Assembly (NCBI GenBank): GCA_030295235.1 | Contig: AP026128.1 | Span: 558,001 to 622,000 of the forward strand | DNA: 64,000 bases | Direction of reading: 5' to 3' | Origin: Fistulifera solaris | Taxonomy: Eukaryota; Bacillariophyta; Bacillariophyceae; Naviculales; Stauroneidaceae | Part shown: positions 1 through 64,000 of the stretch, one piece after another | How the letters are laid out: every line of letters begins with the position of its first letter | Numbering within the stretch: position 1 is the first letter of the stretch | Notes under the pieces: model-generated | The model's input: only the letters and a program-made list of their open reading frames with translations | What the model was told of the DNA's origin: nothing | Databases searched by the model: none | Made by a program: the position numbers and the translations under genes

Positions 1-1114
1 AATATTGTCGTACATGGGTTTCTTCATTGCCATAAAAGGTATCAACCGTTTGCGCCGTTGTTCTTTCCAGCAAGTCTCTATCTATTTGTGAGCCTATCGC
101 GTTTTTCTCCGAGGAACTAGGTTGCCGCTTTTGGTCGGTGCGAAAGAGAGCTTTTCGAAGTACACTTTGTCGTATCCTTTTCCTTGATTTCTTGTCAGTT
201 GTGTTGATGATTCGATCATAGAAATAAATCATGAGGGAAACGCCCATCACCAAGCAGGATGACAGAATCAACGTCCTCGTTGGTTGCGACGCCATTCTCT
301 TCAACAACTTATGCAATTTGTTTTATTTTGTGATAGCCTGGCATTTCCAAGGATTTTCTTTACCAGTACTAAAAAAAAGCAGTAAGGGCATGAATCTAAA
401 TGGTAAACCCGGTAAGGGCATCAAAACAAAGCAAGGCCCGTATTGTCGTGCTGCATTTTTGTTTTCATTCTTTATTTTTGTGGTGGGAGGTTGAAAGTAT
501 TTGCTCTCTGACGTCCTACCGGTACCAATGATTAAACTTAAAACGCACTTGGTACTGACACAAGTTAGTTGGAGACAAAAACTGTATGACTGTTTGACGG
601 GGGCTATAGATAACAAATCGGCTGAAATGCTAAATAATTCTGAACGGAAACACGAGAAACATTTTGCCTCTAAATGAGACGTCCATGGGTTAACGTCTCC
701 GTTAAAAGAGAACAGGATCTTGTTCCACCTGGTTGGAGTTCCCACATCACCGTAGACCGTAGATTGGTCTACGTAGGTGAAACGCAAAGGACACTAAAGC
801 CTATAAGATGGATCCATAAATCTGATGGATGAACTGATACTACGTAGCTGTAGTACAAAAGGAAATGCTGTCATAATTGCCCCATTACATAGCGAGACAT
901 TGCACGGTTTTCCTGAATCAGGTTTCTACTTTACAAATGAGTCTTAGCCATCATCATTCGTGGTTGCAGTGAAGGAGTAGGGAGTAGCGTTGTAAACTTT
1001 AGACTCCGCCTCGATGGAAAGGACGGATCCAAACGGGCGCATCTCATTTTTATTGGACTTCGACTTTCGACGAAAGAACATGTTGTCATTCATCATCATC
1101 TTTCATCTTTGACC
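1..1114. other. Spacer with two short palindromes
   Basis: No open frame here looks like a gene. The two overlapping frames at 231-787 lie on opposite strands and have low-complexity translations. Two inverted repeats are visible: CGTAGACC at 751-758 against GGTCTACG at 766-773 (perfect 8-bp arms, 7-nt spacer), and TACTAC at 838-843 against GTAGTA at 850-855. Confidence 0.5.
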
Positions 1115-1666
1115 ATGACGACCGATGAAAACGCTTCATTTTCCATTCTGGAGTGCATTACTCCAAACACAAAGAAGCGGACCGTGGAGCACTTCGATTC
1201 TAGCGTTGACTTGCATTCCAGCAGTGAGCTTCGTTGGCTCGATTCCTCATCCTTCTCGGCAACTCTGTCGAGACGAAATTCCATCGCCACCGATGAACCG
1301 CCTCGTCTGCCAACGCGAGGAACGGATACCTACGAGCCTTTAACACCAGGAAAGACTTTCACAAGAGTACCTCTACCAAGCCCCTCTGAAGTACCCGTTC
1401 GGTTCGTGTCGGTGTTACCCCAACACCAGCGAAACGTATCGCAATTGTCAGTGCCCTCGCTGAACACCATTGATGCTGATATGGCAGTATCTGAGAATGA
1501 GTCGGTCACTGCTCTACACACAAGATTATGCTCGAATTCTTCTCTTCCATTTTTGGGCAATCTCATTTTGGACACCGATGAGCTGACTTACTCCGACGTT
1601 GACGAAAAATCATTCGTCTCCGGCTCTTTGTTATGTCAGCTTGAATTGGAAAACGGACTCAGCTGA
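1115..1666 (+). CDS. Ser-rich hypothetical protein
   Basis: I do not recognise this gene. One uninterrupted frame encodes about 183 residues rich in Ser, Thr and Pro, with no predicted membrane segment, signal peptide or known motif. A TPGKTF stretch and scattered SP/TP sites would suit phosphorylation, which is inference. A second in-frame Met lies two codons upstream at 1109. The gene converges with the membrane-protein gene that ends at 1807. It could be a real lineage-specific gene or a fortuitous frame; the sustained frame length and the lack of any competing frame favour a gene. Confidence 0.45.
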   Translation: MTTDENASFSILECITPNTKKRTVEHFDSSVDLHSSSELRWLDSSSFSATLSRRNSIATDEPPRLPTRGTDTYEPLTPGKTFTRVPLPSPSEVPVRFVSVLPQHQRNVSQLSVPSLNTIDADMAVSENESVTALHTRLCSNSSLPFLGNLILDTDELTYSDVDEKSFVSGSLLCQLELENGLS

Positions 1667-1806
1667 ACACTGCCTCTTTTTAATAAACTATTATTTAACT
1701 TGTTCTGTTATTGTCTATTCACCACAAGAGTACGCATACGCATGTATTTTCCATAACCGTACCAAAGCGAACAGCGTCCTCTACCACAAATATCGACAAT
1801 TACGTT

Positions 1807-2792
1807 TTACACAGTCTCGCCACCAACTATCTTGTGCTCGTAGCGAGCTGTGCCATCCAGATCCCCTTCGAACTCTTTCATCAAGGATTCCATGTTCATA
1901 CCTTCCTTTTGAACGCGAACGCTGAAGTAAAGCGCTGGTAACATGCTAATGAATCAAAAGAAGAGATATTGTGAGACAACTGCCAGGCAATAAACATCAC
2001 AACCGATCTCGACACTTACATGCTGAGCAAGGGCAGACTAATAAGAGACAGAAGGCCACTGAGTATAATCGCCACGATGGAGGCCCCAAAGATTGCTCGA
2101 ACAACTCCTTCAAAGATTAGGGATGCGATCCAAATTATCACGTTCAACAAAAACACGGAGCAGAAGATGTAGCAGCGGTAGCCAGGAACCAGGTCGAAAG
2201 ATCGTGTAAAGGCACCAATTGGTGACTGGTTCTCAACCACCAAGATTGGCAATGCAATCATGAGACTGATGATGACATAGAGAGCGATTGCAAACGCCGT
2301 AACACCGATGAGGACAGCCAAGACATAGTTTTCGTTGACGTAAAGCATAATAACAGGAACGGCAACCACGGCAAAGAAAATGGAGAGTAGCAGTAAGTAA
2401 AGCATACCGAAACAGAATAAAGCACAGAAGCGATCCATGGCCACTGCCCAGCTTCTTTTAAATGCCGGCTCTCTTTGCATGTAGATTTCGGATACCACGT
2501 GAATAATCGCGGCCTGAATAAAAACAGTAATCAATGAAGAAACAACTATTTCCAATTGCAGAGCAATGGCTTTCTGTGGGGATGAGTACTGAGTGACTTC
2601 TTCGTACATCATCTCAGAATCTTCCTCCTCGGGCAACGGTTTGCCGATGGTAACGGCAAGGATGATCTTAGGAATGGTAGCTATCAAAGCCAATTGCGTA
2701 AACAAGAGCAAGTGGCCCCCGTAGATATTGAAAACTCGTTGAATCAAGTCGAACGGGGACAAGTATGTGAAGAAATCGTTTCCTGCTGCCAT
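1807..2792 (-). CDS. Multipass membrane protein, tandem family copy 1
   Basis: Two exons, 2792-2020 and 1945-1807, joined across a 74-nt GT-AG intron that splits an ATN codon, give about 303 residues. After a short cytosolic start (MAAGNDFFTYLSP) comes the family signature RVFNIY, a hydrophobic helix, then about five more. The conserved AAIIHVVSEIY and GAFTRSFDLVPGYRCYIF segments match the other copies. Exon 2 encodes LYFSVRVQKEGMN and an acidic tail. The loose resemblance to bacterial YciC or glycerophosphodiester phosphodiesterase membrane domains (an R-S-F-x-L stretch after a hairpin) is inference. Function is unknown. The start matches those of the paralogues; an in-frame extension to 2861 is less likely. 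Confidence 0.8.
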
Positions 2793-3798
2793 GTTAATGT
2801 TAAGAAGAGGGTATGGAGGCTGAGAAAAGATACTTGTAAATAATGATGAGCGATACTTCACACTTCACGCTGATTGAAATGTATGACCTTGCTGCCGATA
2901 GCAGTTCACACTGCTTTATGAAACGATGGCGATCTGGCGATCTGGCGATCAATGCTTCTTATTTCGCTGTATGTATTCGTTCGGAAGAAGTCGAGTTCAT
3001 TCGGAAGCAATAATAACGAAAAAGCCCGCATTGAAAATTCGTTGTTTTTTCTGTAAACGTGACTTACAGCTCTCGGGACTCGGAAATGTTTTTCAATAGA
3101 ATCTACGATCCCAAATTTTGTCATCCAATGATCTACTCCGCAGTCTTAGGTTACGGAAAGTGACAATACAGACTATCATGGAAGCATTTGCCGCCGCGAG
3201 AATTTATCGGGTACTCTACTACTCGTCTCCCTATTCAGCATGGTTAGCAACGCCATGAGTGCGTTTACACCACCATCCCCTTACATACGAAAAGCGCCAA
3301 TAGACAGAAGATTGATACAGGCGAGTTCTTTCTGTCCGCTTATGGCCGATGAACTACTTATTCAATCAATCAAAAGCAGCCACATTACCGTCAGCAGTGG
3401 ACGTGCCAATTCGTATTACGCAACCTCGTTACCGTCTACCATATTATGATAGTTTGCTGCCCCATCGCTGTTTAACATTTCTAACTCTCTCACAAAAGTT
3501 TCCCTGTTCAAGCCTTCTTTTGACAGCGCATCATCACGCGTCCTCTAGCACCACCGAGCTCATTACTCGTTACTCAATTTTTTATAAAAAAAAATAGTGG
3601 GACCCGTGTGCTCAGGAACTAGGGATGGAAACCTAGAGTTACGATTTACGATGCATCACTTTTCATTACGGAGCACATGCGTATCGGCGACCTATCAATT
3701 TATAATACCATATCTTTCACAACAAGTGCCGCGGTCTTTGAAGCTTGGAGTGTTTTCGCAAAGTGCTCATGAACTACTAGAGGTACGGAAAAAGTCGC
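2793..3798. other. Spacer between family copies 1 and 2
   Basis: I see no gene. The small frames at 3240-3872 overlap one another and have no recognisable content. A short tandem repeat of GGCGATCT occurs at about 2930-2950. The region must hold the promoter of copy 1 at its left end and the 3' end of copy 2 at its right. Confidence 0.5.
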
Positions 3799-4813
3799 TT
3801 AAGACGAGACGACTGGCACCATTCCCAGGCAAGTTTCCAGCTCACCATTGTCTTCCGCGATCCTACTATTGAAAGGATCGTCTCTTTTGAGTTCTTCGGT
3901 CAAGGCTTCCATGGTCAAACCTTCCGCTTTGACGCGGGCACTAAAATAGAGCACTGCGAGAAGACTGCAAGTAAGAAGGAGATAGGTGTGAGAGCGGAAA
4001 ATGACGGGATGAAGTAGTCTTTGTCACAGTCATTACGTACATGGTTCGTAAAGGAAGAAAAAGAACGCCGACAAGACCCTTGAGTGCAATGGTGAATGCC
4101 GCAGTGCCAAAGAACTCGTCCAAAAGTCGTCTGTACATCCAGTTTCCAGCAAGTAGCGGAACAAGGAGCAACATCATTGAAAATAGCAAATAGCAACCGT
4201 GGCCACAAATAAGGGCATTCGCTTTCTTGGCCAATTCAGGGCCTCTGTGCCTCTCCACAATCATAATCGGTAAGTTTACCGTCGCCCAAAACACAAAATA
4301 AGCAGCAAAGCAAGCACAAATCGCCATAAGAACAATTAATGACCAGTGTGTGGGATTGAAGACGATTAAAGCAGTCATCACGAGTTCAACCATGAAGCAG
4401 CAATATGTGAATGTGTAAAACCACAGGTAACAGTGCACGGTATGAAATCGATCCCAAAGCACACGCAAGCTTCCTTGTAGTGTAGATTTTGTTTGCGTGT
4501 AGTATTCGGCAACTACTTGAATCATGATGGCTTGCATGATGGTGTTGAACACACAAAAAGCGGCGAGTTCGATGAACAAGAAGGCGACCGAATCCGTGAA
4601 CGGGTCTCCGAAAACGACGGCCAGGTCGGGCAATATGTTCTTTTCATCCATGTTCGTCGCCGACTTCAAATAAACAGTTAAAGCAATTTGAGGAAGGATC
4701 GCAAAGAGTGCTAGTTGAGTGAACAAAAGCCAGCGGTTTCGGTAAATGTGAAACGTTCGGTCCAGCGCTTGGCAAGGAGACAGGAACGTAAACAAGTCGT
4801 CTTCTGCTTTCAT
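3799..4813 (-). CDS. Multipass membrane protein, tandem family copy 2
   Basis: Exons 4813-4041 and 3964-3799, with a 76-nt intron (donor GTACGT) in the same codon position as in the paralogues, give about 312 residues. The protein starts MKAEDDLFTFLSP, carries RTFHIYRNRW, about six hydrophobic helices and IMIQVVAEYYTQ, and ends with exon 2 (LYFSARVKAEGLT) plus a longer polar tail. It is the most divergent copy: the usual RSFELLP segment is replaced by KKANALICGHG. The first Met matching the paralogues was chosen over an in-frame extension to 4978. It is divergent to UPF3. Function is unknown. Confidence 0.78.
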
Positions 4814-5261
4814 GGTTGTAGCGGCAGAAATAATCGACATTATTGTGAAGTATAGAATGACCACCGATGCTTCTTGACAAAGGAAGAGTTTACGATTACA
4901 TTCAAATCTTAATAATTCATCATGGTCGCGTCGTCTTTGACCGCAGGCGATTTCGACAAGGCGCAGTTTCACAAACACTCGGAAGCTGCTTTTTCATTCG
5001 GCAAAAAGATACGTGAAAATGATGCAGACCAGGAAATAAATAGATGACTTTTTCTACTTAAGTCCATAAAATATCTTCGCATCGGACCGTGACCAAAAGG
5101 ATCCCTACGGGCGAGAAACCCCAACCTTCGTCGGCTGCTTAACTTTATGTGATGGCCGCGCGCACAAATAACGACGACGGCGCTCTGGCTGCTAGAGAGT
5201 TGCATTGCGATTGTTACTATTGTTCGTTGTTTGGAAGATTGCCAGTTTATTCTGTAGAATA
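4814..5261. other. Divergent promoter region, family copy 2 / UPF3
   Basis: The region lies between two divergent starts and no credible gene is visible. The frame running leftward from 5373 is an extension of noncoding sequence. No TATA box or other element can be named with confidence. Confidence 0.4.
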
Positions 5262-6506
5262 ATGGCACCCAACGACGATGCACCCAAGGGGAAACCCAAA
5301 CGACGCAAGCGAGGCGGAGGACGGAATTGGGAGCGCAAAAAGTTGGGGGGACCGAAAGGACCTCCTCCGACACCTCAATTGAAAGTGACGATCCGGAACA
5401 TTCACAATGCTGATCTTAATGGTACCGTCCAACATGTCGGCGATCGGATTCTGCGCAAACTCGTTCAACTTGCCGGTGATAAATTGAATACGCCAGATCG
5501 TATTGTGTTACAATGGGATGAAGCTGGATTTCGTGCCCTGGCAGAGGCCGATGAGGCTGCTCGAAAGCTTCGGGAGGAATGGAAATCAAAGCAAGAGTCT
5601 GATGGAAAGAACATTGACACGAAAGAGACAAGTAAGGAAGGAGAGGTAGCGGATACAATTGAAACTACTCACTCGAATGACGAGTCGTCGGACCTACCAT
5701 CGGCAGTTGTCGAGGGTATGGAGCACTTAACGATTGACAATCCTCCTCAAGATGAACCAACTATCCACGTGCGGGCTCTGTATGTTTTGCCGCCTAAAAA
5801 GACGAAGCGACGAGGAGAAAAGACGGGTTGTGCCTACTTGGTATTGACGGCACCGCCCATTGCCGCTCGTGAACTTGATCCAGATGCCGCCTCGACGCGA
5901 TCCGGAAAGTCGGCGTCCGATCAGGCGCCAGCACCCATAGATTACTCGCAAGATGTAGCGAAGCGTCGACTGATGATTCAGCGTACTTTGGAGGCACTTA
6001 TCAAAACGGCAGAAGAAGACGCCAAAACGAAACAGGAATTCAGTGAATGCGTCGTTCTGGAGTCGCTGAGCGGGAAAACGTGGAAACCGCGCACCGACAC
6101 TATACGCCGTGATCGTATGGAAGGGACGATTGAAGAAACAGCGGATTATAAGGCGTTCTTCGAGAAATCGGAACAGGAGAAAGAAGAACGGAAAGCTCGT
6201 CCTAAACCGGCACCGGGTGGTGGTGTGTCCTCCGTTATGACGTCGGCGTCGAGTAGCATCAATAACGGAGGTCAGCCGATCGCGGCAATCGTTTTGCACC
6301 TGCGAAAGAAACAAGAGGAGGAAAAGAAGCGCAAGCAGGGGAAAAGTAAGCCGAAAGAAGGAAATGGAAACAAAGGACTGCCTAATCAAACAGATACAAA
6401 AGCAGGCGCCAAGAAAGTCAGAGGAGGAAAGAATAAGAGAAATAAGAAAACTTCTTCCAATGGGACTTCGAAACCATCAGCAGGCGTCAAACCGGGAAGC
6501 GGATAG
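5262..6506 (+). CDS. UPF3: UPF3-like nonsense-mediated decay factor
   Basis: The single exon encodes about 414 residues. A Lys/Arg-rich start is followed by LKVTIRNI, which fits the first strand of the Smg4/UPF3 RNP-type fold, then an acidic insert, then VRALYVLPPKK and AYLVLTAPP. The best family mark is near residue 300: ECVVLESLSG followed by GTIEETADYKAFFE, which matches the end of the UPF3 domain (GTIE-D-x-Y-x-x-F-L-E). The C-terminus is low-complexity Lys/Gly. UPF3 links the exon junction complex to UPF2 in nonsense-mediated mRNA decay. The N-terminal RNP half is weakly conserved, so the call rests mainly on the second half. The Met at 5262 (AATAATGG) was preferred over 5205, which would add a hydrophobic leader. 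Confidence 0.65.
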   Translation: MAPNDDAPKGKPKRRKRGGGRNWERKKLGGPKGPPPTPQLKVTIRNIHNADLNGTVQHVGDRILRKLVQLAGDKLNTPDRIVLQWDEAGFRALAEADEAARKLREEWKSKQESDGKNIDTKETSKEGEVADTIETTHSNDESSDLPSAVVEGMEHLTIDNPPQDEPTIHVRALYVLPPKKTKRRGEKTGCAYLVLTAPPIAARELDPDAASTRSGKSASDQAPAPIDYSQDVAKRRLMIQRTLEALIKTAEEDAKTKQEFSECVVLESLSGKTWKPRTDTIRRDRMEGTIEETADYKAFFEKSEQEKEERKARPKPAPGGGVSSVMTSASSSINNGGQPIAAIVLHLRKKQEEEKKRKQGKSKPKEGNGNKGLPNQTDTKAGAKKVRGGKNKRNKKTSSNGTSKPSAGVKPGSG

Positions 6507-6763
6507 GAACGCCGTACATTGTTTTTGTTGTTATTTCGCTCTCTGTAGCTCTCAGGAGCTCTTTATGAGGAAGGTCTGTGCATTGCAGGTTGCACTCTGT
6601 GTATCAAACATCACTTGATGATTGAAGGGACGGCCGTCTTCTGTTGGGCCTTACTATTTAAGGTGATGAAGGGATCGGACGTCGACTAGCGCTGTTGCGT
6701 TTACCACCAAGGTTGTAGTTGTCGGTGGACTGAGTGATTAAACATGAAAGGCGTAATCTATGC

Positions 6764-7836
6764 TTAAGATTGATAAAGCTTTGACTGTCTGATAATGTTG
6801 TTAAGCTCTCTTTTGTCGTGTTCTCCGTTCGACAAATGTTCTTCTTCTTTGAGATCGTTACCGGCTCGTGTGCCTTCTTTGCCGCTCATTTTGCGTTCCA
6901 CCTTTTTCAAGATTTTGTAAAACCAATAGAAGTTGAGTACATGAAACACCAGACCAATGGTGAACGAAAACCATATCATAGAAGGTGGGAAACAATTTGA
7001 ATAGGTTTCATTGTTCCTTTCGGCCCACATGGAGGACACCAGCAAGAACCATAGACACGGAAAGAGGAGGATGCGGAACAGAAAAAGGTAATCACAAACA
7101 TGCCCATGTTCGCGATCGAAATAGCATCAGGAAATATTTCCGCCCGCACCATCGTCAAGAAAATTGTGGAGACTTCCACCGTCAGCGTTGCCCCCAGAAG
7201 ATGAGGAGAATCGTAATAGCAAAAATACAACATGACCAAACCGGTGGCTCCACCGTGTAAAACAAAATCGAAACTGAGATTGAATCCATCCGCCAAGTCG
7301 AATAAGGAATATCCGAGCGTAACCGCTGGTAGGATGCGGTGCAGGCTGGTCATAGGACCCTGACATTGCATCGATCGAAGCGGTTCGGCGGTCCCCGTCA
7401 AGGAGGCGCTTTCCCAGTCGAGATAGATGCAAGCCAAACTACCAAGACCGCTTACGAGCGCATGCAGTAAAGCGTACCAGTCGATACCGCCCTTTTTATG
7501 GCAAATCGAGCGGACGACAAACAAGGCACCGACAGTCGTGATGGCAATGTCGCGGTATTTCCATGTCCAGGCTCCGGCGTCATCCAGTATCTGACAGAAA
7601 CGCAATATTTGTTGCGTCAACGGTGATAATGCTCGACTACCATTACGTAGCAAGTCTTCCGCTTTGATCATCGTGTTTGTATACAATGTTCTTGCACTGT
7701 CTGTTCGAAAGGGTATCGTCTTTATGATATCTATGATGTGAATGCGAGAGACGAGGTTTCGGTGAAAACGAATCTTCGCATGCTTCAAAAGTTTCAAAGC
7801 GCTTATGCGGACGTCCTTCAGCTTGCTCTGCGACAT
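6764..7836 (-). CDS. TLC-domain membrane protein (frameshifted)
   Basis: A multipass protein of the TRAM-LAG1-CLN8 type. Helices start near residue 100; the core HRILPAVTLGYSLFDLADG, then FVLHGG and LTVEVSTIFLTMVR, match the TLC pattern of a conserved His followed by E-S-T-x-F-L. The frame changes at the A5 run 7082-7086 (plus strand): one more base would join VITFF to LFRILLFPCLWF and the last helix plus the Lys-rich tail KKVERKMSGKE. TLC proteins act in the ER or other endomembranes in lipid synthesis or sensing; the architecture suggests a TMEM56/TLCD-like member rather than a ceramide synthase, which is inference. A later Met at 7671 is an alternative start. Confidence 0.72.
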
Positions 7837-8082
7837 GGCGTAAAAATTGTTAAATAATACTCCGTAGTACAGTTAGAATTAGAAATTCAGTGTCGCGAGA
7901 GATCCACATTTGTTGCCATACTGCAATTAACTCGTGTTTTCGCGCCCTTTTCGATGACTATTATGCTTATGATTGATTTGCTTCCGGATGAACTAATTCG
8001 TGCATGATGATAATGAGATCCTTTTGAAGTTCATGTCATTATATATAACCGCAAGGGTGCCGATCCTTACATACTTTTGAAC
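7837..8082. other. Divergent promoter region, TLC gene / family copy 3
   Basis: Noncoding spacer of 246 bp between divergent starts. Nothing specific is seen. Confidence 0.4.
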
Positions 8083-9032
8083 ATGACAGCGCCAGAAAAC
8101 TTATTTACGTTCCTCTCTATAGGGGGAAGCTATAAGCAGGACGTTCAGCATTTACTCGAGTCGCTGGCAACTATTCTCGCAACTTGCTCTCGTTCTGGTC
8201 GTTCCTCAAATCATACTATCTATCATCTTGCGAAAAACGCTCCTCACAGAAAGTGATGATTCAATGGATTTCGATCATCTACGAGTTTACGGGATAGGAT
8301 TCGCTTTTGCCTACTCATTTGGCACCGTGATTCAAGCCGCTGTCGTCCACGTGGTTGCTGAATACTACACGCAGTCGCCCTCAACCTTTCAAGGCAGCTT
8401 GGCTGTTGCATTCGATCAATTCTTTAGTCTTTTCGGCTACAGTCTACTGTATGCAGCGGCGTTGTTTATTTCGTTTGTGGTAACGCTTAGCTTATTCTTC
8501 ATGATCCTGGTGCAAAATCGAGGAGTGCAGCTGTTTGGAGCACTTCTTACTGCCGCAAGTGTGGCACTCAGTGTCTACGTCATGTGCTCCTTAACGCTAG
8601 CATTACCAGTTCTGGTGGTTGAGAAGCAATCACCATTTCGTGCAATTATCCGAGCTTTCGAACTGTTCCCAACTTATGGCATTTTTTTTCTTTTGTGTCA
8701 TATTTCCGCTGGCTGTCGTACTACTTCCGGTCCTTATGACGATGTCGGCAACTTTTAAAGATACTACTTTGGTGGCGGTGTGCAAAAGTCTTCCGGTAAT
8801 TGTTACATTACCTTTGCAAACCATGTAAGCATTCTGATCTTTCAGGTGCACTATCTTGAGCCCTTTACTCACTCCTAGTGTTTTCAGTTTTTTCACCGTC
8901 CTGTATCTCAGTATTCGCGTTCAGAAAGATGGTTTGAATATGGAGATGTTGATGAATCAGTTAAATGGGGGTGGTGGCGACGCTCAAAGCTACGCCTACG
9001 ATACATTGATAATAACGGAAGCAAGTCCGTGA
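8083..9032 (+). CDS. Multipass membrane protein, tandem family copy 3 (two frameshifts)
   Basis: Exon 1 runs 8083-8824 and exon 2 8888-9032, with a 63-nt GT-AG intron in the family position. The start MTAPENLFTFLS matches copies 4 and 5. The frame breaks first at the G5 run 8122-8126 (one G too many relative to paralogues; removing it yields RTFSIYSSRW) and again near the T8 run 8682-8689, after FELFPTY. Between them the frame is clean, with VVHVVAEYYTQ, LTLALPVLVVEKQSPF and five hydrophobic stretches. Exon 2 encodes VLYLSIRVQKDGLN. Both breaks lie in homopolymers, as in unrelated genes of this window, so sequence error is as likely as decay. Function is unknown. Confidence 0.7.
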
Positions 9033-9489
9033 GCCGGTGTAGCTAACTTTAGCCTCTTTGTGGTCGTGATAAGAACAAGAATGTGGTATTGCGTTGTTTT
9101 TGGTGCTTTAAAAGCTTTACGGTACCAGGTACCGTACGTAGACCTAGCTGTATAGAGAGGATCGATGTTCTTCATTATTCTTGACGATACCAGGTAGCAA
9201 GTTGCGCCGCCGGGCGTGCTGTTGGACGAGCGGACTATAGTGACGCACACTGTAGCTAAGTTGAGTCCAACTTACATAAGTACGTACCAGGTAGTAATAT
9301 CTTCAGCGTACTACGTATCTTTTGGAGCACGGAGGGAGTTTTTGGCAGTACTGAAACCACGTGCATTTGTACAGCAGTCAATTTCGAGCTTCCGAGTTCG
9401 TTATCACGACATTATTTCTTTTTTTTTTTCTTATTTCCCCCCGTCGTTTGCCCATTGTTTCACTCATTCGAACCATCCTCATCTTCACC
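9033..9489. other. Spacer between family copies 3 and 4
   Basis: No gene is seen. A T-rich run at 9417-9430 precedes copy 4. Short palindromic bits such as GGTACCAGGTACC lie near 9121-9133. Confidence 0.4.
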
Positions 9490-10553
9490 ATGGCATCGAC
9501 AGACAACTTGTTTACCTTCCTCTCTGTAGGAAATGCTGTAGATCGAACTTTCAGCATTTACATGAGCCGCTGGGTTTTGTTCAGCCAATTGGCGCTGGTG
9601 ATTGTTCTTCCGCAAATCGTTTTGAATATCATTCTACTAAAGACTCTGCTGGTCGAAGAAACAGCACCAGTTCCCGAAGATTTTGGAGCTCTCACAGATG
9701 ATACTTTGGGGACACTCACGGATGATGCGGCTATACCGTTTCCAAGTACATTGCCGACCCTGTCGCCGCAGCTAGGTCTTGCTTTAGCGATCCAAGTTCC
9801 GTTCTCTTTCTTGTTCGGTATTCTCATTCAAGCCGCAATCGTTCAAGTTGTCGCAGAGTATTACACAAACAAGCTTTCCACGTTCAGAGGAAGTTTGGTT
9901 CTGGCCGTTGATCGGTTCTGTGCTATATTCGGCTACGGTCTCCTTGGCACAGCTGGGTTCTTTCTGTTCTGCCTCGTGGTCGGTGTTCTACTTGGTATTC
10001 TCACTGCGTTCCAAGCTCCGCAATTCTTCTTCATACTTATCGCTCTCGCAGCTTTTGTATTCCTTATTTACGTGATGCTTTCTTTGACGATTGTATTGCC
10101 AATCTTGGTGATAGAGAAACAAACGCCAGTAGGCGCCATCAAACGATCTTTTGAACTTCTTCCTACCTATCGGTGCCACGTCTTTTGTTCCATGTTCTTA
10201 CTTGCTATTGTGGTTATTTTTGGAACGTGGGTGTACCAAGCTATGATCGGGGCCATGTTGGGGACTTCTATCTTGAGTTTCGTGGTCAGCGGTCTATCGG
10301 CTGTTGTCACTTTGCCCTTGCAGACGATGTAAGTGAACGTTTCTTTCCCCGCTGCTTTTTTCCTTGTGGCACAACTCACGCCTATGATTCGTGTCGTCAC
10401 TCTAGAATTGCTGCTGTTCTCTATTTCTGTGTCCGTGTCCAAAAAGAAGGTTTGAACCTTGAAACATTAGTGAAGGAGTTGGAAATGAGTAGTGATGGGG
10501 CTGTGAACTACAAGAATGTGTTGCTGGCGGAAGCCGACGAAGAGGTCGTGTGA
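9490..10553 (+). CDS. Multipass membrane protein, tandem family copy 4
   Basis: Exon 1 is 9490-10328 and exon 2 10406-10553, with a 77-nt intron; the product is about 328 residues. The start lies in CACCATGG. Order: MASTDNLFTFLSVGNAVD, RTFSIYMSRW, helix 1, a polar acidic loop that is longer than in the other copies (TEDF-type repeats with two related ALTDDT/TLTDDA stretches), helix 2 with IVQVVAEYYTNK, two helices, LSLTIVLPILVIEKQTP, GAIKRSFELLPTYRC, two last helices ending LPLQTM at the splice site. Exon 2 adds AAVLYFCVRVQKEGLN and the tail YKNVLLAEADEEVV. It is the clearest full copy. Function is unknown; the conserved tail suggests a cytosolic binding partner, which is inference. Confidence 0.85.
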
Positions 10554-11048
10554 AACTAGCACGAGTGAAGTGCGAGCTAACGATAACATAAGTTTCGTCG
10601 TTGTAGTTGACCTTAGCTAGAAAGACGTATAGCATATCGTCCATGAGACTGAACGCATAACATGCAGCGTTCTTTGTCGACCGCTGAAAGAATAAGGGCA
10701 ACATTAGACCGAAGTCAATGTTATGGCTCGTCGAGTAAGCTATCTAATGTAAAAAGTACTAAGGTATTTTGCTCGTCATGTTCACGCAAGAACAAAGTTA
10801 GTTTTCGTTTCTAAGCAGCGTTTTTGGCCGGAACCTTGAACCAGCTTGAACAGTACAGTACAAAAATCTACGCGTATTTCTACGTCGTACATACCGCAGT
10901 CAACACTCTTGTTCATTCGTGAGTTGCGACAGCTTCCGAGTGCTATCTACAATGAAAAATATCTCTTTGCAGGTTGCAGTGATGAATGAGCTCACAATTA
11001 TTTTCTGGCAACAAAATTGGGCCACAATCAAGCATTACACTTCATAAG
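10554..11048. other. Spacer between family copies 4 and 5
   Basis: Noncoding, about 495 bp. The opposite-strand frame at 10402-10704 is a shadow of exon 2 of copy 4. No repeats of note. Confidence 0.4.
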
Positions 11049-12059
11049 ATGGCTACGACGGGGAACCTCTTTACATTCCTCTCTGCGGGCAACGCTGTCG
11101 ACAGGGCGTTTAGTATCTACTTGAACCGCTGGAAGTTGTTTACTCAACTGGCGCTCGTTGTGGTCATTCCTCAAATCTTGCTAAAGATCACCTTGCAAAA
11201 GACTTTGATCATGGACGATTCTGGAGCTTTCGCTGAGAACGCGGAAGCCACATTCCAGACGATGTCGCCGAAACAAGTCGCCATGCTAGGAATCGAAATC
11301 GCCTTTTCTTTCTTGTTTGGCATTATCGTTCGAGCGGCCATCTTTCAAGTGGTCGCGGAATATTACTCACAAAAGCTATCCACATTCAAAGGAAGCTTAG
11401 TCCTCGCTTTCAATCGGTCCTGCGCTATTTTCGGTTTCGGTCTGTTATATTCAGCAGCGGTTCTTGTCTTCGGTATGGCGTTTGCTTCGCTTATCTGGTT
11501 GCTCATTCTTTACAAAGGGCCTGATTTTCTTGGGACGCTACTTTGTGTGTCAGCCGCTGCCTTTGTTGTTTACGTCATGCTTTCTCTCACGATTGTGCTA
11601 CCGATCTTGGTCATTGAGAAAGAGTCTCCCATTGGCGCGGTCAGACGATGCTTTGAGCTCCTTCCGACCTACCGCTGCTACGTGTTTTGTTCCATGCTTC
11701 TGCTTGGAGTCGTAGTAATCTTTACATCAACGCTCTACCAAGCCTTGGTGGGAGCAATATTCGGTGTCTCCATGTTGACGACTGTGTTTGGTGGTCTTTC
11801 AGCGGTGGTCACTTTGCCTTTGCAGACAATGTAAGTCGTGAACGCGGCCGTCCGCAGACTCATTAAACTCATTATTCGAGGCCTTTCCTCACCGATCGAA
11901 ATACCTTTCAGCATTTCTGCCGTCCTTTATTTCAGTGTCCGTGTCCAGAAAGAGGGTTTGAACATGGAAACGTTGATAAATGAGCTAGAAGTCAGTTCTG
12001 GTTGCCCCGGAATTTACAAAAATGTGCTGCTGGCGGAAATTGATGGTGAAGTTGTCTAA
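11049..12059 (+). CDS. Multipass membrane protein, tandem family copy 5
   Basis: Exon 1 is 11049-11830 and exon 2 11912-12059, with an 81-nt intron; about 309 residues. The start MATTGNLFTFLSAGNAVD matches copy 4; an in-frame Met at 10986 would add 21 residues without support from paralogues. It contains RAFSIYLNRW, helix 1, IFQVVAEYYSQK, LSLTIVLPILVIEKESP, GAVRRCFELLPTYRC and LPLQTM at the exon end. Exon 2 encodes AVLYFSVRVQKEGLN and YKNVLLAEIDGEVV. It is the closest relative of copy 4 and no frame break is seen. Function is unknown. Confidence 0.85.
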
Positions 12060-12414
12060 ATGGACGCGCGTTCATCCATAGCCTCAAAGATCTTGTTGAA
12101 TGATAGTGGTTGGTGCTACCGGTCCCTGTAGCAAAAACTTGATAATGATAAAGCATTCAGATTTTCTACAAGTCGTTTCAATCCAGTATATCTTCGAAGA
12201 GCAGGACAGCGAAGAATATTGAATTCGGCTGGTTGCCGAATCTTTCTGTCCTAAGCGATTAGACTATTAGCGGTGGGCACCATATGCCATTGCTGTTGCC
12301 ATTTCGTCGGCATTGAATGGTAAGCTACGAGTAGCCATGTCTTCTTTTTAAAAAAGAATAATGGAAAGCATCATCACGAAGTATGCTGAAAAAAGAAAAT
12401 GCGGGTGTTTCACG

Positions 12415-12705
12415 ATTACCTGCGGTATTTTTCACTTACCCAGAAAATGTGGGCGGTGTTATTTGCACGTACCCAGAAAATGTGGGGGGGGGGGGTGTTG
12501 TTTGCACGTACCCAGAAAATGTGGGCGAGTGTTATTTGCACGTACCGAGAAAAAGTGGGCGTGTGTTGTTTGCACCTACCCAGAAAAAGTGGGAGTGTGG
12601 TGTATTTGCACGTACCCAGAATTAATGGGGGTATTTGCACGTGTCCAGAAAAAGTGGGTGAGTGGTAATCTCACGTATCCGGAAAAAGTGGGCGTGTGGT
12701 AAGTT
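12415..12705. repeat. Minisatellite, about 8 units of 30-38 bp
   Basis: Eight degenerate tandem units with the core TTGCACGTACCCAGAAAA followed by (T/A)GTGGG. Unit 2 contains a run of 12 G at about 12487-12498. The repeat keeps several frames open at once (12361-12702), which explains the frames seen there. It sits between copies 5 and 6 of the membrane-protein family. Confidence 0.9.
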
Positions 12706-12869
12706 GTTCACCATTGCTTTTACTTTACCAGTGTACTTACGCAGCACACAGGGGAAAGCCGCAATAATTATTTAGACTACCAGTAGAGGGTCTCTAAGTC
12801 TAATTCGATCAACATTGTTATCAAAAATACGTGATCATCCTCTGTCTACAAATAATATCGTTACCTGGT

Positions 12870-13895
12870 ATGACGACATTTTCGACTTTCTCGCTCCAGG
12901 GCACTCGGTGGACAGGGCCTGTAGCATTTATAGGAGACGGTGGAGCTTGGTCACGCGCCTCGCTTTGATGGAGGTCATTCCTCAAATCATGTTGACACTC
13001 AGCTTGAAAAAAACTCTGGTATCAGCCACTTCTCAATGGATCGTTCCCAATATGGACGATATATGGAACAGCATGTCGACGATGCGAATCATCCTTCTCA
13101 GCACCGAATACGCCTTGTGCTGTTTGTTTGGTATAATCGTTCAAGCCGCCATCATTCAAGTCGTAACTGAATACTACGCAAACAAGTACTCTTCATTCAA
13201 AGCAAGCTTGAAGATCGCTTTTGACAGATTTGGTGCGATACTTTGCTTTAAGTTGCTCTACTTGACGGCTTTACTGATTGTCGGTATTGCAGTTGTCGGT
13301 TGTCTTTATTACTTGCTGTTGCTTCACAGCTTTGCCCGAGTCGGTGGTCTCGGACTCATCGCTCTACTAGTTATTGTCACAGCAATTGCAGTCTTCGCTT
13401 ATGCCATGCTGTCTCTGGCAATCGGGTTGCCGATCGTTGTGGTAGAAAAACGGTCATCAATCGGCGCGATGAAACGATCATTCGAGCTGGTTTCAGGGTA
13501 TCGTTGCTATATCTTCTGTTCCATCTTCCTGCTGTCACTTCTAATTGGCATTGGTGTCGTGATATATCACATCATGGTCGGGGTCATATTCGGATTTTTC
13601 TTTCTTTGGGACTGTATTCTATACGCTTTCGACACTTGTCACTTTGCCTTTACAGACGATGTAAGTGTTTCGTGCAATTCTCATCTATGTTTATCTTGCC
13701 CCGATGATTCAACTCATTTTGGTCTTCGTTTTCAGTCTTACTGCTGTTCTTTACTTCAGTCTCCGTGTTCGGATAGAAGGCTTGAACGGGGACACCTTGG
13801 CGGCAGAGATAGAAGAATTTAATATTGGTAGTGGCAGCGGCAACTACAACAACGTTTCCATTGAGGAAGCTGGCTGTGATGTATCTTTTTTATGA
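12870..13895 (+). CDS. Multipass membrane protein, tandem family copy 6 (frameshifts)
   Basis: Exon 1 ends at 13660, a 75-nt intron follows, and exon 2 is 13736-13895. The best start, ATGACGACA at 12870, is one base out of frame with the rest; one more T in the T4 run at 12879-12882 would give MTTFFDFLAPGHSVDRACSIY, in line with the paralogues. The body keeps one frame (IIQVVTEYYANK, LSLAIGLPIVVVEKRSS, GAMKRSFELVSGYRC). Near 13595-13607 a single extra T in one of three T runs shifts the frame; corrected, it would read GTVFYTLSTLVTLPLQT. Exon 2 encodes AVLYFSLRVRIEGLN. The choice between a decaying copy and sequence error cannot be settled from the sequence. Function is unknown. Confidence 0.65.
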
Positions 13896-13964
13896 CAACC
13901 ATGTGCAATAAAAGAGTGAGGTCGTGTTCCTAGTCCTTTATAGAAAGCAACTGCAAAAATGATT

Positions 13965-13985
13965 CATGACTGAAATGCAGTCGTC
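13965..13985 (+). repeat. Dispersed hairpin element (CATGACTG type)
   Basis: Arms CATGACTG and CAGTCGTC around loop AAATG. It lies 70 bp after the stop of family copy 6. Confidence 0.75.
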
Positions 13986-14134
13986 GGAAAGTTGATGTGA
14001 CACTGTTTTCGACGTAGAAATCGATGCATGAATTGAAAAATAATCTAAAAAAGTAAATCCCACTGCATAGATTAACAAATTAATAATTAGGAGAACGGAC
14101 TGAGTTTGGGTAGCACTATACGGCGGAATCGGCT

Positions 14135-14155
14135 CATGACTGAAGTGTAGTCGAG
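14135..14155 (+). repeat. Diverged hairpin element (CATGACTG type)
   Basis: CATGACTG is followed by AAGTG and TAGTCGAG. The right arm is degraded compared with the other copies. Confidence 0.5.
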
Positions 14156-14296
14156 TCGTGTGGTACAGTGGCAACAAATCTGATTGTTGTAAATTGAGGA
14201 AAAAATCTCCAAATCATGTTCTGACAATTTTAAAGTAATACTTGCATTAGTAACCTAATGATTACGACTTGAAAACAAGGAGTAAACGAACGATAA

Positions 14297-14370
14297 AACG
14301 CTTCGAATGTCTACGCGTATTTTACGTAGCCGCCGTAGGAAATTTATCTCTGCAGGGGTACCCGGATATT
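14297..14370 (+). repeat. CTACG dispersed element, copy 1
   Basis: Begins AACGCTTCGAATGTCTACG and ends GGGGTACCCGGATATT. It contains an inverted repeat CTACG (14311-14315) / CGTAG (14325-14329). It is nearly identical to copy 3. Confidence 0.8.
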
Positions 14371-14510
14371 GTGTTTTTTCTCCATCCTCCAATTCTTGGA
14401 TGTAGAGTGCCCGGATGTCAATGTTTCCAAATACACCTTATTTGCTTCGTATCGAAAAACAAAAATTGTCATCGATTCGAAAACAAAAATGTCGATCGAA
14501 CGAATGATGC

Positions 14511-14585
14511 AACGCTTCGAATGTCTACGCAGTTCCACGTAGCTCTCGTAGGGAAATTTATCGACAGAGGGGACACCCGGATATT
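14511..14585 (+). repeat. CTACG dispersed element, copy 2
   Basis: Same start AACGCTTCGAATGTCTACG, then CACGTAG, AAATTTATCGACAGAGGGG and ACCCGGATATT. It differs from copies 1 and 3 in the middle but keeps the CTACG/CGTAG pairing. Confidence 0.78.
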
Positions 14586-14723
14586 GTGTAGTTCCGATCA
14601 CACCATTTTTCGCGTCTTTTGGACACCAATTGCAACAAAACTTTGCCCAACATGGCTTATGCAAGCCACCCAACAATAATCTACCTTGATTCGACTGTGA
14701 AACATCAAACAGTAAAAAGATAA

Positions 14724-14797
14724 AACGCTTCGAATGACTACGCGTATTTTACGTAGCCGCCGTAGGAAATTTATCTCTGCAGGGGTACCCGGATATA
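14724..14797 (+). repeat. CTACG dispersed element, copy 3
   Basis: Nearly identical to copy 1 over about 70 bp, ending GGGTACCCGGATAT. It lies about 100 bp upstream of the RBR gene start. Confidence 0.8.
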
Positions 14798-14892
14798 TAA
14801 TTTCTACGAAAACACACACCTTTTATTTGTACGTGGTAAATTTACCAGATTGTAACGCAATCATCATCATTCTTTCTTTCATCAATGCAACC

Positions 14893-15864
14893 ATGCCAAA
14901 ATTCGGTGAATGCTTGATATGCGCCGAAGAATTTGCACTGCTGAGACCAACGTCATGCTGCAAAAGGCTACGTGTCAGCCGTGCCTCTTTCAGCACATCC
15001 AATCAATTCTGGAAGAAGCACGAACGGGAGGCCGACGTCGTATGGTATGCCCCTTCGGATGTGGGAAGGAACTTACGGATTATGACATACGCCTTTGCTT
15101 TCATCGACAGCATTATTCGGCTATCTGGGATTTTTGTGGGATCGTTTCTTTATATCATTTTGTTCGGCTGGTATGTTCCGAAAGTTGCTTCGGTTACGTG
15201 TCGACACCATTACTATTGGCTGTATTGTTTGCATTCTAGAGGAGAATGTCGAGATCTAGAAGCCTATGAGAAATGGAGTGTTTTGACGGCTTATGCTGAT
15301 ATGAACAAGAAGCAGGATGCTGTGATTGTTCATTGTCCCGCCACCGACTGTGATTATTCCTGGATTGTTGCCGATCCCGGATTCCGTGAGAAGAAACGCA
15401 AGCATGAGGATAAAAGTCGATTTCTGTGGTATACACCAATGAAACCTGAGTTCGTTCCGACTAACTGGGTGGAACCCGATCTGATGAATATAGAAGTTAC
15501 CGGCTGGATAGCGCAAGATATTGACGATCCCCGCAATGATGCTCGAAGAATGGTTTGCGGTAAATGCACGCACGTTTTCTGTGGACTTTGTCGCAATCCC
15601 TGGACGTATGAGAATCACCGTCACAACGGCTGCTCCTGTCGTAGTTATGCTCGCAAATTACCGCGCGGTTGGGATCATCAAGACATGGCTTCATGGACTA
15701 GTACTCGAGCCTGCCCGGGTTGTCAGCTGAGAACAACACGGATTTCTGGTTGCAATCACATGACTTGTCCGTGTGGGTATGAATGGTGCTATGTATGTCG
15801 TGGTTCGTGGAATTCATTACATTACAGTTGTGTGGACGGACAAACGAATTGCGTGATTTTGTAA
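14893..15864 (+). CDS. RBR (RING-in-between-RING) E3 ubiquitin ligase, frameshifted
   Basis: Starts MPKFGECLICAEEF in an ACCATG context; this CLIC opens RING1. The frame then changes at the A4 run 14962-14965: with one more A, RING1 continues as KKATCQPCLFQHIQS and VCPFGCGKELTDYDIR. The frame returns upstream of 15240 by a second indel or a small intron that I could not place. IBR follows: RDLEAYEKW, VHCPATDCDYSWIV, and CGKCTHVFCGLCRNPW with CSC. RING2 is CPGCQLRTTRISGCNHMTC, then CGYEWCYVC; the Cys after NHMT is the expected thioester acceptor. RBR ligases pass ubiquitin through that Cys. Substrate unknown. About 320 residues, short for the family, with no accessory domain. Confidence 0.82.
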   Translation: MPKFGECLICAEEFALLRPTSCCKRLRVSRASFSTSNQFWKKHEREADVVWYAPSDVGRNLRIMTYAFAFIDSIIRLSGIFVGSFLYIILFGWYVPKVASVTCRHHYYWLYCLHSRGECRDLEAYEKWSVLTAYADMNKKQDAVIVHCPATDCDYSWIVADPGFREKKRKHEDKSRFLWYTPMKPEFVPTNWVEPDLMNIEVTGWIAQDIDDPRNDARRMVCGKCTHVFCGLCRNPWTYENHRHNGCSCRSYARKLPRGWDHQDMASWTSTRACPGCQLRTTRISGCNHMTCPCGYEWCYVCRGSWNSLHYSCVDGQTNCVIL

Positions 15865-16130
15865 TTTTTACGAAGGATTCTAGCTTATTTTGTAAGTCGT
15901 AGGATCATATCGGTTAATTTCTTCAAGAGCGTGACAAGATAGTTCTACAAAATTCTCGTTCGTTCGTGACTCCACGTCGTCCCTAACATGACACGTGACT
16001 CGTGGCTCATGGGGGACGATCTCGTCGACGATAAAAAAGATCGATGACATGCAACGAAACAAAATAAAACAAATCATCACCTGCAAATCACTTATTCATA
16101 TTTTTGACATCAACGAAGATCAGTAAAAGT
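15865..16130. other. Spacer upstream of ADA2
   Basis: Noncoding, 266 bp. It contains a CGTGACTCGTGG stretch near 15990; similar wording occurs near 41370 and 56850. No clear promoter element. Confidence 0.35.
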
Positions 16131-18579
16131 ATGGCGCCCAAGAATCGCCGCACGGGAAAGCAAACCACGCAGTCCTCTCTTTTTGACGAGGAGGAGAAAA
16201 AAGCGCCGTACGACGATCTTGTGTTAACGAGCGAAAAGCGACGAGGAGTCTACGAATGCGATTACTGTCGAACCGATATTTCGCAACTACCACGCGTCCG
16301 TTGTGCAATCTGTCCTGATTTTGATCTATGCTTGGATTGCTTGGTATCCCCTCCCAATGAAGCAAGTCATGATCCGACGCACGGATATCGCGTTTGTGAT
16401 AGTACGCGGTATCCGCTCTTTCCAACATCCAGGACCTTGTTGTCGTCTGTTTCCACAAAAACCTCGGTGAATGATGAGCAAGTGAATGAGGAAATGAAGG
16501 AAGGAGACGATAGCCAGGGAGAGGATGCGGGCGTAAGCAACGAAAAGGAAGAAAATAATGCACCGACAAGCGAAAACGAAAACAAGGCCGATGTAACAAT
16601 GGAAGTGGAAGGAAAATCTGATACAAAGGATGATCATAAAAATGCCGGTCTGGAAGACGGAGCAGCACCTGCAGATGACGATGGGGCTGCCTCTGAAATA
16701 GTAGTTGTTCAGACGGATGATCGAAAGGCCATTTGGACGGTGGAAGAAGATTTGCGCCTGCTCGAAGGCATCAAGATGCATGGGCTGGCAAAGTAAGTAA
16801 CATCGCGTGACTCTATATGGTTTAAAATGTTTTCACCATGCTAACAGTGACGTTATCTTTTCCAGCTGGGTAGACATTGCAGAGGTTGTCGGCGGACAAG
16901 GTACCACAGGCAAGACACCGAAACGATGCATGGAACGGTACTGGGATGATTTTCTTGGAAGATACGGGAAAATTCTTCCGCCGTATACTTTGACAGTCGA
17001 TGAAGATGCTGAGGACGAGAATGAAGCGGATGGCGGTGAAGAGGAGGAAGTGAAGGACGTGAAGGAAGACGAGACTACAACGCCTAGTCGGGCTTCGAAG
17101 CGAAGAGCGATGTTCATGCGGAGTCCAAGTTCCGTATCTTCCTTTTCCGCCACTAACTTCACGATGGGAGCACGTAAAAAGTTCCGAGCTGTACCAACTG
17201 ACTCTTTGCTTTCGGAAGACTCGGATGATTTTTGGCCGAACCCTTTCCTTCCGGAAGGAAGGGTCATTGGGGAAGAGGTTGGACGTGACTCTGCGTATAA
17301 GGCTGAGCAACTCTATGTCAAACTTATTTCAGGATTGGATTCAGTCGAGAAAGTAGCACAAGTAAGAAAGGAATGGGAAGAAAATCGTTTATTGAAACCT
17401 GGTGGCCCGACCGTTTTGCCCATGAGACCCGATGATTTGGTGACTATACCAGGTGCCGAGCTTGCGGGGTATATGCCTCGTCGAGGAGACTTTGATATTG
17501 AATGGGAAAATGAGGCCGAGCAAGCTATCGCCGACATGGAATTTCTGCCTGGTGAATCGGAGGCTGATGTTAATCTCAAATTGCAGGTGCTTCAGATCTA
17601 CAATTCGAAGCTAGACGAAAGGGAGCAGAAGAAAGATTTCATTATCAAGCGCCGCATATACGATTACAAGAAGAAGCAAGCCGAAGATCAGCGTTTACCG
17701 CGCGATGAACGTGATTTGGTGCAGCGTATGCGACTTTTCGAACGCTTTCATACGCCGAAGGAGCATGAACAATTCCTGGCTGATATACTGCGCGCTAAAC
17801 GCCTACGAAAGGAAATTGCAAAGCTTCAAATGTTTCGCCGCATGGGTATCAAAGATATGCTGGAAGCAGAACGGTACGTGGTTTGTAGACGTTTGTGGGG
17901 AATGAACGTCCGTCGAAACTAATTTACGTCTTTGCAGGTACGAGCTCGATAAACACAGGCACGCCATACATCTGGAAGCTCATCAGCAGCTGCTCAAGAA
18001 GGACAAATCGGAAAATGAGAAAAAGGAAAAGCAAGAAGAACCAGACTCTGTTTCCCTTTGGAAACAATACCGTAGTACCACGGATCATCGGAAAGGTCGC
18101 AAAAGCTTAGGACGTGGGCGGTCCCGCGATGAAGACACCGACGCAGTAGTAGCAAATTCGATCAAGAGCGAATCCGAAGTTGTTGACGCCATGGATGTTG
18201 ATGATCCCACACCATCAGAAGCCGACGCACATCCTGCGGAAATGGTTGTGGAGTCCGATGAGAAGAAATGTGAACAGGAGGAACAGATGCATGAAGGAAA
18301 TGTAGAATCAGAGATGGAAGATATCAAAAGCTCCCATCAGCCAACCTCCTTTCTGAACGAGAACTCCAACTATGCCAATTAGCCAAACTGAAACCTGCCG
18401 AGTACTTGGAAATCAAACGAATGATAGTCCAACAGTCGACAGCGGCTGGTCTCGTTGAGAACCGACGGAAGACACTGCTGTTGATAGACATTGAGCGAAG
18501 GGGCGATGTGATTGATTTTATGGTAAAAGCCGGTTGGGTGTCCCCGAAAGTCGAAGCCGAGGTCCGAAGCATAATTTAA
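16131..18579 (+). CDS. ADA2: Transcriptional adaptor ADA2 (SAGA-type HAT complex)
   Basis: Three exons: 16131-16792, 16866-17873, 17938-18579 (introns of 73 and 64 nt, GT-AG). A ZZ zinc finger (YECDYCRTDIS, CAICPDFDLCLDCL) is followed by an acidic linker, then a SANT domain across the first splice (WTVEEDLRLLEGI, then GLANWVDIAEVV) and RCMERYW. The middle holds DFDIEWENEAE, typical of ADA2, and the C-terminus a SWIRM domain (LAKLKPAEYLEIKRM, GDVIDFMVKAGWV). SWIRM is out of frame: one more T in the T3 run 18350-18352 restores it. ADA2 activates the GCN5 acetyltransferase on chromatin. The gene converges with the aldo/keto reductase, leaving 30 bp between stops. Confidence 0.92.
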
Positions 18580-18609
18580 CGGTACCAGTGAGCGCTCTAG
18601 TGATAACAA

Positions 18610-19668
18610 TTATTTTTTAACTGCTTCGTACGATGCTCCATGGTCACGCGTCTCTCTCGAGGGCATGTCGCTGCTGTACGATCGCCAATAAGGGAAAGGC
18701 TTGTTCGCTTTCGTAATTTTCCATGCCCGCTCAAACGCATCGACTATATCATCCGAAAGGGGACCTTTGTCTACAGCCGCTCCGCACGCAGCTAAATTCT
18801 CGTCCAATTGGGCCAATGAACTCGCTCCGAGCAAAACACCGTCATTCTGCGACAAGGCGGAATGACAAAGCATCCAACGATAGGTAGCCTCCACCATGGA
18901 TATATTTTCCTCTTTACAGCTCTCTCGAATGATTTGGATGGCTTCGAAATTGGGCGCCGTATAGAAACGTGGCAAATAATTGGGATTGTTCTTGAAGCGG
19001 CCTTTCATGACCGTGTCGGGGTCGACGTGTTTCCCGGTGAGAAGACCGGCCGCCAAAGGGTTGTAAGCCACAAAAGCACAGTTGTTGCGTTTCAAAATAG
19101 GCAATAACTCGTCTTCCACCAAACGATTGAGTGGATTATAGAGTCCTTGATATACAGTCGGAGGAGTTAAATTGTGTAGAGAGCACAACTGAAAGGCCCG
19201 CTCCATTTCATCCGCGTGATAGTTACTCATCCCAATGCCCGAAATCTTCCCCTTCGTTACCAACGAATCCAAATAGATAAGACTATCTAACAGTGAATGT
19301 TCCGGATCCGGCTGATGCAAATAGTATTCGCCGCAGGAATCAATTTTCATGGCAGCGAAGGAGGCATCGAGTTGTGCTTGTATGCCGGACGGCGACAAAC
19401 CCTGCGGTTGACTCGGATGTGCCTTGGTTCCTACGGTCAATGAATGCTCTATTTTCGGTAATATTAAACCCAACGTTGTTTCCGTCTTGCCTCCTGCATA
19501 AATGCGTGCTGTGTCGATCCAGGAATGGGATGATTCCGTGTCGTATCTTTGATTGTGCTGAACAAATCGCTGAATCATGTCCACCGCGACGACTTCATCG
19601 ACACGGGACGATGTTTGAGACCACGAGAACGTCATCGTCCCTAGATATAAGCGCGGTGTGGTTCTCAT
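18610..19668 (-). CDS. Aldo/keto reductase, AKR7-like
   Basis: One intact exon of 352 residues, the usual size. It shows the barrel start LYLGTMTFSW, the catalytic Asp and Tyr in WIDTARIYAGG, Lys in VGTKAHP and His in YYLHQPDP, then SGIGMSNYHADEM and VAYNPLAAGLLTGK. The cofactor end LLGASSLAQLDENL is NADPH-binding in the family. The C-terminal PYWRSY resembles the AKR7 group (aflatoxin aldehyde reductases), cytosolic enzymes that reduce aldehydes with NADPH; that subgroup assignment is inference. No targeting peptide. It is divergent to PPIL2 across 384 bp. Confidence 0.88.
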   Translation of the reverse strand: MRTTPRLYLGTMTFSWSQTSSRVDEVVAVDMIQRFVQHNQRYDTESSHSWIDTARIYAGGKTETTLGLILPKIEHSLTVGTKAHPSQPQGLSPSGIQAQLDASFAAMKIDSCGEYYLHQPDPEHSLLDSLIYLDSLVTKGKISGIGMSNYHADEMERAFQLCSLHNLTPPTVYQGLYNPLNRLVEDELLPILKRNNCAFVAYNPLAAGLLTGKHVDPDTVMKGRFKNNPNYLPRFYTAPNFEAIQIIRESCKEENISMVEATYRWMLCHSALSQNDGVLLGASSLAQLDENLAACGAAVDKGPLSDDIVDAFERAWKITKANKPFPYWRSYSSDMPSRETRDHGASYEAVKK

Positions 19669-20052
19669 AATGACTTGAGTTGATCAATACGGATGAAAAG
19701 GTAGTTATGAATGCCGTCTTATTATCATCTCGTCGCGTATTTTTTTGCGTGACGAAGAGGGACGAAGAGGGAAAAAGGATATCATCATGAGTACCGGGTG
19801 TCCCCTTATACGGTACTCACATTGTAGACGAGACTACTTTTCAGTACATACAGTTGTAGGACAGTAGGACTAAATGTTACGGAGTATCCGTTTTCCCCAA
19901 GACTGCATTTTTTCAGTCACGATAACGCAATCGCTCGTCGCATTTTATCTCTCATGGTTGTTTTTGTTTGCCTAGACCCTGTGTTATTAACTCAATCTGA
20001 TTATTCATCATTCTACCAACGAAAATAACGTTAAACCTTGAAACAACTAATC
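19669..20052. other. Divergent promoter region, aldo/keto reductase / PPIL2
   Basis: Noncoding, 384 bp. A repeated GACGAAGAGG occurs at about 19752-19772. No other element is clear. Confidence 0.4.
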
Positions 20053-21681
20053 ATGGTCCGACGACAACGCGAAAAACAGTATCAATCCTCACGCGAACAC
20101 CGCGATCATGCGCAAATGCGCTCGGGCACAACCACTTCGGGTTCGACGGTGCAACGGAGGTTGCCGTTCACGCATTGTGCCTTGTCATTGACGGCGTTTG
20201 AAACACCCGTTTGCAATCGTGAGGGTATTGTCTTTGAGAATACGGCCTTATTCCCCTTTGTGATGAAACATCGCATCGATCCCGTGTCCGGGGCGCCGAT
20301 GGAGTCACGGGATATTATAACACTGAACATGGATCGCGATGAAGAAGGAAGGTGGCAGTGTCCGGTTTTGACCAAACCTTTTGCGGATCATACCAAAATC
20401 ATAGGAATATTGCAACCAGGCGGAAAAGAAGCCAATGTTATATCGTATGAGGCTTATCACGAACTGAATGTCAAAACCAAAAACTACGAAGACTTGATCA
20501 GTGGTGTCAAATTCGATAAGCACAAGGATTTGCTCGTATTGAATGATCCGGATGACGAAGATTTAAATCGACGTCGTGACATCAATCACTTTTATCATAT
20601 TCTACATTCAAGGGAGTTGCAGACGGAGCAAAACACGGAGGGGAATGTTCGTCACAGTGTCACGGCTACGCGTGTCATGGAGAAGCTCAAACAACAAAAA
20701 GCCAAAGAAGAAGTGAAAAGCGACCCTTCACTTAATGATTCATTGAACAAAGAGTCGATGCTTTACATAGTTATCGACGGAGAAAAGGTACCCATCATGG
20801 CCTTGGATGTGACCGGAGTGGAATTTACGACGGGCCGAGTTTCCGTTTCCTTGACATCTTCCGCATCGGCTATTGCCCATGATAATGTACAGAGAGTCGC
20901 CACCGTCGAAGAAGTTCTCCAGTCACAATTTCAGACCATGCGCAAATTGAAAAGAAAGGATATGTCATTCTGGAAACGAATATGGGAAACATCACTCTCG
21001 AACTGCATTGCGACATGGCGCCTCGAACGTGTACCAATTTTCTCGGTCTTTGTCATCAGCACAAATACGACGACACGACATGTCATCGACTGATCAAGTC
21101 TTTTATGGTACAGCTGGGAAAAGCACCCAAGGGCGAAGAAGAGGAGAGTCTCTGGGGTGATGCCTTTCCCGATGAGTTCGATGAGCGGCTGTCGCACAAC
21201 GAGGAAGGTGTTCTCAGTATGGCCAATGCGGGTCCGGGAACGAACCGCCGTCAGTTTTTCATCACATTTCAAAGCTGTACACATCTCGATCGCAAGCATT
21301 CCATATTTGGGAAAGTGATCAAAGGAATGGATGTAGTAAAGAATATGGAAACAATACCGACGGACAAGAAAGAAAAGACCGATGGAGGAAATCAGAATAC
21401 TTAAAACAGTTGTGCAAACGGATCCTGCCGAAGAAGCCAAACAGTTGGATTTGGAACGAATCGAAAAAATTATTCGTGAACGACGAAAAGCTAGTTCGAG
21501 CGCCAAAAGTATTAACGAATCAACATCACGCGCCCCCGATAAAGGATCGGCCGTTGGGAAATACCTTACTCAGAATACAACAGGAAAAGCATCCTTGAAT
21601 GAGAATCAAGGGACTGGTGACACGTCAAGGCTGGCACCACCTCCCAAGAAGACGAAATTTGGGAATTTTAGTGGATGGTAA
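20053..21681 (+). CDS. PPIL2: U-box cyclophilin, PPIL2/CYP60 type (two frameshifts)
   Basis: Starts MVRRQREKQY. An N-terminal U-box pair follows (PFTHCALSLTAFETPVCNREG; VMKHRIDPVSGAPM; WQCPVLTKPF). The cyclophilin domain comes after a one-base loss at the A/G run 20955-20959: GYVILETNMGNITLELHCD, then RRQFFITFQSC and LDRKHSIFGKVIKGMDVV. A second break, one A too many at 21373-21376, separates it from the tail MEEIRIL, in which a Lys/Arg-rich stretch follows. PPIL2 is a nuclear prolyl isomerase with ubiquitin-ligase activity associated with spliceosomes. The cyclophilin core reads LGKAPKGEEEESLWGDAF, with a short insert compared with the human form. It converges with the HAD gene (56 bp between). 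Confidence 0.88.
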
Positions 21682-21737
21682 ATCTGAAGCATGTCATCTA
21701 GCCAAGCTTACAAACTTAGCGAATCCTTCCTCTTGTC

Positions 21738-22581
21738 TTATATGTTTAATCCGAATAATGTGCCATCAAATTGTGATAGATCGTCTATCACGTAATCTGC
21801 CTCCTGTACAAAGGATTGTTTTTCTTCCGTTGTGAATCGAGGATCCGGAATGGCAATGACTCTGCAGCCAGCCGCTTTGCCGGACTTCACTCCGGACAAG
21901 GCATCCTCAACGACCAAGCATTCGGTCGGATCCACGCCCATCTGTCGGGCCGCTTCCAAGTAGATATCCGGAGCGGGCTTCCCTTCTTGGACGAGAGGAT
22001 GATCGCCTGGCACGATGACTTGGATTCGGTCAAAGAGGGGACCGTGTCGTGTCCGTTTTTTCGCGACGGAAGCTGCTCGACTCGAAGTGGCAATGGCCAT
22101 GGGTATCCCGGCCGCCGCGAAGCGCTCCACGAGCTCGGAAGCACCTGTACATTTTTCGACTTCCCTCGCAATATTCGTTTAACTTTTCTTCCCATCCCTG
22201 CCATAATTCGGTGACCGTCGGTAAATTGTGATCGGCAATCTTCCATACGTCTCGTGCATAAGATATGACAATGGGAGCCCATTCCGATCCTCGTAATCCA
22301 AGCAACTGCTTTTTGAGTTCCCAAGGCAACCGATATCCTTCTGACGCGTAGGATTGCCACAAGTCTTCGGGCAATTGATCTCGAAACACGGCGAGCATCG
22401 CCTTGTCACTGAGTGCTTCCGTGTCAAGCAAGGTTCCGTCGAGGTCGAAAAGAACCGCCTTGATTGGCTTGTCAGTCGCGGTCATTGGTCTAATATGTCG
22501 TGTTGGACTTGCTTGTTGATCAGTTTTTGCGAGGAGGCAATATCTCGGCCATAACAGGGCTGCAAACAAGATGATGAACAT
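21738..22581 (-). CDS. HAD-superfamily phosphatase, subfamily IA (frameshifted)
   Basis: Motif I is VLFDLDGTLLDTEAL (nucleophile Asp, D-x-D-x-T), motif II IATSSR, motif III Lys in EGKPAPDIYLEAA and motif IV VVEDALSGVKSGKAAGC. The cap region (GLRGSEW) resembles pseudouridine 5'-phosphatase and the FMN-hydrolase half of plant riboflavin kinase; the exact substrate cannot be told. The frame changes at the C3 run 22163-22165 (plus strand): removing one base joins NEYCEE to VEKCTGASELVERFAAAG. The Met at 22581 gives a hydrophobic N-terminal segment (a signal anchor or targeting signal); the Met at 22485, just before the HAD core, would make it cytosolic. Divergent to LSM14. Confidence 0.82.
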
Positions 22582-22917
22582 TATAGCAGATCGGTATTGT
22601 TTGCGAAAAAAGGAAAAAATGCTGCTTTTGTTGCAACTCGTGACTGAATTCCAGTCGGTTAACCATTGCGGATCCGTGCTTTGTCCGTTGACCGTTTTCT
22701 TTTCTGTGGTCCTCTTCTGCTCTGGTCGTCGTACGTCGATTTCTGACAGCGTGTAAAAAGCACGGCAAAACGCAACGATCGATCGACCGCAACGATTATT
22801 ATTGCGATGAATAATAAGGACAACAAACAATCAAGAACAGTCTCAAATAATTTACCATTATCCTTTTCGTTACGCATTTGAGTCAGTTACAGGTTTGTTA
22901 GGGCCTGTGCGAAAATC
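22582..22917. other. Divergent promoter region, HAD gene / LSM14
   Basis: Noncoding, 336 bp. Nothing specific. Confidence 0.4.
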
Positions 22918-23948
22918 ATGACAAACCCGTTGTTAGGTATGTTAACAAATTCCATTTTGCTGCAACATTCATCCTCGCCCATGAGAAATCCTGCTCGGCA
23001 TTATTATTTGTATCGCCGCTGACACCCTCCTTCTTTGTAGGCAAGCGAATTTCTCTCGTTTCCAAGAAAAATATTCGTTACGAAGGTGTCTTGTATTCTA
23101 TCAATGAACAAAATGCTACGGTAGCGTTGCAAAACGTCAAAACTTTCGGGACGGAGGGTCGTGAATTGGCCGAAGAAGGATGCATTTTTGTAGCTCCTGC
23201 CGATACAGTACATCCCTATCTTCTCTTTCGTGGACAAGATATTAAAGATTTGCATGTACATGAACAGCCAGCCGAGGAGCAACCGACACAGACGACGGAG
23301 CCGACTCCTACTGTCCCAGCAGTGAAAGAAGAACCCAAGCCCCCTGTCGCAACAACAAAGCCACCGGCAGCACAACCAAGCAACCCTGCGAAACCACCAC
23401 AACCCACGCAGCCGACGAAGACGACTAGTGAGAATGCTGGACGAGGAGGAGAAGGCCGAGGAAATAACAACAATCGCCGCGCACGAAACAGCAAGGCTGC
23501 TCCCGGGACGGGTGCGAGTTTGCTAAATCGCACGGCTCGTGGTGTAGTAGGAGACACCGCTACCCCGCAGGGAGAATTCGACTTTCAATCCAGCTTGGAA
23601 AAATTTAAAGAGCAGAGTGACGATAACGATGAACCAATCGCGGAAACGGCTTACGAGAAGGACGACTTTTTCGACTCGATCTCGTGTGATGCTCTCGACA
23701 AGCAATCTGGAACGGACAATCGATTGAAAGGAGCAGAAGAGCGTCGTTTGAATACAGAGACCTTTGGTGCGGTGGCTTTGAACACGCAGAGCCGAAGACG
23801 GGGCGGTATGAATGGACGCGGAGGCCGAGGACGTGGTGGTGGACGTGAAGGTCGAGGCAGCAGCACAACCGGAAGAGGTCGCGGCGGGCGTGGAGGCCGC
23901 GCCGGTGGAAGAGGCCGGGGACGTGGACGCGCTTTCACGTCGGAATAA
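22918..23948 (+). CDS. LSM14: LSM14/Scd6-type P-body protein
   Basis: Exon 1 (22918-22936) codes only MTNPLLG. After a 104-nt intron exon 2 (23041-23948) continues KRISLVSKKNIRYEGVLYSI, the Lsm14 N-terminal domain, with FGTEGR and YLLFRGQDIKDL. A Pro/Thr/Gln linker follows, then the FDF motif (GEFDFQSSLEKF), the FFD box (YEKDDFFDSISCDAL), the TFG box (LNTETFG) and RGG repeats to the end. This is the complete layout of LSM14/Trailer hitch/Scd6, which binds DDX6 helicase and decapping factors and represses translation in cytoplasmic P-bodies; RGG motifs bind RNA and are arginine-methylated in the family. No frame break. Confidence 0.95.
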
Positions 23949-24808
23949 AAAGAAAGGCAATAATGCTGCAAGCGGGGGCGCTTCTTGTGTTGCGGAAATC
24001 CTTGCTTGATTAGGCCACACTTAACTCTAGATATCATCTTGCTATTCGTTTTTCACAACTTGATTCCCTGTCTTTCACCGCTGTCGTTGTTGCATGCTTG
24101 ACTCGATTGATAAAAGTTTTGGCTTGCTTTCCTTTCGATGTTCCTTCAGTTCACGATTCTTTCAGACGATGCGCTTTTCTAATTCGACAAGTATTTCCAT
24201 GTGGCACTTTAAAAGGATGGATTTAAAGTTTTTTTTGATTCTGACAAAGATGTCGCTGCTAAGGACATATAAAATTTTTACGTCCTTAGCCGCTGCTCCT
24301 TGCTAAAGTTCATTATTTCGAAATATTAGGAAATAGATCCAGCTCATTCATGACTGAAATGCAGTCGCGGATACTTACACGGCGAAAATTTTACTCCGTA
24401 TTCGTTATCTGCGCTTCATTTTATTGCTGTCGATCTCTCGTATATTTATTTGTTGTTTCATTTGTTTGTCGTTTTCTGGCAAGGCCGAAGAGTGTTGGAA
24501 AAGCCTGGGGTAGAGGCGTGTTCATTAGGTTGCAAGATTTGTTGCTGCTATATTCTTTTCGGCAGCAATATTGACGATCTTATATTGTGCCTTTCAAGAT
24601 CGTAGCACCTACGAAAAGCACAAAATACCTCCCAACAATGCCAGGGATTACGCGAACAAGAAGACATTTTATATTCACTTCTTTAATCATGATTTTGGGA
24701 TTCTCACGCCACGTGGCGAGTTGGAGCCAAACGCTGACCCAGTCGAGCTTCACGCAATCCATGAGACTCGTCCGGCGGCGGACGTCGTACCATCAAAGTC
24801 AAATACGG
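23949..24808. other. Spacer upstream of the glycosylase fusion
   Basis: Noncoding up to about 24560; contains the hairpin element at 24349. From 24587 the frame of the downstream glycosylase is already open, so the right part may be leader peptide or 5' UTR. Confidence 0.45.
24349..24369 (+). repeat. Dispersed hairpin element (CATGACTG type)
   Basis: CATGACTG, loop AAATG, CAGTCGCG. It lies 400 bp after LSM14. Confidence 0.75.
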
Positions 24809-24811
24809 ATG

Positions 24812-26508
24812 ATGCCCGAGGGTCCGGAAGTCCGAACTCTTGTGGATCAGTTACAAGGAGGTGTGGGGAAACGACTGGTGAATATACAGGTCTTGTCCGG
24901 TCGATATCGTCAAAATGGGCCTCCCGATGGGTTTGTCGAGTTTGCGTCTACCATTACGCGATACGTTCCGGGTGACGACAAAGTGGACCACGTCGATATT
25001 ATTCAGGAATGGAACTGCAAAGGGAAGTTCATTTATATCGTGCTGGATGATGGAAAACAGGTGCATCACAATCCTAATTTTCAAAGATCCATTTTTATTA
25101 CTTTGGGAATGACGGGAAAGTTTGTGGCAGAAAAAGTGCACCGACAGGATAGTCGGTTCGCTCGATGGTCCATGGAGCTTCTCGATTTGAACACGATGAA
25201 GACAAGTAAGATATTTTACCACGATCAAAGAAACTTTGGCACCCTCAAGTTTTGTTTGAAGCGCGCAGATCTGCAAGAGAAACTTGATTCGTTGGGACCA
25301 GACATTCTTGATAGCTATATCACTGAACAAATGTTTCTGGATATTGTGGCTGCGCAAAAGCAGGATCTTAATATTTGCAAGTTTCTCATGAATCAAACAA
25401 AAATTTCTGGCGTTGGAAACTATATCCTTGCTGAAGCGCTTTACCGAGCTATGATCGATCCTTTCGCGTCATTGCACGAAATCAACGAAAGCCGGCTGAA
25501 AAGTCTTTTCCGTGAAATTCGTACCACGGCACTGCAATCTTATCAGGCGAACGGCTTGACTCGGCAAAACGGTGGGCAATACAACACCATGGACGGTGAA
25601 CAGGGCCGATTCAGCTTTGAACTGCAATGCTATGGCAGGGAAACATGTGCGAGAGGAAAGCCTGTACTGAGAGAAATCAATGGGCCCCATGATCGAACTA
25701 TCTGGTACACGGAAGATCAACTGTTTATGCCTCGAGATTTGAGAGTGACCGGATCCGCTCAATCTCTCCAGCTGGATGATTCTTCATCCGAGCAAATGGA
25801 AGAGACTTATGTCTCGTTTGACCTCGCGGATGGGCTGACTGAGCCTAGTTGGCGAAGCGTCCTTGAAGACACATTTGAATCCGAGTCATTTAGGGCATTG
25901 AAAACATTTTTAGAAAAAGAAAGGCGGGATGGTGCAACTATCTATCCGCCGCAACAAAACATCTTTTCTGCTCTAAACAGCTGCCCGTTTGATCAAGTCA
26001 AGGTGGTCATCGTGGGGCAAGATCCTTACCATGGTCCCGGGCAAGGAAATGGTCTCGCATTCTCGGTTCGATTTGGAGTTCAACCACCCCGTCTTTGCAG
26101 AATATATTCCGCGAGGCTATGTCAGATGTTGGCATCGCGCAGCCGCTTCATGGCAACTTGGAATGTTGGGCAAAGCAAGGTGTTCTGCTTTTGAACTCGG
26201 TTCTTACGGTACGCCAAGGCGAGGCGAATAGTCATGCGAATAAAGGCTGGGAAGATTTCACTGATGTAATCATCCGACGGCTCAATGATGACCGCGAGAA
26301 TCTCGTCTTTCTTCTTTGGGGGCGTCCGGCTGCGACGAAAGCGAAATGCGTTGACGAAGGGCGTCATCATGTCATAAGAACCAGCCACCCTAGTCCACTG
26401 GGTGCTACTAAAACCAACTCGCCGTTTTTGTCGTCGAAGTGTTTCAGCAGATGCAACGAGTATCTGACTTTTGACGGTAGCGCTCCTATTGACTGGAGTG
26501 TTGTGTAA
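24812..26508 (+). CDS. Fpg/MutM-type glycosylase fused to uracil-DNA glycosylase
   Basis: One frame joins two base-excision repair enzymes. The first half is Fpg: after Met comes PEGPEVRTL, where Pro is the Schiff-base nucleophile and Glu the second catalytic residue; NCKGKFIYIVLDDG holds the conserved Lys; SGVGNYILAEALYRA is the H2TH motif. The C-terminal finger has Cys-x6-Cys (CYGRETC) but lacks the second Cys pair, like zincless plant and viral relatives. The second half, from LTEPSWRSVLEDTF, is family 1 UNG: GQDPYHGPGQGNGLAFSV, VLLLNSVLTVR, HPSPLGA. The frame breaks inside UNG at the C4 run 26087-26090 (one more C gives PPPSLQNIF); the linker between halves is unbroken. The frame is open upstream to 24587 (Met at 24638), so a processed leader is possible. 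Confidence 0.88.
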
Positions 26509-26720
26509 AATACTGGACGGACTAGGGGACTAGGCACTAAAGACATCGAGAGCCATCCTAGTTGACTGGGGGCTACTAAGACCACTTCGTCGTTTTTGTC
26601 GCCGACGTATGTCAGCAGATGCAACAAGTATCCGACATCTGACGGGGGCGTTCCAATCGGTTGAAGTGTTTTGTAAAACTGGGATGGGCTAGGGGACTTG
26701 TGACTCAAGAAAACTCGAGA
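26383..26720 (+). repeat. 168-bp tandem duplication of the UNG 3' end
   Basis: The last codons of the UNG half plus 3' flank (26383-26550) are repeated at 26551-26720 at an offset of 168 bp. The second copy starts AGCCATCCTAGTTGACTGGG against AGCCACCCTAGTCCACTGGG, and both end near CTAGGGGACT. The downstream copy has substitutions and lies after the stop. Confidence 0.85.
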
Positions 26721-27128
26721 CTCACAAGAATGTCTTGTGACTACCGTTGCGATTTTTCTTTGTGGATACAAGTTCTTGTTATTCCGATGTCCGCGATGTT
26801 GTGAGTCAACAAATTACTCAGTTTCACTTCAACAAACGAGTGATGACGGCGCCTTCTCGACGAACTTCCAAACATCGTCATTCTCATTATCACTTCTTTC
26901 TTTGACAAAGAGGTAGATCACGTTGACTTTTAAGCATTCGCTCTCGAACGAAAACGAAAACCACCTGTTTCCCAAACGCGTCAACTCTTAACTGCCAATT
27001 GTGTTCGCAACTTTGCGGAGAAAAATCGAATAGCGATATCAGCCGAAATGCGAATTGTCAATCGCATTACTTTCCATTGGACCGAATTATTGTTCTCAAT
27101 ATAAATTCAAGAATTGCATACAACAAAG
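26721..27128. other. Spacer upstream of the carotenoid oxygenase
   Basis: Noncoding, about 400 bp; probably the promoter of the downstream gene. An AATATAAATTC stretch at about 27098 could act as a TATA box; this is weak. Confidence 0.35.
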
Positions 27129-28856
27129 ATGAATCATTTGATCTGTTCCCTGCTTGTCTTTAGCTCGCTCCCTCATGGGATATTTGGCTTTCATGTGATT
27201 TCCCCTTCGATAAGAACCCCGTCGTCGCTCCAGTCGTCTGTATCTGTTTCATCGAGTCAAGCAAAGTCCCAGCCAAACGAGGCGATGCCTTGGCCACTCA
27301 ACGTTGAAAAATACGGCGAGTTCGATCAACACAATGATTGGGGTTTCGTGTATTCCTCTGTACCTCCGGAAGCTTCTTCGTCGTATGAAATTGGCGATAT
27401 TGAAGGTCAGATTCCAGCAGACTTGTCTGGGGCATACTACAAGGCAGGACCTGGAAACTTTGAGCGAGAAGGACGAAGATATGCGCACGTCCTCGACGGA
27501 GACGGATTCGTAGCGGCTTTTCACTTTGACAACGGAAAGGCTCGATACACAGGTCGCTTTGTGGAGACAGAATATTTTGTCCACGAGTCACTGGAAGACA
27601 AAATCAAATATCGTAATGTCTTTGGAACTCAGCGCTCTGGCAGCATACTCAAGAATGCATTCGACTTGGTTCTCAAGAATGTCGCTAACACGAATGTGGT
27701 GAAATGGGGCGGACGGTTATTCGCGTTATGGGAGGCAGGTCGTCCCTACGAGCTAGACCCGGATACTCTGGAAACATTGAAGCAAGCAGAGGATGGGCCC
27801 TATGAGGGCCTTGGCACAGATGCAAGGATCAGAGGTATCACAGTTGATCATGGTGGTCAAATTGATAAGCTCATGGGCGTAGGACGTGCATTTACAGCAC
27901 ATCCTCATATCCTCGATGATGACACGATGGTCGCATTCAAAGCAGCCACCAGCGTGACAGACAAGAAATCCTGCTTAGAGTTCTTGGAATACAACAAAAA
28001 CTGGGAAGTGAAAAAATCAGTTGATTACTCGTTTGATGTTGGACCGCCACCACACGATTTCAGCATTTCAGAGATCTACTACTGCTTCTTCGAGAACCCG
28101 TTCGGTGCCATGGACAACGTCCCGTACTTGTTCGGCGTCAAAGCCCCGACACAAATAATGCAGCTTCTGCTCCGTCGACCAGCTATTTTGCACTTGGTAC
28201 CGCGACATTCATCTGCAAAAGCCATGACGGTGGAAGTCGCGCCCTACTTTAATATTCACAATGTTCCGGAAGCAATTGAAAGAGACGGGAAACTTTACTT
28301 GTATTCTAACGGATGGGATTTGAATGATCGACGATTTTTCCCAGATTCCAAGGATTCTGTTCCTTTCCTCGGCTCGTGGGGCGGTCTTTACCCAGATTTC
28401 ATAAATGGCGTCGTTCCTCCGAGTTTCCTGTACGAAACAGTGGTGGATTTGCAGTCCGAGACGACGGTTAGTCATAAAGAAGTTGCACCGGGAGTAGTCA
28501 TGGAGTTCCCTGTTTCGGATCCAAACAACTCGGAGGTTGTGTATTGTACAGTTGCCGCTACCGACTACACATCTTTGCCTGGAACCGGATTGTGTAAAAT
28601 GAATGTCAAGACGTCGGAAGTGGAGTGCTGGTGGGCCGAAAACAAGGTATTCACACACGAAGTTACTCCAGTTTCGAAGCTGAATGGCGAGGCTGGGTGC
28701 TGGCTTCTTACCCTTTTTTACGATTCTGGCAAGAAGCGTACATCCCTGGCCATTTTCGACAGCGAGAAATTCCACGAAGGCCCAGTCTGCCGATTGCATT
28801 TGAAACATCATTTGAGTTATGGTCTTCATGGGTCCTTTTCGTCGTCCTTGAATTAA
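27129..28856 (+). CDS. Carotenoid cleavage dioxygenase (RPE65 family), plastid-targeted
   Basis: Intact exon of 575 residues. The N-terminus MNHLICSLLVFSSLPHGIFG then F looks like a signal peptide with the Phe needed at the transit-peptide start in diatoms, so plastid location is inferred. The core starts IPADLSGAYYKAGPGNFE, with HVLDGDGFVAAFHF. Four iron-binding His are visible: FTAHPHIL, PPHDFSI, FNIHNVPEA and the C-terminal YGLHGSF. The family cleaves carotenoids or apocarotenoids with O2 on Fe(II) to aldehydes or ketones. The cleaved bond cannot be told. The residue usually flanking the third His (Phe-His-x-x-Asn) reads FNIHNVP, a small variation. Confidence 0.92.
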   Translation: MNHLICSLLVFSSLPHGIFGFHVISPSIRTPSSLQSSVSVSSSQAKSQPNEAMPWPLNVEKYGEFDQHNDWGFVYSSVPPEASSSYEIGDIEGQIPADLSGAYYKAGPGNFEREGRRYAHVLDGDGFVAAFHFDNGKARYTGRFVETEYFVHESLEDKIKYRNVFGTQRSGSILKNAFDLVLKNVANTNVVKWGGRLFALWEAGRPYELDPDTLETLKQAEDGPYEGLGTDARIRGITVDHGGQIDKLMGVGRAFTAHPHILDDDTMVAFKAATSVTDKKSCLEFLEYNKNWEVKKSVDYSFDVGPPPHDFSISEIYYCFFENPFGAMDNVPYLFGVKAPTQIMQLLLRRPAILHLVPRHSSAKAMTVEVAPYFNIHNVPEAIERDGKLYLYSNGWDLNDRRFFPDSKDSVPFLGSWGGLYPDFINGVVPPSFLYETVVDLQSETTVSHKEVAPGVVMEFPVSDPNNSEVVYCTVAATDYTSLPGTGLCKMNVKTSEVECWWAENKVFTHEVTPVSKLNGEAGCWLLTLFYDSGKKRTSLAIFDSEKFHEGPVCRLHLKHHLSYGLHGSFSSSLN

Positions 28857-29370
28857 AGGAGTATTCGGTGTAGGGGAGAAACCATTGTGAATTGATGCTG
28901 AGAAAAGAATGAGCCCCGTCTGATCCAAAATAGATTATTTAGAGAATGTTATTTTATTGTTAGCCAATTCTACAACATAATAGTGCGAGGTAAGACTCAT
29001 GGATAAAGATCGGCATCTTGAATTCATGAGTGATGATGATGACAGCCCTAGCTAGCGTTAACGTGTACGGCTTTACGACACGCGAGGTAAAATGCGTGCG
29101 ATCGCGAGTGACTCAGCTTTTTTCGCGTCAACACTCAACACTCGCAAAAATATGATGAGCATGTCAAACACGCCAGAACAGATTATAAGAACAAGCGATT
29201 AAGTTCGTGTCATGGCTCATGTCAGCGCTAAACACTCAGCGAAAAGTCGGCCACACGTTTCCCTCGTCTTACATTTATGATTCTCTGGCTCCCCCAGCCC
29301 CAGCGGATGGTATAAGAGCTGCTCAAATTGATTTGAGAACCCCATCCCGAACTTTTATCTTGCAATTATC
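28857..29370. other. Spacer upstream of the plastid protein gene
   Basis: Noncoding, 514 bp, no repeats recognised. GGTATAAGAGC at about 29309 is a possible TATA box 60 bp before the next start. Confidence 0.4.
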
Positions 29371-29967
29371 ATGAAACGTTTTGTGGCTGCACTAATATAT
29401 CTCTTTACCGTTAGTGACGCTCTGGTCCCTAGCTTCCGAAGGAATGTTGTCCGACATGAGACGCAGCTTGGTATGTTCAATTTCTTCGACTCGTTACGAC
29501 GATACATTGATCCTTCTTGGGAAAACAATGAAGAGAAGGCAGAAGAGAAGGACGACGAAGCCGCCGGTTCCCATCGTTTAGTTTCGATCCCCGTCCAATC
29601 CCTCAAACCAGGAGCCTTACGTCTGTTTCTTATGTTTTATCTTATGGGATTGCAGAACACTCCCGATCGCCAGACTTGGCGAGCCAATCAGCCGTCGCCG
29701 GACGAATACATCGTAGACTTTTACTATCACGATCAATCGGGTCTAATATCCATCAAACTCGGGGAAAATGAAGTTACAATTGATCGCTTGGGGACAAATC
29801 CATCCAATGCTTATATCATGCAAGAATCGGTGATAGTTGAAGGGGTGCTTAATGAACTCCACACGTGCGCGTTTGATGAATCTGTAGCAAAGGAGGATCG
29901 TCTTTTGCTCTTGAAAGAGCCTCATGATGCCATTGAGAAAGCACGTGATGCTCTGTCTTTTGGTTAA
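29371..29967 (+). CDS. Plastid-targeted protein of unknown function, paralogue A
   Basis: 198 residues. The first 18 form a signal peptide (MKRFVAALIYLFTVSDA). An acidic linker (EEKAEEKDDE) precedes the conserved part: PGALRLFLMFYLMGLQN, VDFYYHDQSGLISIKL, YIMQESVIVEGVLNEL and PHDAIEKARDAL. The same segments occur in the gene at 32261-32830, so the two are duplicates. I do not recognise the family. The post-signal residue is Leu rather than Phe, so plastid rather than secretory destination is inferred from the paralogue. Confidence 0.75.
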   Translation: MKRFVAALIYLFTVSDALVPSFRRNVVRHETQLGMFNFFDSLRRYIDPSWENNEEKAEEKDDEAAGSHRLVSIPVQSLKPGALRLFLMFYLMGLQNTPDRQTWRANQPSPDEYIVDFYYHDQSGLISIKLGENEVTIDRLGTNPSNAYIMQESVIVEGVLNELHTCAFDESVAKEDRLLLLKEPHDAIEKARDALSFG

Positions 29968-30514
29968 CAACTGCTGGGCACCTCCTCGACTATGAGAAAG
30001 AAAAAAATAAATGCTGTGGGCTATGTACACATGAAGAAATCGATGATGACAAAACAAGCTTATCTATAAAGCTTACGATACATCGAAATCCGTGATAGAG
30101 CTAGCAATGTAGAAATCATCGGCACGCTTTAACTTTTTATTAGCAGTTGCTGATTCATGATGAAACTTATTGTGGCGACCCTTCACTGAAAGTCTCATAA
30201 ATTGTTTCTGCGACCTGAATCATAGTGCTAATAACTCACAGAACCTAGCGAAGTAGATCCTTTCACCGGGGAGCCTGGGACATCTGTTGTTGCTTTCACA
30301 CTAATGCAGGATCGGTTTATACTTGCGTAGACATGAGTCCGTCAAAGATCCAAAGACATGAGTCCGTCAAAGATCCAAATGTAATGCAATCGTTCTTTCC
30401 ATCTTGCCCTTCCTTGAACTTCATGAATAGAACTAGTTGTCTTTGACATTTTGTAGTTGTATGGTTCGCATGCTTCAAACCACTTGTGAAAGCCAATAAC
30501 AAGAGTCATTCTCT
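29968..30514. other. Spacer with a 25-bp tandem duplication
   Basis: Noncoding. A 25-bp unit beginning AGACATGAGTCCGTC is present twice in a row at 30329-30378. Nothing else is seen. Confidence 0.6.
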
Positions 30515-31335
30515 CTAAAATACATCTTCGTCCGTGTCATCATCGGAGGCAACAACGTCCTCCAGAGAGGTGTAGGTCCGCACACCATGTGGAGCATAGT
30601 GATGCTGCGGGGGGCGATGCTGAGCCATGGGTGGAATCATAGGTTGATATTCATCTACATCGCGAGTTTCGGGGTGATAGGCGGCCGCGTGCATTCCAAA
30701 TGCGGCATTGGCCTTTCGGATAGAATGAGTTAGCTGGAAAATTCAACAAAAGTAGAAGACAAAATCGACGACGCACCATCGTATCCAAAGGGTTATTTTC
30801 GGTGGCTGATTCCGAATCAGAATTGTGTTCAGACAGTTGTACCACTGGATAAGATCCGGAGGAAGAAACATCATCATCTTCGTCGTCATCGTCTTTTGAC
30901 TTTCCGTCGCGTCCGAATCCGGCGAAGGAGGGCGTTTCTCTGCGGAAACAGGTAAAGTCCGCATCTTGATTTTCACAGTTGGTCCCTTTTTCAGAGGAGG
31001 TTTAGCTGCCGTCGTTTTTATCCTCGTGTTTTCGCTGTCCTTCTTTTTCGTTCGGGGCTTTTTGGCTGCTTTCGTCTCCGAAGATGATTCGAGCGAGTTC
31101 TTTTGCGCTTCAAAGTGTTTCCCTTCTTTCCAGGAGGAACCTTGACTGCCACTGGTCGTTTCCAAATTGAAGTTGATTGTAGATTACCTTCCTCATCGAT
31201 ATTCGAACAAATTTCTTCCAACCAAAATCGGCGCTGTGCAAGCTGAGCATTTACAGCCGACTCTGCTCTCTTGACAGCTTCCATGAGCAACGCATGAACC
31301 TTTCTCAGCGACTTTAATTCGGCATTTTTGTCCAT
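30515..31335 (-). CDS. Unrecognised basic/acidic, probably nuclear protein (frameshifts)
   Basis: The start MDKNAELKSLRKVHALL opens a predicted amphipathic helix (to EEICSNIDEEG). A Lys-rich nuclear-localisation-like stretch follows (AKKPRTKKKDSEN), then an acidic patch (SKDDDDEDDDVSSSG) and VVQLSEHNSDSESATENN. A 43-nt intron (30734-30776, GTGCGT...CAG) leads to the last exon, 30733-30515: LTHSIRKANAAFGMHAAAYHP to DDDTDEDVF. Between 31165 and 30900 the reading frame changes at least twice; the exact sites cannot be fixed without homologues. The layout suggests a chromatin or RNA-processing subunit, but I recognise no domain. Confidence 0.55.
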
Positions 31336-32260
31336 GTTGTATAGAGTGCTTTGTAAAATTTAAGTAAGGCAATGCTGTTGACTAAAAGATAACCTTACAT
31401 TGCAATGCATCGTTGCACATGAAATGGGCCAAATTTCATGGGCAAGTGCCTTGCATTTTGGAAAATTCAGTCAAATGTCGAAAAAGCATCCGCATTTCAG
31501 GAAAATTAGGAATAAATATTTAGGATTGTGTTTGTGGAGGGGGTCCCTACTAGACCTATAAGTCTACAAAGTATTCCAATAATTAGTCTAACATGAAAAA
31601 GTACATATTGTTTCGGAGCGGTACTCTATTTTTGTCGGGAGTCGCAGTGCGTTTGGAAAATGACGCAAAGGTTGCACGGACAGACTGCACCCAGTTAAAG
31701 GACTCGTGACTAAAAACGTGAAAAATACTTGCCATGACTCAACATCTTCTAGTACATTTTCTACGCGTGATTGTGTAGCCTGACTTTTGGTCTTTCTCAG
31801 GCCATGATATTTATGATGTTAGCATTGAAATCAAGAATGATATATCGCCCCTCCCTCTTTCTGCCGCATTGGTGTCGATAACACCATGGAAAATGAATAT
31901 GAAGCAAGTGAAAGGGAACGCGAAAAGAGTCACGTTGCCAATCCTTTGTGGTTGTTTGCGTATAGATAAGCCGAAAAATGGATATTTGCTTTCTCAATCA
32001 TTGCGAAGGAAGTGTACCAGCACCGTTGTAGTTTACTCCATTTTGGAATCAATCGAACAAAAAAGACGGTGAATGGGGCCTATCATAGAAAATAGCAACT
32101 TTAGTCATCAAAAAGGCATGATACGTCCGCTCTTTTTATTAAAAGCCGTCATTGTACCCTTTCTCTTCGGCTTCTTTCCAATGAGAGGGCTTGTAAATTC
32201 TCTCATGGTATCGACGACAAGCGATGCATTCTGGAAGGTGTTACCGAGTTTGGATTTGCA
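31336..32260. other. Spacer, 925 bp
   Basis: I see no gene; the frames at 31797-32396 are short, overlapping and partly antisense to the next gene. No repeats recognised. Confidence 0.45.
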
Positions 32261-32830
32261 TCATGCTTTACGTGCTGGCAATGCGAAACGAGCCTTTTCA
32301 ATAGCATCCGGTTCATTGAGCTGCAGCAGTCGCTTTTCCTGCTCAATGTCATTCACTTCGACGGCAACGTTATTCAACTCGTCCAAGATACCGTGAAGCA
32401 AAATACTCTCTTGCAACATGTACTGCAGCGACGGTGCATCCCCGAATCGTCGAACCTGGACTCCATTCTCCTGAAAATCAATCGACACCATCGCTGTCCC
32501 GTCTTTAAAATAGACTTGCAAATCACCAGCGTCTCCTTGTTTAGTCAGCCATGACTTTGGTGCCGGTTCGTTCTGTATTCCTACCAAATATATTTGCATA
32601 AGGAACCGCAGCGCACCCACTTTTACATTCTTGGCGGGAATATCGATGATGATGGGTGGACCGGACGTTTCTTGTTTCCGGCCTCCGAAAAGCTCCAACG
32701 CGCTCCGGTGCGATCGAATGACACTCGGACGCTGCAGCGAAAATGCTAGACAAGGGAAAGAAAATTGGCTGAGCCCCAGCAAAAGGCATGTCAAATACAT
32801 CAAGTAAGACAAGAATCGATGATTTATCAT
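32261..32830 (-). CDS. Plastid-targeted protein of unknown function, paralogue B
   Basis: 189 residues, intact. The signal peptide ends CLAFSLQRP, an Ala-Phe junction typical of diatom plastid import. The mature part has VGALRFLMQIYLVGIQN, LQVYFKDGTAMVSIDF, YMLQESILLHGILDELN and PDAIEKARFAL, each matching the gene at 29371-29967. The pair is inverted (plus and minus) and separated by one unrelated gene. No family is recognised; predicted to be a soluble stromal or lumenal protein of the plastid. Confidence 0.8.
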   Translation of the reverse strand: MINHRFLSYLMYLTCLLLGLSQFSFPCLAFSLQRPSVIRSHRSALELFGGRKQETSGPPIIIDIPAKNVKVGALRFLMQIYLVGIQNEPAPKSWLTKQGDAGDLQVYFKDGTAMVSIDFQENGVQVRRFGDAPSLQYMLQESILLHGILDELNNVAVEVNDIEQEKRLLQLNEPDAIEKARFALPARKA

Positions 32831-32981
32831 GGTAGAATTGTTCTTTTATCAGTTGCTTTTGTCATCGAGGCTGGGTCGGTTTATTACTGAAACAACAATA
32901 TTATACGGCGACATTGCGCCCGCCATTACTTCGTACTGTACGGGTTTTTACTATCGACCCAAAGTGTTAGTTTAAGGAGAC

Positions 32982-33002
32982 CACGACTGCATTTCAGTCA
33001 TG
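32982..33002 (-). repeat. Dispersed hairpin element in tandem unit 1
   Basis: CACGACTG, loop CATTT, CAGTCATG: the reverse complement of the plus-strand copies. Confidence 0.8.
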
Positions 33003-33202
33003 AATCAATAGTCTTTCGAGCGACGGATGTTACCTACAATTCGTTCGATCGCCCAGTTTCTTGCTTTATTTGTCATTGTTGCAATGAAACAGTCTTCAAC
33101 AGTGTTGTCATCATACGTCATTATATTTACGTCGAAGAGCCTTGCGAAACGTTGTCTGCCTTGGTTTTTTACTATGGACCCGAAGTGTTGGTTTACGGAG
33201 AC

Positions 33203-33223
33203 CACGACTGCATTTCAGTCATG
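33203..33223 (-). repeat. Dispersed hairpin element in tandem unit 2
   Basis: Same sequence as at 32982, followed by the same AATCAATAGTCTTTCGAGCG. Confidence 0.8.
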
Positions 33224-33296
33224 AATCAATAGTCTTTCGAGCGACGGATGTTACCTACAATTTGTTCGATCGCCCAGTTTCTTGCTTTATTTGTCA

Positions 33297-33317
33297 CTAG
33301 CCGCTTACGCGGGCTAG
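33297..33317 (-). repeat. Helitron 3' terminal hairpin
   Basis: On the minus strand, arms CTAGCC(C)GC and GCGGCTAG with loop GTAA and a single bulged C. The terminal CTAG is part of the stem. Confidence 0.8.
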
Positions 33318-33583
33318 CCCCTGCGGGGGGCAAGAAAGAGGTGTAGGCGATAAAGTAGTTTTGTGAATGTAGTGTAACTGTAAGTGTATTTTTAGTTTAG
33401 ATTGAAATATTTATTGAAAAATCTCTTTGTAGACCACATTTCGAGTAAAAATTTGGTCTTGTGGTAACTGATTTTGGATATAGATGACTTCATCTTGATT
33501 GGCATGGACAAATACTTAAGAAAAGACTGCAAGTATGAATTGTTACTTTCGGCTAGAATCCGTTGCAACTCTTCAAAAATTGA

Positions 33584-34732
33584 TCAATCCATTTCCCGGT
33601 CAGAAGTATTTCCGTCACGCACATGTTGCAATCTGAGCTCTGCTTGAAGGGCAGGATCATAAAAGTATATTTGCAAGCACTTTGGGATTTCATGTTCGGA
33701 AGGAAGTAATGGACCAATACGTCTTACCATCTGTCCTGATATTCTAAAAGCAGACGGCCCACCATGATTCACAGTTTTATCTTCTACTTGAAGAGACGCC
33801 ATAGCCATTCCTGAATTGAATTTTCTTATGTGTTTACGAAAGTATTTACTTCGTGGATCGTCACTTGTCATTAACTTTCGTAAATCAGGTGGCAACTGTC
33901 GGTAAGAAGGTAGCTTGATTTTACCTTGATTGCAACAAAGTTTACCCAAGTGGGGTTTTGCTCGAGTTCCTTTGTTTTCCGATTTAAAGCCAAGCGCCCC
34001 ACAGTAACTACAACAAATATTTTGAGGTCCGATATCGTACGGGGTCACACTTCTTGCATCAAAGGTATCAATATCACAATTTCTTCCAGACATAAAAATA
34101 CGACGATGTCGTGTATTGTTATTTTGTCGTTGCTGCCGGTGTTGCGCATTGTTGTTTTGTCTTTCGTTTTCTCTTTCTTCGGCATTCAAACTTTCTCTTC
34201 GGGCACGATTGCGAGCGCTGTTGTTGCTCCTTTGATGTGCATGGTCTTCCTCATCCAAAGCTTCTCTTCGAGCACGATTGCGGGCGGTATTGTTCCTCCT
34301 TCGGTGCTCTCGCTCTTGCTCATTCAAACTCTCCCTGTGAGCACGCTGTCGCAAAGCATTCTTCAACTTCTGTTCAACTTTTCCGGTTGCTGTTTTTACT
34401 CTTTGACGATACGAACGTTGTCGCAAAGCATTCTTCATCAGTTGATTGTGAAGTTGTGCTGTTGTCTTCGCTCTTTCACGATACGCACGTTGACGCAAAG
34501 CATTCTTCATCAGTCGATTGTGAAGTTGTGCTGTCGTCTTCGCTCTTTCACGATACGCACGTTGACGCAAAGCATTCATCCGTCGCTTGGCTTGTAACAC
34601 ATCATCATCGGCATCACTTCTTGTCAATTTTGATGGTTCGATATATACTTTGTTTATTGCGTTCATCTTTCTTCCGGCATCACTTCTTGTCAATTTTGAT
34701 GGTTCGATATATACTTTGTTTATTGCGTTCAT
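33584..34732 (-). CDS. Helitron N-terminal protein, lacks Rep/helicase
   Basis: About 382 residues. The first half is made of repeats: MNAINKVYIEPSKLTRSDA twice (a 67-bp DNA duplication at about 34612-34745) and NALRQRAYRERAKT units three to four times, then related ARNRARRESLN units. The second half is the segment found upstream of the Rep domain in eukaryotic Helitron proteins: CCSYCGALGFKSE with CC further on (zinc-binding-like), LPSYRQLPPDLRKLMTSDDP, KYFRKHIRKFNSGMAMASL, FRISGQMVRRIGPLLP and IYFYDP. It stops before the Rep HUH motif. The product could be a remnant or a DNA-binding accessory. The true start could also be a later Met, for example just upstream of the repeats. Confidence 0.82.
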   Translation of the reverse strand: MNAINKVYIEPSKLTRSDAGRKMNAINKVYIEPSKLTRSDADDDVLQAKRRMNALRQRAYRERAKTTAQLHNRLMKNALRQRAYRERAKTTAQLHNQLMKNALRQRSYRQRVKTATGKVEQKLKNALRQRAHRESLNEQEREHRRRNNTARNRARREALDEEDHAHQRSNNSARNRARRESLNAEERENERQNNNAQHRQQRQNNNTRHRRIFMSGRNCDIDTFDARSVTPYDIGPQNICCSYCGALGFKSENKGTRAKPHLGKLCCNQGKIKLPSYRQLPPDLRKLMTSDDPRSKYFRKHIRKFNSGMAMASLQVEDKTVNHGGPSAFRISGQMVRRIGPLLPSEHEIPKCLQIYFYDPALQAELRLQHVRDGNTSDREMD

Positions 34733-34759
34733 CTTTCTTCTTTCGGTTTTGTGCTATCA

Positions 34760-34890
34760 AAAGTGCACAAACGCAAAACGCAAAACGAAACGAAAGCGAA
34801 AAGAGCACAAACGCAAAACGGAAGCAAAAAGAGCACAAACGCAAAACGGAAGCAAAAAGAGCACAAACGCAAAACGGAAGACTCAGAAAC
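34760..34890. repeat. Short tandem repeat inside the Helitron
   Basis: About four units of 26-28 bp built on CACAAACGCAAAACGGAAGC and AAAAAGAG. It lies upstream of the Helitron reading frame. Confidence 0.75.
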
Positions 34891-35141
34891 GTCGCATTCG
34901 AAATTCGAAGACCAAGGAAACGTCACTCTACACTTTACTACTACGTACAATTAAATGTAAACTCGACAAAAGAACGTAAACTCGACAAAAGAACACAGAA
35001 CAACCAATGGGAACAAAGCAAACAACACAAAAAACAAAAGGAACGTCAAATCCGTGACTCGGACACCCGGGACCAGCGTTACGTTACGTTACGTGACACA
35101 CACACGGACACAGCGCGCTATTATAAATAGATATAAATAGA

Positions 35142-35298
35142 TTGTTGCAATGAAACAGTCTTCAACAGTGTTGTCATCATACGTCATTATATTTACGTCG
35201 AAGAGCCTTGCGAAACGTTGTCTGCCTTGGTTTTTTACTATGGACCCAAAGTGTTGGTTTACGGAGACCACGACTGCATTTCAGTCATGAGTCATGAA
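35142..35298. repeat. 221-bp tandem duplication (right part)
   Basis: This is the remainder of unit 2 after the Helitron (from TTGTTGCAATG) and a partial third unit (GTTTTTTACTATGGACCC to the hairpin). Confidence 0.88.
35269..35289 (-). repeat. Dispersed hairpin element in partial unit 3
   Basis: CACGACTG, CATTT, CAGTCATG, then a second GTCATGA. About 200 bp upstream of RPL23A. Confidence 0.8.
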
Positions 35299-35489
35299 TT
35301 CCCGAGCCGTCCGTACATGATACGTGCGATGCTGTACCGTTTACCGCTTTACTTTCTGCAAAAACCCAACAAAAGCTTTTGTTTGCTCCACCGCGATGGA
35401 AACAGACTCGGACGTTCATCACCAAGTGGATCGAATTTACAAGTTTCTTTCATTCCAAATTAAGCAAATTACTCACCAATAATCTCAAA

Positions 35490-36002
35490 ATGTCAGGTAA
35501 GGAATCCGCGTCGAGCGCCGACGCTTGAAGACCGCTAGAAAATCATATCTCACGCTGTTGATTGCTTTCCTCGAAAAAAATGAAAATAGGCAAGGCAAAA
35601 ACAGTTGCAAAGGCTTTGAGCAAGGGAATTTCGAAGAAGGGAACTCGCATTCACACTAAAGTTCACTTCTACAAACCCAAAACTCTTCAACACACGCGAA
35701 AGCCCAAGTATGCCCGAACCAGCGTCCCAAAGAAGAGCACGACGGATAAGTTCGGTATTATCAAGTATCCTTTGACAACAGAATCTTCGATGAAATTGAT
35801 CGAAGACAGCAACACACTGGTTTTCATTGTTGATATCAAAGCCAACAAACGTCAGATCAAGGCGGCTATCCAAGACCTGCACAAAATTGAATGCGAGAAA
35901 GTAAACACTCTCATTACTCCCCGTGGTTTGAAGAAGTGCTACGTCAAATTGACAAAGGATTACGATGCATTGGATGTTGCCAACAGAATCGGAGTAATCT
36001 AA
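35490..36002 (+). CDS. RPL23A: Ribosomal protein uL23 (L23a), 60S
   Basis: A 7-nt first exon (ATG TCA G, 35490-35496), a 93-nt GT-AG intron and exon 2 (35590-36002) give [15 protein letters not shown] and about 139 residues. The body is typical of cytosolic L23a: [53 protein letters not shown] and [17 protein letters not shown], ending NRIGVI. The protein binds 25S rRNA at the exit tunnel and contacts SRP. The unspliced start at 35580 (MKIGKAK) also keeps the frame but ignores a good donor, CAG/GTAAGG, and the acceptor ATAG. Confidence 0.95.
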
Positions 36003-36114
36003 AGAATGAATTAGACTTTGATTGAAATTTGTTGCGATCGTATCAAGTGCATGAAGTACTGGTAGTATGTGCGGATATCAAAGTTAATCTGTTGTTATGA
36101 ATACGCCAGAAAAA

Positions 36115-38013
36115 CTACAATCCTTCATCAGTTTCTTTGCGGGCAATCTGATATCCTCGCATCTTGATTACTTCGTCGTCACTCGTTTCGTCTCTGTCGA
36201 AGATCCATCCCTCATTTTTCACTTCTTTGTTGATCGTGATAAGCTCGTCACTTTTCCCCTGTATGACCATAGCACCGTCCAGATCAAGACTTTCGATTAC
36301 GACTGCATCTCCACGAACAATGAGAGTAGAGCGCTTGCTAATCTTTACCTTATCGGGATGAGGAAAAAGGTTTTTCAATTCGCCTGGGCACGTCAAGGAG
36401 CTGGGGTCCAAAACAACAGCCGGTAAAAGGTCAACGTCGATACCCAAATGATTCTCTTTATCGCCTTGTTCCACTCGACATCCAATCGATCGAAGCATCT
36501 TACGGAATGCCCCATACTGGTCGCGTTCGCCGGTGGCTGCCGTACCAGGAGCAATCCCTGCGCTTGCAAAGCTACACCGTCGGGAGTGGCATTCTTCACC
36601 GGTGAAAAGCACAGATCGGCTGGGACGCTCGTGTAACCAACCTTCTTGGCATCTTCTCCTTCCAAAACCGTAGGAAAGTCTTGCATCATACATTCAAGGC
36701 GGGTGGGCTTCTTGAATACAGTTTTGCTTTCGTCCTTGTATTTCGGGTTGACAAATTCCGGCATGATTCCTTTTGTTCGTTCCAGAGCTTTGTGGTACCC
36801 ATCAAGCTGAAAAAGAAGCTGATTGATATTACCTGGAAATGGTGAATACCCCGTTTCTTCGTCATTCACATCACCGTTTGGGCTACCAGTCAGCGCGAAG
36901 AAGAGGGTCGAGTTGGTTGTATTCGACGTTGATTGTTCTACAAAAGTGGAAGTCAGATTGTTGTTCCTCGTGTTGCATCATCTAAGTACTTGTTCGGACT
37001 TACCTCGTCTCGCCCGTTGCTTTGTTTTCTAGCTTTGCAATTCCTCCGATGGCTTGCTTGGCCTTTCTCGGGACTGCCAACGAGTTCATGATCAAGTCCA
37101 TTTTCTTGGACACACCGAGCATCAGTGGAAGCGTGTGAAAAGCTAAACCATTCGTATCCTGAAACAAAATAAGCCATTTAATTCCTTGATCTATCCAATT
37201 TTTTTGCGACACGGTGTCGGTAGAGAAGCTCGTGAATATCACCGTGACCGTGTGGTTTCGTTAACACCTTGAACGGCTCATCGGGATCCCTAGCAATTGT
37301 TGCATCGTTATCCGTAAGAGCAGGAACTCCCTGACCTTGTTGCACAATAGTTATTTGTTCCTTTTCCATGCCAAAATAATTGTTATCCTCCAACAGTTTG
37401 ATAGTTCGATCGTTCGTATCGTTTGAAGTCATTATACACAGCGGAAGTTGCTTTCCGGTGGAGTACTTTGCTGCAAGGACAGGATATAGTTAATGTAATA
37501 CTGCAGGTAGCAAGTCATAGTTGCTGTTTCCGTAGGCAGCGCGATCTGAAAAAACGCAGTGTTAGATAGATCAGAAAAAGGACACCAGTTGAATGGGATC
37601 CTGGAGCTTACCTTGATTCCACTGTATCCGAGTCGTTCGCCAAGCCCACCAGCAACGAGCACAAAACCGATGCAACCAAGTTCCTGCATGCCGATTGCTT
37701 CTGTTTCTTGGTACTCGGTAGTACCAAGTTCAAAGGCTTCTCCTTTCGGTACACTGGGAATCCAACCATCCAGTGGGTTGACTCCATTTCGACTATCCTC
37801 CAACAGTTCTCGGGCTCGCTTTGTATAGCCTAATATTCCGGTCGGATAGGACTCGTCCAATGCTTCCAGTTGACTTGCCAAAGTCTTTCGTGATTCGAGA
37901 CTAGCGTGAGGAAAGTCTTTGAAAAGATGACTTTGCCCTCCCGAATGCAAATTTTGGAGAAGTTCCTGTTGCTTGGGAGATAATTCTTTGATTGACTCTG
38001 CAAAGTCCGTCAT
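36115..38013 (-). CDS. USP: UDP-sugar pyrophosphorylase (four frameshifts)
   Basis: Exon 1 (38013-37612) carries the nucleotide-binding loop VLVAGGLGERLGYSGIK. Introns are 37546-37611 and 36938-37003 (66 nt each). Exon 2 continues ALPTETATMTCYLQYYINYIL, then LCIMTSNDT, LTKPHGHGDIHELLYRH and LILFQDTNGLAFHTLP; exon 3 NVEYNQLDPLLRA, GYSPFPGNINQL, FVNPKYKD and PTRLECMMQDFP. The frame shifts at the T3 run 37452-37454, the T7 run 37199-37205, near 36892, and at the C3 run 36556-36558 (plus strand). The enzyme makes UDP-sugars from sugar-1-phosphates and UTP with broad specificity, supplying chrysolaminarin, cell wall and glycolipid synthesis. Its KPHGHGDIHELL motif separates it from classical UGPase. 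The start Met at 38013 fits. Confidence 0.92.
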
Positions 38014-38758
38014 GTTGCTCGTTTATCGATTGAACGTACAAGTGGGGCAAATATCTCGACAAAAGTTTAGCTTTACTTCTCTGTGCCTCTTGCAACGCCA
38101 GGAAACACTCTTTTCGAATCTTTTCTATGGTATTTGATCAAGAAAACGAGTGAGTCGCGTCGAGTGTTTTTATCCTGGTGTGCGTTGCGGACGAGTGCGG
38201 GCGGATGCGGGATGTGGCGGAGGTTTTTTCAACCTCTGCATAAAACTTGTTCATGTCGAATAAGGATCCAAAACCTTCAGAGCTACAACGTGTGATGGTG
38301 ACGTCAAACCGGATGGCATCAAATTAAACTCAAAGTTCTAACCTACTTGTACAGTACGTATCAGCTTTCCATGATTTCGTACCACTATAGACTTTAGAGT
38401 AAAGACGTTCGTTTCAGTTTTCAGTCATGATGCTGTCTACTGTCTACTCTAGAGAGACTACCTGTACTGTTCAATTGGGACGAATGACGAATGGAAAATA
38501 GAACTCGGAAGCTGGAAAAGAAAAATGCGCACCGAGCACCGAGCACCGAAAAGCTTTTCAGTTTTTCCTGCGTTCATTATGTTCCTTTGGATATTTACTC
38601 GCCTTTCATCTCTCCACCCGTATTTAGAATTCGAGACAAGAGAGGCTTTGACGGGAAATTTGTACCGAACAGGGAACAAATTGCCATCAACAAACAACGG
38701 AGTGGTGAAGAGAAGCATTTGAGACGTCCGATCTGGCTTTTGGCTGCGTCCCTTAACA
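38014..38758. other. Divergent promoter region, USP / Cys-rich protein
   Basis: Noncoding, 745 bp. A triple CACCGAG repeat occurs at about 38530-38550. A TTCAGTCATGATG fragment at about 38421 could be a remnant of the hairpin element. No gene. Confidence 0.4.
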
Positions 38759-39931
38759 ATGTCCGCTCCATCCCCCACTCTTGTCCTTCTTACGGTGCTA
38801 GTATGTGTGCTCTTCACCGGTTACCAGCGTAAGTGAATCGTGAGAGCTATTATCAAGCGTCACAAAGCGGAATGTGTCAGTGGGTCTGCTTCAATTTTCT
38901 CGCTCTCTGCTGATACCTTTTTCTTTTTAGTTGAGAGAGCAAATGATGCATTAGTTGCGACAACACTGAGAAGAGACGAGTTGTACCCGATTGTCGCCGA
39001 TCAGTGTGAAGCGGATCTAATCCAATTCTGTAGACCATCGCCGCTCAATGCCACTCAGCCTTCCGACGTTGGTGACAGAGCGTTAACGAGCTTGCCTGAG
39101 CTTGAAAGCTTATTACCGGAGTCTTCGTTAAACGACAAACAAGCTGGAGACGCTCCATCGGACCAGCCAGGCGCTGCTCTGATGGTGACCCCGACTCGGC
39201 AGCTCCGCACTACCCCAGTCCACAGCCGCAGTTTGACAGAAGATACGAACTCGGATGGTATCCTATTTCCGTATGAATGTTTGGAGGCGGCTTGGAAAAA
39301 GAATCTCGTTAGTGTGAAATGTAGCACCGCTTTGTTTCAGTTACGAGGCGTTGAAGAGTTGAAGCATCAGCAACAACGCAATTGTGAGACAGCATCCTGG
39401 GTATTCTGGGCCAGTTGGTGTTGGCTTGTTTGCTATTGTGCAGATATTGGTCGCCACTTGTCGATATCGGCGTGCTTTCTTTTCACCTACCGGTTTGTCA
39501 TGTGGGACTTTGTGGTCCAATACCATGGCTACTTCGCTTTCTTATCGTACATCATGGGTTTCGCTACCGGTCACTTCATGACCTTTCTCTTTCTATCTGT
39601 GTTTCTGTTGAACCTGCCCGTGTTCGCGAAAGGGCATGCTAGAAGGCAAGGTGACATCAGCAACGAGGAGGATCAATCCCCAGGCAGCGAACAGGATTGT
39701 ATTACTGGACAAAGTGAAACTCGTGGATGCGCTTGTTGCAAGGCGCCAACTTACTCGGACAATCCATCAGAGCTAGCAGAAAGTTGCTGTGAATGCTGTA
39801 TGGGCTCGGGCGCTTGCCGCGTAGCTTGCGAATCCTGCTGTGACAAAGAATGCTGCAAGACAAGCACTGACGCTACAACCGAGCAAGAAATACTGATTCC
39901 TGCTCTGGTTGTGGGAGAGCGTTCAACATAA
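38759..39931 (+). CDS. Cys-rich secretory-pathway membrane protein
   Basis: Exon 1 (38759-38828) codes a signal peptide, MSAPSPTLVLLTVLVCVLF; a 102-nt intron follows; exon 2 is 38931-39931. The lumenal part has spaced Cys (QCEADLIQFC, FPYECLEAAWKKN, KC), reminiscent of Golgi-apparatus-protein-1 Cys-rich repeats, which is weak. Two or three hydrophobic segments follow (WVFWASWCWLVCYCAD; FLSYIMGFATGHF to LLNLPVF). The C-terminal tail has about 14 Cys in 40 residues (GCACCK, CCECC, CESCCDKECC), like metal-binding or palmitoylated tails. Function unknown. Sequence upstream of 38931 in the same frame (from 38840) is intron. Confidence 0.68.
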
Positions 39932-40374
39932 CACGTTGTGGCTGCTTCCTTATGCATGCACAAGGACAAAGAAATAGATGAGTAGCAAAGCATGGCAAGC
40001 CTATCTACAAAAGCAAGTAATTAAAATATGTGCTATTAGCTTCAGCTCCTTTTGCTGTTGAAGAGCACGATATCTTGTCAATCCGACAGAAAACTTGGGA
40101 ACGGACACCCGCAGTTGCCGTCCACGCTTACCTGTTGTTAGAAGTGATGGCGCTCAAAGATGAATTGTAGTGCAGTCAAAGCCTTCCAAACGAATATCAT
40201 TGAACGAAAAGAAAGGAAGATACAGTTTTTGCTTGTATAGTTATAGTCATTTTCTCTATCACATAAAGGATCGGAATGAATCCGGTCAGGACTTATGAGC
40301 TAGCAGCACGATAACTAGTTGCAATTCGTCGCTTTCATTGAAGGACCAAGCAGACGGCAGCTGAACGTATCTGC
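39932..40374. other. Convergent spacer
   Basis: 443 bp between two convergent stops. Nothing recognised. Confidence 0.4.
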
Positions 40375-41095
40375 CTATAGAATAATGCACCCGCAATTGT
40401 TCGGCTCGACAGCTTCTTCGCTCACTGCTGGTCGATCGAAGGAAGGTGCCGATTTGACAGTAGGTTTGGAAGCTGACACGGCCTTGGTGGGAGACGGCGG
40501 AGCCGGTGTGGCTGCTGGGGTAACAACAGGCGCAGAGTCTTCCGCTTTTACTTCTTTCACAGCAACTGGAGCGTCAGCTTCTTTTGTAGGAGCGACAGCA
40601 GCAGGTTTGGTCTCTGGTTCATCAACTGGCTCTGGTTCCGGTTCCGGTTGAACCATTGGCTCCGGTTCCGGCTCAGATTCAGGCAGAGCAGGCTCTGGTT
40701 CGGCTTCTGGAACAGCAACTGGCTCTGGTTCGGGTTCGGGGACAGAAACGGGTTCTGGCTCCGGCTCCGAGACAGCGACGGGTTCCGGTTCGGACACAGA
40801 CTCGGGCACGGCAACGGTTTCTGGTTCGGCTACAACCGCAGATTCCGTCTGTGCGGGCTCTTCTGTCGGAACTTCGGCCGCCACCTTGCTATCCGATGCT
40901 TCCGTAATGACTCCCTCATCTTGGGAAGGAATTTCTGGCGTTGTTTCGACCACATCAGACGGTATATCTTCCAAAGTGTCGACCGACTTGATCTCGGTTA
41001 AAGTAGGGCCACTCTCGACCGATTGCGCATCGTTGCCCGGCTTCTTGGCGCCCTTACCTTTGCCTCCTTTTCCTTTTTTTGTTCTTCTTGCCCAT
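40375..41095 (-). CDS. Glu-Pro repeat protein with C-terminal CaaX box
   Basis: About 240 residues. The start [15 protein letters not shown] is obtained from the ATG at 41095 if one A is removed from the A7 run (plus-strand T7, 41074-41080); the frame as given has no Met. A Lys/Gly-rich head is followed by an acidic region and about a dozen EPEPEPV-type repeats (residues 100-170), then an Ala/Pro/Lys region. The protein ends NNCGCIIL, a CaaX box whose Leu predicts geranylgeranylation, so membrane anchoring is inferred. The MG start could be myristoylated. I do not recognise a family; the repeats make a rigid extended linker likely. Confidence 0.65.
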
Positions 41096-41547
41096 TTTAA
41101 AAGATATCCTTCGCTTTCAAGTCGTCGCTGTGCCGATTGACTCACCTCGTAATAAAAATGGTTGCGTTGTCGTTTGTCGATTGATGACACTTGGCGAACG
41201 AACGGCCATCTGCGCAACCATGACCGTGACCAGAGTACACTATGAGATAGAGAGCGCGCGCGATGAAGCTGATGTATAAAACATTTTAACGTCTTTCAAC
41301 GTCCAAAACACATTCATCATAGTCTACAACGAATACAATCGGAAGCGAGCCAGCCTGTCCCTTCCGTTCGTGGTTCGTGACTCGTGACCCACAAGGTGAG
41401 ACGTGACCCGCATTCCCCAAACTCGTGCCACACTCGATCTTTTTCGAAAACAAAAGAACAACAATAACGATAGATTAACTAACATAACAGCGCACTGCTT
41501 CATGTATGGAATGATTGAAACAATAAACGACGACGAGAGGTGAACGG
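41096..41547. other. Divergent promoter region, EP-rich protein / lipase
   Basis: Noncoding. A GTGAGT donor at about 41140 (minus strand) after a short frame from 41221 could mark a 5' UTR intron of the EP-rich gene. CGTGACTCGTGACC occurs near 41376. Confidence 0.35.
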
Positions 41548-43836
41548 ATGAAGCCTATTGCCTTTGTTCGACGTATTTCGGTGTTGTGGTTTCTGTTCAG
41601 CGATCTTCGTTGGACGGATGCATTTCAAATACTAGTGAGATCTTTGTCCGTGGCTCCACGAGAGGTGTCACAAAGGACACGAAGGAAGCTGCTTTTGAAT
41701 GTCAAGAGGCTTGGGGCAGATGATTCATTAACGTCGAACAAAACACAAGCCAACAATTCCTTCCTTTTGGCCGAAAAGACGGAGGAAGATTTCAACGACA
41801 TGTCCGGTTGGGTCACTGGATTGCGTCAATGGCCCTTGATTCCCATAGATATCGAGACGAAGGAAACAAAGTATTACGATTCGTCGAACGAGCAGTCTTC
41901 CGGTGGTTTCCCTTTGACACGGATTCTGAATATGGAAGCACTATTGGCATTTGCGACACGCAAGGGAGAAGAAAGTGAAGTTCCCTCCAAGTTGACGACG
42001 GAAAAAAACGAATTGAATGATGATATCGTAGTTTCTATGGTGACTTCGGTGGAAAACAACACGTCAAACACCTCAAGTGACATACTGGATTTCTCTTTTC
42101 TGGAAGAATTGAGCGCTTGGGACAAGTGGGTCGATGGTCTTCGAGAAAACATTGGAGGTATCCGCAACCAAGGAACGGTACTCAGTCGTTCGAGTGGCTT
42201 TCTGCGGCAGACAACGTCCCGAATCGAGTCTCTTTTGGTAGACGCTTCATCGGTGGTATCACCAAGAACCTTACAGGCCACGTTACGATGGGCGAGCGAA
42301 ACCATTCTCAACCAAACACTGGCGGATCGATTGCTCGAAACGGCCCGTGATATTGCTCTCGATCGTGGTTTAAACATGACAGAGGCAACCGAATCGGCGC
42401 GGGGTACCACGGATTTTACTATCGACCTTGTGACTGTGGCGGATGGAGTTCTGAGAAAAGGATACGTGGAAGGTGATCCTATTCCTCGTAGACGAAACGA
42501 CATTCTTTATGGTATTCCAAGCATTCCTGCATCCCGTGCACTCTTTTCCGACTTTCCGTCGGCGGTCGAGATCAATGTTATGTCACCAGTGATAGTGAAA
42601 GATGCCGAAATGGGAGCGTTGGCAGGAGCTATCTATCAAGAAACGGTACCTAGAACGCAAGCCTTGGGTCAAAATATTGTTGCGCAAGGTGTTTCCGAAG
42701 ACGTCAAATGGATGATCACTGATAGCATTGCAAACGAAACATCATTTACGCTCGCTAAGGGATCAAATGACAAACCATTTCTTGTAAGAACAATAACGAT
42801 TCGGGGTTATGATGCATCCGACGAAGCTGTTGATCGTGAGCGTCTTCTGAACCGCGTGTGTGCAGCGTCGCCGGAGCTGGTGGACGTTGGTGGTGGTGTT
42901 TACTTGCACTCTGGCTTACGAAATATTGCCAAGGCGATTTACAACGACACGAAACAGTACATTGACTGGACAGCTCCCGACTGCAAAATCGTGCTCAATG
43001 GACATTCCATTGGCGGGTCTCTTTCTATTTTGGTTCTATTTGAAATGATTCTAGAAAGAGGATCTGACTATGTCCTGAATAAGATCAAGAAAGTTTATAC
43101 ATACGGGTCTCCACCGATTGCGACATTGGTGACACCTCCCAAAGCACCTCGTCCGGGGGTTTGCTATGTTTTGAATTCCTTTGGTGTACCGTCGTCATTC
43201 GTTTCGTCATACATTCAGCCCTGGGATCCGATTGTTCGACTTTTCTCAGGAATCGATGCATTGTATCCACTGGTTGGAGATCTTGGTACCGATGGTGTTA
43301 CACCATGGGCAAACGGCCCACCCCGCACCTTGCGACCTGTTGTCAAGGCCTTGTTGGAAGCATGGGATGGATGGCCGAGCTTTCGTGCGAATATTCAAGT
43401 AAACTTGAAGCAAAATTATACAATTGTTGGTACTCCGTTCCTTCTTCTACCAGACCCAACTCGCTATCTTGCGGATCGATACTTTTCGGTGAACATTCCA
43501 GTGCCGGCGGTGGAAACGATCCTTCGGTTGTCACCTCATGAAGTATTACCTGCACTTGGCACCCTTTTTGTATTGGACGTTTTCGAATTGAGTTTATTGC
43601 CACAGGCCATCCGTGGATTTGTACATCATTTTTATCCCGCCTACGACAACCCGCTCATCGATTATGCAAGACGGATGTCGCAAAAACCAAAAGAGCCACA
43701 AGTCTCGAGTGTTTCCCTTCTTGAGAAGCAGAAAACTGCCGAATTAGCTGAGCCATTAAGTAAGGTCAAAGTTCCTCCCCGACAGGACAAAACGAGTGGA
43801 TGGCGCGTGGCTACACAATGGTTTCAAGGTGAATGA
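41548..43836 (+). CDS. Class 3 (alpha/beta hydrolase) lipase, probably plastid-targeted
   Basis: Intact exon of 762 residues. The N-terminus is hydrophobic with a junction TDAFQIL, an Ala-Phe site like diatom plastid precursors. The catalytic part lies at about residues 470-560: KIVLNGHSIGGSLSILVLFEM (nucleophile elbow G-H-S-I-G), YTYGSPPIATL, SYIQPWDPIVRLF (catalytic Asp). A candidate His is in FVHHFYPAYDNP near 695. The N-terminal 400 residues are not assigned. Class 3 lipases cleave acyl esters of glycerolipids; a galactolipid or other plastid substrate is inference. Confidence 0.83.
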   Translation: MKPIAFVRRISVLWFLFSDLRWTDAFQILVRSLSVAPREVSQRTRRKLLLNVKRLGADDSLTSNKTQANNSFLLAEKTEEDFNDMSGWVTGLRQWPLIPIDIETKETKYYDSSNEQSSGGFPLTRILNMEALLAFATRKGEESEVPSKLTTEKNELNDDIVVSMVTSVENNTSNTSSDILDFSFLEELSAWDKWVDGLRENIGGIRNQGTVLSRSSGFLRQTTSRIESLLVDASSVVSPRTLQATLRWASETILNQTLADRLLETARDIALDRGLNMTEATESARGTTDFTIDLVTVADGVLRKGYVEGDPIPRRRNDILYGIPSIPASRALFSDFPSAVEINVMSPVIVKDAEMGALAGAIYQETVPRTQALGQNIVAQGVSEDVKWMITDSIANETSFTLAKGSNDKPFLVRTITIRGYDASDEAVDRERLLNRVCAASPELVDVGGGVYLHSGLRNIAKAIYNDTKQYIDWTAPDCKIVLNGHSIGGSLSILVLFEMILERGSDYVLNKIKKVYTYGSPPIATLVTPPKAPRPGVCYVLNSFGVPSSFVSSYIQPWDPIVRLFSGIDALYPLVGDLGTDGVTPWANGPPRTLRPVVKALLEAWDGWPSFRANIQVNLKQNYTIVGTPFLLLPDPTRYLADRYFSVNIPVPAVETILRLSPHEVLPALGTLFVLDVFELSLLPQAIRGFVHHFYPAYDNPLIDYARRMSQKPKEPQVSSVSLLEKQKTAELAEPLSKVKVPPRQDKTSGWRVATQWFQGE

Positions 43837-43916
43837 ACGAGCCTACGATAAACGTTCTACAATATATCACTTCCTGTAACACGTAAAATAATTTTCACTA
43901 TTAGATCACTACTTCT
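43837..43916. other. Convergent spacer
   Basis: 80 bp between convergent stops, A/T-rich, likely shared 3' ends. Confidence 0.3.
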
Positions 43917-44605
43917 TTACGAACTCTTGGATTTCTTCAACTTTGTAAGCAGTCGTCCGACTGCGCTGAAGAATCGCAAACGCTTCGATGGCTTGTACGG
44001 TTGACATTCCGGAAAGGGCAAAGCTTTACCGACACCATAAAAGTAGGCGAATGCACCTCCTAGACCGCCGGTATTCCCAATGCGGCGATCGACCGTGTAA
44101 AAGCCAAACTCCTTGATTTTTCCGTCTTCCGAAAAGTCCATATGCAGCACTTGCGGCGGCAAAATCAACTTTTTTCCGGTGGCCTCAACTCCCATAAAGG
44201 GAGCTTTGTGCACGGATTCGACGCGACTGAAGAACCACACTCGATTGGTTTGCAGAGGATCGACGAGAAATCCAAAAATTGGTTGTCAATATCAAACGAA
44301 TCGGTCAACTTGAAGCTGGCCAACGATTCCAAAAATTCCGTTTTCCCGATAGGCCCAATGACCGGGGCACAAAATTCAAAATCTTCCGCCAAACAATCTC
44401 CATTGTCGACCGTACCGATGGCTATTTCCGGTCCCAAGAGTTCCTTGGCCTTTTGAATCAAATCGGCTGGAGCAATGGGAAATTTGGATTGAGCGAGAAG
44501 GGCGGCTTCGTCCAAGGTCGCTACCGGCGTCGGCTTCACGTTGATGGACGAGAAGGCCCACACGGCTGATGGAAGAAGAGGAAGGATTGTCAAACAGACT
44601 TTCAT
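43917..44605 (-). CDS. NTF2/SnoaL-like plastid-targeted protein (frameshifted)
   Basis: The signal peptide MKVCLTILPLLPSAVWAFSS has an Ala-Phe junction (plastid-type). The mature part starts PADLIQKAKELLGPEIAIG and has CAPVIGPIGKTEFLESLASF, then, after a frame change at the A3 run 44268-44270 (plus strand; one more base gives FLDFLVDPLQTNRVWFFSR), VHKAPFMG, LPPQVLHMDFSEDGKIKEFGFYTVDR. This layout, a conserved acidic FCAPVIGP entry and a V-W-F-F-x-R strand before the H-M-D-F-S-E-D-G-K-I strand, fits the NTF2/SnoaL fold. No catalytic function can be named. Confidence 0.7.
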
Positions 44606-45163
44606 GATGTGTAATAACCTTGTGGATTGGCGTCTTTGAAGGATTATTACTCGGAAGATACAATGATAGTCTCGAACGCAATTGTTGCTCGCGCGAAAAC
44701 CTTGTGGAAAATGAGCGAGAGGGAAAAGGGAAAAGAGAAAAGAGAAAAACGCCTGTAATTGGTCTACAGTAACCTTTACAGTACCAAAGCTTTCGAATGA
44801 CGTTGACGTTAGGCGGATGACGTGTCTCACTCGCTCTACTTATTGTACCTGGTACGGTTACAATAGTGGATAAAAAAACGACCTTGAACGAACAAACATC
44901 TCAGATCTAAGGTTTAATAAATCGCTTCATTATTTTAGTTCTTTGTCGATACTCTCTCTACATCCAGACTTCAAAATATTTTGAGATACATTCGTGCTTA
45001 GTCCTATTCCGGGGCAAAATTAACACTGCGTTCCAGTCAAGGAACCATGGCTCGCAAAACGGAAAGAACTTGTCATCTTTACCTTGTAGGATTACGTAAG
45101 GGAGGGAGAAAGCCATGGATTACCGCGTTTCTTCAAAAAGGCGCTAGACCCCACGCAAGCATT
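44606..45163. other. Spacer, 558 bp
   Basis: No gene recognised. TACCTGGTACGGTTACAATAG near 44848 contains a small palindrome. Confidence 0.4.
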
Positions 45164-47228
45164 CTAGCTAAGAGATTGTAAGAATGAACAACCGTTGATG
45201 ACTTTTGTAGTGAGACAAACAATGTGATAGGGAAAACTGGGTCGTTTCGATAAGAACCGAAGAGCGGCCAATTCTGTAAACGTTACACCACCAACGTAAG
45301 TAACAATCAAGACTGGCTTCTTTCCTTTCACTCCGTCGGCTACTTCGGCTTCGGCGAGTGCTCCCAGTGTTCTGCTAGGAGGAGTTTTCAATGCAGAAGA
45401 CAGGTCTCGAGGTGGGCTGTGCTGTTCTACATCGACGATTCTTCCGGGGATTTCACGTAGAATCTCATCTCTTCCATTCCATCCTTTCATCGCCGTCTGG
45501 ATAAGACGCACGCTCAAGGGTGCGTACCCACTGGACACATAGGACACGTCATCGGGTTCTACCGTATCTACCTCTGCATTGATCAGGATCAACGACTTGC
45601 GTAAATTGTTGAACGGGGAAGTCGTGTCAATCCATAGACCGTCCCGCCGGCGAAGTAAACCAGCCTTTTCTAAATTCCCCAAAATGAACAAATATTCATA
45701 TCCGTACGTCTGGATGACATCGCGGCGTAAGCTGTCGTATCGCGAGGACTTAATGCCTCCCGCGCAAAGTGATTGCAAGCACAAAAGTCGAAAAAAAGCG
45801 ATAAGGTGGATATTGACAGGCAACCAGATCGTCCAGCATATCGTAGCACGTATCACCTTCTAAAATAGAACGTTCCATCTGCCACCTTTCTCGAAATGTC
45901 GTCTCTTCGCTTGTATGTTTGACAAGCTCCGCGAGATGTATATGATTCGTCAAAGATCTCAGATTTTGCGTAAAGACAGGGATGTTTTTGACAAATTGGT
46001 GGATTTCGGCCAAGTCTTTCTTCTTGCCCTTGCTAGTAAAGTTGGCATGGGACTCTCGTAAAGCCTTGGCCTGATTTTGAAGGAATGATCCGAACTTCTC
46101 AACATGCTGGTCGCGGACTTCGGCATAGAGAGTGTCTGACCCGTTAACGCCCAGTGAAACGAGTTCCTTCTTCGTTTCCTTCGTTTGGTCTTGCTTGAGT
46201 GCATCGGAATTGTCGTTTGCATCAGAATTAATTGTATTGACATCGAGTGTAATGAATCCACAATCGATTCCTACAACATCATCAAGAAGTCCTTCATACG
46301 TCAATGGGGAAATCATGGGCGTCACCAAATCCACTTTACGATCGATGATAATCAGCGCAGTTACGTCGCCTCCGCTAACCGTTTGTCCCGACTGCTCCTC
46401 GGCACGATCTCTGTCGGCCAAATATTCGTCTACGGTCATACTGGATAGCTTTCGCGCCACTTCCTCGCCAAGTGGTCCATATGCCTGAATGCGAGGTATC
46501 TTGCCGCATACATCTTGCAATTTGAGCAAGCTCCGAGCTACGGTTGTTATGAGAGCACTTGGCGTGCTTTCGACGGCACATTCCCGAAATGCTTCATTGT
46601 ATTCGATCGACAAGACGTCTGTTTCCAGAGGGTATATATCCATCTGCAGGCGATAAATCGAGACATTTGGGGCAGAACTAAGCCCTAGATCTTTCATCAA
46701 TTTGTAAATGATCGCCGTGGGCTGTGGAAGAAAGACGAGTCGATGATGAATTCGAAACGATTTTTTCAAATTCCGAATCCGCTTGGCGACAAGCTGCATT
46801 TGTGAAAGATCCGCTGGTGATAGAAAGTATGTAATGACATCAACATTACCCTCCGTCTCTTCTCCGCCGTGCTCTTGATTCAGAATTTGTGTGCCTACAA
46901 TAGTAATTGATGCTGGTAGAGGGAAAAACAAATGAGCGTCCCAGTTTTTCTTCTTTCCCTGAAACGTTCGCGTATGTGGGTCGGAAAGAACCTGGCGTAA
47001 AAGCAGCGTACGCAAACTTTCTGTTCCAAACACTAAAAGCTGTCGAAAAGAAGACGAAGCAAGCCCTGCTGAAGGATCGGATTGAAGCAGTGTCAAGAGT
47101 TGCTCTTTGTTATCGAGACGGAGCGCCACGGACACTGCTGGCAGCGGATTAAGCGGCGTAGGCGGTGGCAGGATAATTTCAGATTCCTTGTCGGCAACAA
47201 TTCCAGGATTATCCATGTTTGCTAACAT
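45164..47228 (-). CDS. VPS33: VPS33, Sec1/Munc18 protein of HOPS/CORVET (frameshifted)
   Basis: Single exon, about 687 residues once joined. Sec1 features in order: FRQLLVFGTESLRTLLLRQV, DVITYFLSPADLSQMQLVAKRI, RLVFLPQPTAIIYKLMKDLG, ALIIIDRKVDLVTPMISPLTYEGLLDDVVG, LAEIHQFVKNIP, then LLCLQSLCAGGIKSSRYDSLRRD and YGYEYLFILGNLEKAGLL, and the closing VLIVTYVGGVTFTELAALRFL. The last two are typical of VPS33 rather than other SM proteins. The frame breaks at the A7 run 45791-45797; removing one base joins YPPYRFF to RLLCLQ. VPS33 binds SNARE bundles during fusion at late endosomes and vacuoles. Confidence 0.93.
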
Positions 47229-47322
47229 TCTAGATACTGTTTTGTTGTTTGTTGTTATGCTTATTGTGCAATGAAAAATGCGGCAGCGTGTCGCGTCTTC
47301 TCACTCCGTATAATCTTTAGTT

Positions 47323-47379
47323 TCCGGGTCCCCTCTGTCGATAAATTTCCTTACGAGGGCTACGTGAAATGCACGTAGG
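47323..47379 (-). repeat. CTACG dispersed element, copy 4
   Basis: On the minus strand it reads CCTACGTG-CATTT-CACGTAG (perfect 7-bp arms CTACGTG/CACGTAG), then AAATTTATCGACAGAGGGG and ACCCGGAAA. It is closest to copy 2. Confidence 0.75.
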
Positions 47380-47550
47380 CTTTTCAGGTCGCGCATCTTT
47401 TGTCATTTTTTCTACATTTCGACTTCGACGATGTCGATTACTGATTTCTGGTATCGCTTAGTTGTGTCGGCAATGGTAATGATGGTGTTGATTAGCCGTT
47501 TCACCCGAAAGGGGTGTGGTGAAAATTTGAAATGTCGGGGTGCTAACTAC

Positions 47551-47606
47551 ATCGATAAAATCACTACGGAGGCTACTTGATAAGCACGTAGACATTCGAA
47601 GCGTTA
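47551..47606 (-). repeat. CTACG dispersed element, copy 5
   Basis: On the minus strand TAACGCTTCGAATGTCTACG, then GTAGCCTCCGTAGTGATTT. The right end is degraded. Confidence 0.7.
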
Positions 47607-47923
47607 GATCTTCCTTCTTCTTCCCGTGTTATGTTCGAATTGATGTAAAGTATTGCTATTGCTTCTAACGAGCTGTGTTGATGATATTTAAAGTGACTTT
47701 TGCTGAAAAGATACCCACTTATAACTCTCTTGACTAATTGAGGTGATCGAATTTTTTTGAAAGAGTGACGTAAGCATGTATTACGTCAGCATGGCGTCAG
47801 CCTCGCGAAGATTTCGATCTCGGTTTGTCATTCTGACACAGAATGGAGCAACCAGTTTCCACTTTTATACCTTGTGTCTTCCATTGTTTTATTGCTATCC
47901 TTCCCGAACGTCAAACACTCAAC

Positions 47924-48349
47924 ATGAAAGTTCTGAACGTAGTTTCTTCATCCCTCTTGCTAATTGGTGCGGCACATGCCTTTACCGTTCCTTCGAATGG
48001 TTCTCTCCGAACCGAAACAGCTTTGAACGGTCTTTTCGACGGATTCAAAGGTATGGGAAGTGGAAAAGCGGACTTGGACGAGGAATGGAGAAGACAGCAA
48101 GCTTATTTGGCGAATCGTCAGAAGTTACTGAAGGAAGGATATTTCGAAGGGCAGATGGAAGCCAGAATGAACGCCAGAAAAGCCGCCATGGAGAAGTTCA
48201 ATGCTGGCGTCGTCGCTCCTTCACAGGCCGCGAAGGAGGAGGAAGTTAGTCAGCCCGTAAAGAAGCGTGCCTCTGTTGACGAAGAGGTCTTTGTGGACGA
48301 AAGTGCCGACTTTATGGGGGCCTTGAAAAATTTCTTCAAGAAGGAATAA
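47924..48349 (+). CDS. Small plastid-targeted protein of unknown function
   Basis: About 141 residues. MKVLNVVSSSLLLIGAAHA is a clean signal peptide followed by FTVPS, a textbook diatom plastid transit start. The mature part begins LNGLFDGFKGMGSGKADLDEEWRRQQAYL, has charged helices (KLLKEGYFEGQMEARMNARKAAMEKF), and ends FMGALKNFFKKE. It could bind membranes or light-harvesting components, but that is not shown. An in-frame Met at 47843 would precede the signal and is unlikely. Confidence 0.8.
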   Translation: MKVLNVVSSSLLLIGAAHAFTVPSNGSLRTETALNGLFDGFKGMGSGKADLDEEWRRQQAYLANRQKLLKEGYFEGQMEARMNARKAAMEKFNAGVVAPSQAAKEEEVSQPVKKRASVDEEVFVDESADFMGALKNFFKKE

Positions 48350-48693
48350 GCGGTGTGCAGCGAGTGTACTGGAACAAGCTGGGTCGGCTGTTGCAAGAGT
48401 TTCCTTTTATATCCATACTGATATCCTCATGTACGATTTTATCTAATGCGAGGTTTTATAAAGCTCAATGACTTTTCTATGTAAACGAATATCTTCATCG
48501 GTTGATGCAAATAATTGGAAGCGCTAGTAAAACCAATCAAACGGAATCGTAACCAAAGGAACGTGCATTGCAGATTTCGAGAACAACAAGCAAGCTAGTG
48601 GTATATGCCCCATCAAACAAGCCTATGAAGAGTAGGTGTTTTCGTGAAAAGAATGGCATACCCATGGTAAAAGTCGAATACACATAGATGTTT

Positions 48694-48714
48694 CGTGACT
48701 GGAATGCAGTCGTG
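48694..48714 (+). repeat. Dispersed hairpin element (CATGACTG type)
   Basis: CGTGACTG, GAATG, CAGTCGTG, then ACTTTGGGCTTATAGTCG 32-49 bp downstream. Confidence 0.75.
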
Positions 48715-48903
48715 AAAAAGGTCGCATAGACTTTGGGCTTATAGTCGATTTTTTATGGCGACGTTCGCCAGTCCCCAAGGCTTTTCGACATAAAACATCA
48801 TCGAAGAGTAAATTATCAGCATATCTTCAATGCAGTGTCACTTGTATAAATGAGCAAGAAGAACGGAAAATGATAAGCAGTCCTGTGAAGCATGTTCATG
48901 ACT

Positions 48904-48924
48904 CATGACTGAAATTTGGTCGTG
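48904..48924 (+). repeat. Dispersed hairpin element, diverged right arm
   Basis: CATGACTG, AAATT, TGGTCGTG, followed by CAACACTTTGAGCTATAGTCG. Confidence 0.65.
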
Positions 48925-49366
48925 GCAAAAACGGACAACACTTTGAGCTATAGTCGTTTCATTACCGGTAAGTTTTTTGTTGATGGTGACGTGCTTCAAA
49001 CGCAAAAACGTTTTGCGCTTGAAAAGAAAGGTGCGGAATTTTCTAGGACCCTCTTTGGCTGTGTCTTAGAAAACGCTCACCCTTCTAAGCTCTTGTTTGT
49101 CACAAAACGGTCCGTAATGGATTTATGGCGGCTTCGACGCGCGGAGTGAAGCTAATTGGGCCATGTCAAGACGACATCGTCTTGATTTCTTTCCAGAATG
49201 TGCACGCACATTTCTGAAGTATGTGTTCAGCGACATCTGATCCGCCTTCTTCGACCATGGTACTCCGTTCCACGCATACGACCACTCTCTGTGAGCCTGC
49301 GCTAGCGCGACATTGGCAAATGGCCGTCGATAATCCGTCGTGTATCACGCACGAAATTTTTGCACC

Positions 49367-50584
49367 ATGCTTCGACATCACCCTCCTTTGCACGTCGTTC
49401 AAAGTTTGTTGTCATTGAATCGGACGCTGGCTGTTTGTCCGCCGAATGAAGCGACTCCGGCGCTTCATGTCGGCGTGCAAAGCAATTGTGAACTAGCCAT
49501 CATTGCTTGTTTGGTGGAAGCGTGGCCAGAAGGTTTGCTGCGAAAGGCCCCTTGTGGGCGCAGTCAGGTTCGCATGGACCCACTGATGTATGCAAAACTA
49601 TATCGACGCAGTGATTTTCGACTTATTGAGCTCTTGAGTACCAACAATGTGTCAGCGTGCCAGAAGAGCGATTTTGTGACTCTCAATGGATTGTGTCAGT
49701 CCCAGTATTCGACGCTCGTAAACGACTCCTCTAAGGCTACAGAGACAGGAACCGAGAAATCTTTTGCGCCAAGAGTGCAATATGTAAATCATACTTTGAC
49801 TTCTGCCGTCCCTTCGCTGGCTGTCAAGCGATTTACATCTGACTCTGGTGACGACGGCAATGATGCTAGTGCAACGCCGGGCGTTGTGAACGATGAGGTA
49901 AGTCGGCTCGGTGCGAAGCCGATTTATTCACCCCTTATCGAACCTACGTATACCGGTGACAAGATAGACCAAGTCTATCATCAACACATTCATGCTGCGA
50001 TGTCCTACGAACAAGAAATGGCTGAATTGCGAGCTACATGTAAGGGCGTTTTGAGAGAGCATCATCGTCTGGTAGAGCGAGTGAAGATTTTGGAAGATCA
50101 AGACAAAGTGAAGGCTTGCCAATCTAAAGAAAGAAATGAGGCATGGCGTTCAGAGTTAATGTCTTCAGTCGCAATGCAAGTAAACCGGCAACTTTATCAG
50201 CAGTCGAAGGCACTGGAAAAGATTGTGGAGCGTTTGGAGCATGACGTCTTAAGTTCTCACAAGGATACACGTCTACAATCAGAGCTCATGAACAGCAGGA
50301 CATCGCAAACGGAGTTGATGATGTTGTACATGCAGCAGCAAATGGAGGAGAGGTTTCCTGTGGATCGAACACAAGCTCGAAAACGCTCGAACAAACAAAA
50401 AGTACAAGATGAAAAAGATACTGCCGACGATTCTCGCTCACTGCTTCGTGAAGATGAATACCATGACCTTTCGAAAAAGCCTTATCAGTTGGGACACAAG
50501 CGGCGATTTTCAAAAAGGCTTGGCATTTTCTATGTCAGGCATAATTGTGCTCGAAATATTGGCAAGCTTACAGTTCCCTTATAA
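49367..50584 (+). CDS. Ankyrin-like plus coiled-coil protein, 5' end uncertain
   Basis: The frame from Met 49367 gives about 405 residues. The first part, RHHPPLHVVQSLLSLNRTLAV then LHVGVQSNCELAIIACLVEAWPEGLLRK, has the ankyrin-like rhythm common in diatom repeat proteins. A disordered Ser/Thr part follows, then a coiled coil at about residues 205-320 (EQEMAELRATCKGVL, LVERVKILEDQDK, KALEKIVERLEHDVL). The C-terminus is basic (KKPYQLGHKRRFSKRLG). Just upstream, another frame reads ARHWQMAVDNPSCITHEIFA, which would fit the N-terminal side of the ankyrin part, so the gene may begin near 49219 with a one-base indel close to 49360. Function unknown. Confidence 0.6.
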   Translation: MLRHHPPLHVVQSLLSLNRTLAVCPPNEATPALHVGVQSNCELAIIACLVEAWPEGLLRKAPCGRSQVRMDPLMYAKLYRRSDFRLIELLSTNNVSACQKSDFVTLNGLCQSQYSTLVNDSSKATETGTEKSFAPRVQYVNHTLTSAVPSLAVKRFTSDSGDDGNDASATPGVVNDEVSRLGAKPIYSPLIEPTYTGDKIDQVYHQHIHAAMSYEQEMAELRATCKGVLREHHRLVERVKILEDQDKVKACQSKERNEAWRSELMSSVAMQVNRQLYQQSKALEKIVERLEHDVLSSHKDTRLQSELMNSRTSQTELMMLYMQQQMEERFPVDRTQARKRSNKQKVQDEKDTADDSRSLLREDEYHDLSKKPYQLGHKRRFSKRLGIFYVRHNCARNIGKLTVPL

Positions 50585-50682
50585 ATAAAAAGTCAATTTG
50601 AAAAATACCGCTCGAGTCAGGTGTAGCATAATAAAAAAAGAAGTACATTTTAAAATTTCATAAAGATTAGGAGAACTCTAGC

Positions 50683-52055
50683 TTATCTTCCATTGCCAGT
50701 ATTGGCAAGTGGTCGAGTATGGATTTTGCCGGACGATGTTCGACCGACAAGCGCCACCTTCTCTTCCAGCGAAGGAGGTTGCGGGGCATTGTGCAGATGG
50801 ACTTTCATTTGCTTAAGATTCTCCCATTCTACACGCAACAAATTCCATATTGCTCTACGGAAGACTTCCAAAAATTGCGTACACAGAACGAATGAATCCT
50901 CGCTCGGAAACATACTCTTCGAGAAGCGCAACAGCCAACTGAATCGTAGCACTGCGTCCGCCACTAGAATCAATGCCGACATGGCAGCTCCAAACCGGAG
51001 CCTTTGTCGTAGAATGGCACGCCCACAGTTGGTTGCTTTCATTGGATTTTGCATCATTCCCCAGTCCATAACAATATCCCAATACAACGCATAGAGAGCA
51101 TTAATGACCAGGAGAGCTATCAGATAGCTTTCCAGCTCTTGTTCTTTCTTCGGCGAAAGCGTTTTCGAGTATGCAGATAGACAAAGAGGGAAAATACTTG
51201 TCGAATATTTGAGCGCGTTCCAGAGATGTTGGAATCGCTTGGGGTCTCCCTTCAAATAGCCGACTCGATACATGACAAAGCATTGCCGCGCCCGGATGAC
51301 ATAAGGTACCGCTGCTAATGCTGAAGGAATCAGAATGTTTTGAGCAGAAGCCTTCATAGGACCAGGGTTGGAAGCCATGTGTAGCAATATGCCCCAGTCA
51401 AAGAAAACTTTACTCAGTGAACACATGGCATCCGCGAAAAATACATCCACAAACGGAACGGGTCGCGGGGGTATCTTGAATCGGGTGACACAAGACCGGA
51501 ACATCGCGGGTTGAATAGCTCGAATCCACGTTGTAAGACAATGCCAGTAGCTCGCCGTAACCAGTGCAGCGAAGGGAAAGGCAGTGCAATGCTCACGGCG
51601 ACCACCAAGTAGAATGAAAACACCGCCCCGACGGGTCCGCCGTGCAAGCGATCAATCCAAATGAAATATGTGAAATGAAGTAGTAATATCCAAAGAATCG
51701 ACAGCGATACTAATCGAGACCAGGTAATGGAAGAAGCAGATTCGTTCAAGCCCTCCATAATAAAATCTTCGTCACTCAAACCTCCTCCCTCGTCCTCTCC
51801 TGAATATTCATTCATCCCGGAAAATGATCGCATCTCGGTTACTTTCATTTCTTTGGCCGAAATCTCGTCACTGTCGAGATGCATCAAATCGTGCTTTAAA
51901 ACCTTGGCGTAATCAATGCCGAAGAGTCGAAAAAAGTAAATATTCATCCCCCAAAGACCAACGGACGCAATGAGCACCGTCGGACTTCGTAACATGGCGT
52001 GGGCGGGTCCTAGGCCCGGTCCGAACACATCACCAGCTTCTTGTGTAGACGACAT
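50683..52055 (-). CDS. EXS-domain membrane protein, ERD1-like (frameshifted)
   Basis: Start MSSTQEAGDVFGPG; hydrophobic segments LRSPTVLIASVGLWGMNIYFF, LVSLSILWILLLHFTYFIWI and FSFYLVVAVSIALPF. After a frame change at the G3 run 51508-51510 (one more base gives FNPAMFRSC) comes the EXS core: PFVDVFFADAMCSLSKVFFDW, RQCFVMYR, HLWNALKYSTS, NALYALYWDIVMDWG, ADAVLRFSWLLRF, and FRRAIWNLLRVEWENL. The N-terminal SPX domain of XPR1/SYG1 is absent, which points to the ERD1 group, Golgi proteins implicated in phosphate recycling and glycosyltransferase retention. That function is inferred from the family. Confidence 0.85.
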
Positions 52056-52276
52056 ATTGTTGTATGCGTTTGTAAGGAAATGAAGTGCTTGTGAAGGATG
52101 AAACAACTACCTCCCTTTTGTCGTTGAAAAACAATTACCTGGTAAAACGCGGAGACGGACACCTCTTGAAAGCAGGATCGTCATTTTCGCCGTTTGTTCC
52201 GCCTTTAGTTTTTTTTTGAATCTCCATCACCGCTCTGTCCTTCCGGTTCTCTCGATTCATACTAAGAAACTTCTTA

Positions 52277-53583
52277 CCCTTTGTTGTTCGGTTCATGACT
52301 CATGACTGCTGTACAATCCAGTCGTGGCGGGCGTAAACCAACACTCCGTTTCATAGTGAAAATTCATTTGTTGTCGATCCTCGTATTTTCGACGTGAAAA
52401 TAAAAGAACAACTTAACAAGTAGTTCATAATCATCATTATTACGACTTTATTTACCCGTAATTATTATTATTAGATTCGCAGTCGAATGACAATGGACGG
52501 ATGCGAGAGACGCATAAACCGGAACCCTTTGTTGTTTGGTTCATGACTACTGTACAATCCAGTCTTGGCTGGCGTAAACCAACACTCCGTTTCATAGTGG
52601 TAATTCAAGGTGGCGATCGTCGGATTTTCGACGTGAAAACAAAAGAAACGCTTAACAAGTAGTTCAGAATCATCATTGTTGCGACTTTATCTACCCGTTA
52701 TCATAACTATATTCGCAGTTGAATGATAATGGACGGATGGGAGAGACGCATAAAACGGAACCCTTTGTTGTTTGGTTCATGACTACTGTACAATCCAGTC
52801 TTGGCTGGCGTAAACCAACACTCCGTTTCATAGTGGTAATTCATTTGTTGTCGATCCTCGTATTTTCGACGTGAAAATAAAAGAACAACTTAACAAGTAG
52901 TTCATAATCATCATTGTTACGACTTTATTTACCCGTAATTATTACTACGTATTATATTCGCAGTCGAATGACAATGGACGGATGGGAGAGACGCATAAAA
53001 CGGAACCCTTTGTTGTTTGGTTCATGACTACTGTACAATCCAGTCTTGGCTGGCGTAAACCAACACTCCGTTTCATAGTGGTAATTCATTTGTTGTCGAT
53101 CCTCGTATTTTCGACGTGAAAATAAAAGAAACTCTCAACAAGTAGTTCACAATCATCTTTGTTGCGACTTCATTATTTACCCGTAATTATTATTATTAGA
53201 TTCGCAGTCGAATGACAAATAGACGGATGCGAGAGACGCAAAACGGAACCCTTTGTTGTTCGGTTCATGACTACTGTACAATCCAGTCTTGGCTGGCGTA
53301 AACCAACACTCCGTTTCATAGTGGTAATTCATTTGTTGTCGATCCTCGTATTTTCGACGTGAAAATAAAAGAAACTCTCAACAAGTAGTTCACAATCATC
53401 TTTGATACGACTTCATAATTTACCCGTAATTATTACTACGTATTATATTCGCAGTTGAATGACAATGGACGGATGCGAGAGACGCATAAAACGGAACCCT
53501 TTGTTGTTCGGTTCATGACTACTGTACAAAATCCAGTCTTGGTCGGCGTAAACTAACACTCCGTTTCATAGTGAAATTTCAAG
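52277..53583. repeat. Satellite, about 5.4 units of 236-248 bp
   Basis: Unit starts, taken at (GGA)ACCCTTTGTTG, lie at about 52277, 52521, 52757, 53002, 53245 and 53493. Each unit contains GGTTCATGACT, CTGTACAATCCAGTC, GTAAACCAACACTCCGTTTC and ATAGTG, then TTTTCGACGTGAAAA and CAGTCGAATGACAATGG. The front of each unit is a diverged version of the hairpin element found singly elsewhere. No reading frame spans it. Confidence 0.92.
52301..52326 (+). repeat. Hairpin element in satellite unit 1
   Basis: CATGACTG, longer loop CTGTACAATC, CAGTCGTG. Later units have lost part of the left arm and carry CAGTCTTGG on the right. Confidence 0.7.
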
Positions 53584-53704
53584 GATGATTCACGAAAAGA
53601 GCCGCGTATCGGCCGCTTTAATTTGACAATACTGGTACAGTATCAAAAACATTTGTTATCATCTCGACTGTTGCTTTCCAAAGTATTGCATATTAAAAAG
53701 AGAA

Positions 53705-56578
53705 ATGTCAGCTTTCCGAGGCCGAGGCGCCGTACCGCCGAAGAATTACGTACCCGGACTGGGTCGCGGTGCCGCGGGCTTTACGACGCGGAGTGATGTG
53801 GGCCCGGTCGTCCCCGAAGACGCCGCCACCGGGAGTGGCAGTCGAGCGGCGGAAGCGCGGAAGCAATTGCAATTCGGAGTCGCGCCCGCCAATTATGTAG
53901 CGGGGGCGGGACGAGGGCCGGGACTTTGAATGCGCAGGGAGAGGAAGGACCCGTCGGAGCGTACGATAGTTTTTCTGGATATTCGGCGGCGCCCCAAGAA
54001 GGTCAATACGATGATGACGATGACGAAGCTGACAAAATATGGGCGACTATCGATGAGCGAATGAATCGAAAACGAAGGAAAAAAGGCGACAATACACAAG
54101 ATGATAATGATGACGCCGGTGGGCGAAAGCGAGCCAGAGCAAGGATCGGCGCGCAATTTCACGAACTCAAGGAAAAATTAGCCGAAGTCACAGAAGATCA
54201 ATGGGCTAGTATTCCGGACGTTGGGGATCATAGTTTGAAGTATAAGCAGCAGAGGCGACAGCAAGATACGTTCACGCCATTATCTGATTCACTTATCGAG
54301 CAGAGGAATAAGTCGCAACTGGACGCTTCCGCAGGCAATACGGCTCTTGCGGGTACTACGATAGCGGATGACGGATCTGGCTTTAAGTCAGTCGTAGCTG
54401 ATATGTCTGGCCTCAGTGCTGCTCGTGGCACGGTTCTTGGTATAAGTCTGGATCGAATGTCGGGGTCAGTTGCCGGCAATCAAACATCAATCGATCCAAA
54501 AGGTTATCTGACGAGTCTTTCTGGTATTCAGTCGGTTTCAAATGCTGAAGTGGCGGATATCAATAAAGCTCGCTTACTTCTGAAGTCAGTTCGCGACACC
54601 AATCCAAAACATGGTCCAGGTTGGATCGCGGCTGCTCGAGTGGAGGAGGCGGCTGGAAAGATGTTGCAGGCGCGAAAAATCATCCAGGAGGCTTGTGAGA
54701 TATGTGCCGACAACGAGGACGTGTGGTTGGAAGCAGCAAGGTTGCACCCTCATGATGTTGCAAAAGTATTCTGGCTACAGCCGTTCGCCGTGTCCCACGA
54801 TCTGTGAAAATCTTTCTCAAGGCAGCGGATCTGGAACATCTCGAATCGAACAAAAAAGCAGTGTTACGAAAAGGTCTGGAAGCCAACCCCTCTTCGATTA
54901 CGCTATGGAAAGCAGCGATTGCTTTAGAAGATGCTGAAGATGCACGACTTTTGCTACAAGTAGCAGTAGAAAAAGTGCCTCATTCGGTGGAAATGTGGCT
55001 GGCTCTAGCACGTTTGGAGTCTTACAAAAATGCTCAGAGAGTTCTCAATAGTGCAAGAAAAGCGTTACCGAATGATAGGTCGATATGGATTGCAGCTGCG
55101 AGACTGGAAGAATCACAAAATCACGACGAAGTCATTGACAAGATTATTCAGAGAGCTGTCAAGTCCCTCGAAAAGAATGAAGCTGTCGTGACTCGCGCGC
55201 AGTGGCTTCAAGAAGCCGAAGCGGCAGAAAGTTCTGGTGCAGCGTTGACGAGTGCTGCTATAATAAAGTATACAATTGGTAAAGATGTCGATGACGAAGA
55301 TCGACAAAGGACTTGGGCGGAAGATGCAAAGGAGCTGTCGCCCGTGGCTCCATATCAACTGCTAGGGCTATCCTGTCACACGCGCTACATCTGTTTCCAG
55401 CAAAAGGACCCTTTGGACACAGGCAATTGATCTTGAGCGTAACCATGGAACGGCGAAAACGTTGGATGAAGTGCTTGAAGCTGCAAGTGAGCGGCTTCCT
55501 CAAGTTGAGATTTTCTGGTTGCTACGGGCAAAAGAGCAGTGGGTCAATGGGGATGTGAATAAAGCTCGCGATATTCTTGCGAAGGCTTTTGCTGTGAACC
55601 CTGAATCGGAAGCTGTTTGGTTGGCGGCATCCAAGCTCGAGCATGAGAATGGAGAAGTCGAACGCGCTCGCTTCTTCCTGGAAAGAGCCAGGCAGAGGGC
55701 GCCAACGGCTCGAGTGTATATGAAAGCTGCTCTTTTGGAGAGAGAACAAAAGAATCTTGATGACGCACTTCAACTTATTGAGGAAGGCCTATCAAAGTTT
55801 GTTAAATTTAGCAAACTATACATGATGGGTGGTCAAATATGCTCAGAAGACTTACCACGCAACAAGACCAGTTTATCACGTGCAAGAAAATTTTACGAAA
55901 GAGGGTTAAAGGAATGCCCTGAAAGCCACATCTTGTGGATTCTAGCGAGTCGCTTGGAGGAAGAGGCTGTGCATTTTGAGGACGTTGTGACAAATAGTCA
56001 AGGGGCTGGTGCCACCAAAGCTAGAAGTATTCTCGAATTAGCGCGGTTGAAGAATCCCAAGAATCCACACCTTTGGCTGGAATCCATAAGACTTGAACGC
56101 CGGGTAGGGACAACGAAGCTTGCTGAGACGCAGATGGCAAAAGCCTTACAAGAGTGTCCAAAGTCTGGAATTCTCCTAGCCGAGTCGATACTGAGCAGTC
56201 CGCGTGTCGAGCAGAAGTCAAAGGCAGCAGAAGCGATCAAGCGTTGTCCAGATGATCCTTTGGTTATCGCGGCAGTTGCTTCTCTGTTTGCGTCAGAAAA
56301 CAAAAAATGACAAGGCGCGTAAGTGGTTTGATAGGGCCACGGTTCTGAATCCAGATATTGGTGATATCTGGGCTCGATTCTACTTATTCGAATTGAAAGC
56401 CGGTACGCAAGAGCAACAGGAAAAGGTCAAAGCGGCTTGCATTGCAGCAGAACCCAAACATGGAGATATTTGGGCGTCAATTATGAAAGATATGAGAAAT
56501 AGAGGTAAATCTGCTGCCGAAGGATTGGAGTTGGTTGCTGAGCACATTCGACTGGAACAGAAGAAAGCTCTCGCGTGA
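53705..56578 (+). CDS. PRPF6: PRP6 (PRPF6) U5 snRNP / tri-snRNP splicing factor (five frameshifts)
   Basis: Starts MSAFRGRGAVPPKNYVPGLGRGAAGFTTRSD, the PRP1 N-terminal signature. HAT repeats follow: GPGWIAAARVEEAAGKM, VWLEAARLHP, VKIFLKAADLE, ITLWKAAIALED, SIWIAAARLEES, ISTARAILSHAL, EIFWLLRAKEQW, AVWLAASKLE, PTARVYMKAALLE, ILWILASRLEEE, PHLWLESIRLERR. The frame changes at the G3 run 53915-53917, the A4 run 54762-54765, the AAAGG at 55329-55333, the C3 run 55409-55411 and the A6 run 56302-56307; each is a one-base fix that restores a family motif. PRP6 bridges U5 and U4/U6 snRNPs in the nucleus. It is a single exon, about 950 residues joined. Confidence 0.95.
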
Positions 56579-57396
56579 CGTGAACCCCATTTTAATCATA
56601 GTATGGCTAAAGCGCAAATTCAAACTATTATCAGGTTCATAAATGATTTGTTTGTGAGCAAATAAAGGTGAATTAAGGGCTATTGTCTCTACGAAGTAAG
56701 GACGTCCTTACTACGAAGCACTATGAAATAAAAATAGTACTCCGTACCAGGTATCGGCCTTGTAGCTAGCACCGCTAAAGAGTCATGATTCATGACTGAA
56801 ATGCAGTCACGAAGAAAAGTAATCTACACATTGGTCTATAGTACCCCGTGTATCGTGGCTCGTGGCTGACGGGTCACGAGCGCGCGAAATGTGCGCGACC
56901 AACGGGAAGGTGGAGGGAATGCGGGCCGATCGGAACGTCAACACGACGCAGCCTCTTGCGGTGAATTCGAAGTTCATGCATGTCCAAGGTAAAAAGAGAG
57001 AGACGTCGTACGAAATCTTTGCTCAAAGCCATGCATCTCGCAATTGCATACTATACGAAGCACTCGCCAGCCATACGCTACAATACGATTTAAGTGCTTT
57101 TGAAGGTGCGTCTATCTGGATTGTTCTCGTTACAGGATCATTGCATTTGAATGCCTGTGTTGTGTGCTATTTATGTTATTGCGGTAAAGCCCCGCTAACG
57201 CAGCGGCGCAACGGCTCGAGTGCTACCAGCAATCGTGTGAGAGCTACTGCTGTGTGCTCGTGATTACCCATCGTTTATAATGCCTGATCTCGGTCTCACA
57301 TTTTGTGATTTATTATCCGATTCGACAGTTTGTTTTTCCGGATTCAGTCGGATAAGTGCAAAAACAAAGACCTTCATTACAACTAATCATTCTATA
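56579..57396. other. Spacer with a hairpin element
   Basis: No credible gene; the frame at 56862-57263 has no recognisable content. It contains AAGGACGTCCTT at about 56698 and the hairpin element at 56791. Confidence 0.45.
56791..56811 (+). repeat. Dispersed hairpin element (CATGACTG type)
   Basis: CATGACTG, AAATG, CAGTCACG, preceded by AGTCATGATT and followed by CACATTGGTCTATAGTACC. Confidence 0.75.
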
Positions 57397-60300
57397 ATGG
57401 ATCAAGACGAAGACCGCGTGGAAGATTCAACTTTCGACACCGATGATGATGAGGTCGAAGACGAAAACGAAGGAGATGCCGTTTCGGACGCGGGAGATGG
57501 GTCTGCTGAGGACGAGGAGGAGGAAGTCGCGGAAACGATAATGCACGATGACGATGAGGACGAAGAGGACGAACAAGAAGATGATCTCGGCGGCGAAGAA
57601 GAGGATAAAGACGAAGAGGAAGAGGTCGGAGATGAAGAAGAAGAGGTCAACGATGAAGAAGAGGAAGAGGCTGCAGTGGAGGGTGTGGTCGAAGCAAATG
57701 GGGACGATGAAGATGATGACGAAGGAGAAGAAGTACTCGCTGCTGTCATTATTGAAGACGAACCCATTGCTGCTACGGAGGAAGTAGAAGATACCGATGC
57801 GCAACCAACGGTGGAGATTGAAAAGGTGTACAAAGCAAAACCTGTTGCAAAGAAAAGCAAGCCGTCGTCCGCGGGAAAAAGAAGAAAGCCGGTACCAGTA
57901 AGGTAACTTTGCCGGCTAATGGGTTAAGAATGGATGTACGACCGGAAAACTTAGAAGCTGCTAAGGATGCACGAGCCACTTTGCGGGATATGGTTCAAAG
58001 TCTCCCTATGCCTTTCGGTGACATTCAAGTACGTTCATTTGGACGAATTCATCTTGAGTCCGATAAATCTGGAAAAGAGGCCAAGTTTTCATCCACGGGC
58101 TCTATTTACCCTGTTGGGTTTTCTTGTGATCGTTTCGAGTTCAGCCCTGTTCACGGGCGGGTGCTCAAAATGCGATGCACTATTTTGGATGGAAAGAGAA
58201 TCAAGCAGTTACAGCGAGAAAAAAGTTTTCCGGTAACGGATCGATTGGCTGACGGGCCAGTCTTTCGTGTTGTGTGGGGCCAGGGAATAGACGAGGAAAA
58301 TGATGACGACTTGGGACCATTTGATCCGGAACTTGATGCACCGTTGATCGACACCTCCAAAAAGATAACGGCAAATTCAATGAGACCCAAAGTTGGTATG
58401 CAAGTGCGGGTTCGCTTCGGCAAGAATCAAACTTACGGTGGGGTGATTACTGGAGTAGGAGATGTTTATCCGAGCACGAAAGAATCGCAACGCAAGGGTC
58501 TGACCCTAAACCAAGATATAACAATTAATTACGACGATGGTTTTTCTGAGACAATTTCGTACCCGGACGCCGATGTTGCGTTAGTGGTCCCCGGTAAGTC
58601 CAAAAGTATCGTGTCGTCGGGCTTGTCAAACGATTTTAACCTTCTGTTACAGGAATGGAATATGAAATTGACTCTCAAGGTAATGCCGAACTTGTGGAGT
58701 GGGGTGGCAAACGAGTTACCTCAGTTGTGGCAAATTCGCCATTGGAAGCTTGGGGGAACGTACTTGTGAAACTTGGTCTCGTTGATGAATTGATGCTCTC
58801 AAGTGCTCTTGAAGCGGTCGATGCTGCACGAAAAGAAGTCCTACAAGAAGCTAAAGACAAACTAGAGGGCAAAGCTAAGACGCCGATAAAGATTCGCAGC
58901 GAGAAGTCAGAGGAGTCGCCAAGCAGTGTTGCTGAAGCTCCGACTGAAATCAAGGAAACGCAAATTGTAGTGGACAAGTCAAAGGATGAATTATCTCAAA
59001 GTGTTATATCAAGTGAAGATAGGCAACCAGCGTCTGACGAAGAAAACAAGCTACGCGAACGGCTTAGTGATCTCATAGCTCAACTAGAACAAGTCGAAGT
59101 AGAAGATGGGAAAGCCGCGGTTGCTCTTGCGGATTCGCGAATTAATCTTCTCGGTCGCTTCATGTGCAACCCGTTCCAAGATGATCTTAATGGAAAGGCT
59201 CAACAAATGACGTGGCTAGCGACCGCGGTAAGGAAGGAGAAAGCCCGAATGGGAAGTACGGGTAATCGAAAGAAAGTCGTCACAGCTGTTGATTTGTTGG
59301 AAAGAAATGATTCTATATACAACATTGACATTGAAACGCTTATTGAAGGTCTTCCCGGTAGTGAGTTTTGTAAATCCTACATTTTCCAAGCATTTCGAAC
59401 TGGCGGATCGGCCATAAATCGGGCCTGGATACTCGAGGCTCAGCTTCGACAAGAAAAGGAGGAGATTAAGCGAATGAAGAAGTCGCGAGAGCTGGAAGAA
59501 AAAGAGTTGGAGAGAATATCACAGGAAAGCGAACGAAAGAAGAAACGTCTCCAAAATGAAGAAGTTCGCGATTCCAGAAAACGACAAAAGCTGGAGGAAG
59601 AGGAAGGAAAAAAGAAACAGAGAGTTGAAGAGCGGCTATCTCGGTTACGGGTACAAGTCGATGAGCGTCTGCTAAAGGAGGCTGCTGCTCAAAGAGAGAA
59701 AGTGTTGACATCTTTCGCCAAAAGTCTGGGTAAGGAATTCATTAGGAGGCGGAAAGCGGCTGAAATCGTTGCATTACAAAACGCTGTGGGTACGAAGCGT
59801 TCATTTGATGCGCATATGTCGCCATCACACCATCCTTTACCTCCATCTTCGAAATCATTCGAAGAAGATGCAGTCCGCGTTTGGAACTTCGTTTCGACTT
59901 TCAAAGATTTCTTTTTGCAACGCGGGTATCTGAACGAAATTCCAAGTCTAGAATCGCTTCAGAAAGCTATCGACTGTTTGCGGGGACACAATTATTCCAG
60001 TGTTGATCTGAGGGATGAGGCTGTTGGTTTGTTAACTGACTTAGCGATAGCCCTGTGCCAGCCTTTAGCGGCAAGCTTAACCAGGATTCTTTTCGCGAGT
60101 CTCATTGCTTTGAATCCAACGCTTCAAAAGGATTTTGGGGCTGCTTTCTTCAATGAAGTCAATTCGGTTGAAGACAATGCTGAAGTCCAACAGAGTGATG
60201 TACTTATACCAGTTAACAAGCATACTTGGAGAGATGTGGCACGACAGTCCTTACTCGCAGATGCGCTTGCTGAGCTCGGGATGCAAAGGTACGGTTTTTT

Positions 60301-63300
60301 CAGTTTTTTTTTCCTCCGTCTACGGACGCGACTCTGACAATATATTTGTGGTGAAGACACGAGGTGGCACACATACTTCGTGGCTACCGATCAGCAGGTC
60401 ACCCCAATTCCAAAGAAGCTATACGGTTAAGGCAAGCGGAGGATTTTAACGTAGCCGTGCTTCGTCAGGCAATTCATGAGAGTCGCGCGGTCCGGGGGAG
60501 ATTTTCCGGCGGCGATTCTTTGACGAGAGTAGACATCCCGTGTGACCCAACCTGCGACCCGTCAGACTATCGGTTCTATCTCCATGTTATCAACACCGGT
60601 GGCGACAGTTATGAATTTATGAAAGATCACTTGCAAAACGCCATTCGATTTCTCGATGAAAGTTCTGATGAAGCCAGTGTTAAGCGCATTCGCCAAGATC
60701 TGGAAAAACTTCTGACCATGTTTCATGGCCTAGACCTTTCTAATAACACTACAAAGAATGACACAAAAGTTTTCAGAAAAGTTCGTGATGGCGTAAAGAA
60801 GCTTCTAAAAGCTATTGCACTTGATACGAAGCCTGTAGCAGTGAAACATTATACAAGTCGTCACCAGATCGGCTTATTGAGATCACTCGAGATGAGCTCG
60901 TTTCAATATAAGAAGCTTGCACAAGCTCGGGAAAATTACATTGAAGAAGCCCTTAAACTCAAAGAAGATCTCAGCCGCGAAAAGGGCGATGATGCCGATG
61001 AAGATGACGAGGAAGATGAAGATAATGAAGCGGCTAATGCAGAAGTACTCGAGAACGGAGATGATACGAAAAATGAAAACTCAGGAACTACCACCGAAGG
61101 TGGAAAAAGTGAAGTAAACCCGGATGAGCAGGATGTCGATAAGTCTGCTAAAGAAAAGGAGTTGATTCTTGATGAATTCTTCAAGGATATACCTGGGGCG
61201 CCAGAAGGGATTCGACGCTGTTTGGCTGTCCTCCGGACACTATCAAACACAGCTTGTGCCGAGCCCTTCCTATACCCAGTCGACCCACAAAGTAACCCCG
61301 CGTATTATGATTCGCTTGTCAGACCGATGTGTTTACGCGAAGTGGGAAGACTTCTTCGAGAAGCAACCGAAGGAATGTCGGACGCAGATGAAACTGCTAG
61401 GATCGTGGCGGAATTTGGGAGAAATATGCGTTTGATAGGTCAAAATTGCCTTTCCTATGCAAACGCTGGTCCGACTGTAATTGCTGCCGGCTCGGAACTG
61501 CTTCGCATCTTTGAGCGGCTTTTCCTCGATTGGGTTCTTTCCCCGGAACACTTATTACCTCCCTTGGACAACCTCGATGATGACAAGTGCATTGAGCCTC
61601 ATCCAACTGATTCAGAGTCAACTGTACTGTTGTGCGACGGATGCGAGGGAAAGTATAACATATCTCGTCTAGATCCTCCTCTTCGTGAAATTCCGAAAGG
61701 GGATTGGTACTGTCCAAGGTGTGTTCAGGGAAGGTGGTGGGGTTCTCTTGACCCAAGAATCGGGAAAAAGATCAAAAAAAGCTTTGATGATTTCGGGGAT
61801 TTGAATCCCATTGTTCGAGAGGGAGTCGTCGAAAGTTGTTTTCTTGCTTATGGCGACGGAATTTTATCTCCATCATTGGCGTATACAATCACATTCGAAG
61901 ATAAGAGCCATGAAGTCTGGAGTCTTTCCCAAATAGATGAGCAGCTTTCCTCGCAAGGATGCCCGGTTCCTCCCATCAAGTACTTGGCTGCAGCAGCAGA
62001 GAGTTTAGGGTATGGGTTCGGTGTTGATCACGGTGTCCGACACGATCTTGTTCCTGTTGCAGCAAATCCAAACGTTTCTGAAACAGCAGCGCAGGTTTCT
62101 CTGTCAAGCTCTGTATTCCGTGATACAATTGCTGCATCAGGTGGTCTCCTGATCGTTGATCCACGTGACATGACTGCCGCAGAATGGCTCCGTTTACTTG
62201 TCTTACTAGCCATGAAATGTGCTTCAAGTGATGTTCTTCAGGCTTTGATTGGAAAAATGGAGACCGAAGCCGCGGAAAAGATGACTCGGCCACTCGAATC
62301 AGTTCAGCAGATAACCTCTTTATCACAAATATTGCCACCGGTTAAGACCGATGAAATCACAGATATTCAGCTTGAATCTAAACCAGGTGATAATGGACAA
62401 ACGCTTCGTGCTAAGGAGACTAAAGAGGCGAAAGTTTCTCATGCTGGCTCTGTCGTTGTTGAGGCTAGTTCAGTCGAAGTTGTTGAAGAAATTGATGTTG
62501 ATACTCAAGCTGTCGCAGTTCCTTATAATACTAGTTCTGAGGCGAATTCCGGAACGGATGATCATGGCAATACAGGAGCATTCCATGATTTTGTGAATCC
62601 GCTAGAGACTGCCATTCTTGAAAAGAAAAGACGCCAGAAAATCACCGAGGACAGCTTCACCGCCTATTGCATCAAGAATCAGATCCGATCGATTGTGGCC
62701 TCATTTGAAGAGGATATGTTCTCACCCCTTGTCGACGCCGTGATGTCATCGAAGAACTCTCCGTTGAGTTTCTCTAGCCTCCGGTGCCATAGAGTTACAT
62801 GTTATTTCTGTGGGTTGACGGATGTGGCTCTAGGAGCACCACTGGTGCGTGTCCCCTCAGATAGTGAGTGGGATCAACTCATACCACACTGTGCCAGGTC
62901 CCGACAGACTCACCTGGTAGCCGAGATACCAGTGCAAGAGAGAGCTAGCACTACGAAGTTGCTATCTGTTAAGGTTACAATGGGCGACGAGCTATTTTCT
63001 ATTCCATTTTCTTCGTCTAGCGACGAGAGCTTTCCAGACAGCGGCATGATAGAGTTCTTGCCGAGATCACCATCAGGATTCCAGGATGAGCTTCGATTTC
63101 GGACTGACACGGGACTTCCATTCGTCACCGGTTGTTTGTCTGCTCACGAATGCTGTGCAGTTGCTGCCCACAATGCCCGAAAAGAGAAAATGGTACAATC
63201 ATACAAAGAGAGGGAAGCCGATTGGGTTGAAAAGAAATTTGGTATGGAATGCGGCAGGACGCTTGAAATCGGTCGAGATTGTGCAGGGAGATCATACTGG

Positions 63301-64000
63301 AAATTCTTTTCTGACCCAAGTGCTCTTTTGTTTCCGGAGTAACGGATATCGACACTCAAGAAGGCTCATGGCAAAGGTACAACGATAACGCCACGATAGC
63401 AAGTGTCATTGTCAGCTTGGGAAAACAAAATATTGTCAAAGACTTGAAGCGCTCGTATCCGGGTGCTAACGAATTAATCGTCAGTGGCCTCTGGTCAGAC
63501 CTGCTCTTAAAGCGTGCTTTCCCGGGAGTCGCTAAATACTTAGCTGGACGGGCTGGTCCGGATTCAAATGCTGATGTTGAAAGCGAGGGCGTAATAGAAG
63601 TTGAAGGAGGTTTTGAGGTAAGATTGTATGCGGTTATCATGGGCACCTTACTGTTAAGACTAACAAATAATGACAACCAGCCCTACAATATTGGGGAAAA
63701 GGTTTTGGTGGAAGCTCGCTCAGGAAATTTGCTTTGGGATGCGACCATTCTTGGGCAGTCATCGCGGAAGAAGGATGGCGGCGAGGCACTAATCATTGAT
63801 GCCTATCAGGTCAGCTATTCGGATTGGAGCTCTCGCTATATAGAATGGGTGGCGCCGAACAGAGTTGTCGAACCAAATGAAAACAATCGACTTTTGCAGG
63901 TAGGTACTCAATTTTCCGTTTAAAAAAGCTAATTTCTTCTTAACACAAATCGGCTGCAATACAGGATGAACTTGAGGCGGAGAATGCATTCTCTCGTTAT
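57397..64000 (+). CDS. FYR-DDT-bromodomain-PHD chromatin protein, 3' partial
   Basis: More than 2,100 residues; the gene runs past the window end. Acidic head (MDQDEDRVEDSTF), FYRN (GSIYPVGFSCDRFEFSP, 58096), a Tudor/PWWP-like barrel (VGMQVRVRFG to NYDDGFSETI), coiled coil (59450-59700), DDT (VRVWNFVSTFKDFF, 59875), a WHIM-like GYRSAGHPNSKEAIRLRQ (60379), bromodomain (PFLYPVDPQSNPAYYDSLVRPM, 61264), a degenerate PHD (LLCDGCEGKYN, PPLREIPKGDWYCPRC), a second barrel, and LEIGRDCAGRSYWKF as in WHIM3/WSD. Introns: 58594-58652, 60289-60356, and one from about 63900 to 63964. Breaks: A5 run 57876-57880, T4 run 63326-63329. The combination resembles BAZ/ACF1-type ISWI partners with an added FYR module. 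Confidence 0.85.

Follow-up and report, generated by a model that had tools for sequence, protein, structure and literature searches.

A conserved diatom fusion of a predicted Nei1-type glycosylase/AP lyase with a family 1 uracil-DNA glycosylase

A single protein of the diatom Fistulifera solaris joins an H2TH-family DNA glycosylase to a family 1 uracil-DNA glycosylase (UNG). The fusion is real, and is present both in the window (the whole stretch of DNA analysed here, 64,000 nucleotides, positions 558001–622000 of contig C13 in a 51.7 Mb assembly of 61 contigs) and in its sister-chromosome copy. Base-excision repair is normally a relay of separate proteins that pass on hazardous abasic sites; were one natural protein to combine a uracil remover with an abasic lyase, intramolecular hand-over, and the organelle in which it occurs, would become accessible to experiment. 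Judged from sequence, the fusion, its conservation, its family assignment and its intact catalytic residues are secure, and we consider it fairly probable that the protein is a conserved diatom base-excision repair enzyme with two active sites, likely plastid, and a natural counterpart of the USER reagent. If this is true, it would tell how light- and oxidant-exposed diatom plastid DNA stays intact, it would mean that a giant-virus-type repair enzyme is working in a major algal group, and it would offer a one-piece USER-type tool.

The gene lies on the + strand of the window. The frame that contains PEGPEVRT has no stop between 24575 and 26194 and runs through the UNG motif GQDPYHG at 26015–26035, so that, as a preliminary description of this DNA had held, one frame spans both an H2TH-family glycosylase and a family 1 UNG. 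The remainder of UNG is in a different frame, with its stop at 26506–26508. The site of the break is a C run (26087–26090) within UNG and away from the junction, which is independent of it, also as first described. All Pfam matches were above cut-off, with Fapy_DNA_glyco and H2TH in the first ORF piece and UDG in the second. A probable bipartite plastid presequence, hydrophobic then basic, occupies 24638–24808 and is followed by a Met-Met pair (24809–24814), the predicted Nei1-type glycosylase/AP lyase half (24812–25726), a linker (25727–25828) and the UNG half (about 25829 to 26508). The linker, previously put at about 30 residues and unbroken, has 34 codons in the open frame. In-frame ATGs are found at 24638, 24689, 24761 and 24809, while the codon at 24812 is that of the Met adjoining the catalytic Pro, with the same frame extending 5′ of it as the putative presequence.

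Excerpts of the published description of F. solaris present it as an allodiploid diatom. The homeologous copy of the fusion gene, on contig C14, is a single open frame of 622 codons with 89% DNA identity to the window. The window gene is also represented intact among public protein records, as P0003 (606 aa, ‘uracil-DNA glycosylase [Fistulifera solaris]’), in which the first 467 residues are identical to one frame of the window and the last 139 to the other. Because the homeolog is open and the public record intact, the frame break probably arose in assembly; a very recent loss is the alternative. The homeolog dN/dS of UNG is low on both sides of the break (0.151 before, 0.072 after), indicating that the UNG half of the window copy was under selection until recent times. 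In the same assembly, a stand-alone UNG copy (L004, contig C15) is internally out of frame while its partner (L002, contig C16) is open, which fits indel errors in the assembly.

The preliminary description knew of no such fusion elsewhere; it is in fact widespread in diatoms. A homologue search with the intact homeolog as the query, restricted to proteins of 0.55–1.75 times the query length, gave 315 matches, of which 120 were listed. H2TH (PF06831) and UDG (PF03167) were both detected in 120 of these 120, and PF01149 in 113; a search for proteins with both Fpg_N/H2TH and UDG had been proposed in the preliminary description. The seven listed homologues in which PF01149 was not detected are P0053, P0089, P0110, P0112, P0117, P0118 and P0121. 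The named sources among the listed homologues are diatoms throughout: F. solaris, Cylindrotheca closterium, Cylindrotheca fusiformis, Nitzschia inconspicua, Stephanodiscus triporus, Thalassiosira exigua, Thalassiosira profunda, Conticribra weissflogii, Mayamaea pseudoterrestris and a Bacillariaceae assembly, together with Leptocylindrus danicus, Minutocellus polymorphus and Asterionellopsis glacialis, which were identified by taxid.

Transcriptome sets supply six of the 120 listed entries (P0027, P0062, P0065, P0082, P0095 and P0110). Five of them span from PEGPE to the UNG motif; P0110 is without an N-terminus and begins at the H2TH motif. The MMETSP transcriptome sets are presumably RNA data, and entries that span both halves therefore place the halves on one mRNA. 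A stop in the linker or transcripts split between the halves had been named as grounds for doubt, and the joined frame is carried by the homeolog, P0003, the 120 listed homologues and the transcriptome entries. Database names of the listed homologues are mostly ‘uracil-DNA glycosylase’ or ‘hypothetical protein’, and only the metagenome label of P0068 names both activities; a single-activity name conceals half of the fusion protein. A literature search over titles and the starts of abstracts found no description of the fusion. One listed homologue, P0085 (1011 residues), additionally carries PF03372, which we take to be the endonuclease/exonuclease/phosphatase family that includes AP endonucleases; it is perhaps a triple repair fusion, or a merged gene model.

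Both active sites are conserved. We take Pro1 and Glu2 of the first half, and the UNG residues given below, to be catalytic. In the alignment of the 120 listed homologues, Pro1 and Glu2 were each kept in 110 of 110 rows (10 rows are gapped there), the hairpin Lys in 118 of 119, the H2TH Asn in all 120 and the finger Arg, assigned by motif, in 119 of 120. In UNG, the Asp of GQDPYH, the Tyr, the Phe, the pocket Asn and the His of HPSP (in the window, HPSPLG at 26386–26403) were each found in 120 of the 120. Roles for the hairpin Lys and the finger Arg are given in excerpts of PMC7139703. In P0111 the UNG motif is interrupted between GQ and DPY by a 21-residue insert, perhaps an unspliced intron.

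Conservation is concentrated in the two halves. Columns conserved at 80% or more made up 133 of 306 in the first half and 118 of 219 in UNG, against 4 of 40 in the linker and 0 of 44 in the leader. Between the homeologs, dN/dS was 0.063 for the first half, 0.32 for the leader and 0.57 for the linker. By these ratios, purifying selection acts on both halves, and the linker is weakly constrained. In the homologues the linker measures 37–100 residues (median 54) and is rich in Ser, Asp, Thr and Glu.

The first half had been assigned to Fpg/MutM, the remover of oxidised purines. We reject this assignment, and the 8-oxoG reading that went with it, on the structure match, the tree and the missing zinc-finger pattern. 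The best solved-structure match of the first half was mimivirus Nei1 (MvNei1, 3a45) at 86.8 bits, followed by Tth MutM (55.8), AtFPG (about 43.5), NEIL1 (33) and E. coli Nei (27.8); bacterial MutM chains (55.8 to 41 bits) thus score above both NEIL1 and E. coli Nei. MvNei1 and the giant-virus Nei1 proteins share with the fused half the MPEGPEV start, the SGRY and RNFGT motifs and the H2TH motif (GVGNYIL at 25409–25429 in the window), and differ from it in being stand-alone proteins. The four-Cys zinc-finger pattern was present in 0 of the 120 listed fusions, the same test being positive in E. coli MutM and Nei. In the window the place of this finger is taken by HDRTIWY (25688–25708), a zincless finger with the motif-assigned DNA-binding Arg. 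A search of solved structures with 35 residues of the finger as the query gave no match.

Scores against family models give neither name. TIGR00577 (Fpg, cut-off 203.3) scored three fusions at 116.2, 112.5 and 99.9 bits, and NF007763 (endonuclease VIII, cut-off 252) scored them at 54.2, 57.8 and 58.6 bits. Because both sets of scores are under the cut-offs, neither the Fpg nor the endonuclease VIII name is earned, although by model score the first half is closer to Fpg than to E. coli Nei (99.9–116.2 vs 54.2–58.6). The Fpg cut-off is in itself undecisive for eukaryotes, because the plant-type FPG of F. solaris likewise falls under it (107.6 bits). Furthermore, Met, Arg and Phe at three sites, which we take to be the void-filling residues of Fpg, are kept in 119, 120 and 119 of the 120 listed fusions, and would speak for some Fpg-like behaviour.

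A tree of the H2TH proteins was made with 73 rows, among which E. coli provides the one MutM row and human NEIL1 was left out. The 23 fused rows fall on one side of a branch with 94/96 support. Their sister is a group (100/91; both jointly 99/96) of six rows without UNG, including one from Triparma strigata. MvNei1, as part of the nearest outside group, joins this ochrophyte group at a moderate 90/87, with other viral rows around it and E. coli Nei farther out. A 100/97 branch separates the fused half from E. coli MutM, the plant FPG and the F. solaris FPG gene on contig C40; plant-type FPG (AtFPG, 3twl) is of the same superfamily and across that branch. Excerpts of PMC7139703 describe zincless fingers in hNeil1 and MvNei1, state that Nei-type enzymes favour oxidised pyrimidines, and name bacterial Fpg as the sole group that excises 8-oxoG. 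On its nearest structure, its zincless finger and its position in the tree, the first half is classed as an MvNei1-type enzyme. Its main substrate is unlikely to be 8-oxoG, because the half is zincless and groups with MvNei1 and giant-virus proteins.

The second half is by its scores a family 1 UNG. It matches the solved UNG of Bacillus subtilis (3zoq) with 238 bits, and the protein P0001 was above the cut-offs of both UNG models (NF003589, 293.7 vs 223; TIGR00628, 250.3 vs 185.75), as is the UNG half of the intact homeolog for NCBIfam UNG models. It has all UNG motifs in common with the family 1 enzymes of B. subtilis, E. coli and human, but unlike them it is the C-terminal half of a two-enzyme protein. 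A UNG tree was made from 15 fused rows and 24 separate ones. The fused rows do not form a clade of their own in it; they share an 89/90 group with the stand-alone F. solaris UNG and 7 of the 24 separate rows, and the oomycete UNGs are outside this group. Some of these seven separate rows may be pieces of fusions from short contigs. Release of a UNG-only product from an inner start was also considered and is judged unlikely. A Met occurs in the linker of 99 of the 120 listed homologues, but within the last 30 residues before UNG in only 36, so there is no conserved inner start.

H2TH enzymes attack through the amino group of an N-terminal proline, and for this reason any leader must be removed or skipped. 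Residues in front of (M)MPEGPE are present in 77 of the 120 listed rows; a further 19 begin with MMPEGPE and 13 with MPEGPE (32 are thus annotated leaderless), and 11 are without the PEGPE string. Met-Met precedes the Pro in 74 of the 74 fusions that have at least 14 upstream residues. The same holds for 70 of another 71 records, among which are many fragments (P0111 is placed there through its insert). A loose motif, RR[ST]x[IP][TV], lies upstream of the Met-Met. The leaders were scored by a crude motif test (not SignalP or ASAFind) that asks for an AxA|[FWYL]-like site after a hydrophobic core. There were 68 distinct fusion leaders, of which 52 passed and 16 failed; shuffled leaders passed at 27.6%, with a maximum of 29 of 68 across 200 shuffled sets. 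Sites of this kind include VVAFSMN (P0025), SSALALPL (P0071) and ASAYSYVN (P0076). Acidic residues make up 1.1% of the fusion leaders and basic residues 14.6%. In F. solaris, the leader from 24638 passes the crude test (hydropathy 2.7, site VASW), while leaders from the NCBI starts have weak cores (0.92 from 24689, and 0.81). The start at 24638 is not open in the homeolog, which supports only the later start MIFGF.

These features resemble those of diatom plastid presequences. As excerpts of PMC3774753 and PMC4329603 describe them, Phe, sometimes Tyr, Trp or Leu, stands right after the signal peptide, the transit peptide is poor in acidic residues, and Met is removed after its cleavage; PMC3774753 infers such Met removal in 18 of 63 plastid proteins and gives Leu as preferred at −2. 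In the fusions Ile, Pro or Leu occupies the position four before the Pro and two before the first Met, a pattern that would fit a cut before the Met-Met only in part. A single Met excision, moreover, would act poorly on Met-Met-Pro. The comparison lends some support to the leader as a probable plastid presequence, and with it to the earlier suggestion of an organelle location.

The protein would then work as follows. Its layout is leader, Nei1-type zincless glycosylase/AP lyase, flexible linker, family 1 UNG. Plastid import would remove the leader, and a cut at or beside the Met-Met would free the nucleophilic Pro; because the first half needs this free N-terminal Pro, a UNG partner is possible only on its C-terminal side. 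UNG would excise uracil to give an abasic site, while the tethered first half would excise oxidised bases independently and could also open the abasic sites of UNG by β,δ-elimination within one molecule, giving a one-nucleotide gap on which polymerase and ligase would act. The preliminary description had not drawn this link between the product of UNG and the lyase of the first half. In excerpts of PMC7139703 the Fpg/Nei family is a β,δ-lyase on abasic sites, and in excerpts of PMC6883067 USER is UDG plus endonuclease VIII. The fusion, as far as its sequence allows one to expect, combines the same uracil excision and β,δ-lyase activity. USER differs in being a mix of two proteins, whereas the fusion is one natural protein, with an MvNei1-type rather than an E. 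coli Nei-type half.

Several other readings of the same data have to be weighed. That assembly or annotation has merged two adjacent genes has a negligible chance of being correct: the frame break in the window copy, and the broken stand-alone UNG L004 in the same assembly, are what such an artefact would lean on, but the break is inside UNG rather than at the junction, and the joined frame recurs in the homeolog, the public record, the 120 listed homologues and the transcriptomes. Much more weight is due to the idea that two independent glycosylases are merely tethered and co-delivered, with the abasic sites made by UNG going to AP endonucleases. The linker is long, variable and weakly constrained, as for a passive tether, and both active sites are kept, as this idea would also have it. 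The product of UNG, however, is the abasic site that the family of the first half opens (excerpts of PMC7139703 and PMC6883067), making some coupling hard to avoid, and the link is kept in every diatom lineage named among the listed homologues. We hold simple tethering to be less likely than coupled action. It is very improbable that the first half is a catalytically silent DNA-binding clamp with its Pro buried under the leader. A leader does stand before the Pro in 77 of the 120 listed homologues; against this, there is hardly any variation at the Pro, Glu, Lys and Arg, dN/dS of the half is 0.063, and a clamp has no need of Pro1 and Glu2.

A further alternative concerns location. The protein might be nuclear or cytosolic, or occur in several compartments, where a start at the Met of 24812 would give a free Pro after Met removal and longer forms would be targeted. 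Met directly precedes the Pro in 110 of the 110 listed rows that reach it, and the rows annotated from MPEGPE (13 of 120) and MMPEGPE (19 of 120) would be such short forms. Yet 77 of the 120 have upstream residues, and gene callers pick starts without evidence. Signal-peptide-like, acid-poor leaders are, moreover, common in the fusions and present in the unfused P0163 and P0157, and the first Met of the pair is left unexplained. We regard this alternative as unlikely. A more specific form of the plastid reading can be offered tentatively: in the precursor UNG would work while the lyase is blocked until the Met-Met cut frees the Pro, and would hence be silent in the cytosol; and the enzyme would have a single origin at the base of the diatoms, from a leadered Nei1-type lyase of giant-virus affinity (separate in bolidophytes) and a stramenopile UNG.

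As to that origin, the first half is found alone in Triparma strigata (P0151, 309 aa, with Fapy_DNA_glyco and H2TH only). Triparma belongs to the Bolidophyceae, close kin of diatoms. It is also alone in the transcriptome protein P0163 (356 aa), which has a leader ending in MMPEGPE and no UDG. Both belong to the group that is sister to the fused half, from which they differ by the absence of UNG. The UNG half appears to lie near stramenopile (oomycete) UNGs. One fusion at the base of the diatoms, after the leader was in place, would be the simplest course. Inheritance of the fusion from a giant virus or a bacterium was rejected on a motif scan of 155 loci. A scan of viral contigs gave 136 relatives, of which 80 were kept, 18 of these on contigs longer than 100 kb, as expected of giant viruses. 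A UNG motif (GQDPY or GQDPYH, in open frames of at least 80–120 residues) was found in the matched frame or locus in 0 of 155 cases (80 viral, 75 bacterial); because this is a motif test, divergent or interrupted UNGs would escape it. Absence of the fusion outside diatoms is accordingly a statement about these 155 loci and the names in the lists. Two giant-virus-type Nei1 genes (L095 and L096) are on contigs binned as Rickettsiales and Rhodobacteraceae and group with a viral row; these contigs are perhaps misbinned viral ones.

The genome of F. solaris also encodes the separate enzymes. Besides the stand-alone UNG pair (L004 and L002), there is a stand-alone plant-type FPG pair beginning MPELPEVE, L007 on contig C40 and L005 on contig C41. 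The C40 copy matches Arabidopsis FPG (3twl) with 121 bits; the C41 copy is split across two frames, perhaps by an indel error or an intron. The preliminary description had one protein covering both main kinds of spontaneous base damage. The two halves are indeed joined, but because of these separate FPG and UNG pairs the fusion is not the sole cover for either kind.

The neighbours of the fusion gene in the window are an Scd6/LSM14 domain protein upstream (23037–23945) and an RPE65 family protein downstream (27123–28853). Just downstream of the fusion gene, at 26551–26676, lies a decayed partial tandem copy of the UNG tail (126 bp, 80% identity, with an internal stop), and the homeolog has a similar decayed UNG-tail copy at C14:564123–564222 (79%).
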